Shown here: positions 1 through 64,000 of the stretch, piece after piece
Position numbering within the stretch: the first letter of the stretch is position 1
Layout: each line of letters starts with the position of its first letter
Source of the DNA: Sclerodactyla briareus
Lineage: Eukaryota; Echinodermata; Holothuroidea; Dendrochirotida; Sclerodactylidae
DNA length: 64,000 nt
NCBI GenBank assembly: GCA_026419785.1
Contig: JAODTK010001887.1
Location: 186,001-250,000, forward strand
Reading direction: 5' to 3'
Made by a program: the position numbers and the translations under genes
Notes under the pieces: generated by a model
Database searches by the model: none
What the model was told of the DNA's origin: nothing
Seen by the model: the letters and a program-made list of their open reading frames with translations, nothing else

Positions 1-1305
1 AGTAGTCAAATATTATCTGTATCTATCATCTATTCAATGAAGGGTCCGGACAGGAGACCGGATGTATTTTTCTCCATATACTGACTCCTGAATGACTTTT
101 TAGATGACACTTATTTGCAGATCCCGCGTTAGGATTGGCACGAATAGGGGCAACCAGGAAGTATACCGCTCAGGTCAGTTAAATAATAAATGAATCATTT
201 AGGGCAAAGAGTGATTGATTCATATACTCGTTGTTGCAGAAGGGGGCCGTTTCGGCAAGAAAACTCTTCGAGCATTTCTTTTCAGGAGCTAACATGACAC
301 TACATATGAGATTGATAATACTGCAACTAGTTCGGGGAAAGTTATCTAATTGTTTTACAATTGGGTGGGTAGTAATCTTTGCATTACCAGTACGCAATTT
401 TACAAAATTCCCAAATCCAATCTTTACGCGATATTTCTTTCTTTACAATAAGTTCACGTTCTCTCTAAAATTTGTTGTTTGTTCAATCGCCCTAAGTTGT
501 TAGGAGACACCAGTTAACATTGAGTGTTACAAAAATACTGCAAAGGATAATTCCCTCAGGTCATCGCCTGACAACGCAGCCGGTATTTCCAGTAGTCAGC
601 CAGCTTTTTAAACAGCGTAGAGTTACCACGGGAGCTATTTGCTTCTTTCCATGGCATGGCCATGGCCAACTGAAGACGGAATATTGAGTTACGTGGGGTA
701 CGTGGCAACGTCAACAAAAGGGAGTGCGGGGATTGGAGAGACCTTGAGCAAAAAAAATGCCGCTATCGAAGAAAAAAAACCTCGAGTGAGACGCTATTGA
801 AATGCAAAATTAATTATCAAGTTCGGCCTCTTTGGGGATACCCGGGATGTAGATTACATGAGAACTGCCGACTAGGTGCAAGCCGTGCTATTTTAGAGGC
901 GAAGTACAGATTATTGGACTGAATTATTATTAAATACGTAACAGCAAACAGATGGCTGCTGAATGGGATAGTGTGGGGCGTTCCCGCCTTTGACAGCCTG
1001 GTATCTTTCTCAGATTTCTTTTATTCCTGAACAAATTCGTGAGTCATATCAGTGGCAGTATAACGAAAAAGCAACATCGCAATATCTTCCGAGACAACAT
1101 GAAATGTCAGAAGAATGGCGAAATTTCGTTTTCTGTCAAGCATGGCGTGCCCCAGAACATTGCTCACTGTTGTGATTTCTGAATTGCTAAAACCAATGCT
1201 AAGCATTGTTATAACGTTTCCAATTGATATGTCCAGAGCGGTGTTGACCACACACACAGGAATAGGCTCCCGTTCCATTCACGATCGACAATCGATGCTA
1301 TAGCG
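1..1305 (+). repeat. Copy 1 of a ~1.25 kb dispersed or duplicated repeat
   Basis: This stretch aligns in direct orientation with 18161-19395. The match starts at base 1 of the window, so the left end may lie outside. The best anchors are 561-601 versus 18716-18756 (about 40 bases almost identical) and 837-893 versus 18928-18984; between anchors there are many substitutions and short indels. No long frame is conserved between the copies, so coding is unlikely. It may be an old non-autonomous transposon or a segmental duplication. No terminal inverted repeats or target-site duplications could be recognised. Confidence 0.8.
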
Positions 1306-1849
1306 AGAGTATACAGAACTAACTAATTGAAGATCTGGAATACATGAAGAGTTAGACGGATTTTCACACCAAACAGAATTAACATAACTAACACCAATAT
1401 CTGTCTCCTCCATGCTAGTCAATTCAGCCGTCACAAAAAAACAAAAACACACGCCACCCCAATCCCACGAAGAGTATCTGTCGGTATTGCCATAAGCAAC
1501 ATAACCTGGAACGTGAGTTTCGGCTGTGAAAATTTGACTGTTTCTCCAAGACTCCCGTATTTCCAACTACGACAGGGCTTGCGTTCATGGACCAAAATCT
1601 GGACTCATCAAATTTGTTCCTGATACTCAGTTTGATCTTCCGAAACGGTCGCTATTCGTGGCTCTATCGTAATAGTATCATTGTCCAGTCTAGTACTACT
1701 ACGGGACTACTATTTGCGAACATTGTCAGTAGTGGATCCTGATACCCTCGCTCCAGAATCTAGGTTAACAACTCTTAATTAACCAACTTGCTAGCACGGA
1801 AACCCATCTACCATTGAGGTGTGGATGTGAAAAAAATCCTTTTTTTCCC
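1306..1849. other. Unassigned sequence
   Basis: No recognisable protein motif, RNA gene or repeat of another part of the window was seen. Frames are short and on both strands without consistent coding character. Confidence 0.4.
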
Positions 1850-2880
1850 CAGAAACACGACACCTCCAGAAATGCATGCCCTACCTAGCGCACTCCAACC
1901 ACTCTAACCACCGGTTGAGACGCGCTATCTTCCTATTCAGTAACTTCGATGAGGAGAGTAACAACAAATCGCGATTCGAAACCTGGTCGGATATTAGAGT
2001 GACAAACAAACTCTTAAAATCGGGATCTAAGAACATCCTGTCAGCCACCCCGGAGGTTATTAGTCCCTATCTCGTGATACCCCCACAATCCTGTTTTACA
2101 CTATACCCTCGCACCGCATGCCCTCCACCCTTGCCGCCCGGAAAAAAAAAAAAAAGCTGACACGCGTACCACGCCTCGTCTTATTCACGACTGAACTCAT
2201 CATACTGGACAGTCGAGCCCCCAATCAGAAAAATCTTCCCTCCAACATTATTCTTCCCCATCCGTCCCCCCTTTACTACTATTGCCTCTGCCTGAACCTT
2301 CGGCTCTAGCTGCTTCATATTCCCTGCGCTCTAACCCGCCCGCACATCTCCCTCCCACCTGCCAGCCCCCCCCCCCCCCCCACCGTTTGGCCTCCTCTAC
2401 CGCCGGCACTAAAACTGTTCCTAGTAGCAAGGCTGGGATCAACACTCGACTCGCCACTCTCTAACGCCTAATCAACCACACCTCCCATTACCCGTCTCCA
2501 ATGCCGCTAACCGGACACACTTCCTGCACTTATTCACAAGACCATCCCTTTTATTCTCCTGAAAATGTTCACAATACGTATTTCGAACTGCTACACGCGC
2601 GGACAATAAGGGAGACAAAACTGCACAATAGACCTACACACATACAATGGGACACTCTACACTCGCTTCCACGACAGACATACACACCAAAATAGCAAGA
2701 AAAAAAAAACAGCTATGCACTCATTAGAAAAGGCAGAAAAGCCTATACCTAGCTAGGGAGGGGAACAGTGGCCTAGAACAAAACTACCCCCCCCCCCCCG
2801 TGAAGAAACTCACGCTAAAATACAAAGAATCCAAACAGCGCAAACACAGGACTACGAACACAGAACACACCACCACACAA
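1850..2880 (+). other. C-rich, G-poor strand-asymmetric block
   Basis: The plus strand is dominated by C, A and T with few G for about 1 kb, unlike its flanks, and includes C16 at 2366-2381 and C13 at 2787-2799. Short open frames here are low-complexity consequences of the composition (Pro/Thr/Leu/Ser rich). No protein family is recognisable. The asymmetry could come from an old expanded pyrimidine-rich repeat. Confidence 0.6.
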
Positions 2881-4726
2881 GATAAGATAGAAAACTAAAC
2901 GAGGAAGAAGAGAAAAAATCGTATGAAAGGAGATGCGGAATTTGAAAACGCCTTGACGTTGGTATCTGTTGTTGCCAGTTTTAAAATCGTTGTGCAATCT
3001 ATTCGTGGCTCACTAATAGGTGCACAGAGGTGTTTTAGTTTCCGATGGTCAAACGTAAGTGACCTCGTAGTACTGCCAGTATACAATCAACAAACAAGTA
3101 CGGATGGCGTAATAAGACAGATTGCAAATTCTCCCTAATTTCATCGGGTCTGTATCATTATTAATAGCGAAGAAAGAAAAGAAACATCAAGCGTGTTGAG
3201 TATCGTGTTGTCCCTTTTCCATGATTTAATTAACATTCATCATATTTCGTCAAGTTCAGGCCGATGAGGTTCATAGCACAATTTATTTATTATTAGTGAT
3301 AGTGAGAGGTGAAATTTATTAGGGTGAGACGACCAACGTTAGGAGGCCAAATATGTATTCAACGGGGTTTGGGTTTGTATTTTAGGCAGGGACGGTCGCC
3401 AAATGGCACGTGCATTCGGGCGTTGGTATTCGCCAAAGTGACGTAATATGTTATGTCAAGTATAATCCAATGACTCTCAACGGTAAACGCTTGTACACTC
3501 TCAGGAGAATGTTCTTATGAGATAACGCTGCCTTTATCCTAATTTAGAGGAGCATTTCTTCCGCGACACGAATAATGGACGGTGCTGTTACAATCGGTAT
3601 CGCATGCCGCTTTTTCCTAGTGGACGTCATTGCAACAAATGTTGCCCGTCGCACACTTTCACCAGTTGCACCAGACACCAAAGACTCTCCAACTCAGATT
3701 CACCATAATTCAATAGGACCAGCCAATCAGGGGCGGCGCTGATGCTTTTACTCTCAACCAAATTATCTAGTTCGCATTCATGTGCTAGGAGCAATGGTCA
3801 ACGGTTCATTGGTAGATCATGCCAAACGGATAACATGAGAGACCAATGAGACAGGCGGTGCAGTAAAAAATGCTGATGGAACAATAATCCCATTACAGCC
3901 GTTATACTGTTCAAGAATACTTACTGTTCATCAAACATCTGCCTCTTGATTCCTCTACGTACGCGATCATTATTCCAGCCATACTTTCCATACTTATTGC
4001 TGGCTTGGACGGATCCTGCTCAGAAAACCCAGCATCATTTTACGAGCCATATGGAACAGCCGGGTGTGCCATAGTTTTTATTTCTAAAAGGGCCTCCCCC
4101 AACTTCAATTTTGCAATCTGCCTCAGCGGGGAAGCGTCGACTGAAGTTTGAAAACCGCAGCCTCTGAAACAAGCATTTGAACAGGTAACACAACTTGCGT
4201 TACTGGTTTGCCAATGTCCAATACAGGCAATTTACAGTGTTACGATCTTCGGACCAGTCACAAAGCGATTCACCTTTTAGTAACGTTATTTCAACTTATC
4301 TATTTCCAATGCAATAAATTGGGCATCGATTTGCTGTAAATATTGTGGCATTCGCAGGAAAACGAATACCGATTGGATAGTCGAATAAGGCCTCTCGGGT
4401 TCGAATGAGAGACCTCCTCTACACCTCATCCGCTGCCCATATCGAATCGTACAACATTAGGAGGGTTCAGATACATGCTGATCGGCCTTTCATCGGCGAT
4501 CATTGTTCGCTCCCTCGGGTCTACCGAAGAGATATAAATCATTCCATGCAATCGTGTTTGTCTGAATAAACTACTGCGGGGATGACCCCCCGAATGCATG
4601 TTTTCAGTATATTTGATGCTTAGGGCCTAGAACTTGGAAGTAGAGACATTCGCTTATTCACATGTTCTGCTACAGGCAAATTCAGGGTCACTCTAACCAA
4701 TGTCGGAGAAGCAGATAGACTGTGAA
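2881..4726. other. Unassigned sequence
   Basis: No reading frame of coding character, no RNA gene and no clear repeat. A tRNA B-box-like word at 4398 lacks a properly spaced A box and is not called. Confidence 0.35.
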
Positions 4727-4743
4727 ATATATATATATATAAT

Positions 4744-4787
<44 letters not shown>

Positions 4788-4794
4788 ATATATT
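4727..4794. repeat. (TA)n microsatellite
   Basis: About 68 bases of alternating A/T with phase slips of the form TATAATATA. It is self-complementary and likely to be length-variable. Confidence 0.95.
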
Positions 4795-5748
4795 TGCACT
4801 AACATCTAACCACTCCGGCTATTAGATTTTAGGCGTCAGGGTGTATCTTTGAATTGACAACATCATCAGGGAAGCGATCTGTGGCATATTTCTTCCGCCT
4901 ATGTCAATTTGTAGGTTTTTTTTAGTTGCACCAGCGCCTCTGTATAATCCCACTATGCATATTCAATAGCTTGTCAGACCATACCATCATACAATATTCT
5001 CTATGCCTTAGTACTCCATTTTTTCCTCACTGCAACTCTTCGGAATATGGGCCTATCCTAGTATGCGCTTGAGGCACCTCTCAACACACCGCTCCCTCCC
5101 TTCCGCTCACATTCTTAGCTTGTTTTTACACTTGGTGAATTACCTTGACCCTGTATAACTGTGATAGAAATCATGAAACGGTAGTTTAACCTTTTAGTTT
5201 AAATTTTTATGCTCATTGTTCAATTCATTTCATTATTCGTTCATTAAAATCAGTTGAAATAGCAATGGTTTTATGAAAGAAGTACACTTATCTATGGGAT
5301 TAACCTGGGAAATGGTAACACCGTTCAGCCATAAGGCAGAATTTTTAAAAGATTGCACATAAAGAATACGCCAAGACAATATACAACGTCAAGACTAGAA
5401 CTGGGGAAGCGATTGTAAAATCCACATGAGAGGTTCCAAATTGCTGAAATGAGTATATTGCGCACGTGTTAGTAACACTTTCTTTATTTTTTTATTTTTT
5501 TATCACGTCCAGCATTTCACCGAATGACTGTCTGCCCTGCTTCTAAACAAGCTCTTGTTGTAAATGTCCATTCTCCTTTATACTGTTGGCTTTGCGCATA
5601 TGCAGACTCAGTACAGGTTCACAGTCACCCTAGTTTCGGAGAGTAGTAATGGCGCTCGCTGTTTCCTAATGCATTAGAGTCAACAACTTACATTTAACCA
5701 TGGGATTTCTTCTCTCTATTCCGAATGCTATCCTCAACTGATTCAGTA
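4795..5748. other. Unassigned sequence
   Basis: AT-rich sequence without recognisable genes. A weak match between 4672-4712 and 5603-5643 (shared words such as 'ggtcac' and 'tcggaga') is too degenerate to call a repeat. Confidence 0.3.
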
Positions 5749-5926
5749 TATAAACCCTTAACGTCTTCTGGCTCGTCCAAAGAGAGTGATATTCCAGCAA
5801 TGTTTAATTACTCGCACGACTTATGGATGTGGTACTCGGGACCTTTTCCGTGGGGATACAAAAACCCTACTGTTTCTAGTGCCATTCTTGTAATGGATGG
5901 GTCTGACATTGTGAAACAAACTACTT
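5749..5926 (+). CDS. Possible orphan exon (unidentified)
   Basis: An open frame runs from a pyrimidine-rich stretch ending in an AG (5747-5748) to a consensus-like donor GTAAGT at 5927. The frame's apparent stop (TAG) spans the exon/donor border, so it would disappear on splicing. The peptide contains DLWMWYSGPF and SSAILVMDGSD. It reads like an extracellular-domain fragment but I do not recognise a family. Neither neighbouring exons nor a promoter could be linked to it. It may be chance. Confidence 0.2.
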
Positions 5927-8115
5927 AGTAAGTGGTTGTTCCCATTAGAAGTATTCATTGACTCTCTTGTTTTTGGGATCAGGACCAAGATCACATGACT
6001 CCACATAGGTCGAAGGCGGATAAACCTTGTGCACGGTAAGTCCAAAGCTTGTCCGATTGACAAGGTGAATTTGATCTTATTTCTTATGAGAAATTAGTGG
6101 CTTTGGTTTAGATTGGTGTCTCATTCTCGTATAAGTTTTTTTGATTGTTAAGGATTTATATGTGGGGTCAAATACAATAACATGAATCTTTCCTCGCATT
6201 GGCGTGTTTGTAGTAGATGATGACCTGTCGACATTTACCGCGAATATCGCAAGCATGCCACTCCAGGTCGACAATCCAACTAGTAGGCTACTGTCTTGTA
6301 TTCGCACGTACACAACCCTCCTTGCTGTTTACCTAGATGTTGTCGTCCGCATCTCCTTCGATGCGTCCTTTTAATTGGATGTGATCAATTCTAGTTCACC
6401 ATTTCATATTCATCCGCGAGGCGCTCATAGGCGGAGGTTCTTGATCGTGCACAGGGCGATATGATACTGATCACTCTCTTATATATTTACGCTTTCAACA
6501 TTGGATCTGGCAATCCATTATCATCCCCTTCCTTCGCCCGCACTCTTCACTATAACTCCCCTGAGTAGCACTAACGAAGTCCCTGACCTACAATATTACA
6601 ACATCGTGCACTATCTTTTCACGGAAGATCAATTCCACTATAAGCAGCAATTGACAATTGGACTCATTTAAATCAAACATCACGACACTGCACGTCATAT
6701 GCAGTTCGGTCTGAGATATATTCCAGCATTGGTACATTCCCACTGACGAGATTGGTAAATACATGTAGAATGTACTATAATGGAGAATAATATTGTAACC
6801 ACACGTCTAGATTAGTTTGAGCGGTGGGCAGACGGTGTTAGGAAATATTCAGACAGGATTGAAATGTTATGAAACATCCACTGTTAAGTATGTGAACAAA
6901 CAGATTTGCGATTCGATGAGAGAGACTTAAGTATAACTACTAACTTAGTATAAGTCACGAGGAAATAGACGCATGTTGTCAATGCGTGGAACATTCCAGT
7001 AGCATGATTGTGGTGTTCTAAACTGTCCCGATATGTTATTACCATCTACGAGTAATAATATACCGTGGTATTGGTGAAGGAAAACCTACCATTGGAGCAG
7101 ATTCCTTTTTTGTTGAGCTGGTTTTGCTTCACATGAATGTAACTAATATTAATCGATCATTGCCGCAAGAAGCAAGTAGTGCTGGTAGCAACAGTACGCA
7201 AAGTCACTTAATGTCTGTTTTAATGTTTGGCCTTGGGATCAGGAGCCTATTTAATATTTTCACATCCTTAACCTTAACAATAACTCTGATATATGCTTTT
7301 CACTTTCCTGCCTTCTTCTACTTCACGGAGCAAAGGTGCTCCTTTGAAGGAACGCATTCCTGAATTTCCTGGATCCGCCCCTGGAATGTGACCTGTCCAC
7401 TCTTGAGGTTGAAAAATGTTGGTGACGTGCCCATAACTGCGTGACTTGCTTTCGTGGGGTTATACATACTCGTCCGGTTCTGATTTGCACCAAATTTTGA
7501 ATCAATGATTTGAACAAACGTTAGTGACATGGCCCAGCCTCTAGTCGGTGGACGTAGGTAATGCAGCCCATAAATAGAACCAGTGTGCAATCACACAACA
7601 CATGTGTAAGATGGGTTTTTAACAACATTGTTCATTTTCTACACTACTAAGGAGTCGTACGTTATCTACATAGCTGTTGTGTAAATGCTAACACAAATTA
7701 TGTATGCCAGGCTCGGAACCCCTGCGCAAAATTGAAGTATTTCGGATACGTTTTCCGGTGATTTAAAAACGAAAAATGTCCTATGCACCACATAAGATCA
7801 TAAACAAAATTGGCATACACAAATCAGAATGTGGGATTCTTGTTCTGATGATATTACCCTTGTCTTGTGGGGTGTGATGGTGTCGCCGAATTGTTACTTT
7901 GCGGCCGCTGCAGGGTGATTCATATAAACCAATTTGCAGTATTTTATTATGCAACACGGTTGTCCTCATATTTTGGAATCGTACATTTGTACAGCCTTAT
8001 GAAAAGAATCAATATTCGCGTATTTGCATTCAAATGGTAATATCGACTACTGTAAATGAGAACTTACAACACACTATTGATTGATCTAGATGTTATGTCC
8101 TTTCGTTCTATTTTT
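5927..8115. other. Unassigned sequence
   Basis: Several 60-90 codon frames exist on both strands (for example 7124-7363 plus and 7318-7590 minus) but overlap one another and show no family motif. No repeat family was recognised. A 16-base word at 7744 recurs at 32852 without flanking similarity. Confidence 0.3.
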
Positions 8116-8129
8116 CAGTTTTATCGGGA

Positions 8130-8139
8130 GGGGGGGGGG
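8130..8139 (+). repeat. Poly-G tract (G10)
   Basis: Uninterrupted run of ten G. It is one of at least eight G or C runs of nine or more bases in the window. Confidence 0.95.
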
Positions 8140-8539
8140 TGAGTGTACATGGGCAGTGATCGAAGAGGTAGTGCCAGGAAACGAGTAGTAGATACGTTGC
8201 AGTTTATGTTTCCATAGAATATTCCAGCGGCTGTTGTTGCAGTGAAATCCGTCTGTTTGGATGGAAAGTTCGACCAAGTCGTCATTTTGCGACTCCCCCG
8301 CATTATATCTACTCACGAAATATGCATTAGCTGTCTACGCTGAATACACTCCCATGTATTCTTGACACAAATGACATGATTTCATAATATCATTGTGGGA
8401 CCATTCCGACATTTTCCTGCAAGACCCCATTCATGATATAAGGATTTTGAGCTCATATCCCAACTATTATATTGAATTGACATCAATTTGATTGTTCGAT
8501 TTCTAACGGTTCCGGAATAGCCGACCTAAGGCTCATCTA

Positions 8540-8840
8540 GGAAACCTGGCCGTATTGATCGTGGATGAGCACCGCCGGTAACTCGCCTTCTCTTCTCGAT
8601 AGTGCTCAGATGATAAACGAGGCAGGGGGTGTAAACAATTCATACCTACGCCGGGACCGCCATTTTACGTCCCCATCCGAAGGACTATCGGTGAACCCGG
8701 GAGACCCGACTCACCTCTCAGAACATGGAGGAGAGGAAGTTCAAGTTCAACGTGACCCAACTGACTCACAGCCGACAGGTGAGTCTTATTGAATTTCCCG
8801 TAACAATCCAGGACCCCAGAAAGTTCACTGCAGCACAGCG
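8540..8840 (+). other. GC-richer block with coding-like frame, or body of a SINE
   Basis: Richer in GC than its surroundings. One plus frame begins with an ATG in good context (AACATGG, near 8725) and runs for about 48 codons with a balanced composition. An alternative reading has a donor-like GTGAGT at 8782. On the minus strand the block lies directly downstream of a tRNA-like promoter head at 8915-8967, so it could instead be the body of a tRNA-derived SINE. I recognise no protein family. The two explanations cannot be separated by eye. Confidence 0.3.
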
Positions 8841-8914
8841 GACCCATGGGGGATGACCAAGACATCGCCATCGCAACTGTCATCAGGGGAAAGAAAAGCG
8901 TCCGCGTGACCGCT

Positions 8915-8980
8915 GAATTCGAACCCGGAATATTGTGGGTGTAAGTGTTTCTGATACCACTCTACCATCTCTCCACCCTT
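8915..8980 (-). repeat. tRNA-derived SINE head (A and B boxes)
   Basis: On the minus strand an A-box-like TGGTAGAGTGG (8967-8957) is followed 42 bases later by a B-box-like GGTTCGAATTC (8925-8915). This is the spacing of an internal RNA polymerase III promoter in a tRNA. The acceptor and T stems do not pair well enough for a functional tRNA. A SINE head is therefore the better reading, with its body extending to lower coordinates. Confidence 0.5.
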
Positions 8981-9329
8981 AATTTATGATGCCGATAACA
9001 AGGATTTGAATTACTGAACCTGTTGGATGTGTCAAGGTCAGTCCGCCAGTTAACTGATCAGTTACCGGAGCCCATCTTCAGAATACTCACTCCAATCAAG
9101 CTGGCATTTGAGTTGCAGCCTCTCATGAAAATACTAGGGAGCTTTAGTTATGGTGAAGAGAATGAGTGTAATTTTGGTAACGAGGCATAATAAGAATGAT
9201 TGGAAAGCCAAAGGGATTAGGGGTCCTTGATGACTGCTCCTCAACTAACCATGTCGAAATATCGAATGTTCGCAATTTTCTTCCTAAAATTACCCCTGGG
9301 CGTACTGAAAACGATAGGAGTTCATACGA

Positions 9330-9550
9330 GGTTTTACCTTGATCAGACCAAGGATTTCGGGCTCGTGTTGACAAGATTTCCAGACTTTGACCTTCTTGGC
9401 CCTACATTACCTGCCTACAAAGTAATAGGGACTGTGTACTCAATTATCGAACTCACATGCGGAGTATGCGCTTCATCATCGATTGTTCTGTGTACCCTCT
9501 TTCAGGCATTATGGACTCGTCGTGTTAACAAGATATTCAGAGTTTGACCT
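9330..9550 (+). repeat. Copy of the ~130-160 bp satellite-like unit
   Basis: Two related words, 'acaagatttccagactttgacc' like at 9370 and a diverged partner at 9528, are about 158 bases apart. They match the landmark block of the tandem array at 47.4-48.1 kb (Trp-free 'CAGACTTTGACC' motif). The 106-codon open frame over this copy is best treated as a by-product of the repeat. Confidence 0.5.
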
Positions 9551-11033
9551 CAACATGATGAACCTTTTTTCACAAAAATTAACCAGGTCTATAGGTTTTG
9601 TATTCTACTACTTCAAATTGAATACTTGGTTCGATCAAGTTAAAATCTGATATTTAGTTTTTCATGGAAATGCCAAAACCCTTTGTCATTGTTGGTAAGA
9701 AAATGAATGAATATTTTTTTTTTACAAAAATTGTTCCTTGTGGCAAATGTAGATTGTAAAAACATGATAACCTGACTTGCCCTGAATAAATGGAGCACAC
9801 ACATGAATATTACATGTTTTCAAGAAAAGTACATAAGCCCCAGTGTATTGATGACAGGTCAAATAATTCAAAGTACAACTACTAGAGTCATACCACAAAA
9901 AACAACAGCACGATAGTTCCAAAGGCATATAACTTCTCATGAGGATTGCTATATAACGTTGTTGTGTTTCATGTTGATCGAGTGTAAATTCGTCACAAAA
10001 TTGGGACATTGCTAAAGTTTGTAGGTCACATTTGACTTGATCAGGTGTATGTTGGAGGGAAACTCCATACTTGGTACGTATGTTCCCCGTGATAGGTAGA
10101 TCGTTTTGGGTCAGAGCAGTGAGACTTGCAGCAGTCAGAGAATCACTATGCTTCCTGGCTTTCCGGTCGTATGATTCAATTTAAATCACAGATGCGAATC
10201 TTCTGTGTATTCTTCTTGTCTCATCTTTTTTTGTCGTTCTAGCTGATCTCTACTGTCACATCCCTGAAGGTATTGCGGTAAGGAATCGTACATCCATCGC
10301 GAAGGTTTCCGTATTCCGCTTTTTTTGGTAAATAGTTGGTAAATCGCCTTGATAAACGGGGATTCAGTTAAGGAATCCGTAAAATCTACCACAAATCGTT
10401 AATCTGCCCGAAAAGCTTGAAAGAGAGTGGGACGAAGTAAGTTCTTCCCCTTCCATTATGTACACCTCTTAATCTAACCTGTCTATCTATGCAATATAGG
10501 TCAATCCAAAACTCATGAATCCGGGGTTTTATACATAGCATATAGTGATAAATAGTTCTTTTACTTGGCTTAGTCTCGATCCTTTGATGCCGACAACACA
10601 TATTCCGAAGTGAGATGAATTACTGTTAAAAGAATTTATTTTATGCATGTATTGAATGGAAGATTAATTTCAAGAAAAAACGAATTTTACTGCATGTTTC
10701 TTGTTGAATATTTGAGTGGGAATTGCATGCTATGTCGGTTTGTCCTCAGCCCATTGCAAACGCTAGTTTTAAGCCGGAATTACCTGAATGCTCAGGCGAT
10801 ATGGGCATGCTTGGGAAAAAGTGTTTATGAATCGTTCCGCCAAACGACATATTAATAGGAGAGTGCCTTTTGACGGTTCAGTGTCCCTCTCACGCCCTTT
10901 TGTGCTCTTTCAACTACCTACGCCGATTGCCCTCTTTGCAGTTGTGGCAGACTGGATTGAAATTCCGATATTGTAAAGTTTTTATCGCACAGTTACCCAA
11001 CGAACTTGGGTCATGGATCATGGATTACGCAAT
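9551..11033. other. Unassigned sequence
   Basis: AT-rich, with short overlapping frames on both strands. No motif, RNA gene or window-internal repeat was recognised. Confidence 0.35.
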
Positions 11034-11061
11034 CTTATATATTATATATATATATAGATAT

Positions 11062-11099
<38 letters not shown>

Positions 11100-11138
11100 G
11101 ATATATATAATATATATAATATATATATATAATAATAT

Positions 11139-11170
<32 letters not shown>

Positions 11171-11206
11171 ATATATATATATCTATATATATATATATCT
11201 ATATAT

Positions 11207-11282
<76 letters not shown>

Positions 11283-11283
11283 A

Positions 11284-11318
<35 letters not shown>

Positions 11319-11373
11319 ATATATATTATATATTATATTATATATATTATATATATATTATATATATATATAG

Positions 11374-11406
<33 letters not shown>

Positions 11407-11412
11407 ATATTA
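11034..11412. repeat. Long (TA)n array, left flank of Penelope-like remnant
   Basis: About 380 bases of alternating A/T, repeatedly interrupted by TATAATATA and TATAGATATA. The phase slips create many short perfect palindromes. The array ends about 30 bases before recognisable Penelope-like coding sequence. Confidence 0.95.
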
Positions 11413-11439
11413 TCGGGAAGAAAGAAAAGCAGAAAGTCT

Positions 11440-12020
11440 GACGCCTACCTATGTTGTCACGCATCACCCTGCCGTGCGCCCCCTCATCAAAAATATCAGG
11501 CGCTCATGGGGCATTTTGAATTCTGACCCCCATCATTGCCGAGATGTTCAAAGAGGTCCCTGACGACCAAAGTCCATCCGGCAATGTCAAATGCAACAAA
11601 CGCAGACCACCATGCCTGTTACAACCACTAGATGTGTCACCCACAATATCATCAGGCCTCCGGCCTCCGGTACAGACCAGGCAATTTCAATTGTGATTTT
11701 GACAATGTTGTTTATTTACTTTACTGTGTAAAATGCCCCCTGGCCACGTACATTGGTGAAACTAGCACAAAATTTCGTACCGCTTAAATACCCAAAATCT
11801 AGTATCGTCACAACAAACCCCTGGCTTACCTGTTGCCGAGCATTTCAATCTTCCACATCACTCAATTTCTGACCTGAAATGCGCCATTCTATTTGGGCAC
11901 TTCAAAATCGGCAGTGAGAGGGCCAATTGTGAGATTAAAACGATCACCCGGCCAGGCACGCACAGGACGGGTTTGAATATCGATTTGTCATTCATGAGTG
12001 GTCAAGCAGATCTCGTGTAG
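11440..12020 (+). pseudogene. Penelope-like element: RT tail and GIY-YIG endonuclease (degenerate)
   Basis: Translation in three shifting frames gives the end of a Penelope-like polyprotein. First comes an RT-tail segment with HHPAVRPLIKNIRRSWGIL. A Cys-containing spacer follows. A GIY-YIG core (11689-11763) then reads CDFDNVVYLLYC followed by TYIGETSTKFR, containing the paired Tyr signatures of the family. The C-terminal part (11832-12017) contains AEHFNLPHHSISDLKCA, GHFKIGSERANCE, GLNID and SFMSGQ, and ends in TAG at 12018. In intact elements this nuclease nicks the target for target-primed reverse transcription. Here frameshifts near 11555 and 11785 and a shift before 11832 break the frame, and the RT catalytic core is absent. 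The remnant is bounded on both sides by TA arrays. Confidence 0.8.
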
Positions 12021-12149
12021 AGGTGGATTTCTTACGTTAGGGTTTATCACAAGGAGAAGAGATGTGAGACATCCGCTCGAAATATTTTGTATTGCTATTG
12101 CTCAATAAATCTGTTGAACTGAAGTACATTTTTGCTATATCAAGATCTA

Positions 12150-12157
12150 TAATATCT

Positions 12158-12205
<48 letters not shown>

Positions 12206-12217
12206 ATATATATATAG

Positions 12218-12258
<41 letters not shown>

Positions 12259-12278
12259 TATATATATTATATATATAT
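12150..12278. repeat. (TA)n array, right flank of Penelope-like remnant
   Basis: About 130 bases of alternating A/T with the same TAATATA and TAGATATA interruptions as the array at 11034-11412. It lies about 130 bases after the stop codon of the GIY-YIG segment. Confidence 0.95.
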
Positions 12279-13776
12279 CACAGTAAGTACGGTACACAAG
12301 TCCACAAAAATAGAAAATTGTGACGACATTGCTTATTCAAATGGTTTCAGAACGGGCAGGGCAACGCAAGGAAGTAAACTTAGAGATTATCGGAGGAAGG
12401 GACGAACTTGTTCGTGAGCTCAACTCTCTTGGGCTGGGATTCAATTGTTTGCGTATGCGTGTCCGGGATGGATGTGTAAATCACATATCTACGATCATGA
12501 ACGTTCCGTATCCATTTATTCAAATATTTGTTCCTTCACTCTTCAAATTGCAACATAAGAAGAGAACACACTACAAGATTTTGCGGGGAGAATGGAAAAA
12601 GCCATGCATATGACCGTTGATTGACTTTTTTTAGGAAGATATTCTACAAAAACAAAAACAAAATCTATTCACTGTTGGTTTTCTTCCATTTATTAATGGT
12701 TTAGCCTCTGTAGAACCAATATCTATCTTTGCAATCTAAAAGTGAGTACCGGACCGCATACGTATCTATGGGATCCCAGTCTCGGACAAATTGCCATAAC
12801 ATAACTATATAAATGTGAAAAAATATCATAATTCGTTTGTGATCAGTATTACATTGTTTATTTTCTGTCGGAGAGATATGTACGTTTTCGTTATAGGGGA
12901 GTCTTCAAAATTCTCTGCAAATGGCAGTGGAGAGGGAGAGATATTATTATCTAGTTCTGGATCGATGATCTCAATAACACGTTCAATAAATTGATCGAAT
13001 AGTTTCTGGTATCAAAGGGCTGAAGGGTCTGAGTGACAGAGAGTGATTGCTTTTGTTTGATTTATCTCTATTCTATCTGCTACTCTGGAATATCCATTTA
13101 TAACTGTCGGTAATGGAGGGGGTATCAAGGAACGCCTCGGAAACGAACCTGACATAAGACGAGAAGGTGGCCTCCTGATGTCTGGGTGAGAGGCCGTTCA
13201 CTTAATATTACGATGGGCTTCTATTTGAGTCGGTTATATATGTTTTATCGGTAATCGGTTTGTTTTATTACGTGGTTGGTTAGTACTACTTGCTCCGGAT
13301 GTATCAATGGAGGTCTATTTTTCCAACATGAATCTGACGTTGAACTATTGGATTCATTGTCAATTGTAAATGGTTGAGTTGCAAAATTAACCGGTAAATA
13401 AGTTCATATGTCGTTATGTATCCGCATCCGCAAGATAATCGCGCGTTCACCACCTGGTTTTGGCACAAATGTATATCAACGAGTTATATTTGGCATACTA
13501 CCTAATTAATACTATCTAGCTCATGACATTAACTAGCCATAGTTCGAATCAATGTGCCATAGTTCTCTAAACCTGGAAACCTAGTTTATACCTGCAGGAA
13601 CCTCTCCCGTTGTGGACCCTTCCGGACTGTAAATTTATAATTATATAAATCTCAATATGTCTCATACAGTCCTCCTTCTTTTCTTTGCCTCCATTATAAA
13701 TGTTCTGTTTCACGGTCAACATCCAATTGCAGTATTCATTTTATGTTAATAATATAGCTAGTATTGACTATTTCAG
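12279..13776. other. Unassigned sequence
   Basis: A 97-codon frame at 12320-12613 has no recognisable domain and no splice-like borders. Nothing else is supportable. Confidence 0.3.
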
Positions 13777-13984
13777 GAACTGCCTTATTCCCCACTCTGA
13801 TGGCTACGTTGATCACCACGCACTACGCCAGGTTGGTGACGATTCGGAATAGTTTGTCCCGGACACGAACTCCGAACATTCCGGTTGAAAGCTGGACGAT
13901 TCTACTTGACAGTCTGACAGTACAGCTCAACCTAAACAACACGGAAGCTTTTCCATCTTCTCGCAACGAATGGTTAGGACAAAT
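13777..13984 (+). CDS. Possible orphan exon (unidentified)
   Basis: A 208-base open frame starts after an acceptor-like 'ttgactatttcag' and ends at a donor-like AAAT|GTGAGT. The TGA that closes the frame is created only by reading into the donor, as expected at a true exon end. The 69-residue peptide has no recognised domain; it contains SRTRTPNIPVESWTILLDSL. Support is limited to the splice-like borders and openness of the frame. Confidence 0.25.
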
Positions 13985-15394
13985 GTGAGTTGTAGTCATG
14001 AGTCCGTTAAACATTGCGAATAGTTTGCATGAACCAGGTGTGGGTTTTGTTGATTTTTTAACGGAAATGTAATTTATGCTATCGAATTTATAGAACACCA
14101 AACAGGCACAAAGTCGTTGCTGTTGCACAAAGTCGTTGCAACAGCTCTTAGGCATTCGCTACCAATGTTGTAGTAATAAACACTTATTCACTGTATCAGC
14201 TAGTTTATTCCTTTACCTCCCTATAAGCCATATGATTCTTCGCATCCACCGGTACTCTTCATCCCATCAACCATTTTATGTAACTTGAGAATATTCGAAT
14301 GAAATTATAGAAAGAAAGGCGCACTTGCACAGAATACGGGCCCCTTAAGCGAATTCTCTTCTAGGACCTATTAAAATTCATATGGATGTAAATGGTCTTG
14401 AAAAAGTGTGCATTTCTAGCGTAGAGCAGGTTCTCGGCCCCATTGTGCTCACGTATTTGCACAAAAAAATTACTGGATTATAGTCAGGAACATCGGAGGT
14501 GGATAGCCATTCCGAAACCTTGGGAAACAGTTCCCACGTATTTGCGTCTAAATATTATGGACCGATCTAATCTGGAATAATCATTTTGAAATTGAAGTCC
14601 ATGTTGGCAAATATAATTAGGCTAGGCTTAATTGCAGTGTGACGGGGAACAGTCCCGAGTTCTTTTTTTTTTTTTGTTTTCTCGAGTTTATTGTCGACTA
14701 GTATACCATGTCTTCGGTTTGAGACCCAACTGCCATTCCTTCGAATCGGGGCTTACAAATTTAGACGTCTCGGTGTTGGCTTGCCAGATCTCTACTAGAA
14801 CCTCAATAAAATGGACGCTTAAACCCTAATTCTTTCGGAACATGCATTGTATTGCAAAAGCTTGCTACGGGACATTGGAACACTAATAATGAGATTTTTA
14901 GCAATTAGCAAAAGTCAGTACTAATTACATCACATTAGTTTAAGTTCAACCAAACAGCTCCCTTTTTAATGCTAGACGATTCGATAGGGCAATATCATTT
15001 CGATGGAAATTACAAATATTTACACTGACGAAACGACATTTCGATCGTTTCGTACATGGAGTCGTAGATTTGTTCAGAATCATGGTTAACGTTAACGGTT
15101 CGATGCATTAGAAATACATTAAGCTTCGAATGTACAAAGTTTCTGGTGATAGGTTTTCTCACATAAGCTACTTTGTAACACATTATCATGAGGATGACAT
15201 TCATTAAAGGAAACCCTCAGTTTCGTTGACTCCATAACATATAACACACCATTCGATCCAAGAACCAAAAGCCACCGAAATCGATCTTTGAGGTTGTGCT
15301 ACAAATACGGTCATAAATTAGTTCGGTTATCTGTGATACACAAACTAACCTGGGGAATTTGCTCAGTCATCTTCATCAACAATGTCAAGAGTCA
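13985..15394. other. Unassigned sequence
   Basis: AT-rich sequence with a T11 run near 14665 and no recognisable genes or repeats. Confidence 0.35.
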
Positions 15395-15690
15395 ACGTGA
15401 AAAGATATGACAAATTCAATTTATTCTACACTGCCGTCTGCTTTCGCTGAGAGCTAACACGTGGTGAGTTTGTCCTGTTCTCGTGTTTTTAGATGAAACA
15501 ATTATTGTGTGTTCATTTGAATCTGCGAACATCTACGTGTTGGAAGTTGCTACGAAGACAGTTGGTGGGAGCTATTTCAGTCTATATTAGAGTAGTGTAT
15601 CACGTCGCATGTATTGGATTCGTGACAATATGGTATTCATGTGTGTCGAATGCGTGTATATGAAAACAAAGTGCAAGTCGGAACGTCGCG
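15395..15690 (+). repeat. Direct repeat, copy A (~290 bp)
   Basis: Aligns with 16415-16705. Shared blocks include 'gtgagtttg..ctgttctcgtgtttctagatgaacaatt' like sequence, 'tctgcgaa...ctacgtgttg', 'atttcagtctat', and 'agtgtat..cacgtcgc'. Identity is roughly four in five bases, with small indels. The copies are about 1.02 kb apart in the same orientation. Confidence 0.8.
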
Positions 15691-15840
15691 GTAGCTGCGG
15701 GACAGCAGACTTCCGTGGCGAATACAGGGCATGGTTTGAAACAGTAGAAAAACACACTTCCCACAGAAATGGAGATCTGACATTGTTGACCCTTATAGTT
15801 ATAGTTGAACTACTCAACAAGTATCATTAAAACAGCATTA

Positions 15841-15857
15841 GGGGGGGGGGGGGGGGG
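15841..15857 (+). repeat. Poly-G tract (G17)
   Basis: Uninterrupted run of 17 G, followed by a GC-rich stretch. Confidence 0.95.
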
Positions 15858-16314
15858 CAGGCGGGGCCCAAGCCCAAGATGTAATGTAAACAAATTCGAG
15901 AGGCAGGGACTGAGTAAACTAGGGCGAGAGGTGATGAAAAAATTATCTTCCCCTGGACAATAGGTTTATTGTCAACTAGGCCTCAGACAGGGACATTCTG
16001 CAGATACGGGAAACAACTCTCCGCAGGAGGATGGATAATGTAACACCAAACGTGTATGGCGTCAGAGAGCGAAATAAAGTTGGAAATTGGGGTGATTAAT
16101 GGATTTAATTTAAATTGATTAAAACTATGCGAAAAAATAAAATGAGCTAAGGCTAGCCAGTAGCAAGCTTCATCCACCTACCAAAGTTCAACCTAATCGC
16201 ATGTATGGTTCATCAGAAGTATTGAATGAACGTGACGAACAAAAGGGACGAATTAAAACTAACTAACAACGGACGCACGAGAGACATGTGACTTGTAGAG
16301 CTGCTTGATGCAGC

Positions 16315-16400
16315 AAAACCGGGGGTGGCCTCTCGAGCAGATACCCCTTAGTAGTCGATATGGGGCGCATTGGGCGCATTAGATTATGAATATCCAACAG
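16315..16400 (+). repeat. Short direct repeat copy a
   Basis: Block with 'gggggtg', then 'agcagatacccctta' and 'gtagtc', then 'gggtcgcatt'-like sequence. It matches 16694-16770 in the same orientation and lies within the interval between the two longer direct repeats. Confidence 0.65.
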
Positions 16401-16414
16401 TTTTCTAGCGCATT

Positions 16415-16705
16415 CTCCTGAAAAATGTGACAGTTCAATTCAATAATACTGCTCGTCTGATCGCTGAAGTATACAACGCGGTGAGTTTGATCTGTTCTCG
16501 TGTTTCTAGATGAACAATTAAAGTGAATGGTTCAGTGTATCTGCGAAATCTACGTGTTGAAGTGGCTTACGAGAGAAGTTAGTTGGCCGATTTCAGTCTA
16601 TTTAGCGTAGTGTATTCACGTCGCGTAATATTGGATCCGTGGACAATCTGGTATTTCGGGTGTGTTTGAATTGGAATGCGTGTGTTTGAGAGAAACGGGG
16701 GTGCC
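16415..16705 (+). repeat. Direct repeat, copy B (~290 bp)
   Basis: Partner of 15395-15690, see there. Its right end runs into a C10 tract and a second copy of the short repeat at 16694-16770. This suggests a composite repeat whose units have been shuffled. Confidence 0.8.
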
Positions 16706-16770
16706 CCCCCCCCTCCAAGCAGATACCCCTTAGTAGTCATCTGGGTCGCATGATTTATGATTTCGCCCGT
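16694..16770 (+). repeat. Short direct repeat copy b (with C10 tract)
   Basis: Matches 16315-16400. The homologous position of copy a has 'ggtggcctctcg' where this copy has a C10 tract at 16704-16713, an example of local homopolymer expansion. Confidence 0.65.
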
Positions 16771-17999
16771 TTCCAAGCATTTCTCGTTTACCTTGTGCGT
16801 TACCTTTGGCCCATGTCGCATGGTGTGTTTTGTACTCCCGCGGCATATTCATCTCTGCTGCAGTTACCTTCGATCAGCTTCTCTAACTCTAGGTAGACTC
16901 GTGTGTTTCAGAGGGTTTCGATTCCTGGTTTTAACTCTTCCAATCTCTTCGGGCATGATCTGACACAATTTGATATCTATATATGGGAAGCAAGAATTCG
17001 AATCGAATGTTGGTCGTTCATTTTCAGTCTAGACTGATTTATATCACTTATGGGATTTTGGTTGAATATTGTTAAACCTAGACCTGCGGTAATTAGCAAT
17101 ACATATTAACCTAGCAGTGTCATTCTACTGTAATGTGAGGGGGGGTTTCCCCTTTCCGGCTTATTACGATACGTCCCTGCCAGCTTCCTCTCTTTTCGCG
17201 CATGGCCTTGAAGCATCTACAGACGATGAACAGAGAAGCGTGCGTACGCCGCCGAGCGACGAATAGTCCATAAATTCAATTTTTATCATGATCGAGGTAA
17301 GTCCATAAGAAGCTGACGCCGAATAACATAAGGTCAATTTTGCCTTCAATACCTCGTTGTTGTACACACCGCAGCTACAGCACCATTGTCCTTTGGCTTG
17401 GGTGGCGTTCGCCGGGAAACATTTACAATCGACGGGTCAAAGAACCCGTCTGGATTCTTTCACTTCAATTTCCCTTCTTGCTCCCAGATGTGAATACAGA
17501 TTGCAACTAGCTGTATGCTTTATTAAATATGCCAATCGAAGCCGACGACTATTTATTCTTCGAACTTTGGCTCGTCATAACTCACCAACATTGGCTTATA
17601 TATTGATTTCACCTCAATCTTAGCATGTTCGCTGCTGTTGAAATTCAAGGTCAGGGACAGGGCTTAGCTTGCTAGGCATCAGATACTCAGCTCAACGTAA
17701 AACACGAGTACCATATTGACCACCTGGCTGTGAGGGCGTTCATCTTTGTGGAATGATAGGGAGAAAGAGGAGATACAATCTGCCGGTCTCAGACTTTCCC
17801 TGGGAGAACAGTTATCGCGGTAGGTCTGAGTTCCAAAATCCACTTCAATATTCAGTACTTGATTACTAATCTTCTCTCACTTCTCCCATATTTTTTCATT
17901 ACACAACCCATGTTTTTTATGTCTAGAATAAAAAAACTACTGTTTTGAAGGACCTTTTCTGTTATTTCCAACCTCGTCTTCGTAGGAAAAAACTTTTCA
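16771..17999. other. Unassigned sequence
   Basis: Short overlapping frames only (for example 17357-17623), without recognisable domains or splice-like borders. Confidence 0.3.
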
Positions 18000-18017
18000 C
18001 AGAATATAAAATTCGGT

Positions 18018-18082
18018 CCGGAGCGGAATCGAACCCTGGACCTTTGGCGTACTAATTTCGGCGCTCTTCCTGTGCCATTGAA
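18018..18082 (-). repeat. tRNA-derived SINE head (A and B boxes)
   Basis: Minus strand: an A-box-like TGGCACAGGAAGAGC (18077-18063) is followed by GGTTCGATTCC (18035-18025), a perfect B box. The spacing is that of a tRNA and the sequence resembles common SINE heads ('GGTCCAGGGTTCGATTCC'). The T stem does not pair fully, so a working tRNA is unlikely. The body would extend toward 17900. Confidence 0.6.
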
Positions 18083-18160
18083 AAATAGAGATGCTATAAG
18101 ATCGAAGAGATCGCTCGCGGATAGACAAGCAGGAAAGACATCACTGCGTGCATTCGACAG

Positions 18161-19395
18161 AAGTAGTCAAATCGTCTGTGTATGTATCAATATATTGTTT
18201 ATGAAGGGTCTGAACAGGATGTACTTTTCTCCATATATCATACTCTTCAGGACTTTTAGGTGACAATTATTTGCATGCTCCCGCGTTATGATCGGCACAC
18301 AGGGGGGCAACATGATATACCGCTTCAGGCCATTTAAGTATTAACCTCAATCATGAAAGTGGAATTCAAGACAAAGAACTGCTGCTTTCATATGCTCGTG
18401 TGCTGAAGCGTTTGAGCAAGGCACTCTTCAGAGCATTTGTATTCATGGAGTTATCATGATACTCCTTATTGGATTGCATAATAATGCAACTAGTCAGGAA
18501 AATATATCTAATTGTTCTACATTCGGGGTATTTAATCATTGCCATCTAGCATTTTAAAAAACGACATTCTCAAATCCAGTTTCAACCGATGATTCCTTTC
18601 CTTTCCACGAGTTCACTTCTAAGACGGGTGTTGACCGACTACGCTGTTAGGAGAAACCATTCAACATTGAGTATTACAAACAAAAGAAGCTGCACAGAAT
18701 ATATTCCACTCAGGCCATCGCCTGACAACGCAGCCGGTATTTCCAGTAGTCAGCCCAGCTTCTGAACGGCGTAGAGTTACACGGGAGCTATTTGCTTCGT
18801 TCAATTCATTGCCATGGCCAACTTGAGAGCGGATATTGAGTTACGTGGGATACGTGGCAACTGCAACATAGAGGAATGCGGGATTGGAGGAGACAAGAAT
18901 GCAACAATTGAAGATGTTCGCTCTTGGAGATACCCGGGATGTAGATTACATGAGAACTGCCAACTAGGTGCAAGCCGGGCTATTTAAGGGCGAGTACAGA
19001 TTATTGAACTGAAATAACACGTTAACAAGCAATTTCTCAGATCGCGCAGTTGGGTTCGAGTGAAGCGTCTGCGTCTGGTCTTCGACTGCCTGGACTCTTT
19101 CTCGTCTTTCATTCTTCCAGAAAAAAAATGGACGGGAGTCAATGCAAATAGCAGTAGGTAGGCCGAAGAAGCCAACATCGCAATATCTCCGGGGAAACAT
19201 GAGACGTACAGACGACATAGTGCAATTTCGTTTTCTGCCAAGCATTGCCCCGTCTCGACAATTGCTCACCTGTTGTGCATTTTGCTTGTTGAACCAATGT
19301 TATGCTTTATCAACAACGGTTCCCAAGGTGATATATCAACTTGGATGACAAACACAAGGAGTAGGCTTCTTTCCTATTTAACGATCTATCTATTG
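18161..19395 (+). repeat. Copy 2 of the ~1.25 kb repeat
   Basis: Direct-orientation partner of 1-1305, about 18 kb away. Similarity begins at the shared word agtagtcaaa and fades near 19395, after the shared stretch around 'aggagtaggctt' (copy 1 'aggaataggctc'). A tRNA-like SINE head lies only about 85 bases to its left (18020-18080, minus strand). That may mark the true border of this copy or an independent insertion; copy 1 cannot be checked because the window starts there. Confidence 0.8.
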
Positions 19396-20640
19396 CGAGA
19401 TTACTGCTCGCAGCGATGGGGCGCGAAGAGGGAGGAGGCCAAATTGAAATAGATCTTGACCACATTTACTAAACACTCCAAACAGGTTGTTGCTGACACC
19501 TATCGTGATTACGAGTTCAAAATTAGAAACACGGCAAATTGCCGGCGTTAAGTCTGCGATGAATTTCTCCTGTGATCCTCAGACAGAAACGGCAAGATAA
19601 AGAGAGCTAGAATTGGGCTATGACGGCAGAGCCATCATAAATCTTCTTGACGCGTATGATCGGAGAAGAGTGGACAGAGATAACAGGCATATTAGGCTTA
19701 CCGGGCAACGCCAAGCTGAAATTATGTTTAAAAAAAAAAAAAGGGAACACATAGCGATATTGTCGTTTGAATGTACAACAGTGTAAAAAATGTAAAATAG
19801 CCATTACTCCGATGTTGATGTTTAAAGCAGCAATAGTAATAATCATCAAACATATAGAAACAGATAGGAACTTTTTTTTAGGAATCTTGATATAAATAGT
19901 CTTGTGGTGTCTGAGGAGTGGGAAAGTCTTTCAATCCCCACCACAACTAGTTTTCAACTAGTCAATGAGTATCGTGATGCCTCGCGCCAGAACTGGCTTT
20001 GTGCTGTTCCAATGCGTGTTATACCTATGTTTTCTATTACACTGACATGAGACAAATACTGCTTAAACCTTGTATCGTCAATTGACATAAGTTTGCGCAT
20101 TGTCCTCCACCTAGCAACACGAAAGATGCGTCATAAGCGTTAGCGCTCCGAAAAACTGTGAATACCTTGCGCCCTTATAACTGTTCCCATTGGTTATTTA
20201 CAGTAAAATGCGGTTTTATTGTAGCAGATCAATCGTCGTCCAACATGAGAAATAACTTCTTGAAATAATTGCAAGACTCGCACAGGCTAAAACTACGGCC
20301 GATTGCGCGAGAAAACAAACGAATTGTTTTTACTCTTTCTACAAGTTCGCATGCAATATGGGAAGTGTATGACGATGTATGCCGAATGTGAAAAATCGAG
20401 GACGGTGTTATGGAAAGGTACAGTTTACAGTCAGTTCTGAAAAAGATCTGGAAGTGCTTAAAATTGTTTATGGACGAAATCGTTTTGAAATATTCTTAAT
20501 GGTTGGCAATGGGGTGTCATGAGTACCATGTGTGTTCCTCGACTCAACAGAAAGGTTACACAGTGCAGTGAGTTTCGGTTTCAGTGAGTTAGGGGCCGCA
20601 AGATTTATTTCTCATTGGCGTTGGATCTATGTTCATTACC
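19396..20640. other. Unassigned sequence
   Basis: No recognisable coding, RNA or repeat feature apart from short A runs (A12 near 19730). Confidence 0.35.
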
Positions 20641-20656
20641 CTAGTATGAACTGAAC

Positions 20657-20917
20657 ATGGGTGGTATTCCAAACGTTTCAGCTGTAAACCGTATACTTAT
20701 ATGCAGGCAATCCATGTGTGGCCGGGGGATAATCGAGCTGGTATGTGAGTTGCACTGTGACCCTTATCAGAAAGATGCCAATGGCCGTGCACACGAAATT
20801 AATGGTGGAACCCTAGAGATGAAAGTGGAAGCTTCAAACAAAAAGCCACGTCGTCAGTGGGTTTGTAGTTCTGGTCCCTGGTCCCTGGATTTGGGATGTG
20901 CTATGGTTATTCATTAG
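20657..20917 (+). CDS. Small ORF or exon, unidentified
   Basis: An 86-codon frame with ATG in good context (AACATGG). The peptide has six cysteines, four of them in residues 17-34, and a basic stretch EASNKKPRRQWVCSS. No signal peptide or known domain is recognisable. It could be chance: no splice sites, poly-A signal or second exon were tied to it. Confidence 0.15.
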   Translation: MGGIPNVSAVNRILICRQSMCGRGIIELVCELHCDPYQKDANGRAHEINGGTLEMKVEASNKKPRRQWVCSSGPWSLDLGCAMVIH

Positions 20918-23900
20918 CAATCGTTCTTAGTATTGGAAGCTCATTTGCTGTGAGCTCTATACAATCTAGAAATATATATTTTGACTGTGTCTTGTGTTTC
21001 GAGACACAAATCAAATCAGGAATCCGACATTAAATTATACTCAAAAACCCATTTTGAAAAAGACAAAATTGAATGTCAGTCAAGACGTGCACACACGCGG
21101 TTATCCAACACATCGATGGTAGGTGGATTTCTGTGTCAGAACTGACCTTTTGCAATGTCCCCAGTGGCCAGGGCTATGTCTAACTTACTCGAGCAAATGT
21201 AATTAGTCTTCCTCACTGAACTTTGTTTCGACTGACTCTAATTGGTTTAACCCTCAAGTGAGTGTCGTTGTATTTCGTTTGAAAAATTATGACACGCTCG
21301 AGCTAAAATAAATTTCAAAAGGGATGAAGGTATTGATGTAAATGTTAGACGTAGTTATCTGTCGAATTGGAAATTAAACGATAATGTCAAGGTGTCCTTC
21401 GATTAATGGAAGATGCACATATTCTACAAAAATGACAAACACACCCCCGTGCACAGCCACTACCCATAATCTATATACCATGGTCCTGTAACTTATACGT
21501 AGCTTCAGTAGTTACTTGCATGTACTATAACAATGTTCGTGTAGATGTTTACAAGCTGCAATATTCCATTATGCTTCCAAAAACACACTAAAATACAAGT
21601 TAATGCAAATTTGCTTTCAACAACCTATTGAGGCGGAGAGAAATTTGACCTGGACCCACAAGCATAGACGGACCATGTATATCCATTCGTATATACAACA
21701 ATGGGAAGACTGGTAGCTAGTATGAACCTCAGTTATAAAAGAAGCGTTATGAAACAAACAAACGTAAATTCCCATTCCATTCAAAAACGATGTTCATATT
21801 ATGAACAGCAGTAAAAAGGTATTCCGAATTTTGCAGAGAGACTAGCAAATACGTTCGTATTGCGAGCGAAGTCAGAAAAATGTTCATGTTCACAACTGGG
21901 TCTGATACCGATTACAGAAACACAACTACCACGTCATTGCCACATGACATCGCGACAACGCCCAAGCATAACACGTTAAAAATGTTCTAGTCATATATTG
22001 TATGAAGTTATACGCAATAAAAAAAAAAATTTCGTTATAGCCGTGGCTTGGTATGATTATATCGATAAAGTTGATGAACACTCTGAGCAAGAGTAATCAC
22101 TGTATTTCTCTCCCTATTTATATCATTTGTATCCACAATCATCGAATCTAAATATTTCATCTAGTTTGAAATCGATTCCAATCAACGTCTCCGAGCTTCA
22201 TCCTCGAGCGTCATCCTGGTTTCAAACTAATGGAGAAGAGATCCTCTATTAAAGATGGTATGAAAAGTAATTGCTATAAGCCTTTTCAGTTCGTGTTATG
22301 CTCCATTCCTCATAGTCTTAGGATAGCGTCTCATTGTTTTTATGCACATATTCCACAAATCGGTGATTGCACTAAAACAAATCGCTAATACGGTGACTGA
22401 GAAACGCCCATTTGGAGATAAGCTCGGGGCCTCATCCACATAATATTGCTAGGATTCGCATAGATAACATATCCTCACCAACCATTAACAATCTGTCACA
22501 ATCGAATCAATGTCATTTACCTTATTCTAGACTACATGAATGCGAGCTAACTCTATATAAATTTATAGAAAAATCTAAATAATATAGTAATATGCAGGAA
22601 CACTATGAAAAGAACGGAGTATTTGACACAGTCCTCATGTATGATAAAGAACAAGGTATGGGTAGGTTTGCTCCTCAGTAATCTGCATCTGAAATTGATG
22701 TTCCAAAGAACCCTAATAATGAAAAATACCATAGGTACAATCCACTAGTGCAAAGTGAGTATGTGTTCTAGAACATCAACGAGCCAGTGATGGTAAACTT
22801 GTAGCGGAAAACTCGAATAACCATTTTGCTCGATGAGTCATGACTGGATGTCAACTGAGAGTAGAATGTAAAACTATAAATGTAATCATGAACGTCATGA
22901 TGTGTACTGCGATGCCTCAATATTCATAATACAAATATCTCATTTCAGTCAAATTTTGATACTGTCGCTTTGATAGCGTTTCGGAATAGCCTCTGAACAT
23001 GAAATCTGGGTTGAATATGGTTATATGAATTTGTCGTATTGTCGTTCCTCAACTGTAATGCCTTTGTTATAATCGTGGGACGCTGAAGAATTCAGAGGAA
23101 TATTAGGCAAAACGATTGATCTGATGCGCCCTTTCTCTCGTTTGCTAGTTTGTTAATTAGACAAAATACGGATAGTCTAAGCACAGTGTTAATCAAATTG
23201 GCTAAGAAGGTGTTTCATCTGTCTGGTTTACTCAGATTGCAGTGTAGCCATACGCCTACCTTCGGGTGGGGGGCGGGGGTCGGTCGAAGCTGTGGACGAA
23301 GCTGTCGAGAAAGCTGCTGTCGTTGGATCGCGGTGAATATTATTGCCGATTTAATTTTATTAGAGTCAATTTTTATCAGGGTGCAAAAAGTCACCGTCTG
23401 GAATCGGCATCTGGAATTTGAAGGTCTGAGACAATGTCTTTATCAAGTTTTGAAAAGTAGAAAAACATCCTTCCATTTGCAATTTATTTTTTATTCCGTT
23501 AGTCGTAGGAATACAAGTTTACTGAACGTTACTCCAACAAAGGAATCAAATTCTGCATAAACATCCTTCTTTTTCCTCCAATGCAAAACTATGACGTCAC
23601 GTTTCTTGATTTGATATCATCTTACATATGATTGACCATGGCAATAATCACCATTGCTTGTTTGGACAATGAAGCTTTACTGGTACAATTTGGCATGTTC
23701 GAGTTAGACCCTCATTGTGCTACGTTGCGGTCAAGTTCAAGTGGAGTTCAAAAAGGAGATATAGAATAATACGATGGTGTAGTGAAACGCATCAAACGAT
23801 TCGATGGAATTGGCGACATGATTCCGTGTTTGAAGTCTAAAGCAGGTGTTCAATTTGTCTGAATGTGACATTTGGATTTGTAAGGTCAGATATTATGCCA

Positions 23901-26689
23901 TGAGGCATACGAAATTACTTCACAGATGAACTCTTCCATTTGTACTAGGATATTCTCTGAATATAATACACAGGTATGGCAAAACTAATAACTAATGGCG
24001 TTTTGGTGAGGTTAGCAATTGCTGAATGACAACAGTAAAAGGGTTCAAGACTGCTGCTATTCTGGAAGCGAAACTCAGAGCTCGGACTGTTCAGAAGGTG
24101 TTGAATTTCAATCAACGAAATAATAACCGTCTGTCACCGCAGGACATTGATGTGATTTGCCGATAGGCTAAACAACAGGGGAAGGGTGATGGACCGTAGA
24201 TGTCAATCGGTTTGAACAACTGGTCAATAGTTCGACGAGTGCAAGAACTGAATACTTCAAGCAATGAGAAATGAGATTCAATGAGGTTCAAGCAGAGGCA
24301 ACGGAATAACAGACTAAGGGAAATGGTAGTAATGATAGCAATGACAAATATATGCTAAAAAGAAGGAGACTGTTAAGAATTTCAATATTGTTTACTATCA
24401 GCGAATGTGGTCATGCCCATCACATGACATATGGTAGTCATTCATGAAGGTCATACAAACCATCGCTAGGAACAAAAGTTCCAGCATTAAATCGATTGAA
24501 CCTCTTATTCGAAACAGTATCACTGAGTGTCAATATCGAATAAATTGTCGAGTTACCGTACAGCATACCCACGATACCAATGCGCGGACAAACCATGAAA
24601 ACTTCTTACGGGGTTATTATTGCTGTTAACACCTAATCCGTAATCCGGTGATCTATTCATTCCTGAATATTTAGTTACACACAGGGTAAGTACACTCCCA
24701 GAACGTTCGGACAGTATGCCTATAAGTGCAGGTAAATTTCAAATAAATATGAAGAATTACACATAGTTATATATTCAATTTCACTTGAAAGTTAAGGAGT
24801 TCTATATCACCCAATCGTTCTTTAAATGAAACATTTGAAAATTGCATTGTTAACAGGGTGTACATCTTGTTGGAGTAGTATGTTCCCTTCTGTAATTGAC
24901 AGTTGGTATAGTGCACATCGATATCTTAATGTGTTGAGAAATGGACGAGTCGAAATAAGATTTACGGGTTTGACGTTAGCGTACTTACCTCTTCTTACGT
25001 TCCACTACAGAATCTACTTCGCTAATAAAGTCCGTCCTTCCCATTATCCACCCATCATCACGGATGGCAACCCAACTGGTCGTGCACCAATGCGGCAAAC
25101 ACGTCACTCTCTTGCCAATCAGTACAGCCAACGCGGGTAAACTAAGTTAGTGCGAAGACATGACGTCATGCTACAGCGATTGACCGAGATCACCCAGACG
25201 GTAATTGTCCCGGGCAAGTTATCGTCGGCAGCTGATAACTATTCGGATAGTGCAGCTTGAACATCCGCGGTACGTAATGTAAATAGCTATAGTGCAATTA
25301 CAATGTGATGAACCTGCGCCCATGTGCATAATCGACTGCAGGTCTTGCCGACTTTCTCAAACCTCTCGTGAGCACGATAGCTCCTTTGCACACGCAAACC
25401 TCAATAAGGCCAGCCTAATGCATTAGTGGTGTGTCGACAACCCTCGACACAAGTCAACCCCCACCCCCCCCCCCACCCTTCTCCACGATCAACGACTGCT
25501 TCTCCCTTCTTTTACTAAATGGAAATAATAACTTCAACACAATCTCGATCCTGACCTTCCACTTGACCAAAAAATATCAGGGACTATCAGGGGAAACATA
25601 CCATGAGAGTTTTAAGGGTAATCCACCCAGGTCCATCCTGCTAATAACGTTATCCTTTTCATAGCTGAACAAATGTCCAGACTATAGTCAGGAAATAGAG
25701 AGTGGGAATTACTAGAATCGTACATCTCTCAACAGATGGCAATTACTTACCTTATCGAATCATATTCACTCGAGACGGATCATGCCGTCTCCTACGTTTT
25801 GTTTGATGCATAGCATCAATAATTGAAGAGAACCGTGACTCCAAGACGAATAACGCCGTCTTTAGATAAATAGGTCTGGTGAAATAATGACACACCGTCC
25901 GTATATAGATTGAATAGATTGACAAAGAGTAGGGAACATGTTCGACTTGAACGACCCTAGCTATGGTCAATTGATGTTAACTGTCTAACGCAACCTGTCA
26001 TCCGAACCAATGCAAATGCAAATGTAGAATATTTTTATGTTGATGGTATCGGACAGGCCACAGGATACATGTGGAGGCAATCACACCATGGAAGCTTTGG
26101 CGCAGGAAAATACAACGTAGGAAATGTTTCACCCAGTGGCTATCATTGACTGTGAATGAGAGAACGGGTACGGGTTTTCGAGTCATTTGCATTCTTTCAT
26201 TCAATCGGAATCTGGGTTTCGTCCTGTGACACGGCAGAAACACTAACTGTATAGTAGGATCATTTAACGTCAACTCATTTACCCTGAATCAAACTTCGCA
26301 TACCATGGTTTAATTGGATGCAACCATTGTCGCACTTCATCAAGTCACTTAGTGGTTCCAAGTATATCAAAAGTGTAATGTCAATTTGAGGCTTTCCAAA
26401 ATCTTCTTTACAATCTCTGCGTGGACTGTTAAATCGTAGTAAAGTCAGATCGGAATATGGCAATCATATCTACAAAACAAAACTTGTCCTGTTGGAAGAG
26501 TTCGCCACGCCGTTTTTTTGAAATATTCAAACGATTTGTCATCCCAACGATTTTTATTCAAATTAGTAGAACCAGCCAGTCGTTTCTGTAGAGCAATTGT
26601 GACTGCTTAACAGTTGTGTTCGAACGTGCGAGTCGTGTAGAATAGAAAGCTTCTGAATGAAAAAGATAAGAATTTATAGGTATGGTCTT
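20918..26689. other. Long unassigned AT-rich interval
   Basis: About 5.8 kb of unassigned sequence. The largest frame (23150-23560, 136 codons) has no recognised domain, no good start and no splice-like borders. A block near 24040-24260 has some coding-like texture but is interrupted by stops. A C11 run lies at 25464-25474. No RNA gene or window-internal repeat was recognised. Confidence 0.3.
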
Positions 26690-27560
26690 TGTTCAATATT
26701 ACGCAAAATTTACGCAATCCTATTTGATGCGTGTGGATGTTATTACAATCATACATAACGTACGTAGCCTACGTACCGTAGCATACGTTAATTTACAGAG
26801 GTAGAGCTCTCGACACTATCCTTGTTGCGCGTATTAAATAGCAGGTACTCATGTGAAAGTATTACCAACGAACGAAAGGCATCTTGCCCATGTAAAGCAT
26901 GTATTGTATACGTACATGCGGACGTACCTAATAACGAGTACATGTATGTAAATAATAATATAGAATACTCAGGCGCATACGTACGAACATAATGATCACG
27001 TTTACCTGCGTATGGCACGTAACGCTGTTGAGTTATTTCCGAAATATTATTAACCATAATCGTGTAGGTACGTAACTATTATATCGTACGCATATAGAAC
27101 GTACGCCGCACGTAAGTAATATTATCGTCGACGTATCACATTATTCGCATACTTACGTGGTGATATTACCGACATACATTATGATAACACATAGCGAATT
27201 TGGTGCGTATATATACGTGCTATCATAGGTCCTTACAATCGAGTTTTACGTAACGCACGTTAGGTTGCTAACGTAAAGGATAACGCATAGGTGAAAATTA
27301 CGCGCATAGCAATTACCCCTACGTTCATGTCTGAACGTAGGCCTAATTAGAACAGTATAACGTCCCGTGTTATGTTATCGTAGACCGACGTGATATTATT
27401 TCATACGTACTTATACGTAATGACGTATTATGTACGTATGTTCGTAAGTAGGTAATATCGATATGTAGTACCGTGACAACATAATGTAAATGCGTAATAC
27501 TCTCACATGAGTACGTGATAACTGTTACGTGAAGCCTACGCACTTGCGGCTTACAAGTCC
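26690..27560. repeat. ACGT/TACGTA-rich cryptically simple region
   Basis: By hand count about 29 ACGT tetramers occur in roughly 850 bases, where about 3 are expected by chance. Many sit in TACGTA, GTACGTA or ACGTAC contexts. The words are irregularly spaced, so this is not a simple tandem array. The 89-codon minus-strand frame at 26788-27057 follows from the composition. The CpG density is high for a genome whose other intervals look CpG-poor. Confidence 0.85.
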
Positions 27561-29385
27561 CTACTAACAGTAGCCACTCACCTGGTCCCTCTCATCTACA
27601 TCGCAGCTAGCGTAATATGCTATCACTATCAAAGCGACTGCAATAAGTCTACATCATGCATATTCATGACTGAAATGAAACATCAATCGTTTCCTAAATT
27701 CGTTACTTCGGACGAATTAGAGTATCGCGTTCTTCTGACGAATCACCCCGGACTGATAATGAACCATGTGCCTCACAAAGCAACTAAAACGTACTAGCTA
27801 TGTGGGTCAGTCACAAGGGTAGAGCGATTTTGACGGAAACACATCGAAGTGCAAGTGAACTGCTATGGTGATTGAACTTTCGCACAAAAAGTCCTCGATT
27901 GCCTTTGACGGTCAACGAAGAAGCGTGTATACTCCCGATAATCCGAGTTCACAAATTGGACGGTCGAAACGTTCGAGTAATTATGACAATGTTTCATACC
28001 TACAATAACAACACGTTTTATGGATAGATCCATCTCAGAAAGACCAGGGGTGATGATTTTTTACAATGACACACATTTTCCATTCGTGATAAGAACAGCG
28101 TTTGACAGGATGAGTATTTATCGCTTGGTCCATGCGTCGCACCTAAGAAAAATCAGTGAATAGTAGAAAGGTCCATAGTTAACGGTCGGGCGATTTGACA
28201 AAAATCAAAACGGCAATGAAATAGTCTGTCATGAAATAAAAAGTCTATGTCGGCCAGGGTCGAGTTGGTAGATGTTGTCAGAATTTTGGCAATAAAAGAT
28301 ATCCCTTATGTGCACACAACAGCGTTTGTCAGTCATGAGTGGGTTTTTTTTATTAATAAAAGGTCAGTTTTAACGGTGTACGGTAAGAAGATTCTGATGA
28401 AAATTTATTACCGACTATGAAAAGAGCGTGTCCGTTACATACTCATTTTGGTCTTATGATAATAATAAAGAAAGCTAGTCCAAAATAATTGGAAAAATGA
28501 AATGATAGCGGTCTCAATTTCAAAACGGCTGTTAATTTCAAACTCGTAGTCCAGAAGGTTTCGGGTTTCAGGGAGGGTTCCGCTTATATGTATTTCAAAT
28601 CCAATACTTTAAGGGTGAACTCGTGGATAAGATGCTCTATATACAGCTATGTGTCGTTGAACAATGCTTGTGACAAACTGAAGTTAGAACAAGTCGTAAT
28701 TCCAACGATATGATACTCATAAACCTTAAACTAGAACATGAACCAAACCCCAGAGATGCTGCGCTTGCGTGACAGCTGTTAAAAAATATTATAGCATGTT
28801 CATGTACCGCTTATCCATACAAACCCTTAGACAAATCATCGTCTTATTGGTTTTAAAAACCACTTCGTGTTTGCTAGGAAGTTTTCCAAAATGAGACACC
28901 TATTCAGGAAGCAGCACTTTTGTTCCCTAGCGGGACAACGGCCAGGTGCCAGCCGGCAAGTATGCTGATTGTAACTCTTTTCAAACAAACCCCGTCCACA
29001 ATCAAAATAAGCAAAGTTTTTTTTGGCACTGCCATAGAGGAAGCTATAAACCACAAATTAAACCTCACCACCAATCATTCTAGACCTCTGTTTGTCTCAG
29101 ATGAGCCTACGCCCATAGGGATCTAAACCATAAGGGTAATATGCTCAGTAAGTGAAATCTTGACATTTTTCCAACACTTTTTTAATTTGTAACGAAACTC
29201 GAGAGGCAGCATTGACATGACACGAGTAATAATGATCACCTCAACTGCCCTAAATAGTAAGGATTATATACAAATGAGATGAACTATATACCAAGTGGAT
29301 CTGGATCTCCGGCGTGAATCAGTAATGTGTTCACGAGCTGTAACATCTGTCAAATAGCATTTTCACCAATTTCTCCCCTTTTTTT
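27561..29385. other. Unassigned sequence with weak internal repetition
   Basis: A short frame at 28245-28418 (58 codons; contains HTTAFVSHEWVFF) is unassigned. The word 'aacagcgtttg.cag..atgagt' occurs at 28095 and 28319 with loosely similar flanks, hinting at an old ~225 bp duplication. Nothing more is supportable. Confidence 0.3.
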
Positions 29386-29560
29386 ACCAAACGTACCACA
29401 GCTACACCAGAAACGATTGGGTTCTTGTACTCCCTAAAAAAAATTCAATTTCAGCTTCATTCTGGTCATTGTTCACAAGGTTCTCAGAATTTGACCACTG
29501 GTGACATCAGATGATCTATAACTCGACCCGAGAACAACAGGATTCAGTTACACATTCTGG
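29386..29560 (+). repeat. Copy of the ~130-160 bp satellite-like unit
   Basis: Contains 'gattgggttcttgtactc', 'cattctggtcattgttcacaaggtt', 'tcagaatttgaccactggtgac' and 'cagatgatct...aactcgaccc', in the same order as the array at 47.4-48.1 kb. It is a single, diverged unit. Confidence 0.55.
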
Positions 29561-30619
29561 GGGCTCATAGGAGGACTGAGAGGGCGTTCCAGAAACTGCC
29601 CAAAAATTGGAAAAAGTGTATCATTGATTCAAAAATTTGGAGCGATGACCTATAGACATGTGTTGAGTTGGTATAGTTACACGAGGACATCGTATTGTTG
29701 ACTGAGGCAGAAATGAGAAAAACTGGTAACAGTAGCATATTGAGTTCGAACCTGGTTCACGTCATCTTCGATTCCGTATTGGAAAGGTTTCTCGCAAAAC
29801 CCATTGGGGTCAGTACTCACCCCGGTTATTAATGTAGTAATACACGATAACAACGCGGGTAAACACGACGTGTTAGTGTGCAATATGTTTTTCGTACCAA
29901 AAATAGTGGGAATCTGAGACAGAGGGAGATTCGGACGAAAGCAGCACACAGCCTGTACCATCACAATGTCTCCATGCTTACAATTTAAAAAAAACAAAGG
30001 GCAGATGCATTGAACAACAAGAACGCTCCGTCCATGGTTCACATAGTTTACACGGTTTTCGGATGTTTACCTTATGAGATCTGTGGAGCTCATGACACTC
30101 ATCAGAGGGTCGCCATGGTCGTCGTTGCGTCTTGTTCAAGAGTAAAATACCAGTTGCCCACATATACAAACATTAACTTATACAATGACATGCAATTCAA
30201 GCAAGGTTCTAGTTCTCCCCTACGAAAAACCCATTAACAGAAACTGACACGATCAGTATGGGAGGTGGCACAATTAGAGGCTCACCATCCCTGTCCTAAA
30301 CTAGAGAAAAAAAAGTATCCAACAGGTAATGAGGGAGGTGGAAGGTAGGCTGCAGGATTTGACAGAAAAAATATACCCTTTTTGAGCGGTGGATGTCCAC
30401 AGAGAAACAGTGGAAGTGACTCATCCAGGATTGTACCTAATTGAGGGCACACGTTTGGCTTGGCCATCCAAAGGTGGAATTACGGGCCAAATCTCCCCCC
30501 CCCCCCTCCCCCTTATCCGTGAGGTCACAGATTTCAGATCCCAGTACAACACAATAGCAAGGAATAGTGTTTATACAGCGATCCGTTAGCCATGGTTTTT
30601 TTCTGAGCTCAACCAACAG
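29561..30619. other. Unassigned sequence
   Basis: A 121-codon minus-strand frame (29677-30042) has no recognisable domain. A C12 tract lies at 30495-30506. No other feature. Confidence 0.3.
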
Positions 30620-30818
30620 TACGCTCTGTGTTGATATCCATGATAGGTGCACAGAAAAAATATACAAGGTGGAATTCCAATCCAAGACAGTCGTTGACGT
30701 TGTTATTAGCGATAACGTTCTACAAGATGGGACAAGGAAAGGGAAAGGAAGAAAGGCAAATGACGGAATATGCCCCATTCATTACCTCATCTTCACCTTG
30801 ATCGCGACGTCATCTCAG
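30620..30818 (+). CDS. Possible orphan exon (unidentified)
   Basis: Open frame between an acceptor-like pyrimidine run ending 'aaccaacag' (30611-30619) and a donor-like TCTCAG|GTAAAT at 30819. The peptide includes STLCVDIHDRCTEKIYKVEF and VVDVVISDNVLQDG, with a charged KGKGRK patch, so its composition is protein-like. No family is recognised and no linked exon was found. Confidence 0.25.
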
Positions 30819-33400
30819 GTAAATATGTTGTAGGTGGTAACCTCCTCGTCCCTCGTTCACCGCCAATTCAAGGTCTTTGTGACAAAGCATCAGTACCCTT
30901 TAATTACTAATAAACCGACCACAGCCCAGCGACTCGGGGGGACGACGGGAATCCTTCGTGATAAAATTCGACTGTTTCGGATCAGTCGCTCGAAATTTAA
31001 ATGCGCGTAAATTACCAAGCAATATCAAAACACTGTCGAAATCACGTACAAACTTGCAAGCGAACATTCGAAGGGGTATACCCTTAAAGGTTGTCCAATT
31101 GTAAGTATCATTTATGTGGTTGACAAACGGGGTAATGTTTTCTAATCAATGTTATTCTCTACCCTGTGAGATATGTTGAACATTCTAGATGAGTCACAAA
31201 GAGGCTCCAGTATTATAAAGACGACATATAAACCCCAGCAGTGTGTTCTTACCTAACCAGCAGCTTTCAACGGAAAATAATGGCCTCTAAGACGCCTACA
31301 CTTTACTCCTTGTGTCGGAAACGGCGATTCTGGTCAGACAAATCAACAGTGTCCCTCGTGGTTATGGGAATATACAAATCGACCAGGAACGTGAATAACC
31401 GAACATTTCAGTCACTAGAAATACATGAAGGCTAGTCGATCGGGTGCAGTTGGAATCGAAAACGCCGCTGTAGACGCTGGTTAGTGGAAGTCTTCCCCCC
31501 GAATTTTCAATGGGCTATCTTCCTATCATGAATTGCTAAAGCGCTTTGGAATAGGGTTATTCTCCTTCTCAGATCGGCTGTTTGCCTAACGTTTACAATG
31601 CATGGGGTAAATGTCATGTCAGACATTATTTTACACATTCTCGTACTTACTCGAAACGATTGTCGATTTAGTAGTTTTTATAATATTTCAAACAAATATA
31701 CTATGCATGCGAACGCCACATTTGCAATTCTTACAGGCCTCACCCTTATACCCTCAGGTATACACTGAATTCTTTTTGAAAAAAATGCAGAACCAATCAA
31801 CTTCTTCTTGAAACATTGATCGTCACGTACATCATAAGAAGATATTGATGTTCTTGCGTCTACGTTGGGGTTTATTGCTGTTGGAAGGCAATTTCAAATG
31901 TCAATTTCTATGTGAAAATGAGTGACTGCTGGGCTTGGGTATAGAGGCCGGATGTAACTCTTTGAGACTGTAGGATTTCGTTTAGAAAGGGGAAATAATA
32001 AATTTATTCACATAATGTTCTTATTCACAAATACAAAAAATTAATTCCCTTGGGTGGTTTCAGGGAGTAAAATCGTTCAAAGCAAATATTTTTTGGTAAA
32101 GCCAAGTCCAACAATATATTCCGTTCGATACTGAAGTATCAGGTACACAAAAGTAATGAATGATGAATGCTGCCTTCTCTGCCAGTCCGATAGTCGAATT
32201 CCGATGAGTGAAAGAAAATGCAATGCAGTCTCTCTTTAAAGAAGTCCAATCAATAATAGGGAATGATGATCCTGGTGTTAGCGTCAATTGGACGCATACA
32301 CTGACAGGCGTGAAGAAAAAGGTACCTGACGCCAGTTGGTATATTTACATTAGTCACGAGGATTGTCAGCTGACTTGTGTTACGCCAATATTCTTCAGTA
32401 CAAACTTTGGCGTGCTATAATCGACCTAGCTAGGATTATCCAAATGCGCATTTATACCTAGATTATTTCCTTAGATCGATGACTGCATCAAATCGTAATG
32501 AAGCCTAAAAGGGTAATCAGTGAACCGACTTCACGAAGCGTTGTAGGATCCTTTCTCTCAGAACAAACCACACACGATCGAAAAAGCTAATCATGCTCTA
32601 TAGCCTTGGTTGGGGTCCGTTTAGCAGGTTCTGTATTTTAGCAATACGTTCAGTCAGCACTACATAGAATATGTCGCGAATCGCTCAGAATGAACGTAAG
32701 TCATTCAGGTTAAGTATGTACAATACAGATGTGTCCATTGAAAATCAGTGGCCAACGCTGAGCAGGCCTTTTACAGGGTTCACTGATGCTAATGAATAGC
32801 ACTCTATTAGCGAGAAATGAGGTTCCTCTAACTAGAGCTCGCAAGCTACAGGATACGTTTTCCGGTAGTCTAACAGCATTACTCGGGAGGCGAATCTATA
32901 AATACGTCACTCATCGAACGGTAGGACAGTCTGAGAGGAATGTAGATAGATACAAACACTAAACAGTGATTGCAATTTACGCGCCATTAACCCTGTGTGA
33001 ATGATTCCGAAGCACTCGATTTCACCGTGATAGGTTCAGGTATTTTTAAGGCAGAGCTGCGCTTTGGCTAGGTTAATCCCCCAAACTCTACGAACGATTA
33101 TGCTTCGCCGTGGTGATAAGTTTATGTTCATAGTCGATGCAGACGACGTGACAGGGGTACCTTCTTTCGCATGATGAACCGAATCTTGACGACTCCGCAA
33201 ATCGGGACGTGGAGATTCATAATCCACGATTGGTTCAGCTCTCCTCGAAATTTGAATCAATGACGCATGTTTCTTGGCTCAACGCTTTCCAGATATGTAC
33301 CCCAGTCAATTACCAAGTCTGCTAACTAAATTAGCCGCACAGTATCGGTCGTGAGGTCGTTAATAACCATTATCTTATCAAGGACGAACACTGTAATTAT
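30819..33400. other. Unassigned sequence
   Basis: Only short frames without recognised domains. The word 'gctaaagcgctttggaat' near 31540 resembles the tail region of CR1/L2-type elements but no (ATT)n tail follows, so it is not called. Confidence 0.3.
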
Positions 33401-33414
33401 GTGACTGTCATGTG

Positions 33415-33665
33415 TAGTTCAATCCGGATGAGGAGCTCTACTCAACTGGAATATATCACCCGGAAGAGTAGAGTACAGTTGAATCATAACTCCCCGAGTT
33501 CCCGACGAAACCGTGTCATCAAGGAGCTACAATACCGTTGCCAACAGAAGACGACGGCCCACCGAGTCCGGTGCTGTATGATCGTCACCAGAAAATGGCC
33601 ATATCTCAAGAGGGTCAGGCAACTGATCCTAATGAAAATCCCGCTCCCTCAACCATTTACATTTG
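33415..33665 (+). other. Coding-like fragment, broken frame
   Basis: One frame (33490-33660) translates to a hydrophilic, Pro/Asp/Glu/Gln-rich peptide containing LPTEDDGPPSPVLYDRHQKM. An upstream piece in another frame (33415-33470) reads FNPDEELYSTGIYHPEE before a stop. Together they could be a decayed exon of an intracellular, disordered protein tail. Homology was not recognised. Confidence 0.2.
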
Positions 33666-33767
33666 TTTGATCCATTTATATTTGTTGATCGTGTCCATCA
33701 GAATTTACATTTGTCGTGTGAAATTGTTTACGGTAAATAGAACCAAGAGTCATGCGAAGATGGTATG

Positions 33768-33783
33768 TATGATGATGATGATG

Positions 33784-33818
<35 letters not shown>

Positions 33819-33841
33819 TATTATTATTATTATTATTATTA

Positions 33842-33879
<38 letters not shown>

Positions 33880-33905
33880 TATTATTATTATTATTATTAT
33901 TATAA
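33768..33905. repeat. (GAT)n-(AAT)n-(ATT)n microsatellite, self-complementary
   Basis: A short (GAT)5 lead is followed by (AAT)n at 33783-33818 and (ATT)n at 33819-33902 with two single slips. Because (AAT)n and (ATT)n are reverse complements, the two halves form an almost perfect hairpin centred near 33818. The 149-codon frame crossing it consists mainly of Ile, Leu and Tyr runs and is not a gene. Confidence 0.95.
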
Positions 33906-34759
33906 AATTAAAAATACAATAATAATAAAAGTTCTAATACGAGTACCTGTAGTTGTATTTATTGTACACGAGTTGTCCTATTCGTAGTACTCAAATCAAC
34001 GGCTTTTGATGTAACTATGGGGTGACCCTATTGATATCGCGGAAAACCGAAGAAAAGTTGATAGTTATACGTATATGTACAGTTAGCAAGTTTACCTCTG
34101 AATTCCCGAACCTTATGAACAGTTGATCCGCTGTATTCTGCATTGTAGCCTAGTTTGGGGTTGTCAGAATGTCAGGATCAGCACCTTCCCAACAGCCTGA
34201 TATTACAACATGAATCGAATCAACTTCTCCATCGCAGGCATATACATATTTTTGTGTTTGCAGTTGACCATTCTGCCTGCCTAGTATAAATCAAGCCGTA
34301 ATTGGGCGCCCAACATGCCTATCTACCGTAATACGCGGAGTCGCACACAGAACGAGTACCTGTGAAAGAAAGGGAGAGAGGTCAACAGATAAACCCGGGT
34401 TGTGCAGTACGCGTCATTCATTCGAGGCACCATAATATTTACCCATACAAGCGAGTCTGTTACAACTATCACAGAACGGCGGACTGTTCGGCTGGACTGG
34501 TTACCACCTTATCACCCACCCCCTTAAGAACGTTATCCTGGTATATATAGATGCAAGAGCTGACAATGGACTAAACCATTACTGGACTCGAACTCAGCTG
34601 ATTAATTATGTTCCTCCGAAACAGATTATGTTGTATACCCATCGATTACCGGGCAGAAGCTGGTCTCGATTCGGCAAACGGACGCGTACAATACGAACCA
34701 CAATATCAGGGATTCCCGGCCTGACAGCTAATAGGAGTTGACGAGTAACTCACCATGGT

Positions 34760-35030
34760 CAATCACAGTGATATCAATCAATCATTCAGTCAATCATCAA
34801 GAACGGGACGGTCATGGTGTCGATCTAATTAGGTCATCATCAACTATGCTGATAAATGAAAGGCTATACCAGCTGCGAGAGTGTCTTTGTCACATTGCGT
34901 ATCGAGACGGCGGACTTTATATCTAATCTTGCCGGGTGGGAAATATATTCTTACGAATGACAAACTTAGCAAAGCAAGTGATTTTTTTTCTTCCGAGTTT
35001 GTCATTTCCTCTGACCTTGTTATTCTAGTT
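34760..35030 (+). repeat. Dispersed repeat family (AATTAGGTTACC), copy a
   Basis: Shares an ordered set of words with 42217-42465 and 44537-44730: 'ggtcaatcac', 'gtcatggtgtcg', 'ctaattaggt', 'gataaatgaaaggct' and 'tgtctttgtc'; a later 'atttcctctgacctt' is shared with copy b. Same orientation in all three copies. Likely a SINE or MITE; no terminal structure was identified. Confidence 0.65.
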
Positions 35031-35521
35031 GCTTACTTCGGGAAAACTATAGAACATGAGTTTTGTATCGAAATGTAAGACAAAATCGAATCTTTCGTAC
35101 AACTGCAAACAATTCCGATTTCTACAGTTAAGTTGTTCACTGCACTCTATTGTATCTGGTTATAGGCTTCCGTCTACTGCAGTGACGACTGCAGTTCCGT
35201 CTGAAGGCGAGTGGCTTTCACATGGTACTCGGTTGTAGTGAACGGTCACAGTTCTCAGTCTATCGTTATGCCAGGAATATTTTAATCAGGAAATAATAGG
35301 AAAACACCCGGTCATCTCTTTCACGCGTTGCTGTGAGTTGACGTATATCATACCTAACGAATTCAACATTATCCAGGATCATTCAAAATCGCTTCTGCCA
35401 ATAACAAACACAGCATCGATATTCGTAGCTGTGTCGTTCAATTCAAATAAAGTCTGGGAAAAATACATTAAGAATTTAAAATCGAAGGTACAGAACCTAT
35501 AATTGTATGGAATTTTATTAG

Positions 35522-35741
35522 TCCAACCTGTGGAGATGGATACGTCACATAGTTTGAAAAGACCCCCTTTTCCTCGATTTACCACTGACCGAGGCAAGCA
35601 AACCCAAGCACGCTGGTATTGCACTTACGCATTCTCAGGGTCTTTGTCCGATCGGCTATGGACTGCTGGCAATACATTGTCAATTTCTCTCATGGTGAAT
35701 TCAATCGAAGGCGAAGCGTCTGACGGATCTCGTAAGATAAC
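35522..35741 (+). CDS. Possible exon, CUB-domain-like C-terminal half
   Basis: Open frame from an acceptor-like 'ggaattttattag' to a strong donor ATAAC|GTAAGT at 35742. The frame's stop (TAA) lies within the donor and would be removed by splicing. The peptide holds RWYCTYAFSGSLSDRLWTAG followed by NTLSISLMVNSIEG. Its YC, then a gap, then GN-L-SI pattern resembles the second half of CUB domains (conserved YCG, SSGN.L.I.F). The Gly after YC and the usual aromatic are missing and the first CUB half is not visible. CUB modules act in extracellular proteins. The resemblance was judged by eye and is weak. Confidence 0.3.
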
Positions 35742-36479
35742 GTAAGTAGGATTTTTACACACTGATGCCCTGTAGAGAATGGACCGATACGATTGACAGA
35801 CCTTTCGTCAGAGAATTGAATTATCAGGTGGAAGGCGGGTTACTGTGGACTGAATTGGTTTTAATGAAACAACTGCTGCCTTGATTGGCAAGAGTTTGAT
35901 GTGCCAATTTCGCGAAACTCGTGCGGCGACGTAGGATTGTCACCTAATAATGCCAGACAGAAACTGTAGCTCCGGTCTTTACGAAAGTCGGTATGCATTA
36001 GCCAAGTAAATCCTCATGTGGACAGCTCTCATCAACATTCGGAAAAGCGACAATGCGACAAAGATGATTTCTGTTTCTGACTTCCCAATGTGTACATAGA
36101 CTAACGTCCCCAAATGGTTCGGTATGGAACACTATATACCATCACATATTTCTCCCAATACAGTTCTCATAACTACGTAGATGTAAATGTGGGCATATGA
36201 TACGACTTACACATTTGACCACCGATTTCTGCTTTTTACTACTTTCTAAGACTTTGGCTTTCTTCCAGCTGTCCGACGCTATATATACGCACACCAGTAG
36301 AACCAGGTAGCGTATTTCTCTGTGCTGAACGGCAATCGTGTATTAATTCTCAATTATTATGTAACCAATACACACAAGTACCTCGTATTTTTCCAATTGA
36401 CTAAATAAGACCTCGACCAATCAGCGATCACTTCGACATGAACCCATAGTTTCCATTTGACACATCCAGGGTCTCAGTT
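35742..36479. other. Unassigned sequence
   Basis: No recognisable coding or repeat feature. Confidence 0.35.
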
Positions 36480-36825
36480 TGCTGTGTCGTCATTCATACC
36501 TCCCTTGATCAGATTAACGTCGAGAAATAAATCGTTCATTTGAACTATATTTAGATCCAGCGCCATATACATTGTTAACAAAATGTAACGGCGCTTCGTT
36601 AGGGGTCAACCTAATTAGAGTCTATCCAAATAAAATTAGAGACACTGGAAAAGACTAATTGCATTTTCTCCAAATGGTTATCTACAGCAGGGGCTATACA
36701 GTCTGCTCTAACAAAATAACATGTCTAGTGCGTGGATTTGGGGGAACGTGTATGCGAGCTGTTTTCCTGGTTAACAATTAGCGCAGCGTTCAAATGGTAT
36801 GCCTAATTTCGGATTTGGCATAGGT
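36480..36825 (+). repeat. Dispersed repeat family, copy at 36.5 kb
   Basis: Aligns in the same orientation with 63500-63790. Shared blocks are 'aaatcgttcat', 'gcgctt', 'ggggtcaacc..a.tagagtc', 'aagac.aatt.cat.ttct' and 'gctgtt..cctggtta'. Copies are diverged by roughly a quarter and separated by 27 kb. The nature of the element is unknown. Confidence 0.6.
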
Positions 36826-36830
36826 AGACT

Positions 36831-36871
36831 AGCCTGCGCTCGCAGGCTTAGTACCTGTACTAAAGCCTGCG
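36831..36871. repeat. Two adjacent perfect inverted repeats with CT loops
   Basis: AGCCTGCG-CT-CGCAGGCT (36831-36848, 8-base arms) overlaps by one base TTAGTAC-CT-GTACTAA (36848-36863, 7-base arms). It is followed immediately by another AGCCTGCG (36864-36871). Alternative pairings between the three AGCCTGCG/CGCAGGCT arms are possible. No terminator or RNA family is recognised. Confidence 0.85.
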
Positions 36872-37680
36872 TTCACAACCGAGGCCTAGGCTGTTTCTTA
36901 AGCTAGCGCTGAGTGGCCAACTTTCTATTTCAACTTCAGTTTCCGACAAGCTTGCATCTCAATTAATATATCCAAAAGACCAATTATTGTAGTTAAGAAA
37001 AGGTTTAGAAATCATTCAATCCTCGTTTTTGTCTTTGGCAAATGAGAATTACGAAATATTTACCCAGAATCAATCAGGAATCTCTTCACCTATCACACGT
37101 TGACTGTTGATCAAGACACTTCACAAGTTGTTGTTTGTGTTGCCACTCTTAAGTTATAAATAATCATGCAGATTTGCTATAGTGATGTCTTGCATGTTCC
37201 AATGTTTCAAAACAAGGCAGGCTGGGAAAAAAAAAACAAGTGGTGATTTTCACCAATTATTACGGTCAAATTTAGCTTGTAAATAACTTCATACTAATGA
37301 AATTCCAACTTTGTAGTGGATTAGAATGTTCTTGAATGATGGTTTGAAGGGTATAGAGGGCTGTGTAATCGGAGGGAGAAGTTGGAGGCAATTGAGGTGA
37401 CGGATTTCGTCACCTTCAATGGGAAGTGTGCTACAGTAAAATTTCTTCTGATACGTGACTAAGGTAGACTATGTTGGATGATCTGACGACCTGTGATACG
37501 CGTGATTCATTACCTCCAGCAAAGGCGAAAAAGCTAAATGGGGTAGGTTTGAGAGAAATATATAATAGGAAGATAGTCAGCAGGGACACAGTCACGTGTG
37601 ATGTCAGTCACAGATCCATTGTGACAAGTGCAGATTCTCATTAACATCCCGACCCCTCAGGTGGTAACCGTAATTTCATG
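36872..37680. other. Unassigned sequence
   Basis: AT-rich; no genes or repeats recognised. Confidence 0.35.
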
Positions 37681-37727
37681 TCCCCGTCCCCCTCCTCCGC
37701 TTCCCCTCCCAAATCACTGACGTGGTT

Positions 37728-37900
37728 CAGTAGTTAGGGCAGACTTAACTACTGGACACCCTGCGGAGACGGCGACAGGATTGGCGAGTCTCACGCTCGA
37801 CTTGCGCTTCACTCAACCCCTGCCATGCAAGGTAGCGGAGGGTGAGAGTAGGACTGGGGGGTTGTGATGTTGAAAGAATTGGTCGGTAGGCTACAGCACT
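37728..37900 (+). repeat. tRNA-derived SINE-like sequence
   Basis: An A-box-like TGGTTCAGTAGTTAGG (37732-37747) is followed about 45 bases after its start by a degenerate B-box region (ggattggcgagtctc). Between them lies 'ctactggacaccctgcggagacggcgacagg', a layout common in SINE heads. The body continues with GC-richer sequence into about 37900. The B box is damaged, so transcription is unlikely. Confidence 0.5.
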
Positions 37901-40090
37901 CACCCCCCATCGTGATACATCATGATCCTGTCCTCTGCGATATTCTAGCCAAAAGTTGTTATTACTATCGCTCCCCTATATATATTTTGTGATTCCCTCG
38001 CCTCTCCCTGTCGTTCCCCGCATACGTACCGAGGTATCACGGTTTTGTTTTTGTTTTTTTTTTCTCACCAAATCCTTTTCATGTGCAATCATTTGCAATG
38101 TCATCGTGTGCTGTGAATGTGAATGAAGTCAGAAGCATCACGTTTCTCCGTTCATCGGGAATCCAATGATAAAACTCGACTCCCTCGGTTAACATTAAAA
38201 AAAAAACAGTGGCTGATGAGAGCGCAGTCAGACGCTGTTAAAAATAGTTCAGCAAACTAAATTGTTCGAGCAAGTATTAGGCAACCATACAGTGGGAAAT
38301 TGGAACCATTGGCAATACGTCCTATGGCACTGTTCTACGTTTCTAAAACCTACATGAGTTCGTTCGTACATGAGTGATATTTCAGTTCCACGCAATGTCT
38401 GGATTGGTTGCCCCTGCAGAATAAAGCTGTTCACAGAGCTCATTTGAAGTCAATTTGACTTTTTATATATATAAGACACTATATGTAGCTCTAAAAACCT
38501 GAGAAATCCGGGATTTCTGTTTAGCTAGATCAAACGTAACCGTATCGCTTGCATTCAGTATCTCACCACTTTCAGATCAAATTATTTTGCTGGCAAGGCT
38601 TGTATAGTCTCTCTATATCTTACGAAAGACTGTTTTGTCATGCCGTATCAACAATATATGTCAGCAACATTTCTATTCGAAGCTTTCAGTAAATATGGTT
38701 CGAGATTTTCTACATTTTCGTCCCCTTATCCGAGTTTACACAGTCGGGGCTTTATGAGCCACATGTGACTTTCTGAACCCGTAGCAATCAAATCGAATGT
38801 TCTTCTGTGTTTGTCAAAACGGGGAGAGGTCAGACGCAACAATTCAGTGGCACTGCGTAACACAATTGGGCTGATGTACCGCCGATGTGAATATAGTTCT
38901 GAACAACTCGTTCAGATGGGGTTGTCAGGAGACCCAAACCGAAAATTATTTAGAATACGCAGAGTGAAGGTCTGGGCAAGATTCAAAATCGGATTCCCAT
39001 ACCCACATAGCCATGTTGGCCAGCCGTGTTGAAAGTAAACCAACACGGATTTTAGCTATCCGGCCATGTGCCCCATTGAATCACTGACACGATGTGAGAA
39101 AGGAGTGGTCTGTGTGAAAGTTCTGATAACTCGGAAGCACAGTCGTCAATCGCCATTAAGCCATCGAAGACACGCACGGTAATTAGGTGACAGGCAGGCG
39201 TATTGCCTGTCGGATGAAGGGCAAGGTTCCATTGAAACATACTATCAGAACAATTACGGTACCGCTGAATCATTATACCACCTATACATGAGTGTGTTGT
39301 AGGAGAAACACTGGCAAACGAAACTACCCAGGCAAGCCGAATCGCTGCAATAACTCAGCCATCTCGACACTGAAGGATTCTAAGGGTATTGAAACATATG
39401 GCTAGACATCTGAATATTGTTATGGGACAGTGAGAAAGGAAACAAATAAGTATATTTCGCTAAAAAGAGGGGAGGGGGGGAGGGTTTATTCCAATGTTTT
39501 TCTAAAGGTCAAACCTCGACTTTGGGCAATCTGCTCTAATAACAGTTGTATAATGCTCAATGGTAATTTTTAGTTAGTGGACAACTATAGTCGAAAATAG
39601 CTAACCTCTACTTGCAGTTTCTTTCAGTGAAAAATAGATTTCCTTGATGGGAGGGATGGACACTGTTTCAAACGGACGTTTTGGGCACCTTGAGTTACCT
39701 GTTTCATTTTTCGATCAGAATTCTGCGACGTTTCTCATTCTGCTCCTCAACGGAGTCCAAAGCTCCCTAGCAGGAGCGGCAAAGCTCCCCTACGGGATCG
39801 AACACCTGATAGAACCGATGATTATACAAGTACAACACCAAGCTCTTATACGATGTAAGGAAGGAGACTGATAACAGTGTTTTCTCGGACATAGCAAGAT
39901 GCTCTGATCCAACTGCTTTTGCAAGGCAAGTTTCAAACCGGACGTAGACAACAAGCCTTCGAATGAGGTGCCTTCACCATGGCGAGTAAAAAAACGACAG
40001 AAAAAAGCCTTGTGTGCCGCTAGCCAATCTAAGCGTACCTGTATTGGTTTGTACTTCAGAGCTAGAGCTAGTCTTCGGTTTACCCGACTA
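37901..40090. other. Unassigned sequence
   Basis: Frames at 38811-39032 and 39644-39871 are short and unrecognised; the second begins shortly after an acceptor-like 'tttctttcag'. A G-run cluster at 39468-39484 could form a quadruplex. Confidence 0.3.
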
Positions 40091-40168
40091 GAGAGATAGA
40101 TAGATAGATAGATCGATAGATAGATAGATGATAGATAGATAGATAGAGTAGATAGATAGATAGATAGA
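40091..40168. repeat. (GATA)n microsatellite
   Basis: About 78 bases of GATA with single-base slips (GATCGATA, GATGATA, GAGTAGATA). The minus-strand frame reading through it gives a Tyr/Leu/Ser/Ile repeat and is not a gene. Confidence 0.95.
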
Positions 40169-42216
40169 AAACAACTAGGCAATCAGTCAATCCGTTATTC
40201 ATTCCTCCATCCGTGCGTGCTCGCGTTCGTTATCTTTCGTGTATATCAGTCTCTCCTAAAAACAACATTGTATCTACAATGCTAGAGGCGTACTTCGTGT
40301 TGGAGTCTCAATTCTCAATAATGTATTTTTCATCCCGAGAAAACATCAACCATCATCCTCTGTCGATCTGCGAAGAAATATGTTTCGATTGCAATGTAAT
40401 TGTATCTCGTCTGCAGAGCAGCCTCGCCCGAGATCCACGTAATTCGTTTTCCCGCGATCTGCATAATATAATATGAAAAACAATCAAGAAAAATATAAAT
40501 GATCAGGATAGATGGCACGTGTCAGTCAGTCGTTACATCAAATGTTCCATCATTATGCGTTGCACGCGGGTTTTGTTTTCGTTTGCGTGTGTGTGTGTGT
40601 TTGGCGTAATGCAGAAGGTCGGAGTATGCCATCCCAAAGGCCTTATCTGTCTCTCTTGTTTTCAACGATTGCCCCAAGACATCTTTTATCGCTATGATTC
40701 GAGGGATGTTATTCTATTTATTTATTTTTACTGTATCCAGTCCTATCAATAATTTATAAATCGAATATTTGAGCGTCAGACAACAGGGCCTGGAGGCCCT
40801 GGGGTCCTCATTTCCTGGATGGTTATAACGAAGGCGTCGTCAAGTACATACCGGCCGTCATGTGGGTAATGCTCCGATTAGAGTAGAGGAAACAATCCAG
40901 CGAGTAAAAACAGAAGAGTAATGATTGAGTCGTATAACCCATCTTTAACTATTTTAAGACATTTTTCAACATTTATCATGAGCTTTCATTATCCCTTCAT
41001 CATTAATTATTTGAAAAGCTGCTTATTGAGAAATAGTTCGGTAGAGGATATGGTTATTGGTCAAGTGCGCATATTCCACGCGAATCCACGGCACAGTGTA
41101 TCGCGAGAAAGAGTTTTTGTTAGCGATAGAGCAAAAGTCCTTGGTCGCAAGATTGCAGATCATGCCATACACGCGGATTACCTCTTTCGTTCTTCGTTCT
41201 CACCATAAAACTGAATGGAAGATGCAAATGAACTGTGGTGAGGAGAAGCATTTTATCTCTATAGTTTCATTTTAGCAGAATCTTGTAGAATCACTGACGT
41301 GTGAACAAATTAGTAGGCAAACGAGAAGGGTTGATAAAGGTACAATTGTATGACGTATGCCGTCAGTTAGTTGTTAGTACCTCGACCCCTGTATTGAAGT
41401 CACTATCAGATATTATTACAGGCCCAACCTGGCCCGTTCGGTTCCAATGACCACTTTCTGTTGAGATATTATCATGTAAATGGACATCTTCTATTGGGGT
41501 CATCTCAATTTCCCCCAAACTGTCCAGTGGACCGAGGGTTTTCACAAGTTAATCATCAAATATGCAGCAATAGAATATAGCGATTCCTATTTTCTTGAAA
41601 TCGGGAGAAAGAAGGAAGAGTTGGCGGATTCATCTCCGGATTCGACACCAGACTCAATCATAACTGAATTTGCCTCAAGACCTGTTCGCAACCGTCACGT
41701 TCCAGCAATATTTTATCGAAATCTGATCCAAATATTTCGATTTCAGGGCGAATGATGAGGTACGTGAAAGTGAATGTTATGAATAAAGCAGACAATTCAA
41801 ATTAATTAAAGTGAGACGGGTTGAAAAAAGAGCTACATTTGAATGAAGTAAGTAATGTCGAAAAATAAATTAAGATCCGATGAAATATCGAATAGCTTCC
41901 CGATAAATTGTAACTTGGTCAATATCAAAAGTTAGGGAATAGCTATTGCAAATCGGATACGTTTATAGGTATCAAATCAGTTCGGCTGAACCACCCAAAT
42001 TACAAATTAGTTATTGCGATTTCTCGAGAGAATCTTGTGATAGACCGCAATGCGTTGTGACTGTTCCTTTAAGCTCGGCGGGAGCTTGACCTTGTTCAGC
42101 AAACAGTCGTATGTTGGTGTTTCGATAAACAACTCCTGGATTGACACTACGTGTCTCAATTTACATGTTACTGGGGGCCTTGTTGAGAGGCTATCGACTG
42201 CTGTAAGGAAACTTGT
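40169..42216. other. Unassigned sequence with a short GT run
   Basis: A GT microsatellite lies at 40586-40602. Frames at 40921-41208 and 41480-41755 have no recognised domain; the second contains GRKKEELADSSPDSTPDSII, a hydrophilic stretch, without convincing exon borders. Confidence 0.3.
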
Positions 42217-42465
42217 AGTGGTCAATTACTCTTAAGGTTATCATAATCAATCGAGAAACGTGACGTCATAGTGTTGCTCTAATTAGGTTACCGTTGGCTG
42301 GACTGACTTAATGGAAAAAGGCTGTGGCCGATTGTCAACAAGGCGCCTTTGTCGTAACCAATCATCCAATCGTGTGCTCTGTCAGCCTTCATTATCGAAG
42401 TAAATTCACACAAGAAAGCTGTTTTTCAAACCAGCGGAAGGCATTTTCTCCGACCTTGAAAATTG
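42217..42465 (+). repeat. Dispersed repeat family (AATTAGGTTACC), copy b
   Basis: Shares 'ggtcaattac', 'acgtcatagtgttgctctaattaggttaccgt'-like sequence, 'ggactgacttaatg', 'aaggct' and 'gattg.ca' with copy c (44537-44730), and 'cctttgtc' plus a late 'attttctccgacctt' with copy a. Confidence 0.7.
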
Positions 42466-44180
42466 AACACCACACTCGGAATATTTATGGCAACTGAGGT
42501 TGACATAGAATTTTTGAAGAGGAGTCGAACAAATATGTTGTGCGGCTGCAATACGCTTTCTCGCATTCGATTATATTTCACCGCCTTCAGCTTTCGAGGG
42601 ATGCTAGCGACTGATCGATCTCTCGATGACTTTTGTATCGTGCATCCTGATCAGAAGGTTCCAGTTAAAGGACAACTGCAGGCTTTGATACAACAGAGGT
42701 TATATCGTGGAGAATGGAAACGCTATCCAATACGATGTTCCTATGTGGAGTTATTGGCCTTCAAATTTAATTCATTATGCAGAGAAACTAAGGAGAATCC
42801 CAATTGTACAATAACGCATGACTTCACACTTGGACAACCGGGAAGTTAGGTTATGTATTTCATTGTTTCATTTCGTTGATAAGTCAACTTAGCAGGAGTT
42901 CTGTTATTTCGCTCACACCAAAGTAACCATCCAACCTACCGACCCACTACAGCAATCCTCTCCCATAGACTAAATGCTCTTTGAAGTGAAAATAATGCGT
43001 GAATTTCAAATAGAAAACAAAGATTGTTTGCAGGTTGAGCATGTATGACATCTTCATTAGTGCATGATGGATGCTTTGCGAATTGCCGCAAAATCACATG
43101 CACGAACTTCCAAGGACTGTTACTCGTAACGGGGAAAGTCATTACCAAGTGCGATTTTAGACTGACGCATTCAGTATTTCTCCATCCAATATATTTATTA
43201 TTCCTCCTGCAGTTGTCCTTTAACTCGAGGAGCTGTCATCATGGTTAATAGTCCAAGAATAATGAAGACAGATACGCCGACTCAATCATCCCTGTTCTGC
43301 TGTTGCTGTAAATGAAGAATTCCAGTAAACTTCATTTTAAGTCACAATATATAATGGTACTTTTCATACACAATACCTTGCACGAGAATTATAAAATATC
43401 GATTCTAAATCCAAGTGTAGCACCTGGTTATGATTGCTATCTATTGTTTTGTATCAGAAATTTGTCGTCAAGCTATTAATTCGAACCTAGACTCAACTTC
43501 CACCGCCTGTTGTATTAATGAGCATGGTGTTAATTATCACGATTGTATACGATATTAGTTATATTCATTTTAGCCAGAACTATGCATCAGTTGGAATAAA
43601 AACTACTAAAAACTACTACACAAAAGCTCCTCATCCCCCAGTCTTCATTCACCGATTAAGCCTATCACTTTTGCAGTTACACGAGATTATTGAGGCGGGA
43701 ATTTCGTCACTTAGGCTTATCATATAGCTCGCTACTTTTGGGTGGAACACCCGTCAGGCGTTCGGGACTTTTATTAAAAGAAGTTTCGATCTGCTTGATT
43801 GTCCATACATGTGTTTAGCAGTCGTCCGTATGATTCTATACGATGAAAAAAAAAAACACTTGTGACTCAACTTTAGTCCCATTACCGTCTCAGTCAGCTC
43901 GTCTCAGCGTGCAGTCAACGGCTATCAATATTAAAATTACAATGGTCATTTACCAGATCTCTTCCAAACTAGTTCAGGTGAAAACAAGTTATGGGGGATA
44001 CAGACAAACAATGCCGCATGTTGGCGCCTTGTAGAAAAAAAAAGGAATAGTAATATACATAGAAATGAATTAGATTATTCTTTTGACTAATCAATTCTGC
44101 TAGTTTGCATTAAGACTCAATTCTTAGTTTTCAGTTTTCAAAAGTAGATGTTTCATATTGCCTCTGTGTTACCAGCACCC
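42466..44180. other. Unassigned sequence
   Basis: A 128-codon frame (42463-42849) follows directly on copy b of the dispersed repeat. It has no recognised domain or splice borders and is not called. No other feature. Confidence 0.3.
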
Positions 44181-44183
44181 ACA

Positions 44184-44201
44184 CCCCCCTCCCTCCCTCC
44201 C
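44184..44201 (-). other. G-quadruplex motif on minus strand
   Basis: Plus strand reads C6-T-CCC-T-CCC-T-CCC. The minus strand therefore has four G-runs of at least three separated by single A, the most stable loop class for parallel quadruplexes. Confidence 0.8.
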
Positions 44202-44269
44202 TCTCCTTAATGTCATAAGGGAGACTCGGGTAGACTCAAATTCGATCTAAAGGGTGGCTTCCATAATTT

Positions 44270-44345
44270 TATATATAGGAAGTACTGGTACTAAACCTTA
44301 ATCACACGACATGACCACTGGCCTTTAAACCACTACACTTGACCG
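44270..44345 (-). repeat. Weak tRNA-derived SINE-like head
   Basis: On the minus strand GTGTAGTGGTTTAAAGG resembles a tRNA A box, and about 41 bases later GGTTTAGTACC resembles a decayed B box (GGTTCRANNCC). Spacing fits, sequence match is partial. Confidence 0.3.
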
Positions 44346-44536
44346 GTTTCGCCAGTTCTATAACAAATTATCCTTCACTCAGTCAATTTGAATATGAATG
44401 GAAATTACGGAAGCAACTTTCTCGGTTCAAGCTAAAGTGATGTTAATAAATATTTAAATTAAACCTACGTACGAAAGAGGAAATCAGCCGCTCATACACG
44501 CTACGTCGAATTCCAAGGGTCTTCGTCCGAACTGTC

Positions 44537-44730
44537 ATTGTCAATTACACTCGAAGTGATTCCAATCGACCAAGGAAGAGGGCCGTGAGAGTGTCCCACA
44601 AATTAGGTTACCAATGACGGACTGAGTTAATGAATGAAGGTTTGCCGATTGGCAGTTGTGTGCATGCGTGTGATTCGTCCGAATAACAGCGCGCGATAAC
44701 GTGAGAGGTTTTTCAGCATAATGTTAAATG
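44537..44730 (+). repeat. Dispersed repeat family (AATTAGGTTACC), copy c
   Basis: Contains 'gtcaattacactcgaagtgattccaatcgacc', 'aaattaggttacca', 'tgacggactgagttaatgaatgaagg' and 'gccgattggca', matching copies a and b. All three copies lie within 10 kb in the same orientation. Confidence 0.7.
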
Positions 44731-45292
44731 CCCTGTAGAATGATAATTGACTTCTTCGAATAACGGACTTCCTGGTAGAAGCTATGGAAGCCTTTCTTCG
44801 TCATTAACCATGCAGGCTGTAGTTTACGACCGTGTTGTAGTATCGGACCTTGGAAATCTATTTACCATCTGTTCTATACAGCGAAATGAAAATAGCGACG
44901 CTACTGCAACTGAACCATTCGAGTGTTCTAATAGCTAGGGCAACCCTTCGTCTGACTGCGAGATGCCGTACTCATCTATCTGCCAGAAGTTTGACTGGTT
45001 ACACCATTATAGGTTCTTCAGATGGGTGATTGATGGTCCTCTAAAAAGCCACGACTTGACTCCTGTCCCCTCGAACACATCCAGTGTCAGCCAGTGGACA
45101 CAAACTATTTTCATAAGTTCGAGCTGTCACCGTGAGTCTTATCCTAGCTGGCAGATAAGATTACTCCTACGTCTCAAGAGGAATAATCTTTTCAAGCAAA
45201 TTTATTGTTCAATTAATGCATTGGTCGAAACTATGTGTTCTTTCTGTTTTGGCGACACGATGCAACTCTTCATTTGTTGGTAGGCAACGATC

Positions 45293-45372
45293 AACAATAA
45301 TGATAATAATATTAAATCTGCTTATATATGCGCCTTACATAAGGAATATTTCGAAGCGCTTCACAAAGACAA
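45293..45372 (-). repeat. CR1/L2-like 3' tail, minus strand
   Basis: Read on the minus strand, 'tgtgaagcgcttcgaaatattccttatgtaaggcgcatatataagc' followed by an ATTATTATCATT-like run matches the usual end of L2/CR1-type LINEs and their SINE partners (GCGCTTT...GGCGCTATATAA...(ATT)n). It lies directly left of, and opposite to, the LINE RT remnant at 45440. Confidence 0.5.
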
Positions 45373-45439
45373 ACTCGGGGCCCGACTATATAACGCAAAA
45401 CAAGTATCAACAACTGAGATATCTCAGGAACAGGTATGT

Positions 45440-46427
45440 CTTCAGATCAAATGTGAATTATCCTGTTGATGAGATTGTTCGCGAGCACGGCGTTAGTATA
45501 CACCTCTACGGCGACGAGACCCAACCGTATCTCGCATTAAGGGTTAACTCCCTACAATGCTGAAAGCCTTGCTCGAAATGGATTTGAAATTTGTGAGTCT
45601 GAAATCAGACATTGGATGACATTGAACAAACTGAAGGTCAATGGTGCTAAAACTGAGTTGATGCTTCTAGCCCCCAACTTCAACTAACCAGTATCCGGAT
45701 TAGCGACTCCCCGATTCACCTTGTTTCCACTGCTCGTAATTTAGGGAATTTGTCCGTCGGTGCTATGACCATGGAACCCCTGGTCAGAAAAATTGCGTCA
45801 GGCTACTTATCATTACATCCATAACGTCCAATCCATCAGAAAATATCTGTCTGATCAACTGTCTCCATTCTTATGTATGCGTTAGTTTTTATCTCGTCTT
45901 GACAGTTGTAATTCGCTTTTCTTGGCAGTCCTGATCAACAAATGAGCTTGTTCAGCTCGTTCAGAACACAATTGCCGGAGTGGTAAAATCTACTAACAGA
46001 TTTGAACACATTATCTCAGTCCTCCAAGATCTGCATTGGCTACCAGTATGCGAGCGCCTAAATTTTCGAATGGTAGTGCCCCTGATTACGATTACTTAAC
46101 TTCTCTCATTACTCCTTACATCCCGTCGCGTACCATAAGGTAACGTGATCTGTCTGTTCTTGTGGTACTTGTCCAATTATAGGAACCGACCATTTGCCAA
46201 TGTCCTTCGTGTCTGGAATGATTTGTCGCGTTGGCTGGAGAATTTGCACTTCAGAACCAGCCTCCTAAGCTAAGTTGAACACGTCCCTGTTTAGGAAGAG
46301 TGTTCCACGTCAGGTAATTGTGTTATTTGTTCCAATGACTTTTGTGTACCTGCGCCTCGGATTAGTTCGCTAGATTGATGGCGTATTATAAAAATGCTGG
46401 GTGGGATTATCATTATTATTATTACAT
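45440..46427 (+). pseudogene. CR1/L2-like LINE reverse transcriptase remnant
   Basis: Translation in several frames gives the latter half of a LINE RT. VREHGVSIHLYGDETQPYL (about 45477-45530) corresponds to the YADD motif C, with YADD changed to YGDE. WMTLNKLKVNGAKTELML and STARNLG follow, and then LQDLHWLPV near 46020-46050. The element ends in an AT-rich tail with an ATTATTATTATTAC run at 46407-46427. The first half of the RT and the endonuclease are absent. Frames are interrupted by stops and shifts, and the catalytic Asp pair is altered, so it is dead. Confidence 0.75.
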
Positions 46428-47345
46428 ACCAATCGGAGCAACTGTGGTTCGACAAACGCGGCGATTCGCACCTGGAAAACCCTCTCTCCGTAGAACTTGG
46501 TGTCACAAGTAAATCGTTACTGAATTCAAGCGAAGCCGCGCGCCCCGTCGTAAAGATATACCGTAGTTGGAAGTTCCAAGTAAGCCGGGTCATATTATGG
46601 AGGAGAGGAATGTTTTATATGTAAAACAAAACATACAACATTCAATTTATCGTTCAGTGATCGTTTATGCTTTGTTCCTTAGATTACATTTAAAGTCGAG
46701 TAAGATACACGATGATTGCAGCCTTCATTCATGTCTTTGATGTCCAACGTAGCTACAGTCAGCTGTACATGCAGCATGGCTGCAGGTTTAGTTAAAGCTA
46801 GCTATACCTACATCATAGTTGCACGTTAGCTACAGAACAACAATTGTAGTCCTGCGGCATGTACCGAACAACAATTCATTTAAAGGCAGACTTCTGTATT
46901 GTGGCAACCTCTTGGGAAGAAATGGAATTTTACTGTTATGTGGTTCCCATCAGATGCACTTTCCCCTCCGTACTGGCGTCCTTTGTGCTGTAGTCACGAT
47001 CTCTCCAGCTTTTCATGTTATACAGACGGACCATATCGAATTTTAGGCACGGTCTACGAAGGAATATAATTAGATAAGTCATGTAATTTCGCGTCGTCTA
47101 TAAATCAGGCGTGCGAGAATCATGCTCTCTCGCATTGCACACAGTATATTAAAACAGCCATGAACCCCTCAGGAAGATGTGCCAAAGGAGATAAAGTGCA
47201 ACTAGGAAACACAACACTTTCTATTCGTGATTTTCGCAATAATTCACGACTTGATAGTGAGGGCTAGTTACACTTTGGATTTCAGATTGGGATATTGCCT
47301 GATTTGTCAGAAACACTACAATATTACTTGGCTACAACTATTGAC
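46428..47345. other. Unassigned sequence
   Basis: A patch at 46745-46835 is rich in AGCT and TGCA words and short palindromes (for example TGCAGC-ATG-GCTGCA). Otherwise nothing recognisable. Confidence 0.35.
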
Positions 47346-47399
47346 ACATGTCCTCTCTAAATGTTGCAATTACTTTCAGGGCAAATGATTCACTATTTC

Positions 47400-48070
47400 C
47401 AGCGAATTGTGTGCTCAGAATGGATGGAATATACCATTGTCACGGTAGGCCAACTAACCGTAATAATACAGTAAGGACTTCTTACTCCTGGTGGCAACCC
47501 TTCATTCCAGGTAGGGGCTCTCTACATCATTTTGTTGCACAGTTATCATGCTCACAAACGTTTCAGACCGTCGATGCCTCTTGAACTCACACAACACAAA
47601 AGGGATCATCTGCACACATGGCAATCCTTCGTGTCAGGTTTGGGCTTTTACCTCATTTCGTTGCACAATTCTGATGTTCACATGATCATGTTTTAGACTC
47701 TGACCCCTGTTGACCTCAGATGATCTTGGAACTTACCACAAACCAATTGGGATCATATACTCTAAATAGCAGCTCCCTGGGCTAAGTATGAACTCTCTTT
47801 TGTTCGTTATCATTTTGTTTGCAACTGATTTTGACCATTGGTGACCTTGACTTCACCCCCGGAGCAGTAGGGATCATCTTCTTCACATGGCAACCCTTCG
47901 AGTCAGTATTATCCCTCTGCATTTTTAGGTTGCACAATTCTCATGCTCAATTTGTGAACTTTTTGCATCATTTCGTTGCGCAGTTATTGTGTTTCACATG
48001 TTTTTCGGACTTTGTCCTCTCTTGACTCCGGAACAATCGGGTTCTTCCTCTTTCTCACTGTATCCTACAG
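47400..48070 (+). repeat. Degenerate tandem array, unit ~130-145 bp, about five units
   Basis: Landmark words recur in order. 'ggcaaccctt' at 47490, 47620 (as 'ggcaatcctt') and 47888; 'ttgcacaattctcatgctcac'-like at 47530, 47658, 47927 and 47972; 'gggatcatct' at 47601, 47748 and 47870; and 'gactttgacctctgttgacc'-like blocks. Unit spacing is about 122-147 bases. Diverged units of the same family occur at 9.3 kb, 29.4 kb and, inverted, at 51.4 kb, so the family is dispersed as well as tandem. Confidence 0.8.
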
Positions 48071-50030
48071 GTCCAATATGAATTTAATAAATCCTTGCGT
48101 TCTTTCCAGATATCGGTCTAACAATAATCGTCACGTGAATATCCAAACACACACATACACAATGCACGACAGCGAAGATGCCTTCTCCCTTCAGCAAAAG
48201 AACAAAAGGACTGTGCTGTTGACGAGAGTGTTATGCGATTGGCGGACGCATTCGGTGGCGTGAGTAGGATTTCCAATCTATAGATAATGTTCTAGTTCTC
48301 GAGAGAGGTAACATTGTCTCGAGCCTAATCAATCCAGATGACAAGGTCGGAACAATGAATGGATGGAAACGCCCTTGTATATGCAACCAAACTGAACAAA
48401 TAAACCTATAATTGAACCGAAATATCCACGTTGTCTTCTTCAGTCTCTTGTATTCAATTACATCCTTTCGTATTCATTTATAGATGTTTGCCTATCACAA
48501 CCATCAGCCACTGCAGCTCTGTTTGAGGCATGAGCATCATCCATCTGTCAATAGGTTTTGACTCGCTACTCCGTAATCAATTGTAATGAATTACAGTTAC
48601 CCGCAATGAAAGAAAGAAATACCGAGTCAATGATTCTGTGTGTTCATAAACACGTGCGTAGTGTGTATATAATATTTATTCTAACGCCTGCGAAAGCTCC
48701 GGCTACAAGGATATATTTTCCGAGTTGTCTAAAATAAATAATGTAACATACGATGTAATATAGCTGAGTCACATCATAACATGATCAACTATGCCCTACT
48801 ACAATGGTCCATCATGATTACTTATTAAACTGTGGTTGAAACTGTGGTTATGCTATCTATCACTGTTAGTCTACCGGATGGGCTGTCATGATCAGTAAAA
48901 ATGATAATTGCAATAACTTCCTAACACTTGTTGAAACATGACCAGCTGCTCGTTAGTGTTAGTTAGGAACCACTGCAGAGTCACGTTATAACATGAGACT
49001 GTCAGCCCGCTGTGTGTATCAGGAGCCGCATTCCCTTCATAACTCCCATACTCTCACTTTGGAAGTGTTTTTTTTTCAAGAGAACTATTTCGAAAATGGT
49101 GGATCAATGTTGTGTATATTACAATTATATCATATTCGCTGATAATATAGAAGACATCCTTCTAGTATGAATTCGGTGTCTACAATACATTACATATTTT
49201 GACTTCTGATCATGACCCATAGAGCCAAAATACTAATCCCAGCATAGTAATGCGTACATAGATGTTCACCGATTTGGGATGCAAACTAACAAATCACTTG
49301 CTTGTCAAATTTTGCTAGTAGATAACTATACATGCATAATAAAGAGTGGGCTGAACATCTCATCCCATCTCATCATTATTTTGATGAGTGCGTCCTCATT
49401 CCCGCAGATAAACCTTTTCTGATGCTTCTATCTACAATAGTGAAACCGATTCAGATAGAAGTTGGTGTTTATGTCATCAGCAAGTCACGTGATGTATGTG
49501 TGTGAGTAATGTTACCATCTCAAAATATTTATGAGGTGTATTGCTCATTACGCGAATACTGTAACTGAAAACATCGCAAAACTTCGTTTTAATCAGTCAG
49601 TGAATGAACCCTATTCCGTTTGCGAAGAAAACAGCCATGTATGTAGATCACGTGGTAGCTGGTGTTCCTAGTGTGTCAACTCATCTGATCACTCACTATT
49701 AGCATAGTTTTGAACACAGTTATTGGTATCGATTATAGACGCCCTACCTTATGATTTCTTGATAGTGGGTTGGTGACTGCCAATGCATATCGTAATGAGT
49801 GACAATATGACTCGAATGTTGGTCTCCAAATGACGCTGCATCCCAACTATATGAGAGATTTCAATCGAACCTGTTTTCAGTGTGCTTGGTGGAGCGCGGA
49901 ATATAGGCGTATATATACTACATTTCCTGTTTCCATATTAAAAATGAGAGACGGGCTCATAAAGGCTTGATGATATGCGACCACGGTATACCCTCCGTGT
50001 CCAAAGAGGCTGCTACTCGGGAGGGGGGTG
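48071..50030. other. Unassigned sequence
   Basis: AT-rich with no frame of coding character or recognised repeat. Confidence 0.35.
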
Positions 50031-50460
50031 ACTCTATCCATATTGAACGACGCTGACTACATCTACGTTCCCCACTATGTGCCGCCCACAACCGAGTTGT
50101 CTATTCGCCAAGTTTCTTATCTTCCCTCTTATCTCAGACCCTTCACTCAACCCCACCAAACCCCTCGCTCTGATACGTAGGGTTGTACATTTTCCACTCC
50201 TCTCCCACGGGAACACCCCAGAGCATTGTTTCTTTCCGTAGAGGACAAAAGCCACCGCCTCCTGAGAGGCTACATGCGTCGCTACGTACGTGTCATCCAT
50301 CGTCGGATAAAGTGATCATACTTGATTGTTCATTTCAAGTTAAGTTTTATTCTTCCCCTTATCTCAACCCCCCACCCCGCCCCAACCCCACCGCAAGCCT
50401 ACTTCTAGCCCCTCCCCATACAATCCTGGCTGAGGACTCCGTTTGCATTCTGTTTTAGCC
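50031..50460 (+). other. Pyrimidine-rich block with repeated CT/CCA segments
   Basis: Segments at about 50108-50165 and 50340-50400 share 'tt.ttcccttatctca...ccccacc'-like order, suggesting a diverged local duplication. The second includes C6-A-C4-G-C4-AA-C4 (50368-50389), a minus-strand quadruplex motif. Frames on both strands are composition artefacts. Confidence 0.45.
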
Positions 50461-51385
50461 ATGTAATGCTACCATGTAAGGTTGTGACACAAGGCAGACC
50501 TAAACAGAATTGCTGACCAGGTGGCAATTTTTTGCAGTGTTTCACATTACTCCGTTTGGCGGCCATACATGCTGACTATAACTATCAGGACAGATATTTT
50601 TATGTAAAGAAATACGTTCCGAACGCGAACACTGCGACAAAGGTGTCACTCCCTTTGACGGAAAGAAGTGATGGAGACATTCCGCAATATGTCCCATGTG
50701 GCCTACTGATGATAACGTGACCGACGAAGTGAATCAATTTGGACCGGCTGTGCATGACGGACACGTGTTTGTGAACTGGCCACAACACCGATTCAATCGA
50801 ACGTAAAAGCACTATGTTTTCTCCTATAAGGCATTAATGGAGAGTCAGGTCTCTACCCATTCCCACCAGCCCAGCAATCAGATGATTGATTGAATAGTCA
50901 TCGTAATAATTATTCTCCAAGCTTGGAACACATGTTGCTCGACTTGCATTAAATGCCTCGTCCGGTGAATTTCGGTAGTCAGCATTTTGATTCCCTCCCT
51001 GTCCACTTTGAACATGTATGATTCCTCAACGTATTCACATTTCCTTCTATACTCCGACTGAACTGCACTGACGCAAACTAATTGTGACGTCATGCTGACG
51101 ACGGCGACGGCGGAAGCATGAGGGCGACACCCCACCATGGAATCTCTCAAAGGTCCACGAATCTTTGCAACACCTGCCCATATTTTATAACCCTACTTTA
51201 TTAGAGACAATCTTTAGCATACACAGTCGCAGTGTCACAACGGTGGTTACCGTATATACCAGACATTGCCAGGCATCCCGAATGCTATCATCTTTTCTAT
51301 TGTCTTTCGAAGCAAATGGAATCCACGCATATATGCAATTCTCCTTGTGAGCACTGTATCTATAGAACGCAGGCATTCAATAAGA
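50461..51385. other. Unassigned sequence
   Basis: No recognisable gene or repeat; several overlapping 60-90 codon frames on both strands. Confidence 0.35.
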
Positions 51386-51640
51386 TCAAATTATACATGT
51401 AGACTTGGCATAAAGGGTTGACATATAAAGTAGAAGATTCCTAATAATTTGGGGTCAGAACCAAGGTCTCCCAAGGTCAACATTGGGTGGTATGAAAACC
51501 ATGTGAGCATGACAGACAACTGTGCAACGGAATTATGTAGAGAAATCATACTTGGCATGAACAGGTGTATTGAGTAGATGATTCCTATCTTTTTTAGATT
51601 GAAGGTCACCAAAGTTCAATTGGGGTAAAAACAAAAGTAT
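51385..51640 (-). repeat. Inverted copies of the satellite-like unit
   Basis: Reverse complement carries 'cacatggttttcat', 'aatgttgaccttgg', 'ttccgttgcacagttgtc', and two 'aggaatc(a/t)tctac' words about 144 bases apart, in the same order as the array at 47.4-48.1 kb. At least one full and one partial unit. Confidence 0.7.
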
Positions 51641-52461
51641 TAAAAGATGATAACTTTCTTGACCAAACGATGCAGGAAGAAGACATGTTAACGGTTGACT
51701 TTCCCGCCAACCTTTCTGATGAACTACATTTATAGGGGCAATAATCAAGAGATCGCTGTTTTTGCCACAAACACAGAAGTTTGATTGGAAGTTTGCAAAA
51801 ATGGGCAATCATTTTTTTCCAAGAATATGTGGAGGCCTTCTGATATTCCTTCCACAATAATTGGGGCATTTTAACGGTGAACCTTTCCTTTCTTCAACAA
51901 TTCCCTCTTTATGAACTACGCTAATTTGGGGGAAACATCGGTTCCATTCTTTACATTCCTTACATATTTTTTTTTTCAAATACATAAAACAATAGTTCTA
52001 TATGCAAAAAAAGGCTGAAATTAGACTTCCTGTTATAGTTTGATATGCCATTGATGTTGAGGTTAAAAGCACTAACATAGAACATTCAACGAGGAGGGAT
52101 TACATGAGATGCATTCAGTCGACCGGACTTCCGGATTTAAAGCTAGATGGTCAACGACATTAGCGTATTATCGGGAGGGCAATGTATCCATTTCCGTTGC
52201 TTCGATAGTCCGTAAATCTCCATCAACTTCACCTTAGAGGTAAGCCTCTCATCATGCAACACTTCGGCATTACATGAATTTTGAGTATTTGGATCTGGAG
52301 CTGACCATTCAAATAAAAAACAAATTCCATTAGGTTGTTCTGTTTTCTGTATTGTCCTTGTTACTTCCAGGGAAAGTGATACAAACAGAAATAATATGTA
52401 TTTCATACATTAAACAGACATGCATGACTACTTTGGCCATTAAAATTACATACTTGAACTT
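51641..52461. other. Possible 3' flank of the DIRS-like element, unassigned
   Basis: Lies downstream (minus-strand sense) of the recombinase stop. An 87-codon minus frame (52143-52406) is unrecognised. Terminal or split repeats of the DIRS-like element should be sought here but none was identified by eye. Confidence 0.3.
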
Positions 52462-53480
52462 TTAATTTAATTTGGACTTGTTGTAAAACTTGGCGAAGGT
52501 GCTCTCAGAGTTCCAACCAGCTGTGTGCAAGATAGTTTCAACTGGTACACTGCTAACTTTAGCTGCGTACACAGAGGCCCCTCTTGTACTGTCTGCCTTA
52601 TACTGAAACACATCGACCCCTGGAATTGCCAGGATTTCTTTTAACCACCTTGACATCGTATTGTTTGACACCCTGTAGTGAGGTTTCGAATGACGTATAA
52701 AAAGCTGGGTTTCTGACCCACGTAAAGACCTAGTGACCTCTAGGTACTCTGACAAAACAAGAAAGACACTTAACCTTTCATCTTGCGGGAAATCCTCTAG
52801 GATTACCCTGGGTTGCGCTTTACCGGGCTTAGATTGTTTAACAAGGTCCTCATTTGTGAAGATGTAAGAATCCACTGTTTCATGCATACATGCAATATTA
52901 ATATTAAGATATTTCAATGTTTGAACCTTTTGTGCTGATACAAGAGCCACGAGCATTAAGAATTTATATGTGAGGCTCTTGAGAGGTAAACCGACTAAAC
53001 CCTACAGAGGATGTTGCATACGGAGGTAGTTGAGTACCACGGGAACACCCCATATGTCTGAATATCTACACCGAGGAGTTCTTAAGTGAAACACACCCTT
53101 CATAAACCGTGAAATTAAAGGGTGGGACCCAATGATGTTAGTCATACTGTTGTTGAACGTCAGCAACGCTGAAAGTGCACTTCGGGCAGTATTTAGCCCA
53201 CTTTAACCCAAGACTTCATGGAATAGCACAGTTAGAAATGCCGACACATTTCTTACAGAAGGGGAAAAGACATTCCTTGGATTAACAAAATTCAGTCCAT
53301 GGCCTGTGGTATGTGGTGTATTGTTTCTGAGTACTTGCTCTCCACGAGAACGATATAATGTAAATGGCTTGGGCAGACAACCCTCTCTTCCCAAGAACCG
53401 ACCGGACAAGCGGCATGCTATAAGATGGAACTTGTTGTCCAAGGAATGAATTAACTGGTCCGAAGGGACATGGACTTCCC
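52462..53480 (-). pseudogene. DIRS-like tyrosine recombinase
   Basis: The N-terminal core-binding part (53480-52990) is recovered across frameshifts: ARSALSAL-like, then NNSMTNIIGSHPLISRFMKG, then GVFHLRTPRCRYSDIWGVPV. The catalytic part is one 164-codon frame (52956-52462) with SAQKVQTLKYLNI, then ADSTRGASVYAAK, then HTAGW, then KFYNKSKLN. Compared with active family members, the box II Arg is present, the HTAGW motif is present and the nucleophile Tyr (codon at 52485-52483) is present. The first-box basic residue is Lys (SAQK) and the usual His three residues before the Arg is Asp (ADSTR instead of AHSTR). It would mediate integration of the element's circular DNA. Confidence 0.85.
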
Positions 53481-54251
53481 GTTGGAGGTATCAGCCGTGG
53501 CATATCTGTGGTCATGTTCAATACCCGCGTGTACCACGCCTGTGTTGGCCAATAGGGGACGATGAGAATTCCAGTCGCCTGTTCTGTTTGTCTGTTTGAT
53601 TTCTTTCCAGATAGTGATGAATCATGCTGAAAGGTGGGAAAACATGAAAATAATAGTGAGTCCATTAGAATGAAAAATGCATCTACAAATAATGCATTTA
53701 CATCTGGCTTCCAAGAGACATACGGACTGATCTGCTTGTTCAAGCTGGAAGCGAACAGGTCAATATCAGGTTTTCCCCTTATCAGGGTGATTTGCTGAGA
53801 AAGAGGTCGCAACATCCACTCCGTGTTTGCGCTCAACCTACGTGACAGACTGCCTGCCTTCTTAATGGTTTTGCCAAGAATAAAGTGGCACGTAAGCCAT
53901 ATGCCTCTCTCAGTACACCATCGCCTGATCTGTTTTGTGATATCATTGCACTCGACTGAACGATTACCCCCATTGCATTGATATGTGAAATTGCAGTGGA
54001 GTTATCACACATTATTTTGATTTGCTTACTGTATAATTGTGAAAGAAGGTTTTGAGGCCCATAAAAAAAGCGATAAGCTCTAATACATTTATATGAAGTA
54101 AGCTAATACTTGGAGACCAACCACTTGTGGCTTTGGCGCCTGATGTGACACAATAAGTACCCGAGCCAATGCTGGAAGTATCAGTGGGCATACACACATC
54201 TGGTTCGGATTGTTTGACTGGCATATACGCCGTAGGCAAGTTGGATATCAC
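53282..54251 (-). pseudogene. DIRS-like RNase H and linker region
   Basis: 54251-54012 reads SGAKATSGWSPSISLLHINV then LELIAFF, the RNase H core with its Glu. After it come KIMCDNSTAISHINAMGG (catalytic Asp) and, in the next frame, RRWCTERGIWLTCHF. 53836-53282 begins with SANTEW and contains GKPDIDLFASSLNKQI, typical of the end of the DIRS RT/RNase H protein, then VDAFF. It leads into the recombinase start. A one-base shift near 53945 separates the two parts. RNase H would remove template RNA during reverse transcription. Confidence 0.8.
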
Positions 54252-54505
54252 TAGTTCAAATCTTCGACAGAATGGGAAGAAAGTGTGACTTTGCTAATAA
54301 AATCACCTTTACTATCTTTCAGCGCTTGAATTTTAGCAGGATCCAGGTTACGATAATGGAGTCTACCGTATTGAACTCCAGGTAATAATGACACAATCGG
54401 TCCAATCACACGAGCTAAATCTCGGACCGTTAGGGCGCTAGAACCCCTAAATTTGGTAAACTCATATATGCTATAACTCATATATAAATAACTAGCAACT
54501 CTCAC
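54251..54505 (-). pseudogene. DIRS-like RT C-terminal part, left side of LINE insertion
   Basis: An 84-codon frame with SSALTVRDLARVIGPIVSLL followed by PGVQYGRLHYRNLDPAK matches the conserved segment after the RT fingers/palm in DIRS and Ty3-type proteins (VIG...S..P...YG.L.YR.LE). Its upstream partner is found at 57180 on the far side of the LINE, with about 20-25 residues not accounted for. Confidence 0.8.
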
Positions 54506-54508
54506 TGT

Positions 54509-54925
54509 GTGAGACTGGTACTGGTATACCGTCCTGAAGTAAGAAACAAGGATGGTCGGCGGATACCTTTTAGTGTATTCTTACAAGAATTCAGTGAATT
54601 GATAGAAAGCTACTTGCTGAATTCTTCCGATGTCGTTTTTGCGGGTGACTTCAACATTTGGGTCGATGACCGGAATAGTAGGGAAGCCGAACAGTTCCTG
54701 GAATTATTGTCATCGTACGGATTACAGCAGCATGTGACAGAGCCCACCCATGATCATGGTCACATATTGGATCTCCTTATTTCTCATGAGGGAGGAAAGG
54801 TTTTATCCGAGACACGAGTCCAAGCAGGTCCCTCGGATCACCTGGCAGTTAACGTGCCATCTAACATTGTGGCAACCACCACACCAATGGGAAGTGGTAA
54901 CTTCACGCCACTACAGATCAATTGA
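54509..54925 (+). pseudogene. LINE apurinic/apyrimidinic-type endonuclease, N-terminally truncated
   Basis: A 138-codon open frame. Motifs in order: LVLVYRPEV, FAGDFNIWVDD (GDFN at 54644-54655), LQQHVTEPTHDHGHILDLLI, and GPSDHLAVNV (SDH at 54833-54841). These are the later active-site blocks of the endonuclease that nicks target DNA for priming. The first roughly 100 residues, with the N-terminal Asn and Glu motifs, are missing. Confidence 0.9.
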
Positions 54926-55880
54926 CTGTTCTGTTTTTGGTCGCGATATCGTCCAGTCGCTCTCATCGATTGATTTCGATGACAGTGACCGAGATTTCTG
55001 TGTGAGCCGGTACAACCAGGTGCTGGAAGACCTGTTGGACAAACATGCACCTGCTCGTACACGCCGTGTTATGATTTAAGACAAACCACACCCTGGTTCA
55101 ACGAGGAGATTCGAGCAGCAAAGAATCGTAGGCGAGAGCTAGAACATAAATCGGCCGAAGGTCCAAACTCGAGATTGACCGCCAACTGTACTGCCAGCAA
55201 AGGCAATTGGTGAATCATGTCATCAAATCTGCGAAAGCTGACCACTACTCCAAGTCCATTGATGACTGTAGAGGTGATCAAAACAGCCTCTTTGGAATTG
55301 TGAGTAATTTGCTGCACAAAACAAGCTCGCCTGTCCTTCCGCGCTGTCAGTACGATAGCAGGAATTAGCATGCCGGTTTTCAACGATTTTGTGGAGAAGA
55401 CAGAATCTATTCGCATTGGGCTAGGAGCTAACCATCTTGGCTTTGATTCTTCTGGCACACAGCGCAGTCTTGGGAGTACCGGATGATATACTTCGCCCCA
55501 ACAACAGACGAAGAGGTCGAGAAAACACTGATGAAAGCTCCTACAAATTCATGTGACCTTGATCCGATTCCGACTTGGTTACTCAAAGACTGTGCAACCG
55601 AATCGTACCATTCCTAACACGCATCATCAACAAATCTCTGGGAGATGGGGTCTTCCCCAATGACTTAAAACATGCTCATGTAAGACCTTTGCTGAAGAAG
55701 CCAAATCTTGACAAGGAAAACCTTAAGAATTTTTAGACCCGTCGCTAACCTGCCTTTCCTTGGCAAGATGATAGAGCGCATCGTGTCCACCCGCCTTTGG
55801 TCTGTCATCACACAACATTATCTACAGGATCCATTCCAATCTGCATACCGCCCCCACCATAGTACCGAGACAGCATTATT
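54926..55880 (+). pseudogene. LINE linker and N-terminal RT region
   Basis: Recovered across frame changes: VFGRDIVQSLSSIDFDDSDR (from 54930), LDKHAPARTRRV, PWFNEEIRAAKNRRRELEH (from 55093), then TTDEEVEKTLMKAPTNSCDL with DPIPTWLLKDC (55500-55595), INKSLGDGVFPNDLKHAHVR then PLLKKPNLDKEN (55625-55720), and RPVANLPFLGKMIERIVSTR (from 55738). This is the conserved block order leading into the palm of CR1/L2-type RT. Confidence 0.85.
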
Positions 55881-55882
55881 GC

Positions 55883-56736
55883 GTGTACAGAATGACATTT
55901 TGCGTGAAATGGATCAGGGGGTATATAACGGCAATGATCCTACTCGACTTAAGTTCCGCCTTCGATACAGTTGATCATAACATCCTTCTGCACAGGCTGG
56001 AACACCAAATTGGAATCGGGGGCAATGCACTGGCCTGGTGTAGATCATACCTTCAAGACCGCTCTCAGTGTATTCACATCCAGGAATCATGTTCCAAACC
56101 GGTCGTTCTGAAATATTCGGTTCCACAAGGTTCAGTGCTCGGTCCCCAGTGGTTCGTGGTTTTATACATCACCTGTCCAAAACATCATGTCCGAGAATGG
56201 TCGTTAGGTATCACGTTTATGCAGATGATACGCAAACATATTCTTCATGCCCTTCAACTCCAGGCAACGCTTCAGAGGTATGTGTGGAGGAGGTCCGTGT
56301 CTGGATGAAAGCGAATTACCTGAGACTCAATGACAGCAAGACGGAATTTATCCTTTTTGGCTCAAAATCAAAGCTAGAAAGGATCGCTATTCCTCACTCC
56401 AAAATCGGTGACTCTAAGATTATTCCAGCTAGCCAAGTACGGAACCTTGGTGTTGTAATGGATAGTCACATGACCATGAAATCCCATATCTCAGCAACTG
56501 TTCAGTCTTCCAGCTTCCATATCAGAAACTTGTGCAGAATCCGGAAATATCTAATCCGACAGGCAACAGAACAGTGGTCCACGCATTTGTCACCTCCCGA
56601 CTTGACATGGGTAACGCTCTTTTTGTTCAATCTTCCAGACGAACAGATTCGTAGACTCCAGAGGCAACAGAACACTGCTGCCCGTCTTGTAACACTTACG
56701 AAGCCATCCGTTGCACATATCCCCAGTCCTCGATGA
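55883..56736 (+). pseudogene. LINE reverse transcriptase core
   Basis: Motif A ILLDLSSAFDTVDHN (Asp in LLDLSSAFD, 55940-55966), motif B SVPQGSVLGP (56117-56146) and, after a frameshift near 56150, motif C HVYADDTQTY (YADD at 56218-56229). Then come WMKANYLRLNDSKTEF, GSKSKLERI, SQVRNLGVVMDSHMTM and SFHIRNLCRIRKYL. Catalytic Asp residues are present, but the frame is broken so no active enzyme is made from this copy. Confidence 0.9.
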
Positions 56737-57049
56737 TCTTCATTGGCTCCCAGTTTGTTTTAGGATCCAGTACAAACTACTACTACTCACCTTCCGTGCT
56801 CTAAGCCAACGTGATCCACCATACTTACTGCAGCTGCTGGAGCCGTACCGTCCCATCCGTACTGGTCTGAGATCTGCCTCAAAGAACCTCCTGGCTGAGC
56901 CGAAGTCGTCGCGGACGTGGGGAGACAGATCCTTCTCTGTGGCCGCACCCCGTTTGTGGAACAAACTTCCTGTTGAAGTACAGTCAAGCCCATCACTGGA
57001 GGCCTTCAAGTCACGATGCAGACACACCCTAATGAAAACCGTTTCTTAA
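56711..57049 (+). pseudogene. LINE RT C-terminal region
   Basis: One open frame: VLDDLHWLPVCFRIQYKLLL, TFRALSQRDPPYLLQLL, RTGLRSASKNLLAEPKS, RTWGDRSFSVAAPRLWNKLP, and a terminal SLEAFKSRCRHTLMKTVS with a stop at 57047. This conserved tail is shared by CR1/L2/Rex-type elements and is the segment also preserved at 46.0 kb and 60.8 kb. Confidence 0.9.
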
Positions 57050-57179
57050 TTTGTGTTAATTGGGCTCTTCTGTACAGTTTTTGTGTGAGGTAGAATTATG
57101 TGTTTTTTATTGTATATTTCGAGCGCTTTTTTAGAGGGGGGGGGCGGATTTTTGCGCATTATAAGTATTCACTATTATG

Positions 57180-57960
57180 CGTGGGGCTTTTGTTCGGTGG
57201 ACTATTGTCATGTCAACCGACCGAGATTTAAGATTCAGAAAAACCTAGAACACCAGCGTCTCTTAGTTACCAGGTGTGACTTGCCAGGATGTATGGAGAA
57301 ACCCAATCTGTGAACAGATTTGGCAGCTCGCTGACCAGAATTGACAGTATATGGACAGTATATCATCAAAATGTCATGTTTAAAAAAGGATCTTTTTTAA
57401 ATCGTAAAAAGTATATCTAATGTTTGGAGCACTTTCGTAAAAAAAATTCTTGGTGCTGATACCAAGCCATTGGAAGGCCAAGTATTAATGATACAACATG
57501 TTCTCCCCATTGAAATCAGAACATTGAATTAATATGCATCTTTCGAGTCTATTGAAGCCATGGAGCAATCTTAAGTCATAAGTTGTATCAGCTGTGTGCA
57601 GAGAATCCATTTTAAATGATGATACGCACGTAGATGTTAAATGTTCCAGATTGAGGATTAATGCGGATGTGTACCATCGTCTTGGGTCGAAAAATATGGA
57701 GGAAGATACACCCTTAGAAAGGAAAAGATCTTTCCTCTCGTCCCAATTAAAACTTCTTCTAATTCTGAAAAATTGGTAGCAGGGCTGATATTGAATTCCG
57801 GCAAGAGGGGAGGGAAGTGATTCAAGCTCGATATTCTAGCCCAGAAATGACACCTGTCAGAGGTTATTTTTTGCCAACTCCCAATGATGAAGTTGGTAAT
57901 TCTACCTTCAATAAACCTGAGCCCACATTCTTATGTGGTGGACGTATTATTGAACATTGA
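57180..57960 (-). pseudogene. DIRS-like RT, first part, right side of LINE insertion
   Basis: Minus-strand reading with several shifts gives RITNFIIGSWQKITSD (start of RT), LNLEHL and FKMDSLHTA, then MASIDSKDAY (57561-57531; motif A Asp), SNGLVSAPRIF (about 57472-57440), HFDDILS (Asp pair 57367-57362), and RLGFSIHPGKS. These are the ordered motifs of DIRS RT (H-F-K-M, S-I-D-LKDAY, LPNGL-SAPR, YxDDI, GF-IHP-KS). The text then runs to the LINE border at about 57179 and resumes at 54505. Confidence 0.75.
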
Positions 57961-58002
57961 CCTCACCTCTGATAGAAGCGGCCTTGAGGAACCACTCTTT
58001 TG

Positions 58003-58275
58003 CTACGGCATTGTACTGAATCCGGCATCTCCATAAAAAAGGCCGTCTGTCATAGGGCATTTGAACCGTCCACCATCTGGACGATTGTAGTCTCTCCCTC
58101 TATACGGACCTCGCGCCTGACGGAGCGATGTGAAGGGGTCGAGCAACGCTTGCGTACATTTCTTTGCTTCTGATATGTCAGTAACTTCTTGGAAACTGAT
58201 CAGCAAAAGCCTCGTAGTGAATGGGACGTGTAGAGCAAGAACCTGATATTCAGTTTTGAGTTCCGGTTGGATCAT
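58003..58275 (-). pseudogene. Possible DIRS-like ORF1 (gag) C-terminus
   Basis: A 90-codon minus frame immediately upstream of the RT. Its last part is Arg/Gly/Tyr-rich (PYRGRDYNRPDGGRFKCP) after SEAKKCTQALLDPF. This is where the nucleocapsid-like end of ORF1 is expected. The assignment is mainly positional; the composition is compatible with an RNA-binding tail. Confidence 0.4.
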
Positions 58276-59008
58276 TCACGCCTAAAAGAAATGAAGGGAA
58301 AAAATCCCCGTGCGTCCAATGGATTTCTTGTAGGTAAGTCATGTTTCCACCTTATAATCGGACACAAGTATTACCTATTACTCAATCAGTATCCCCCTCG
58401 AATTCGTTATTGTAGGCTGCCGAGTTGGACTCAGGTTATGTTGACTTGAGAAACGCTCGGTTTGTGCGGGGTACGCCATGAATATTAGAATGACGGATTG
58501 GGCCGAGCAACCCCGTTTGCTCGAATGAAATACCGGAGCGAAACTTTTCAAACAAATGAACTTACTAGGAGACATGGGCTTTGCACCCATATACCTAGTG
58601 CCCGTGACTGTGAGTGGACCAAAGTACCACATACGCTACGTGGGCAGATCTTCCAGGTGATAGGGAATTTCCCAAAACCATTAGAGAATAAATCGAAATT
58701 CTACATGACAGGAGCGACAATTAATACTCGAGGTCAGAGCTTTTCTACCTCCCGTCTCGTACCTAACGGAGACAAGATCCTCCTGAAATTTTGGAAGTTC
58801 CAGCCAGAGAACCTCGCGGGTGCACCCTCATATGATTCAAGTGGCTGGGGTAAATAATCTTGTAGAACCCTACTGAAACCTTTAAACGGGGGACCGACTG
58901 CTAGTGCGTGGTGGTAATCGCATCAACATTAAGAGTAGGGGAAACGATGGACGTTAGATAGCTCTACCAGAGTATAACGAGGCGTGAAACCACTTGTAAA
59001 CGAGTTTA
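58276..59008. other. Unassigned, possible 5' part of the DIRS-like element
   Basis: The longest frame here (58498-58857, plus, 119 codons) is opposite in sense to the DIRS-like element and unrecognised. The upstream ORF1 and the left terminal repeat of the element would be expected somewhere in this stretch but could not be identified. Confidence 0.3.
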
Positions 59009-59540
59009 ACGTTGTAATTGTCAACTTTTGCTCTTTTTCACACTATTCAAGAGAGAAGCAGGTAATTCTGGTATAGACATGTTGTCATGTAGGATTACAC
59101 ACCATGGCGTTGTGTAGTTGGATGAATAGACAATAGAATTAAACAGTTGAAGTTGTAATTGTCCTTTTGACATTTTTCACACTATCGTTGGTCAACTTTG
59201 TGTTTGTTACTATTAAATGCTAATTATTTGCTCTCCACAGCTAAGGGTACTTCCATGGGCGTGTCAATTGAATGGATTTGACAGATAGAATTAAAAAGAT
59301 TGAACGTTGTAATTGTGTCTTTGCACTACTTTTCACACTATCGTTGGTCAACTTTGTGTTTGTTACATTATTAAAATGCTAATTATTTGCTCTTCTTGGC
59401 TACTGGTCCTCCCGTTAGGAATATCCCCCCACTTCCACGGGAAATCTATTCAAGAGAGAAGCAGGCCTAATTCTTGTATAGACATGTTGTCATGTAGGAT
59501 ACACACCATGGGCGTGTAGTTGAATGAATAGATCAGTAAA
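59009..59540 (+). repeat. Three-copy tandem repeat, unit up to ~235 bp
   Basis: Units begin with 'gttgtaattgt' at about 59010, 59152 and 59304. Units 2 and 3 share 'tttttcacactatcgttggtcaactttgtgtttgttac', 'attaaa.tgctaattatttgctct'. Units 1 and 3 share 'attcaagagagaagcagg', 'tagacatgttgtcatgtagga' and 'acacaccatgg'. Unit 1 lacks the middle and unit 2 lacks the 'aagagagaagcagg' part. Thus unit 3 is the most complete. Confidence 0.85.
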
Positions 59541-60599
59541 TCAATGGAGGCCATTTAGCCTATAATGGTTAGACAGGAAGCACACTGCCAGGCTGTGCTA
59601 GGATGTTTCGCCACTCCTCCCCCCTCCTGTCCTCTCTCATGTCGCCGGTGAAAGGAAGTGCAGCTGTTGGACCCCTTCGGAGATATTTCCCTCAACGGGC
59701 AATTCATTCATAAGTATTTATGTGTACAGGTTATTATCATTTTTGAGCATTTTATTTTGAGCATATCTCACAAATAGAGTATACACTATCTGCGCAAATT
59801 TACAGTCCCATTACCGGAAGTAATGAATTTATAAAACATCTATTCAGTCACTCAGTGGCACGGCAAGAAAGCACTGATACCAGTGGTTCTTTCCTATTTG
59901 TTGAACAGCAGTTTCTCATGATAAATCATTCGATTTTAGTCGTGTTCACGGTGATATTTTGATATTTTCCATGTTTTTTCAGTCCACTAATACCATCAAT
60001 CAATTAATATTTCTGCAATTAGGTTCGTTTTTTCAATGCTCTTTGTATTCTTCTTCGATACACGTGTTGACACACCTTTATCCAGTGGATGAGAATCCAT
60101 AACAAAGATTGACTAGTTCCCGGCATTTCGCCAGTCAATTAACTGAATAAATAGTCTTACAGCAAATCCCTTTAAATGAAGGCACTGAAGGTCGTATTTC
60201 ATTCTGTTGGTTTAAGTTTGCCTAATTTGAAGCTTTCCCTAAACAGCGCGAGGTCAGATCTTGCTCGATAGAGAAGGAGAGAGGCGGTCTTGAAATATAT
60301 TTCTGACTGTCAGAGCCAAAGTGAAAGGAAGCAATTATCAACTCCCAAATGTCCGCTTTTCCAAGGATGTTAAACTCGCCGAGGCGTTTTTATTTTTTAT
60401 GACGCCGTGTGCAAAGGAGTGATAACTCCTGGACCTAAAAGGGAATTTCATCAAGGTAATTACGTCTGCTGTCTCCTTACGAACTGCTTCCATCGATAAG
60501 GCTTGCCTTTATTCCTGCACGTCAATTCATCAAGATTGACGGTACGGCTATGAAAGGGAGCTGGGATATCAAACTGCCTGGATAATGTGAGTCCCATTC
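59541..60599. other. Unassigned sequence
   Basis: No recognised genes or repeats. Confidence 0.35.
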
Positions 60600-61143
60600 C
60601 TGGTAAGGTTGTTCTCAAACATCTCTCAATGGATCAGCAAATTGCCTCCATTGTTTATGTACCACTTAAGACGCATCAGCCAGATCTTGACAAAGTCACC
60701 ACTGAAAAAACCAATGCATGCAGCTATCTCGAGTAGACTTCATCATGCCAGTTCTCTACTCTATGGTTCTACCTCTACCCAACTGTCCAACTTACAAAAG
60801 ATTCAGAACGTTGCTGCAAGAATTGCCCCCCGCGCCGACAGACGCATGTCAATGACCTCAATTCGCAAGGAACTTTACTGGCTTCCATTCACGCCGGATT
60901 GAATACAAAATCCTTATTCTTGTGTCTCGGCTTAAACATTTAAGCACACGGCCTCCTACGAGATGCCCTTGATCGTCACCCCAGTACAGGTCGCTCAAGT
61001 CGTCACAACAACCCCAGCGTCTTCAGCTCCCCGTCTCGAGAATGAAGACTTTCGGCGACCGGAGCTTCCAGTCCTCCGCGGCCTCGTCTGTGGAGCCAAG
61101 ACATCCCCAAAGGACTTGGCTCTATGAACTCGCTGGATTTTAT
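60600..61143 (+). pseudogene. CR1/L2-like LINE 3' remnant
   Basis: 60609-60902 encodes AAISSRLHHASSLLYGSTST followed by QLSNLQKIQNVAARIAP and SIRKELYWLPF, the block before the LINE C-terminus. 60945-61140 in a second frame gives KTFGDRSFQSSA and an eroded end resembling 'PRLWNRLPKDLAL'. It corresponds to the C-terminal region of the 54.5 kb LINE but is a different, diverged lineage. Upstream RT motifs are absent, so it is a short 5'-truncated copy, and it is followed by an ATT tail. Confidence 0.8.
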
Positions 61144-61236
61144 GATTATTATTCTTATTATTATTATTATTATATTATTATTATTAGTATATTATTATTA
61201 TTATATTATTATTATTATTATATTATTATTATTATT
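61144..61236. repeat. (ATT)n tail or microsatellite
   Basis: About 93 bases of ATT repeats with slips (TATATT, TTAGTA), directly after the LINE 3' remnant. It is probably an expanded LINE tail rather than an independent microsatellite. Confidence 0.9.
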
Positions 61237-62234
61237 GTCTCTGCTTTCTCCGGCGACGATCCTCCTCCCGTATACGGGTGACTAAGTTGTGCGTCTAGCT
61301 GCGGTTGCAATGACGGGCATTTACTGCGGAATACAACTTAGAGGCAAATCACGAAAGGGGATTGCTAGGTGCGTGGGACTTTTTCTGTGTGAAAAGTGTA
61401 GAAAATGCTAACAATCTTTTTTTTACAGAATAGTGATGGGTTGGCTAATGCTTGGATAAAACAAAGCGACCGTGTGCAGAGTGTCGGGTGCTACACACTC
61501 AGATATCGCAACTGCGTCGAATTAACACTTTCAATGTATAAGTGCTTCGTATTTCAATTTTTCAAATGCAAAATGTTCACAAGAATATATTTATGGCATT
61601 GTGACCTTGATTTTGGTATCTGCTCAATGTAATGCAATTATTTTCTACAGTGAAGCTCAAAACATCTACACTGGTGGTGAGTAAATTGTACACATTTCGG
61701 AATTGGGGCACTAGTGTCAGGTGTGCTCTTGGTTTCAACACATTCTTCTTTAGAGTATAACAGACAGATAATCCTGGCATTCTGTCACGACCGGGGCCTT
61801 GTGACGATGTGTTGAATCGATTATATAGACATTTCTGTGACAGTAGGAGTTGATAGAGGGGGCAATGACTCGACTACTTTCGAGGATGGTAATTGCTAAT
61901 GGAGAAAACAAATGCTGATAGCGCTGTCCTTGGAAAGCCGAGGGATAATATATCAGTATTAACGTTGATATTTGTAATCAAGGGGATGACATCTATTTAA
62001 AAACTGAGAACAAAATTCAAGCAGTAACGATCACACTCCAGCTAATACTTATAATTCGATTTATCGAGTCTGCCACCAACTCTCGAATTACACATGTATC
62101 AAACTTTCTAATCTTTATTGTGTACCTACAATCACTAACCAGTCCTACATTGGTCGTAATCGAGTCAGTCGACATCCGAATTGACAGGCACACATACAGT
62201 TGCATAGACTTACCTAAGTCGCCTAACAAAATAC

Positions 62235-62280
62235 ACTCATCTATGAGTTAGACTTGCCGAGTTATACTCGGCTCAAGTCT
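62235..62280. repeat. Two adjacent hairpins
   Basis: ACTCAT-CT-ATGAGT (62235-62248) is followed by AGACTTG-CCGAG-TTATA-CTCGG-(CT)-CAAGTCT (62250-62280), a 12-base-pair stem with a two-base bulge and five-base loop. The first has the same CT loop as the hairpins at 36831-36863. Confidence 0.8.
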
Positions 62281-62616
62281 GACTAAGTCTGTTTTGATTA
62301 TTCGGGCATTTCTGACGGGATCTGGGCCAAAAACCCCCATTCCAGGATCCCAAGTAGCCAAGCAATTTACAAAAGCCTCTGGATCGACTCCAATAACTTC
62401 AGATAGTTACTCAGCGTCCCCTTCCCCTTTTGACCATTTATGAGCCAGTTCGTGTTTGTGAGTGCGCATGCTCACCATACACAACACTCAGGGGAATAGT
62501 CGAGATTCACCCCATAGCGATATCGTTACAGCCTATTTTTAAACTGTCACCACTATTTGAAAACGCAACCAATTCATCCTGTTTTCGGATGTTATTGTTG
62601 ATAAGTATGTGGATGA

Positions 62617-62634
62617 GGGGGGGGGGGGGGGGGG
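62617..62634 (+). repeat. Poly-G tract (G18)
   Basis: Longest G run in the window. Confidence 0.95.
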
Positions 62635-63499
62635 TATGTGAAGTTTTGTATTGGCAGGATTCGTAATTTCGACAGGGGAGTTCCGAAAGATCGTTCTGCA
62701 CACTGTACGTTCGATGTCAAACTGCCATCTTTCCCTCATGACCGTTTGAACACATCCCATTAGCATCTCATTAAACTGTAACTTCGAACTGGCTTATTGT
62801 TCAGCAGTGATGAACAGAGGGAACGTTGCATGAATATTCAACTGAGTGTCATATATTTCAGTCGACGCTTGATCAGCCCTAGAATGTTTGCGCGCTACCT
62901 GCGCAGTAGGGATTGAATTGCTCACACCAAATAGTACCCATTGCTATTGGAATGTCATCGGCAGTTTTCATTTTTGTATTGTATAAAGAACGCTTCACAG
63001 AATGACCTCCGAGGATACACACTCGTGTTGGTGCATCGATTCACTCGTTTAAAGTATCTACTTGTAGTATAGTAGAGTTTTGATCTAATTATCATTCATT
63101 ATTGCCAAATAACTCTGCCTGATCCATGAGGAGGAACCTGGATCACAAGGTCAACTGATCCGGGAAATCGATGGGGGGATTCGGTAACACATGTTTTAGG
63201 GTATCATGACACCATTATTCTCCAATAATCTCCAGCAGTGAATTGTTTTCATTTCCCTACAGTCTTTGCGGACCCCGCCCATAAAGTAATCACTACACCT
63301 GAACTATCTTATCCTCTAGGCCTAATAATATTGTCGGATGTTTTCAGTGTAGGTTTTCTCTCTCTCTGTCACATCATTTTCTGATGCACGCGAAAAAAAC
63401 CTATATTGCATAGATGTGTCCGTTTGTCACTAATTTCTAGGATGTTAGCTCGCTTGGGCTGCCCCGACAGTGGCATTATATAACATCGCCGACATTACC

Positions 63500-63790
63500 T
63501 ATGAATTAAGGTTGTCTAACATACTGTAGAAAAAACAGCCAAATCGTTCATCAGATCGTTCATATTCAGCGTGTTATATATTTCTCAAACCAAGTTTTAC
63601 TGCGCTTGAATGGGGTCAACCCGACTAGAGTCAGTCAAAACAACAAATTGCTCTGGAGAAGACCAATTACATTCTCTTAAAATTGTTACACAATAACGGA
63701 GAGGAAAGCTGAAACTTTTATGTAGGCTGTTCCCCTGGTTATAATCTCACGTAGGCGTACTTTCAGATTTGCGACATGAATATACTGACT
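63500..63790 (+). repeat. Dispersed repeat family, copy at 63.6 kb
   Basis: Partner of 36480-36825. Shared blocks include 'aaatcgttcat', 'gcgctt', 'ggggtcaacc', 'tagagtc', 'aagaccaattacattctct'-like sequence and 'gctgttcccctggtta'-like sequence. Confidence 0.6.
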
Positions 63791-64000
63791 GTCCCCACAA
63801 CCAATTACATCGCACATATCCAGTGCGACTAATGCAAACACACCTCAAAATATATCGGTATCTCTCCCATAAGTGAATACGGTACAACCATTATCTACAC
63901 CTTTCTTCCTCATCTTCAAACCCCTTATTTCATGGTTCAGTAGCTAAAATATCCAACTGGCCTGTGAAAGCATGATTTATACGTGAATAACAGTGCTCCG

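Follow-up and report, generated by a model that had tools for sequence, protein, structure and literature searches.

A LINE nested in opposite orientation within a DIRS-like retrotransposon, in one copy of a duplicated stretch of the Sclerodactyla briareus genome

Nested retrotransposons are common. DIRS1-like elements have inverted terminal repeats together with internal complementary regions (available text of PMC3266345). Three motifs of their pol region, LGFLIN, DLFAS and ASKSGWG, are given as specific to them in the available part of PMC2685390. Ngaro-like and PAT-like elements also encode reverse transcriptase (RT), RNase H and tyrosine recombinase (YR) (PMC9210276, in part), and their repeats are split direct repeats (PMC9210276 and PMC6681497, both in part). 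DIRS1-like elements have been reported from annelids, cephalochordates, cnidarians, crustaceans, molluscs and others (PMC3266345, in part), and in view of this wide occurrence, and of the many matches to the present YR in the genome (below), the suggestion of an earlier sequence-only reading, that the presence of a DIRS element helps to place the genome, is less well supported. The nested pair does not place the host, and a COX1 family search for the host gave no match. A narrow literature search found no published DIRS/LINE nest with an empty site in a segmental duplication, which does not prove absence from print.

The DIRS1-like element and its relatives

The window, that is, the whole stretch of 64,000 nucleotides analysed here, corresponds to C1832:186001-250000, and the genome searched comprises 3171 contigs totalling 319,486,128 bases. 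With 52462-54504 as the query, a DNA search gave 10 matches, namely the window itself and nine pieces at eight other places. All eight were fetched for comparison, and L042, a ninth place, was added solely for its YR. By BLAST to these genome copies, a DIRS1-type fossil on the minus strand has homology from 52094 to 58296, interrupted by a plus-strand LINE. Its 5' part (57179..58296; BLAST from 57193 upward and protein matches) consists of a gag-like end (58003-58296) and RT pieces (57930-57235), both DIRS-type stretches on the minus strand. Its 3' part (52094..54490, minus strand; BLAST to L011/L012, L013, L014 and L016, and protein matches) contains the RT end, RNase H, an MT-like region, YR and 3' non-coding sequence. 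Here a DIRS-type stretch at 54487-53833 (minus) carries the RT end and RNase H; the C-terminal part of RT (54251..54487, minus) has 94% amino-acid identity over 71 residues to L009, and its open reading frame continues past the LINE edge. A minus-strand open frame at 53282..54001 covers the end of RNase H and the MT-like region with DLFAS, a motif named in the available part of PMC2685390. YR follows RT-RNase H without a change of strand, as in DIRS1-like elements, and its end forms 179 open codons at 52462..53001 (minus), also recognised by comparison with relatives. At 52096..52277 (minus), remnants of an internal complementary region are identified from the match to L011 and the layout of the copy on contig C3041 (L011/L012): 52096-52131 (94% over 36 nt) and 52247-52277 (94% over 31 nt) match, inversely to the coding strand, the stretch adjoining the 5' terminal repeat of that copy.

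Pfam gave one weak match among the DIRS pieces of the window, besides a chance-level one to RimM (E 0.26): the MT-like region resembles PCIF1_WW at E 0.037 and 14 bits, far below the cut-off of 31.1. The YR of the window (52462-53001) matched neither Pfam nor phage records, and its relative L042 matched PF00589 at E 7.2e-6 and 26.3 bits, slightly under the cut-off of 27.1. The lone match of L042 among solved structures, at E 0.097, was taken as chance. Genome matches to the YR of the window amount to 67 pieces, its own included, with relatives of the 37% class.

As to the pol motifs, the window has DLFAS without a mismatch; LGFLLN occurs in L009 and L014 and in neither L013 nor the window; and ASKSGWG is matched loosely, by TSSIGSG in the window and by ASCIGWG in L011. 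The C3041 relative has inverted end repeats (258537-258613 / 270362-270430, 78% over 77 columns) and two more inverted pairs besides the terminal one. No direct pair joining its ends was found at E up to 0.001 in this one copy, which speaks against Ngaro and PAT elements: RT, RNase H and YR are shared with them, but the repeats of the C3041 relative are inverted, not direct. With DIRS1-like elements the window element shares the succession of a gag-like part, RT, RNase H, the DLFAS region and YR, all on one strand, and the two relatives with LGFLLN and the terminal and internal complementary repeats on C3041 extend the likeness. It differs from them in that BLAST to L011 found no 5' terminal repeat in the window, internal remnants only, in that HxxR and YxDD are lost, and in that the MT domain is weakly seen; between window 51500-52600 and 57901-59700, no inverted pair was found. 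The element is filed as a decayed DIRS1-like copy.

The YR had been described as still having its nucleophile and HTAGW motif. The tyrosine and HTAGW are indeed retained, but the histidine of HxxR is changed, the window having DSTR against HSTR in all three relatives covering the site (L012, L014 and L042). We take this histidine to be a catalytic residue in tyrosine recombinases. The RT box reads YVDD in L009 and YIDD in L013 and L014; at this place no such box occurs in any of the three frames of the window, and a few codons past it another frame contains an FDD triplet.

Two further features were observed. The C3041 copy is itself interrupted, at the point matching window 52739, by about 7.4 kb (C3041:261982-269428) containing direct repeats. 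Adjoining the 5' part in the window, a plus-strand open frame of 122 codons (58489-58857) had no Pfam match.

The LINE inside the DIRS RT region

The LINE lies within the DIRS RT in the orientation opposite to the DIRS element and is 2.7 kb long. DIRS pol and YR sequences on the two sides, and endonuclease and RT matches within, bear out the nesting of a plus-strand LINE in a minus-strand DIRS-like element as originally proposed. Searched against the genome, 54480-57240 matched 40 pieces, the window copy counted in, of which the best other match has 84% identity over query 395-2699. Homology to these copies sets the LINE at 54491..57178 (plus strand), with a frame that is broken; the leftmost positions common to other genome copies are 54488 and 54491, and the start is perhaps 54488. 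The limits of 54505-57178 given before are thus correct within about 20 bases. At 54488..54925 (plus), part of the endonuclease is matched by PF14529 (E 1.7e-8, 34.7 bits, cut-off 27.4), and three overlapping open pieces at 55696..56736 (plus) are matched by RVT_1 (E 5.9e-5, 1.3e-7 and 1.9e-6), one of the three above the cut-off. Because L043 extends upstream of the start point with more endonuclease-like sequence, the window LINE is 5' truncated, within the endonuclease.

At the other end, sequence matches define a 3' end common to other copies (57143..57178, plus). Window 57178 is the end point of four of the 40 pieces, three of which were fetched (L025, L026 and L027); in these the equivalent end is followed by TTA units, which form a long run in L025 and number only about two in each of L026 and L027. 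Endonuclease and RT, 5' truncation and a structure without terminal repeats are those of a LINE, putatively of the CR1/L2 group. The window LINE or its copies resemble CR1/L2-group LINEs in endonuclease, RT, 5' truncation and 3' TTA units, and no difference setting the window LINE apart was seen, other than its broken frame. The bases adjoining the LINE have diverged too far for any target-site duplication to be recognised reliably.

Elsewhere in the window, 45501-46078 is weakly similar in protein to the RT and C-terminal part of this LINE.

LINE-free copies and the segmental duplication

A search for genome copies without the LINE had been proposed as a test of the nesting. Three of the eight other DIRS places span the junction (L009, L013 and L014), all continue across it as predicted, and none carries the LINE. 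The other five leave it uncovered: the C3041 copy is internally deleted there, and L015, L016, L017 and L018 do not match on both sides. L009 aligns with 53634-54467 (91%) and 57193-59413 (83%), and 10 nt separate the two blocks. L013 matches 54380-54472 and 57441-57687, its blocks lying 264 nt apart against 280 nt in the window minus the LINE, and L014 matches 54131-54335 and 57531-57704, with a spacing of 460 nt against 507 nt. The BLAST homology of the DIRS element stops at 54472 on the left (L013) and restarts at 57193 on the right (L009), so that 18 and 14 bases adjoining the LINE edges fall outside the matches. At the LINE site itself, L013 is about 12 nt longer than L009 and L014. L009 and L014 each have a frame in which LGFLLN can be read up to the site, and in L009 RT resumes past the site in another frame.

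Since these three copies span the site LINE-free with like spacing, the DIRS sequence on the two sides is that of a single element, the LINE being the later arrival, in agreement with the relative age first proposed. The decay of both parts, and the lack of a Pfam match for most pieces, might be expected if two different elements flanked the LINE by chance; this is refuted by L009, L013 and L014, in which the order of the two parts is the same and their spacing nearly equal, and its probability is next to nil. Chance adjacency of the two pieces is likewise rejected by the DIRS sequence that these copies carry across the site.

L009 belongs to the second, downstream copy of a segmental duplication. 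In a self-comparison of C1832:146001-367000, the first copy covers 48546..64000 of the window in part, as collinear blocks rather than base for base, and continues beyond the window. The second begins at 323734 and keeps the orientation of the first, offset by 84-89 kb within the window. The duplicate blocks are collinear with 80-94% identity, and K2P distances are 0.044-0.109 over seven aligned blocks of at least 400 columns, two of which overlap at a local repeat. The stretches missing from one duplicate include the LINE and 51781-53633. The latter, a gap of 1.85 kb in L009 that contains YR, lies 0.8 kb from the LINE site. The C3041 copy aligns unbroken over 52739-54207, across the edge of L009 at 53634, and the second duplicate would therefore have suffered a deletion there.

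Within the duplicated stretch, a LINE-like scrap at 60609-60902 (weak protein similarity, no Pfam match) lies inside a DNA block of 85% identity; it is present in both duplicates and is therefore older than the duplication. Locally repeated units at 58997-59530 are differently arranged in the second duplicate. Beyond the window, C1832:260-367 kb contains many mutually similar copies resembling a tandem array.

Nesting and duplication were both read from the assembled contig sequence, and the arrangement could be an assembly artefact. Collinear copies in the same orientation on one contig could also be two haplotypes assembled together, the LINE then being a presence/absence polymorphism. This is improbable given the K2P of 0.044-0.109 and the many gaps over the seven blocks, and given the position of the duplicated stretch's second part among the further repeats just mentioned, as in a tandem array.

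Order of events and its meaning

The order most consistent with the copies, and very probably the correct one, is DIRS insertion and decay, then duplication, then LINE insertion in one duplicate. A DIRS1-type retrotransposon would have inserted and decayed, after which the chromosome stretch containing it would have been duplicated, the second copy coming to lie, its orientation unchanged, 84-89 kb downstream. The LINE would later have been copied into the DIRS RT region of one duplicate only, in the opposite direction and 5' truncated in its endonuclease, probably by target-primed reverse transcription. The downstream duplicate would separately have lost the stretch matching 51781-53633, YR included, rather than the window having gained it, and the LINE would have been absent from that duplicate from the beginning.

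Besides a possible assembly artefact, the following count against this order: the lack of a clear target-site duplication, the difference of about 12 nt in site length, and the 1.85 kb deletion in L009, by which the downstream duplicate does lose DNA. The last two are what might be expected if the duplicated DIRS fossil had already carried the LINE and the downstream copy had then deleted it, having lost 1.85 kb nearby and having a site some 12 nt shorter than that of L013. The gap in L009, however, ends no more than 23 and 14 bases from the respective LINE edges; BLAST detects no LINE sequence remaining at the L009 site, and L014, at a different place, is equally short. LINE insertion before the duplication is thus very improbable.

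New beyond the sequence-only reading are the duplication, relative to which the LINE is the younger event, the lost histidine of YR and the extent of the DIRS element to 52094 and 58296. The DIRS copy and the LINE in the window are both broken, and the nested pair is biologically routine, a piece of ordinary genome history. The natural copies without the LINE indicate in which order three events probably occurred at this locus. With DIRS in both duplicates, the LINE in one and YR gone from the other, the locus very likely constitutes a natural clock of three layers, recording DIRS decay, duplication and LINE activity in this genome.
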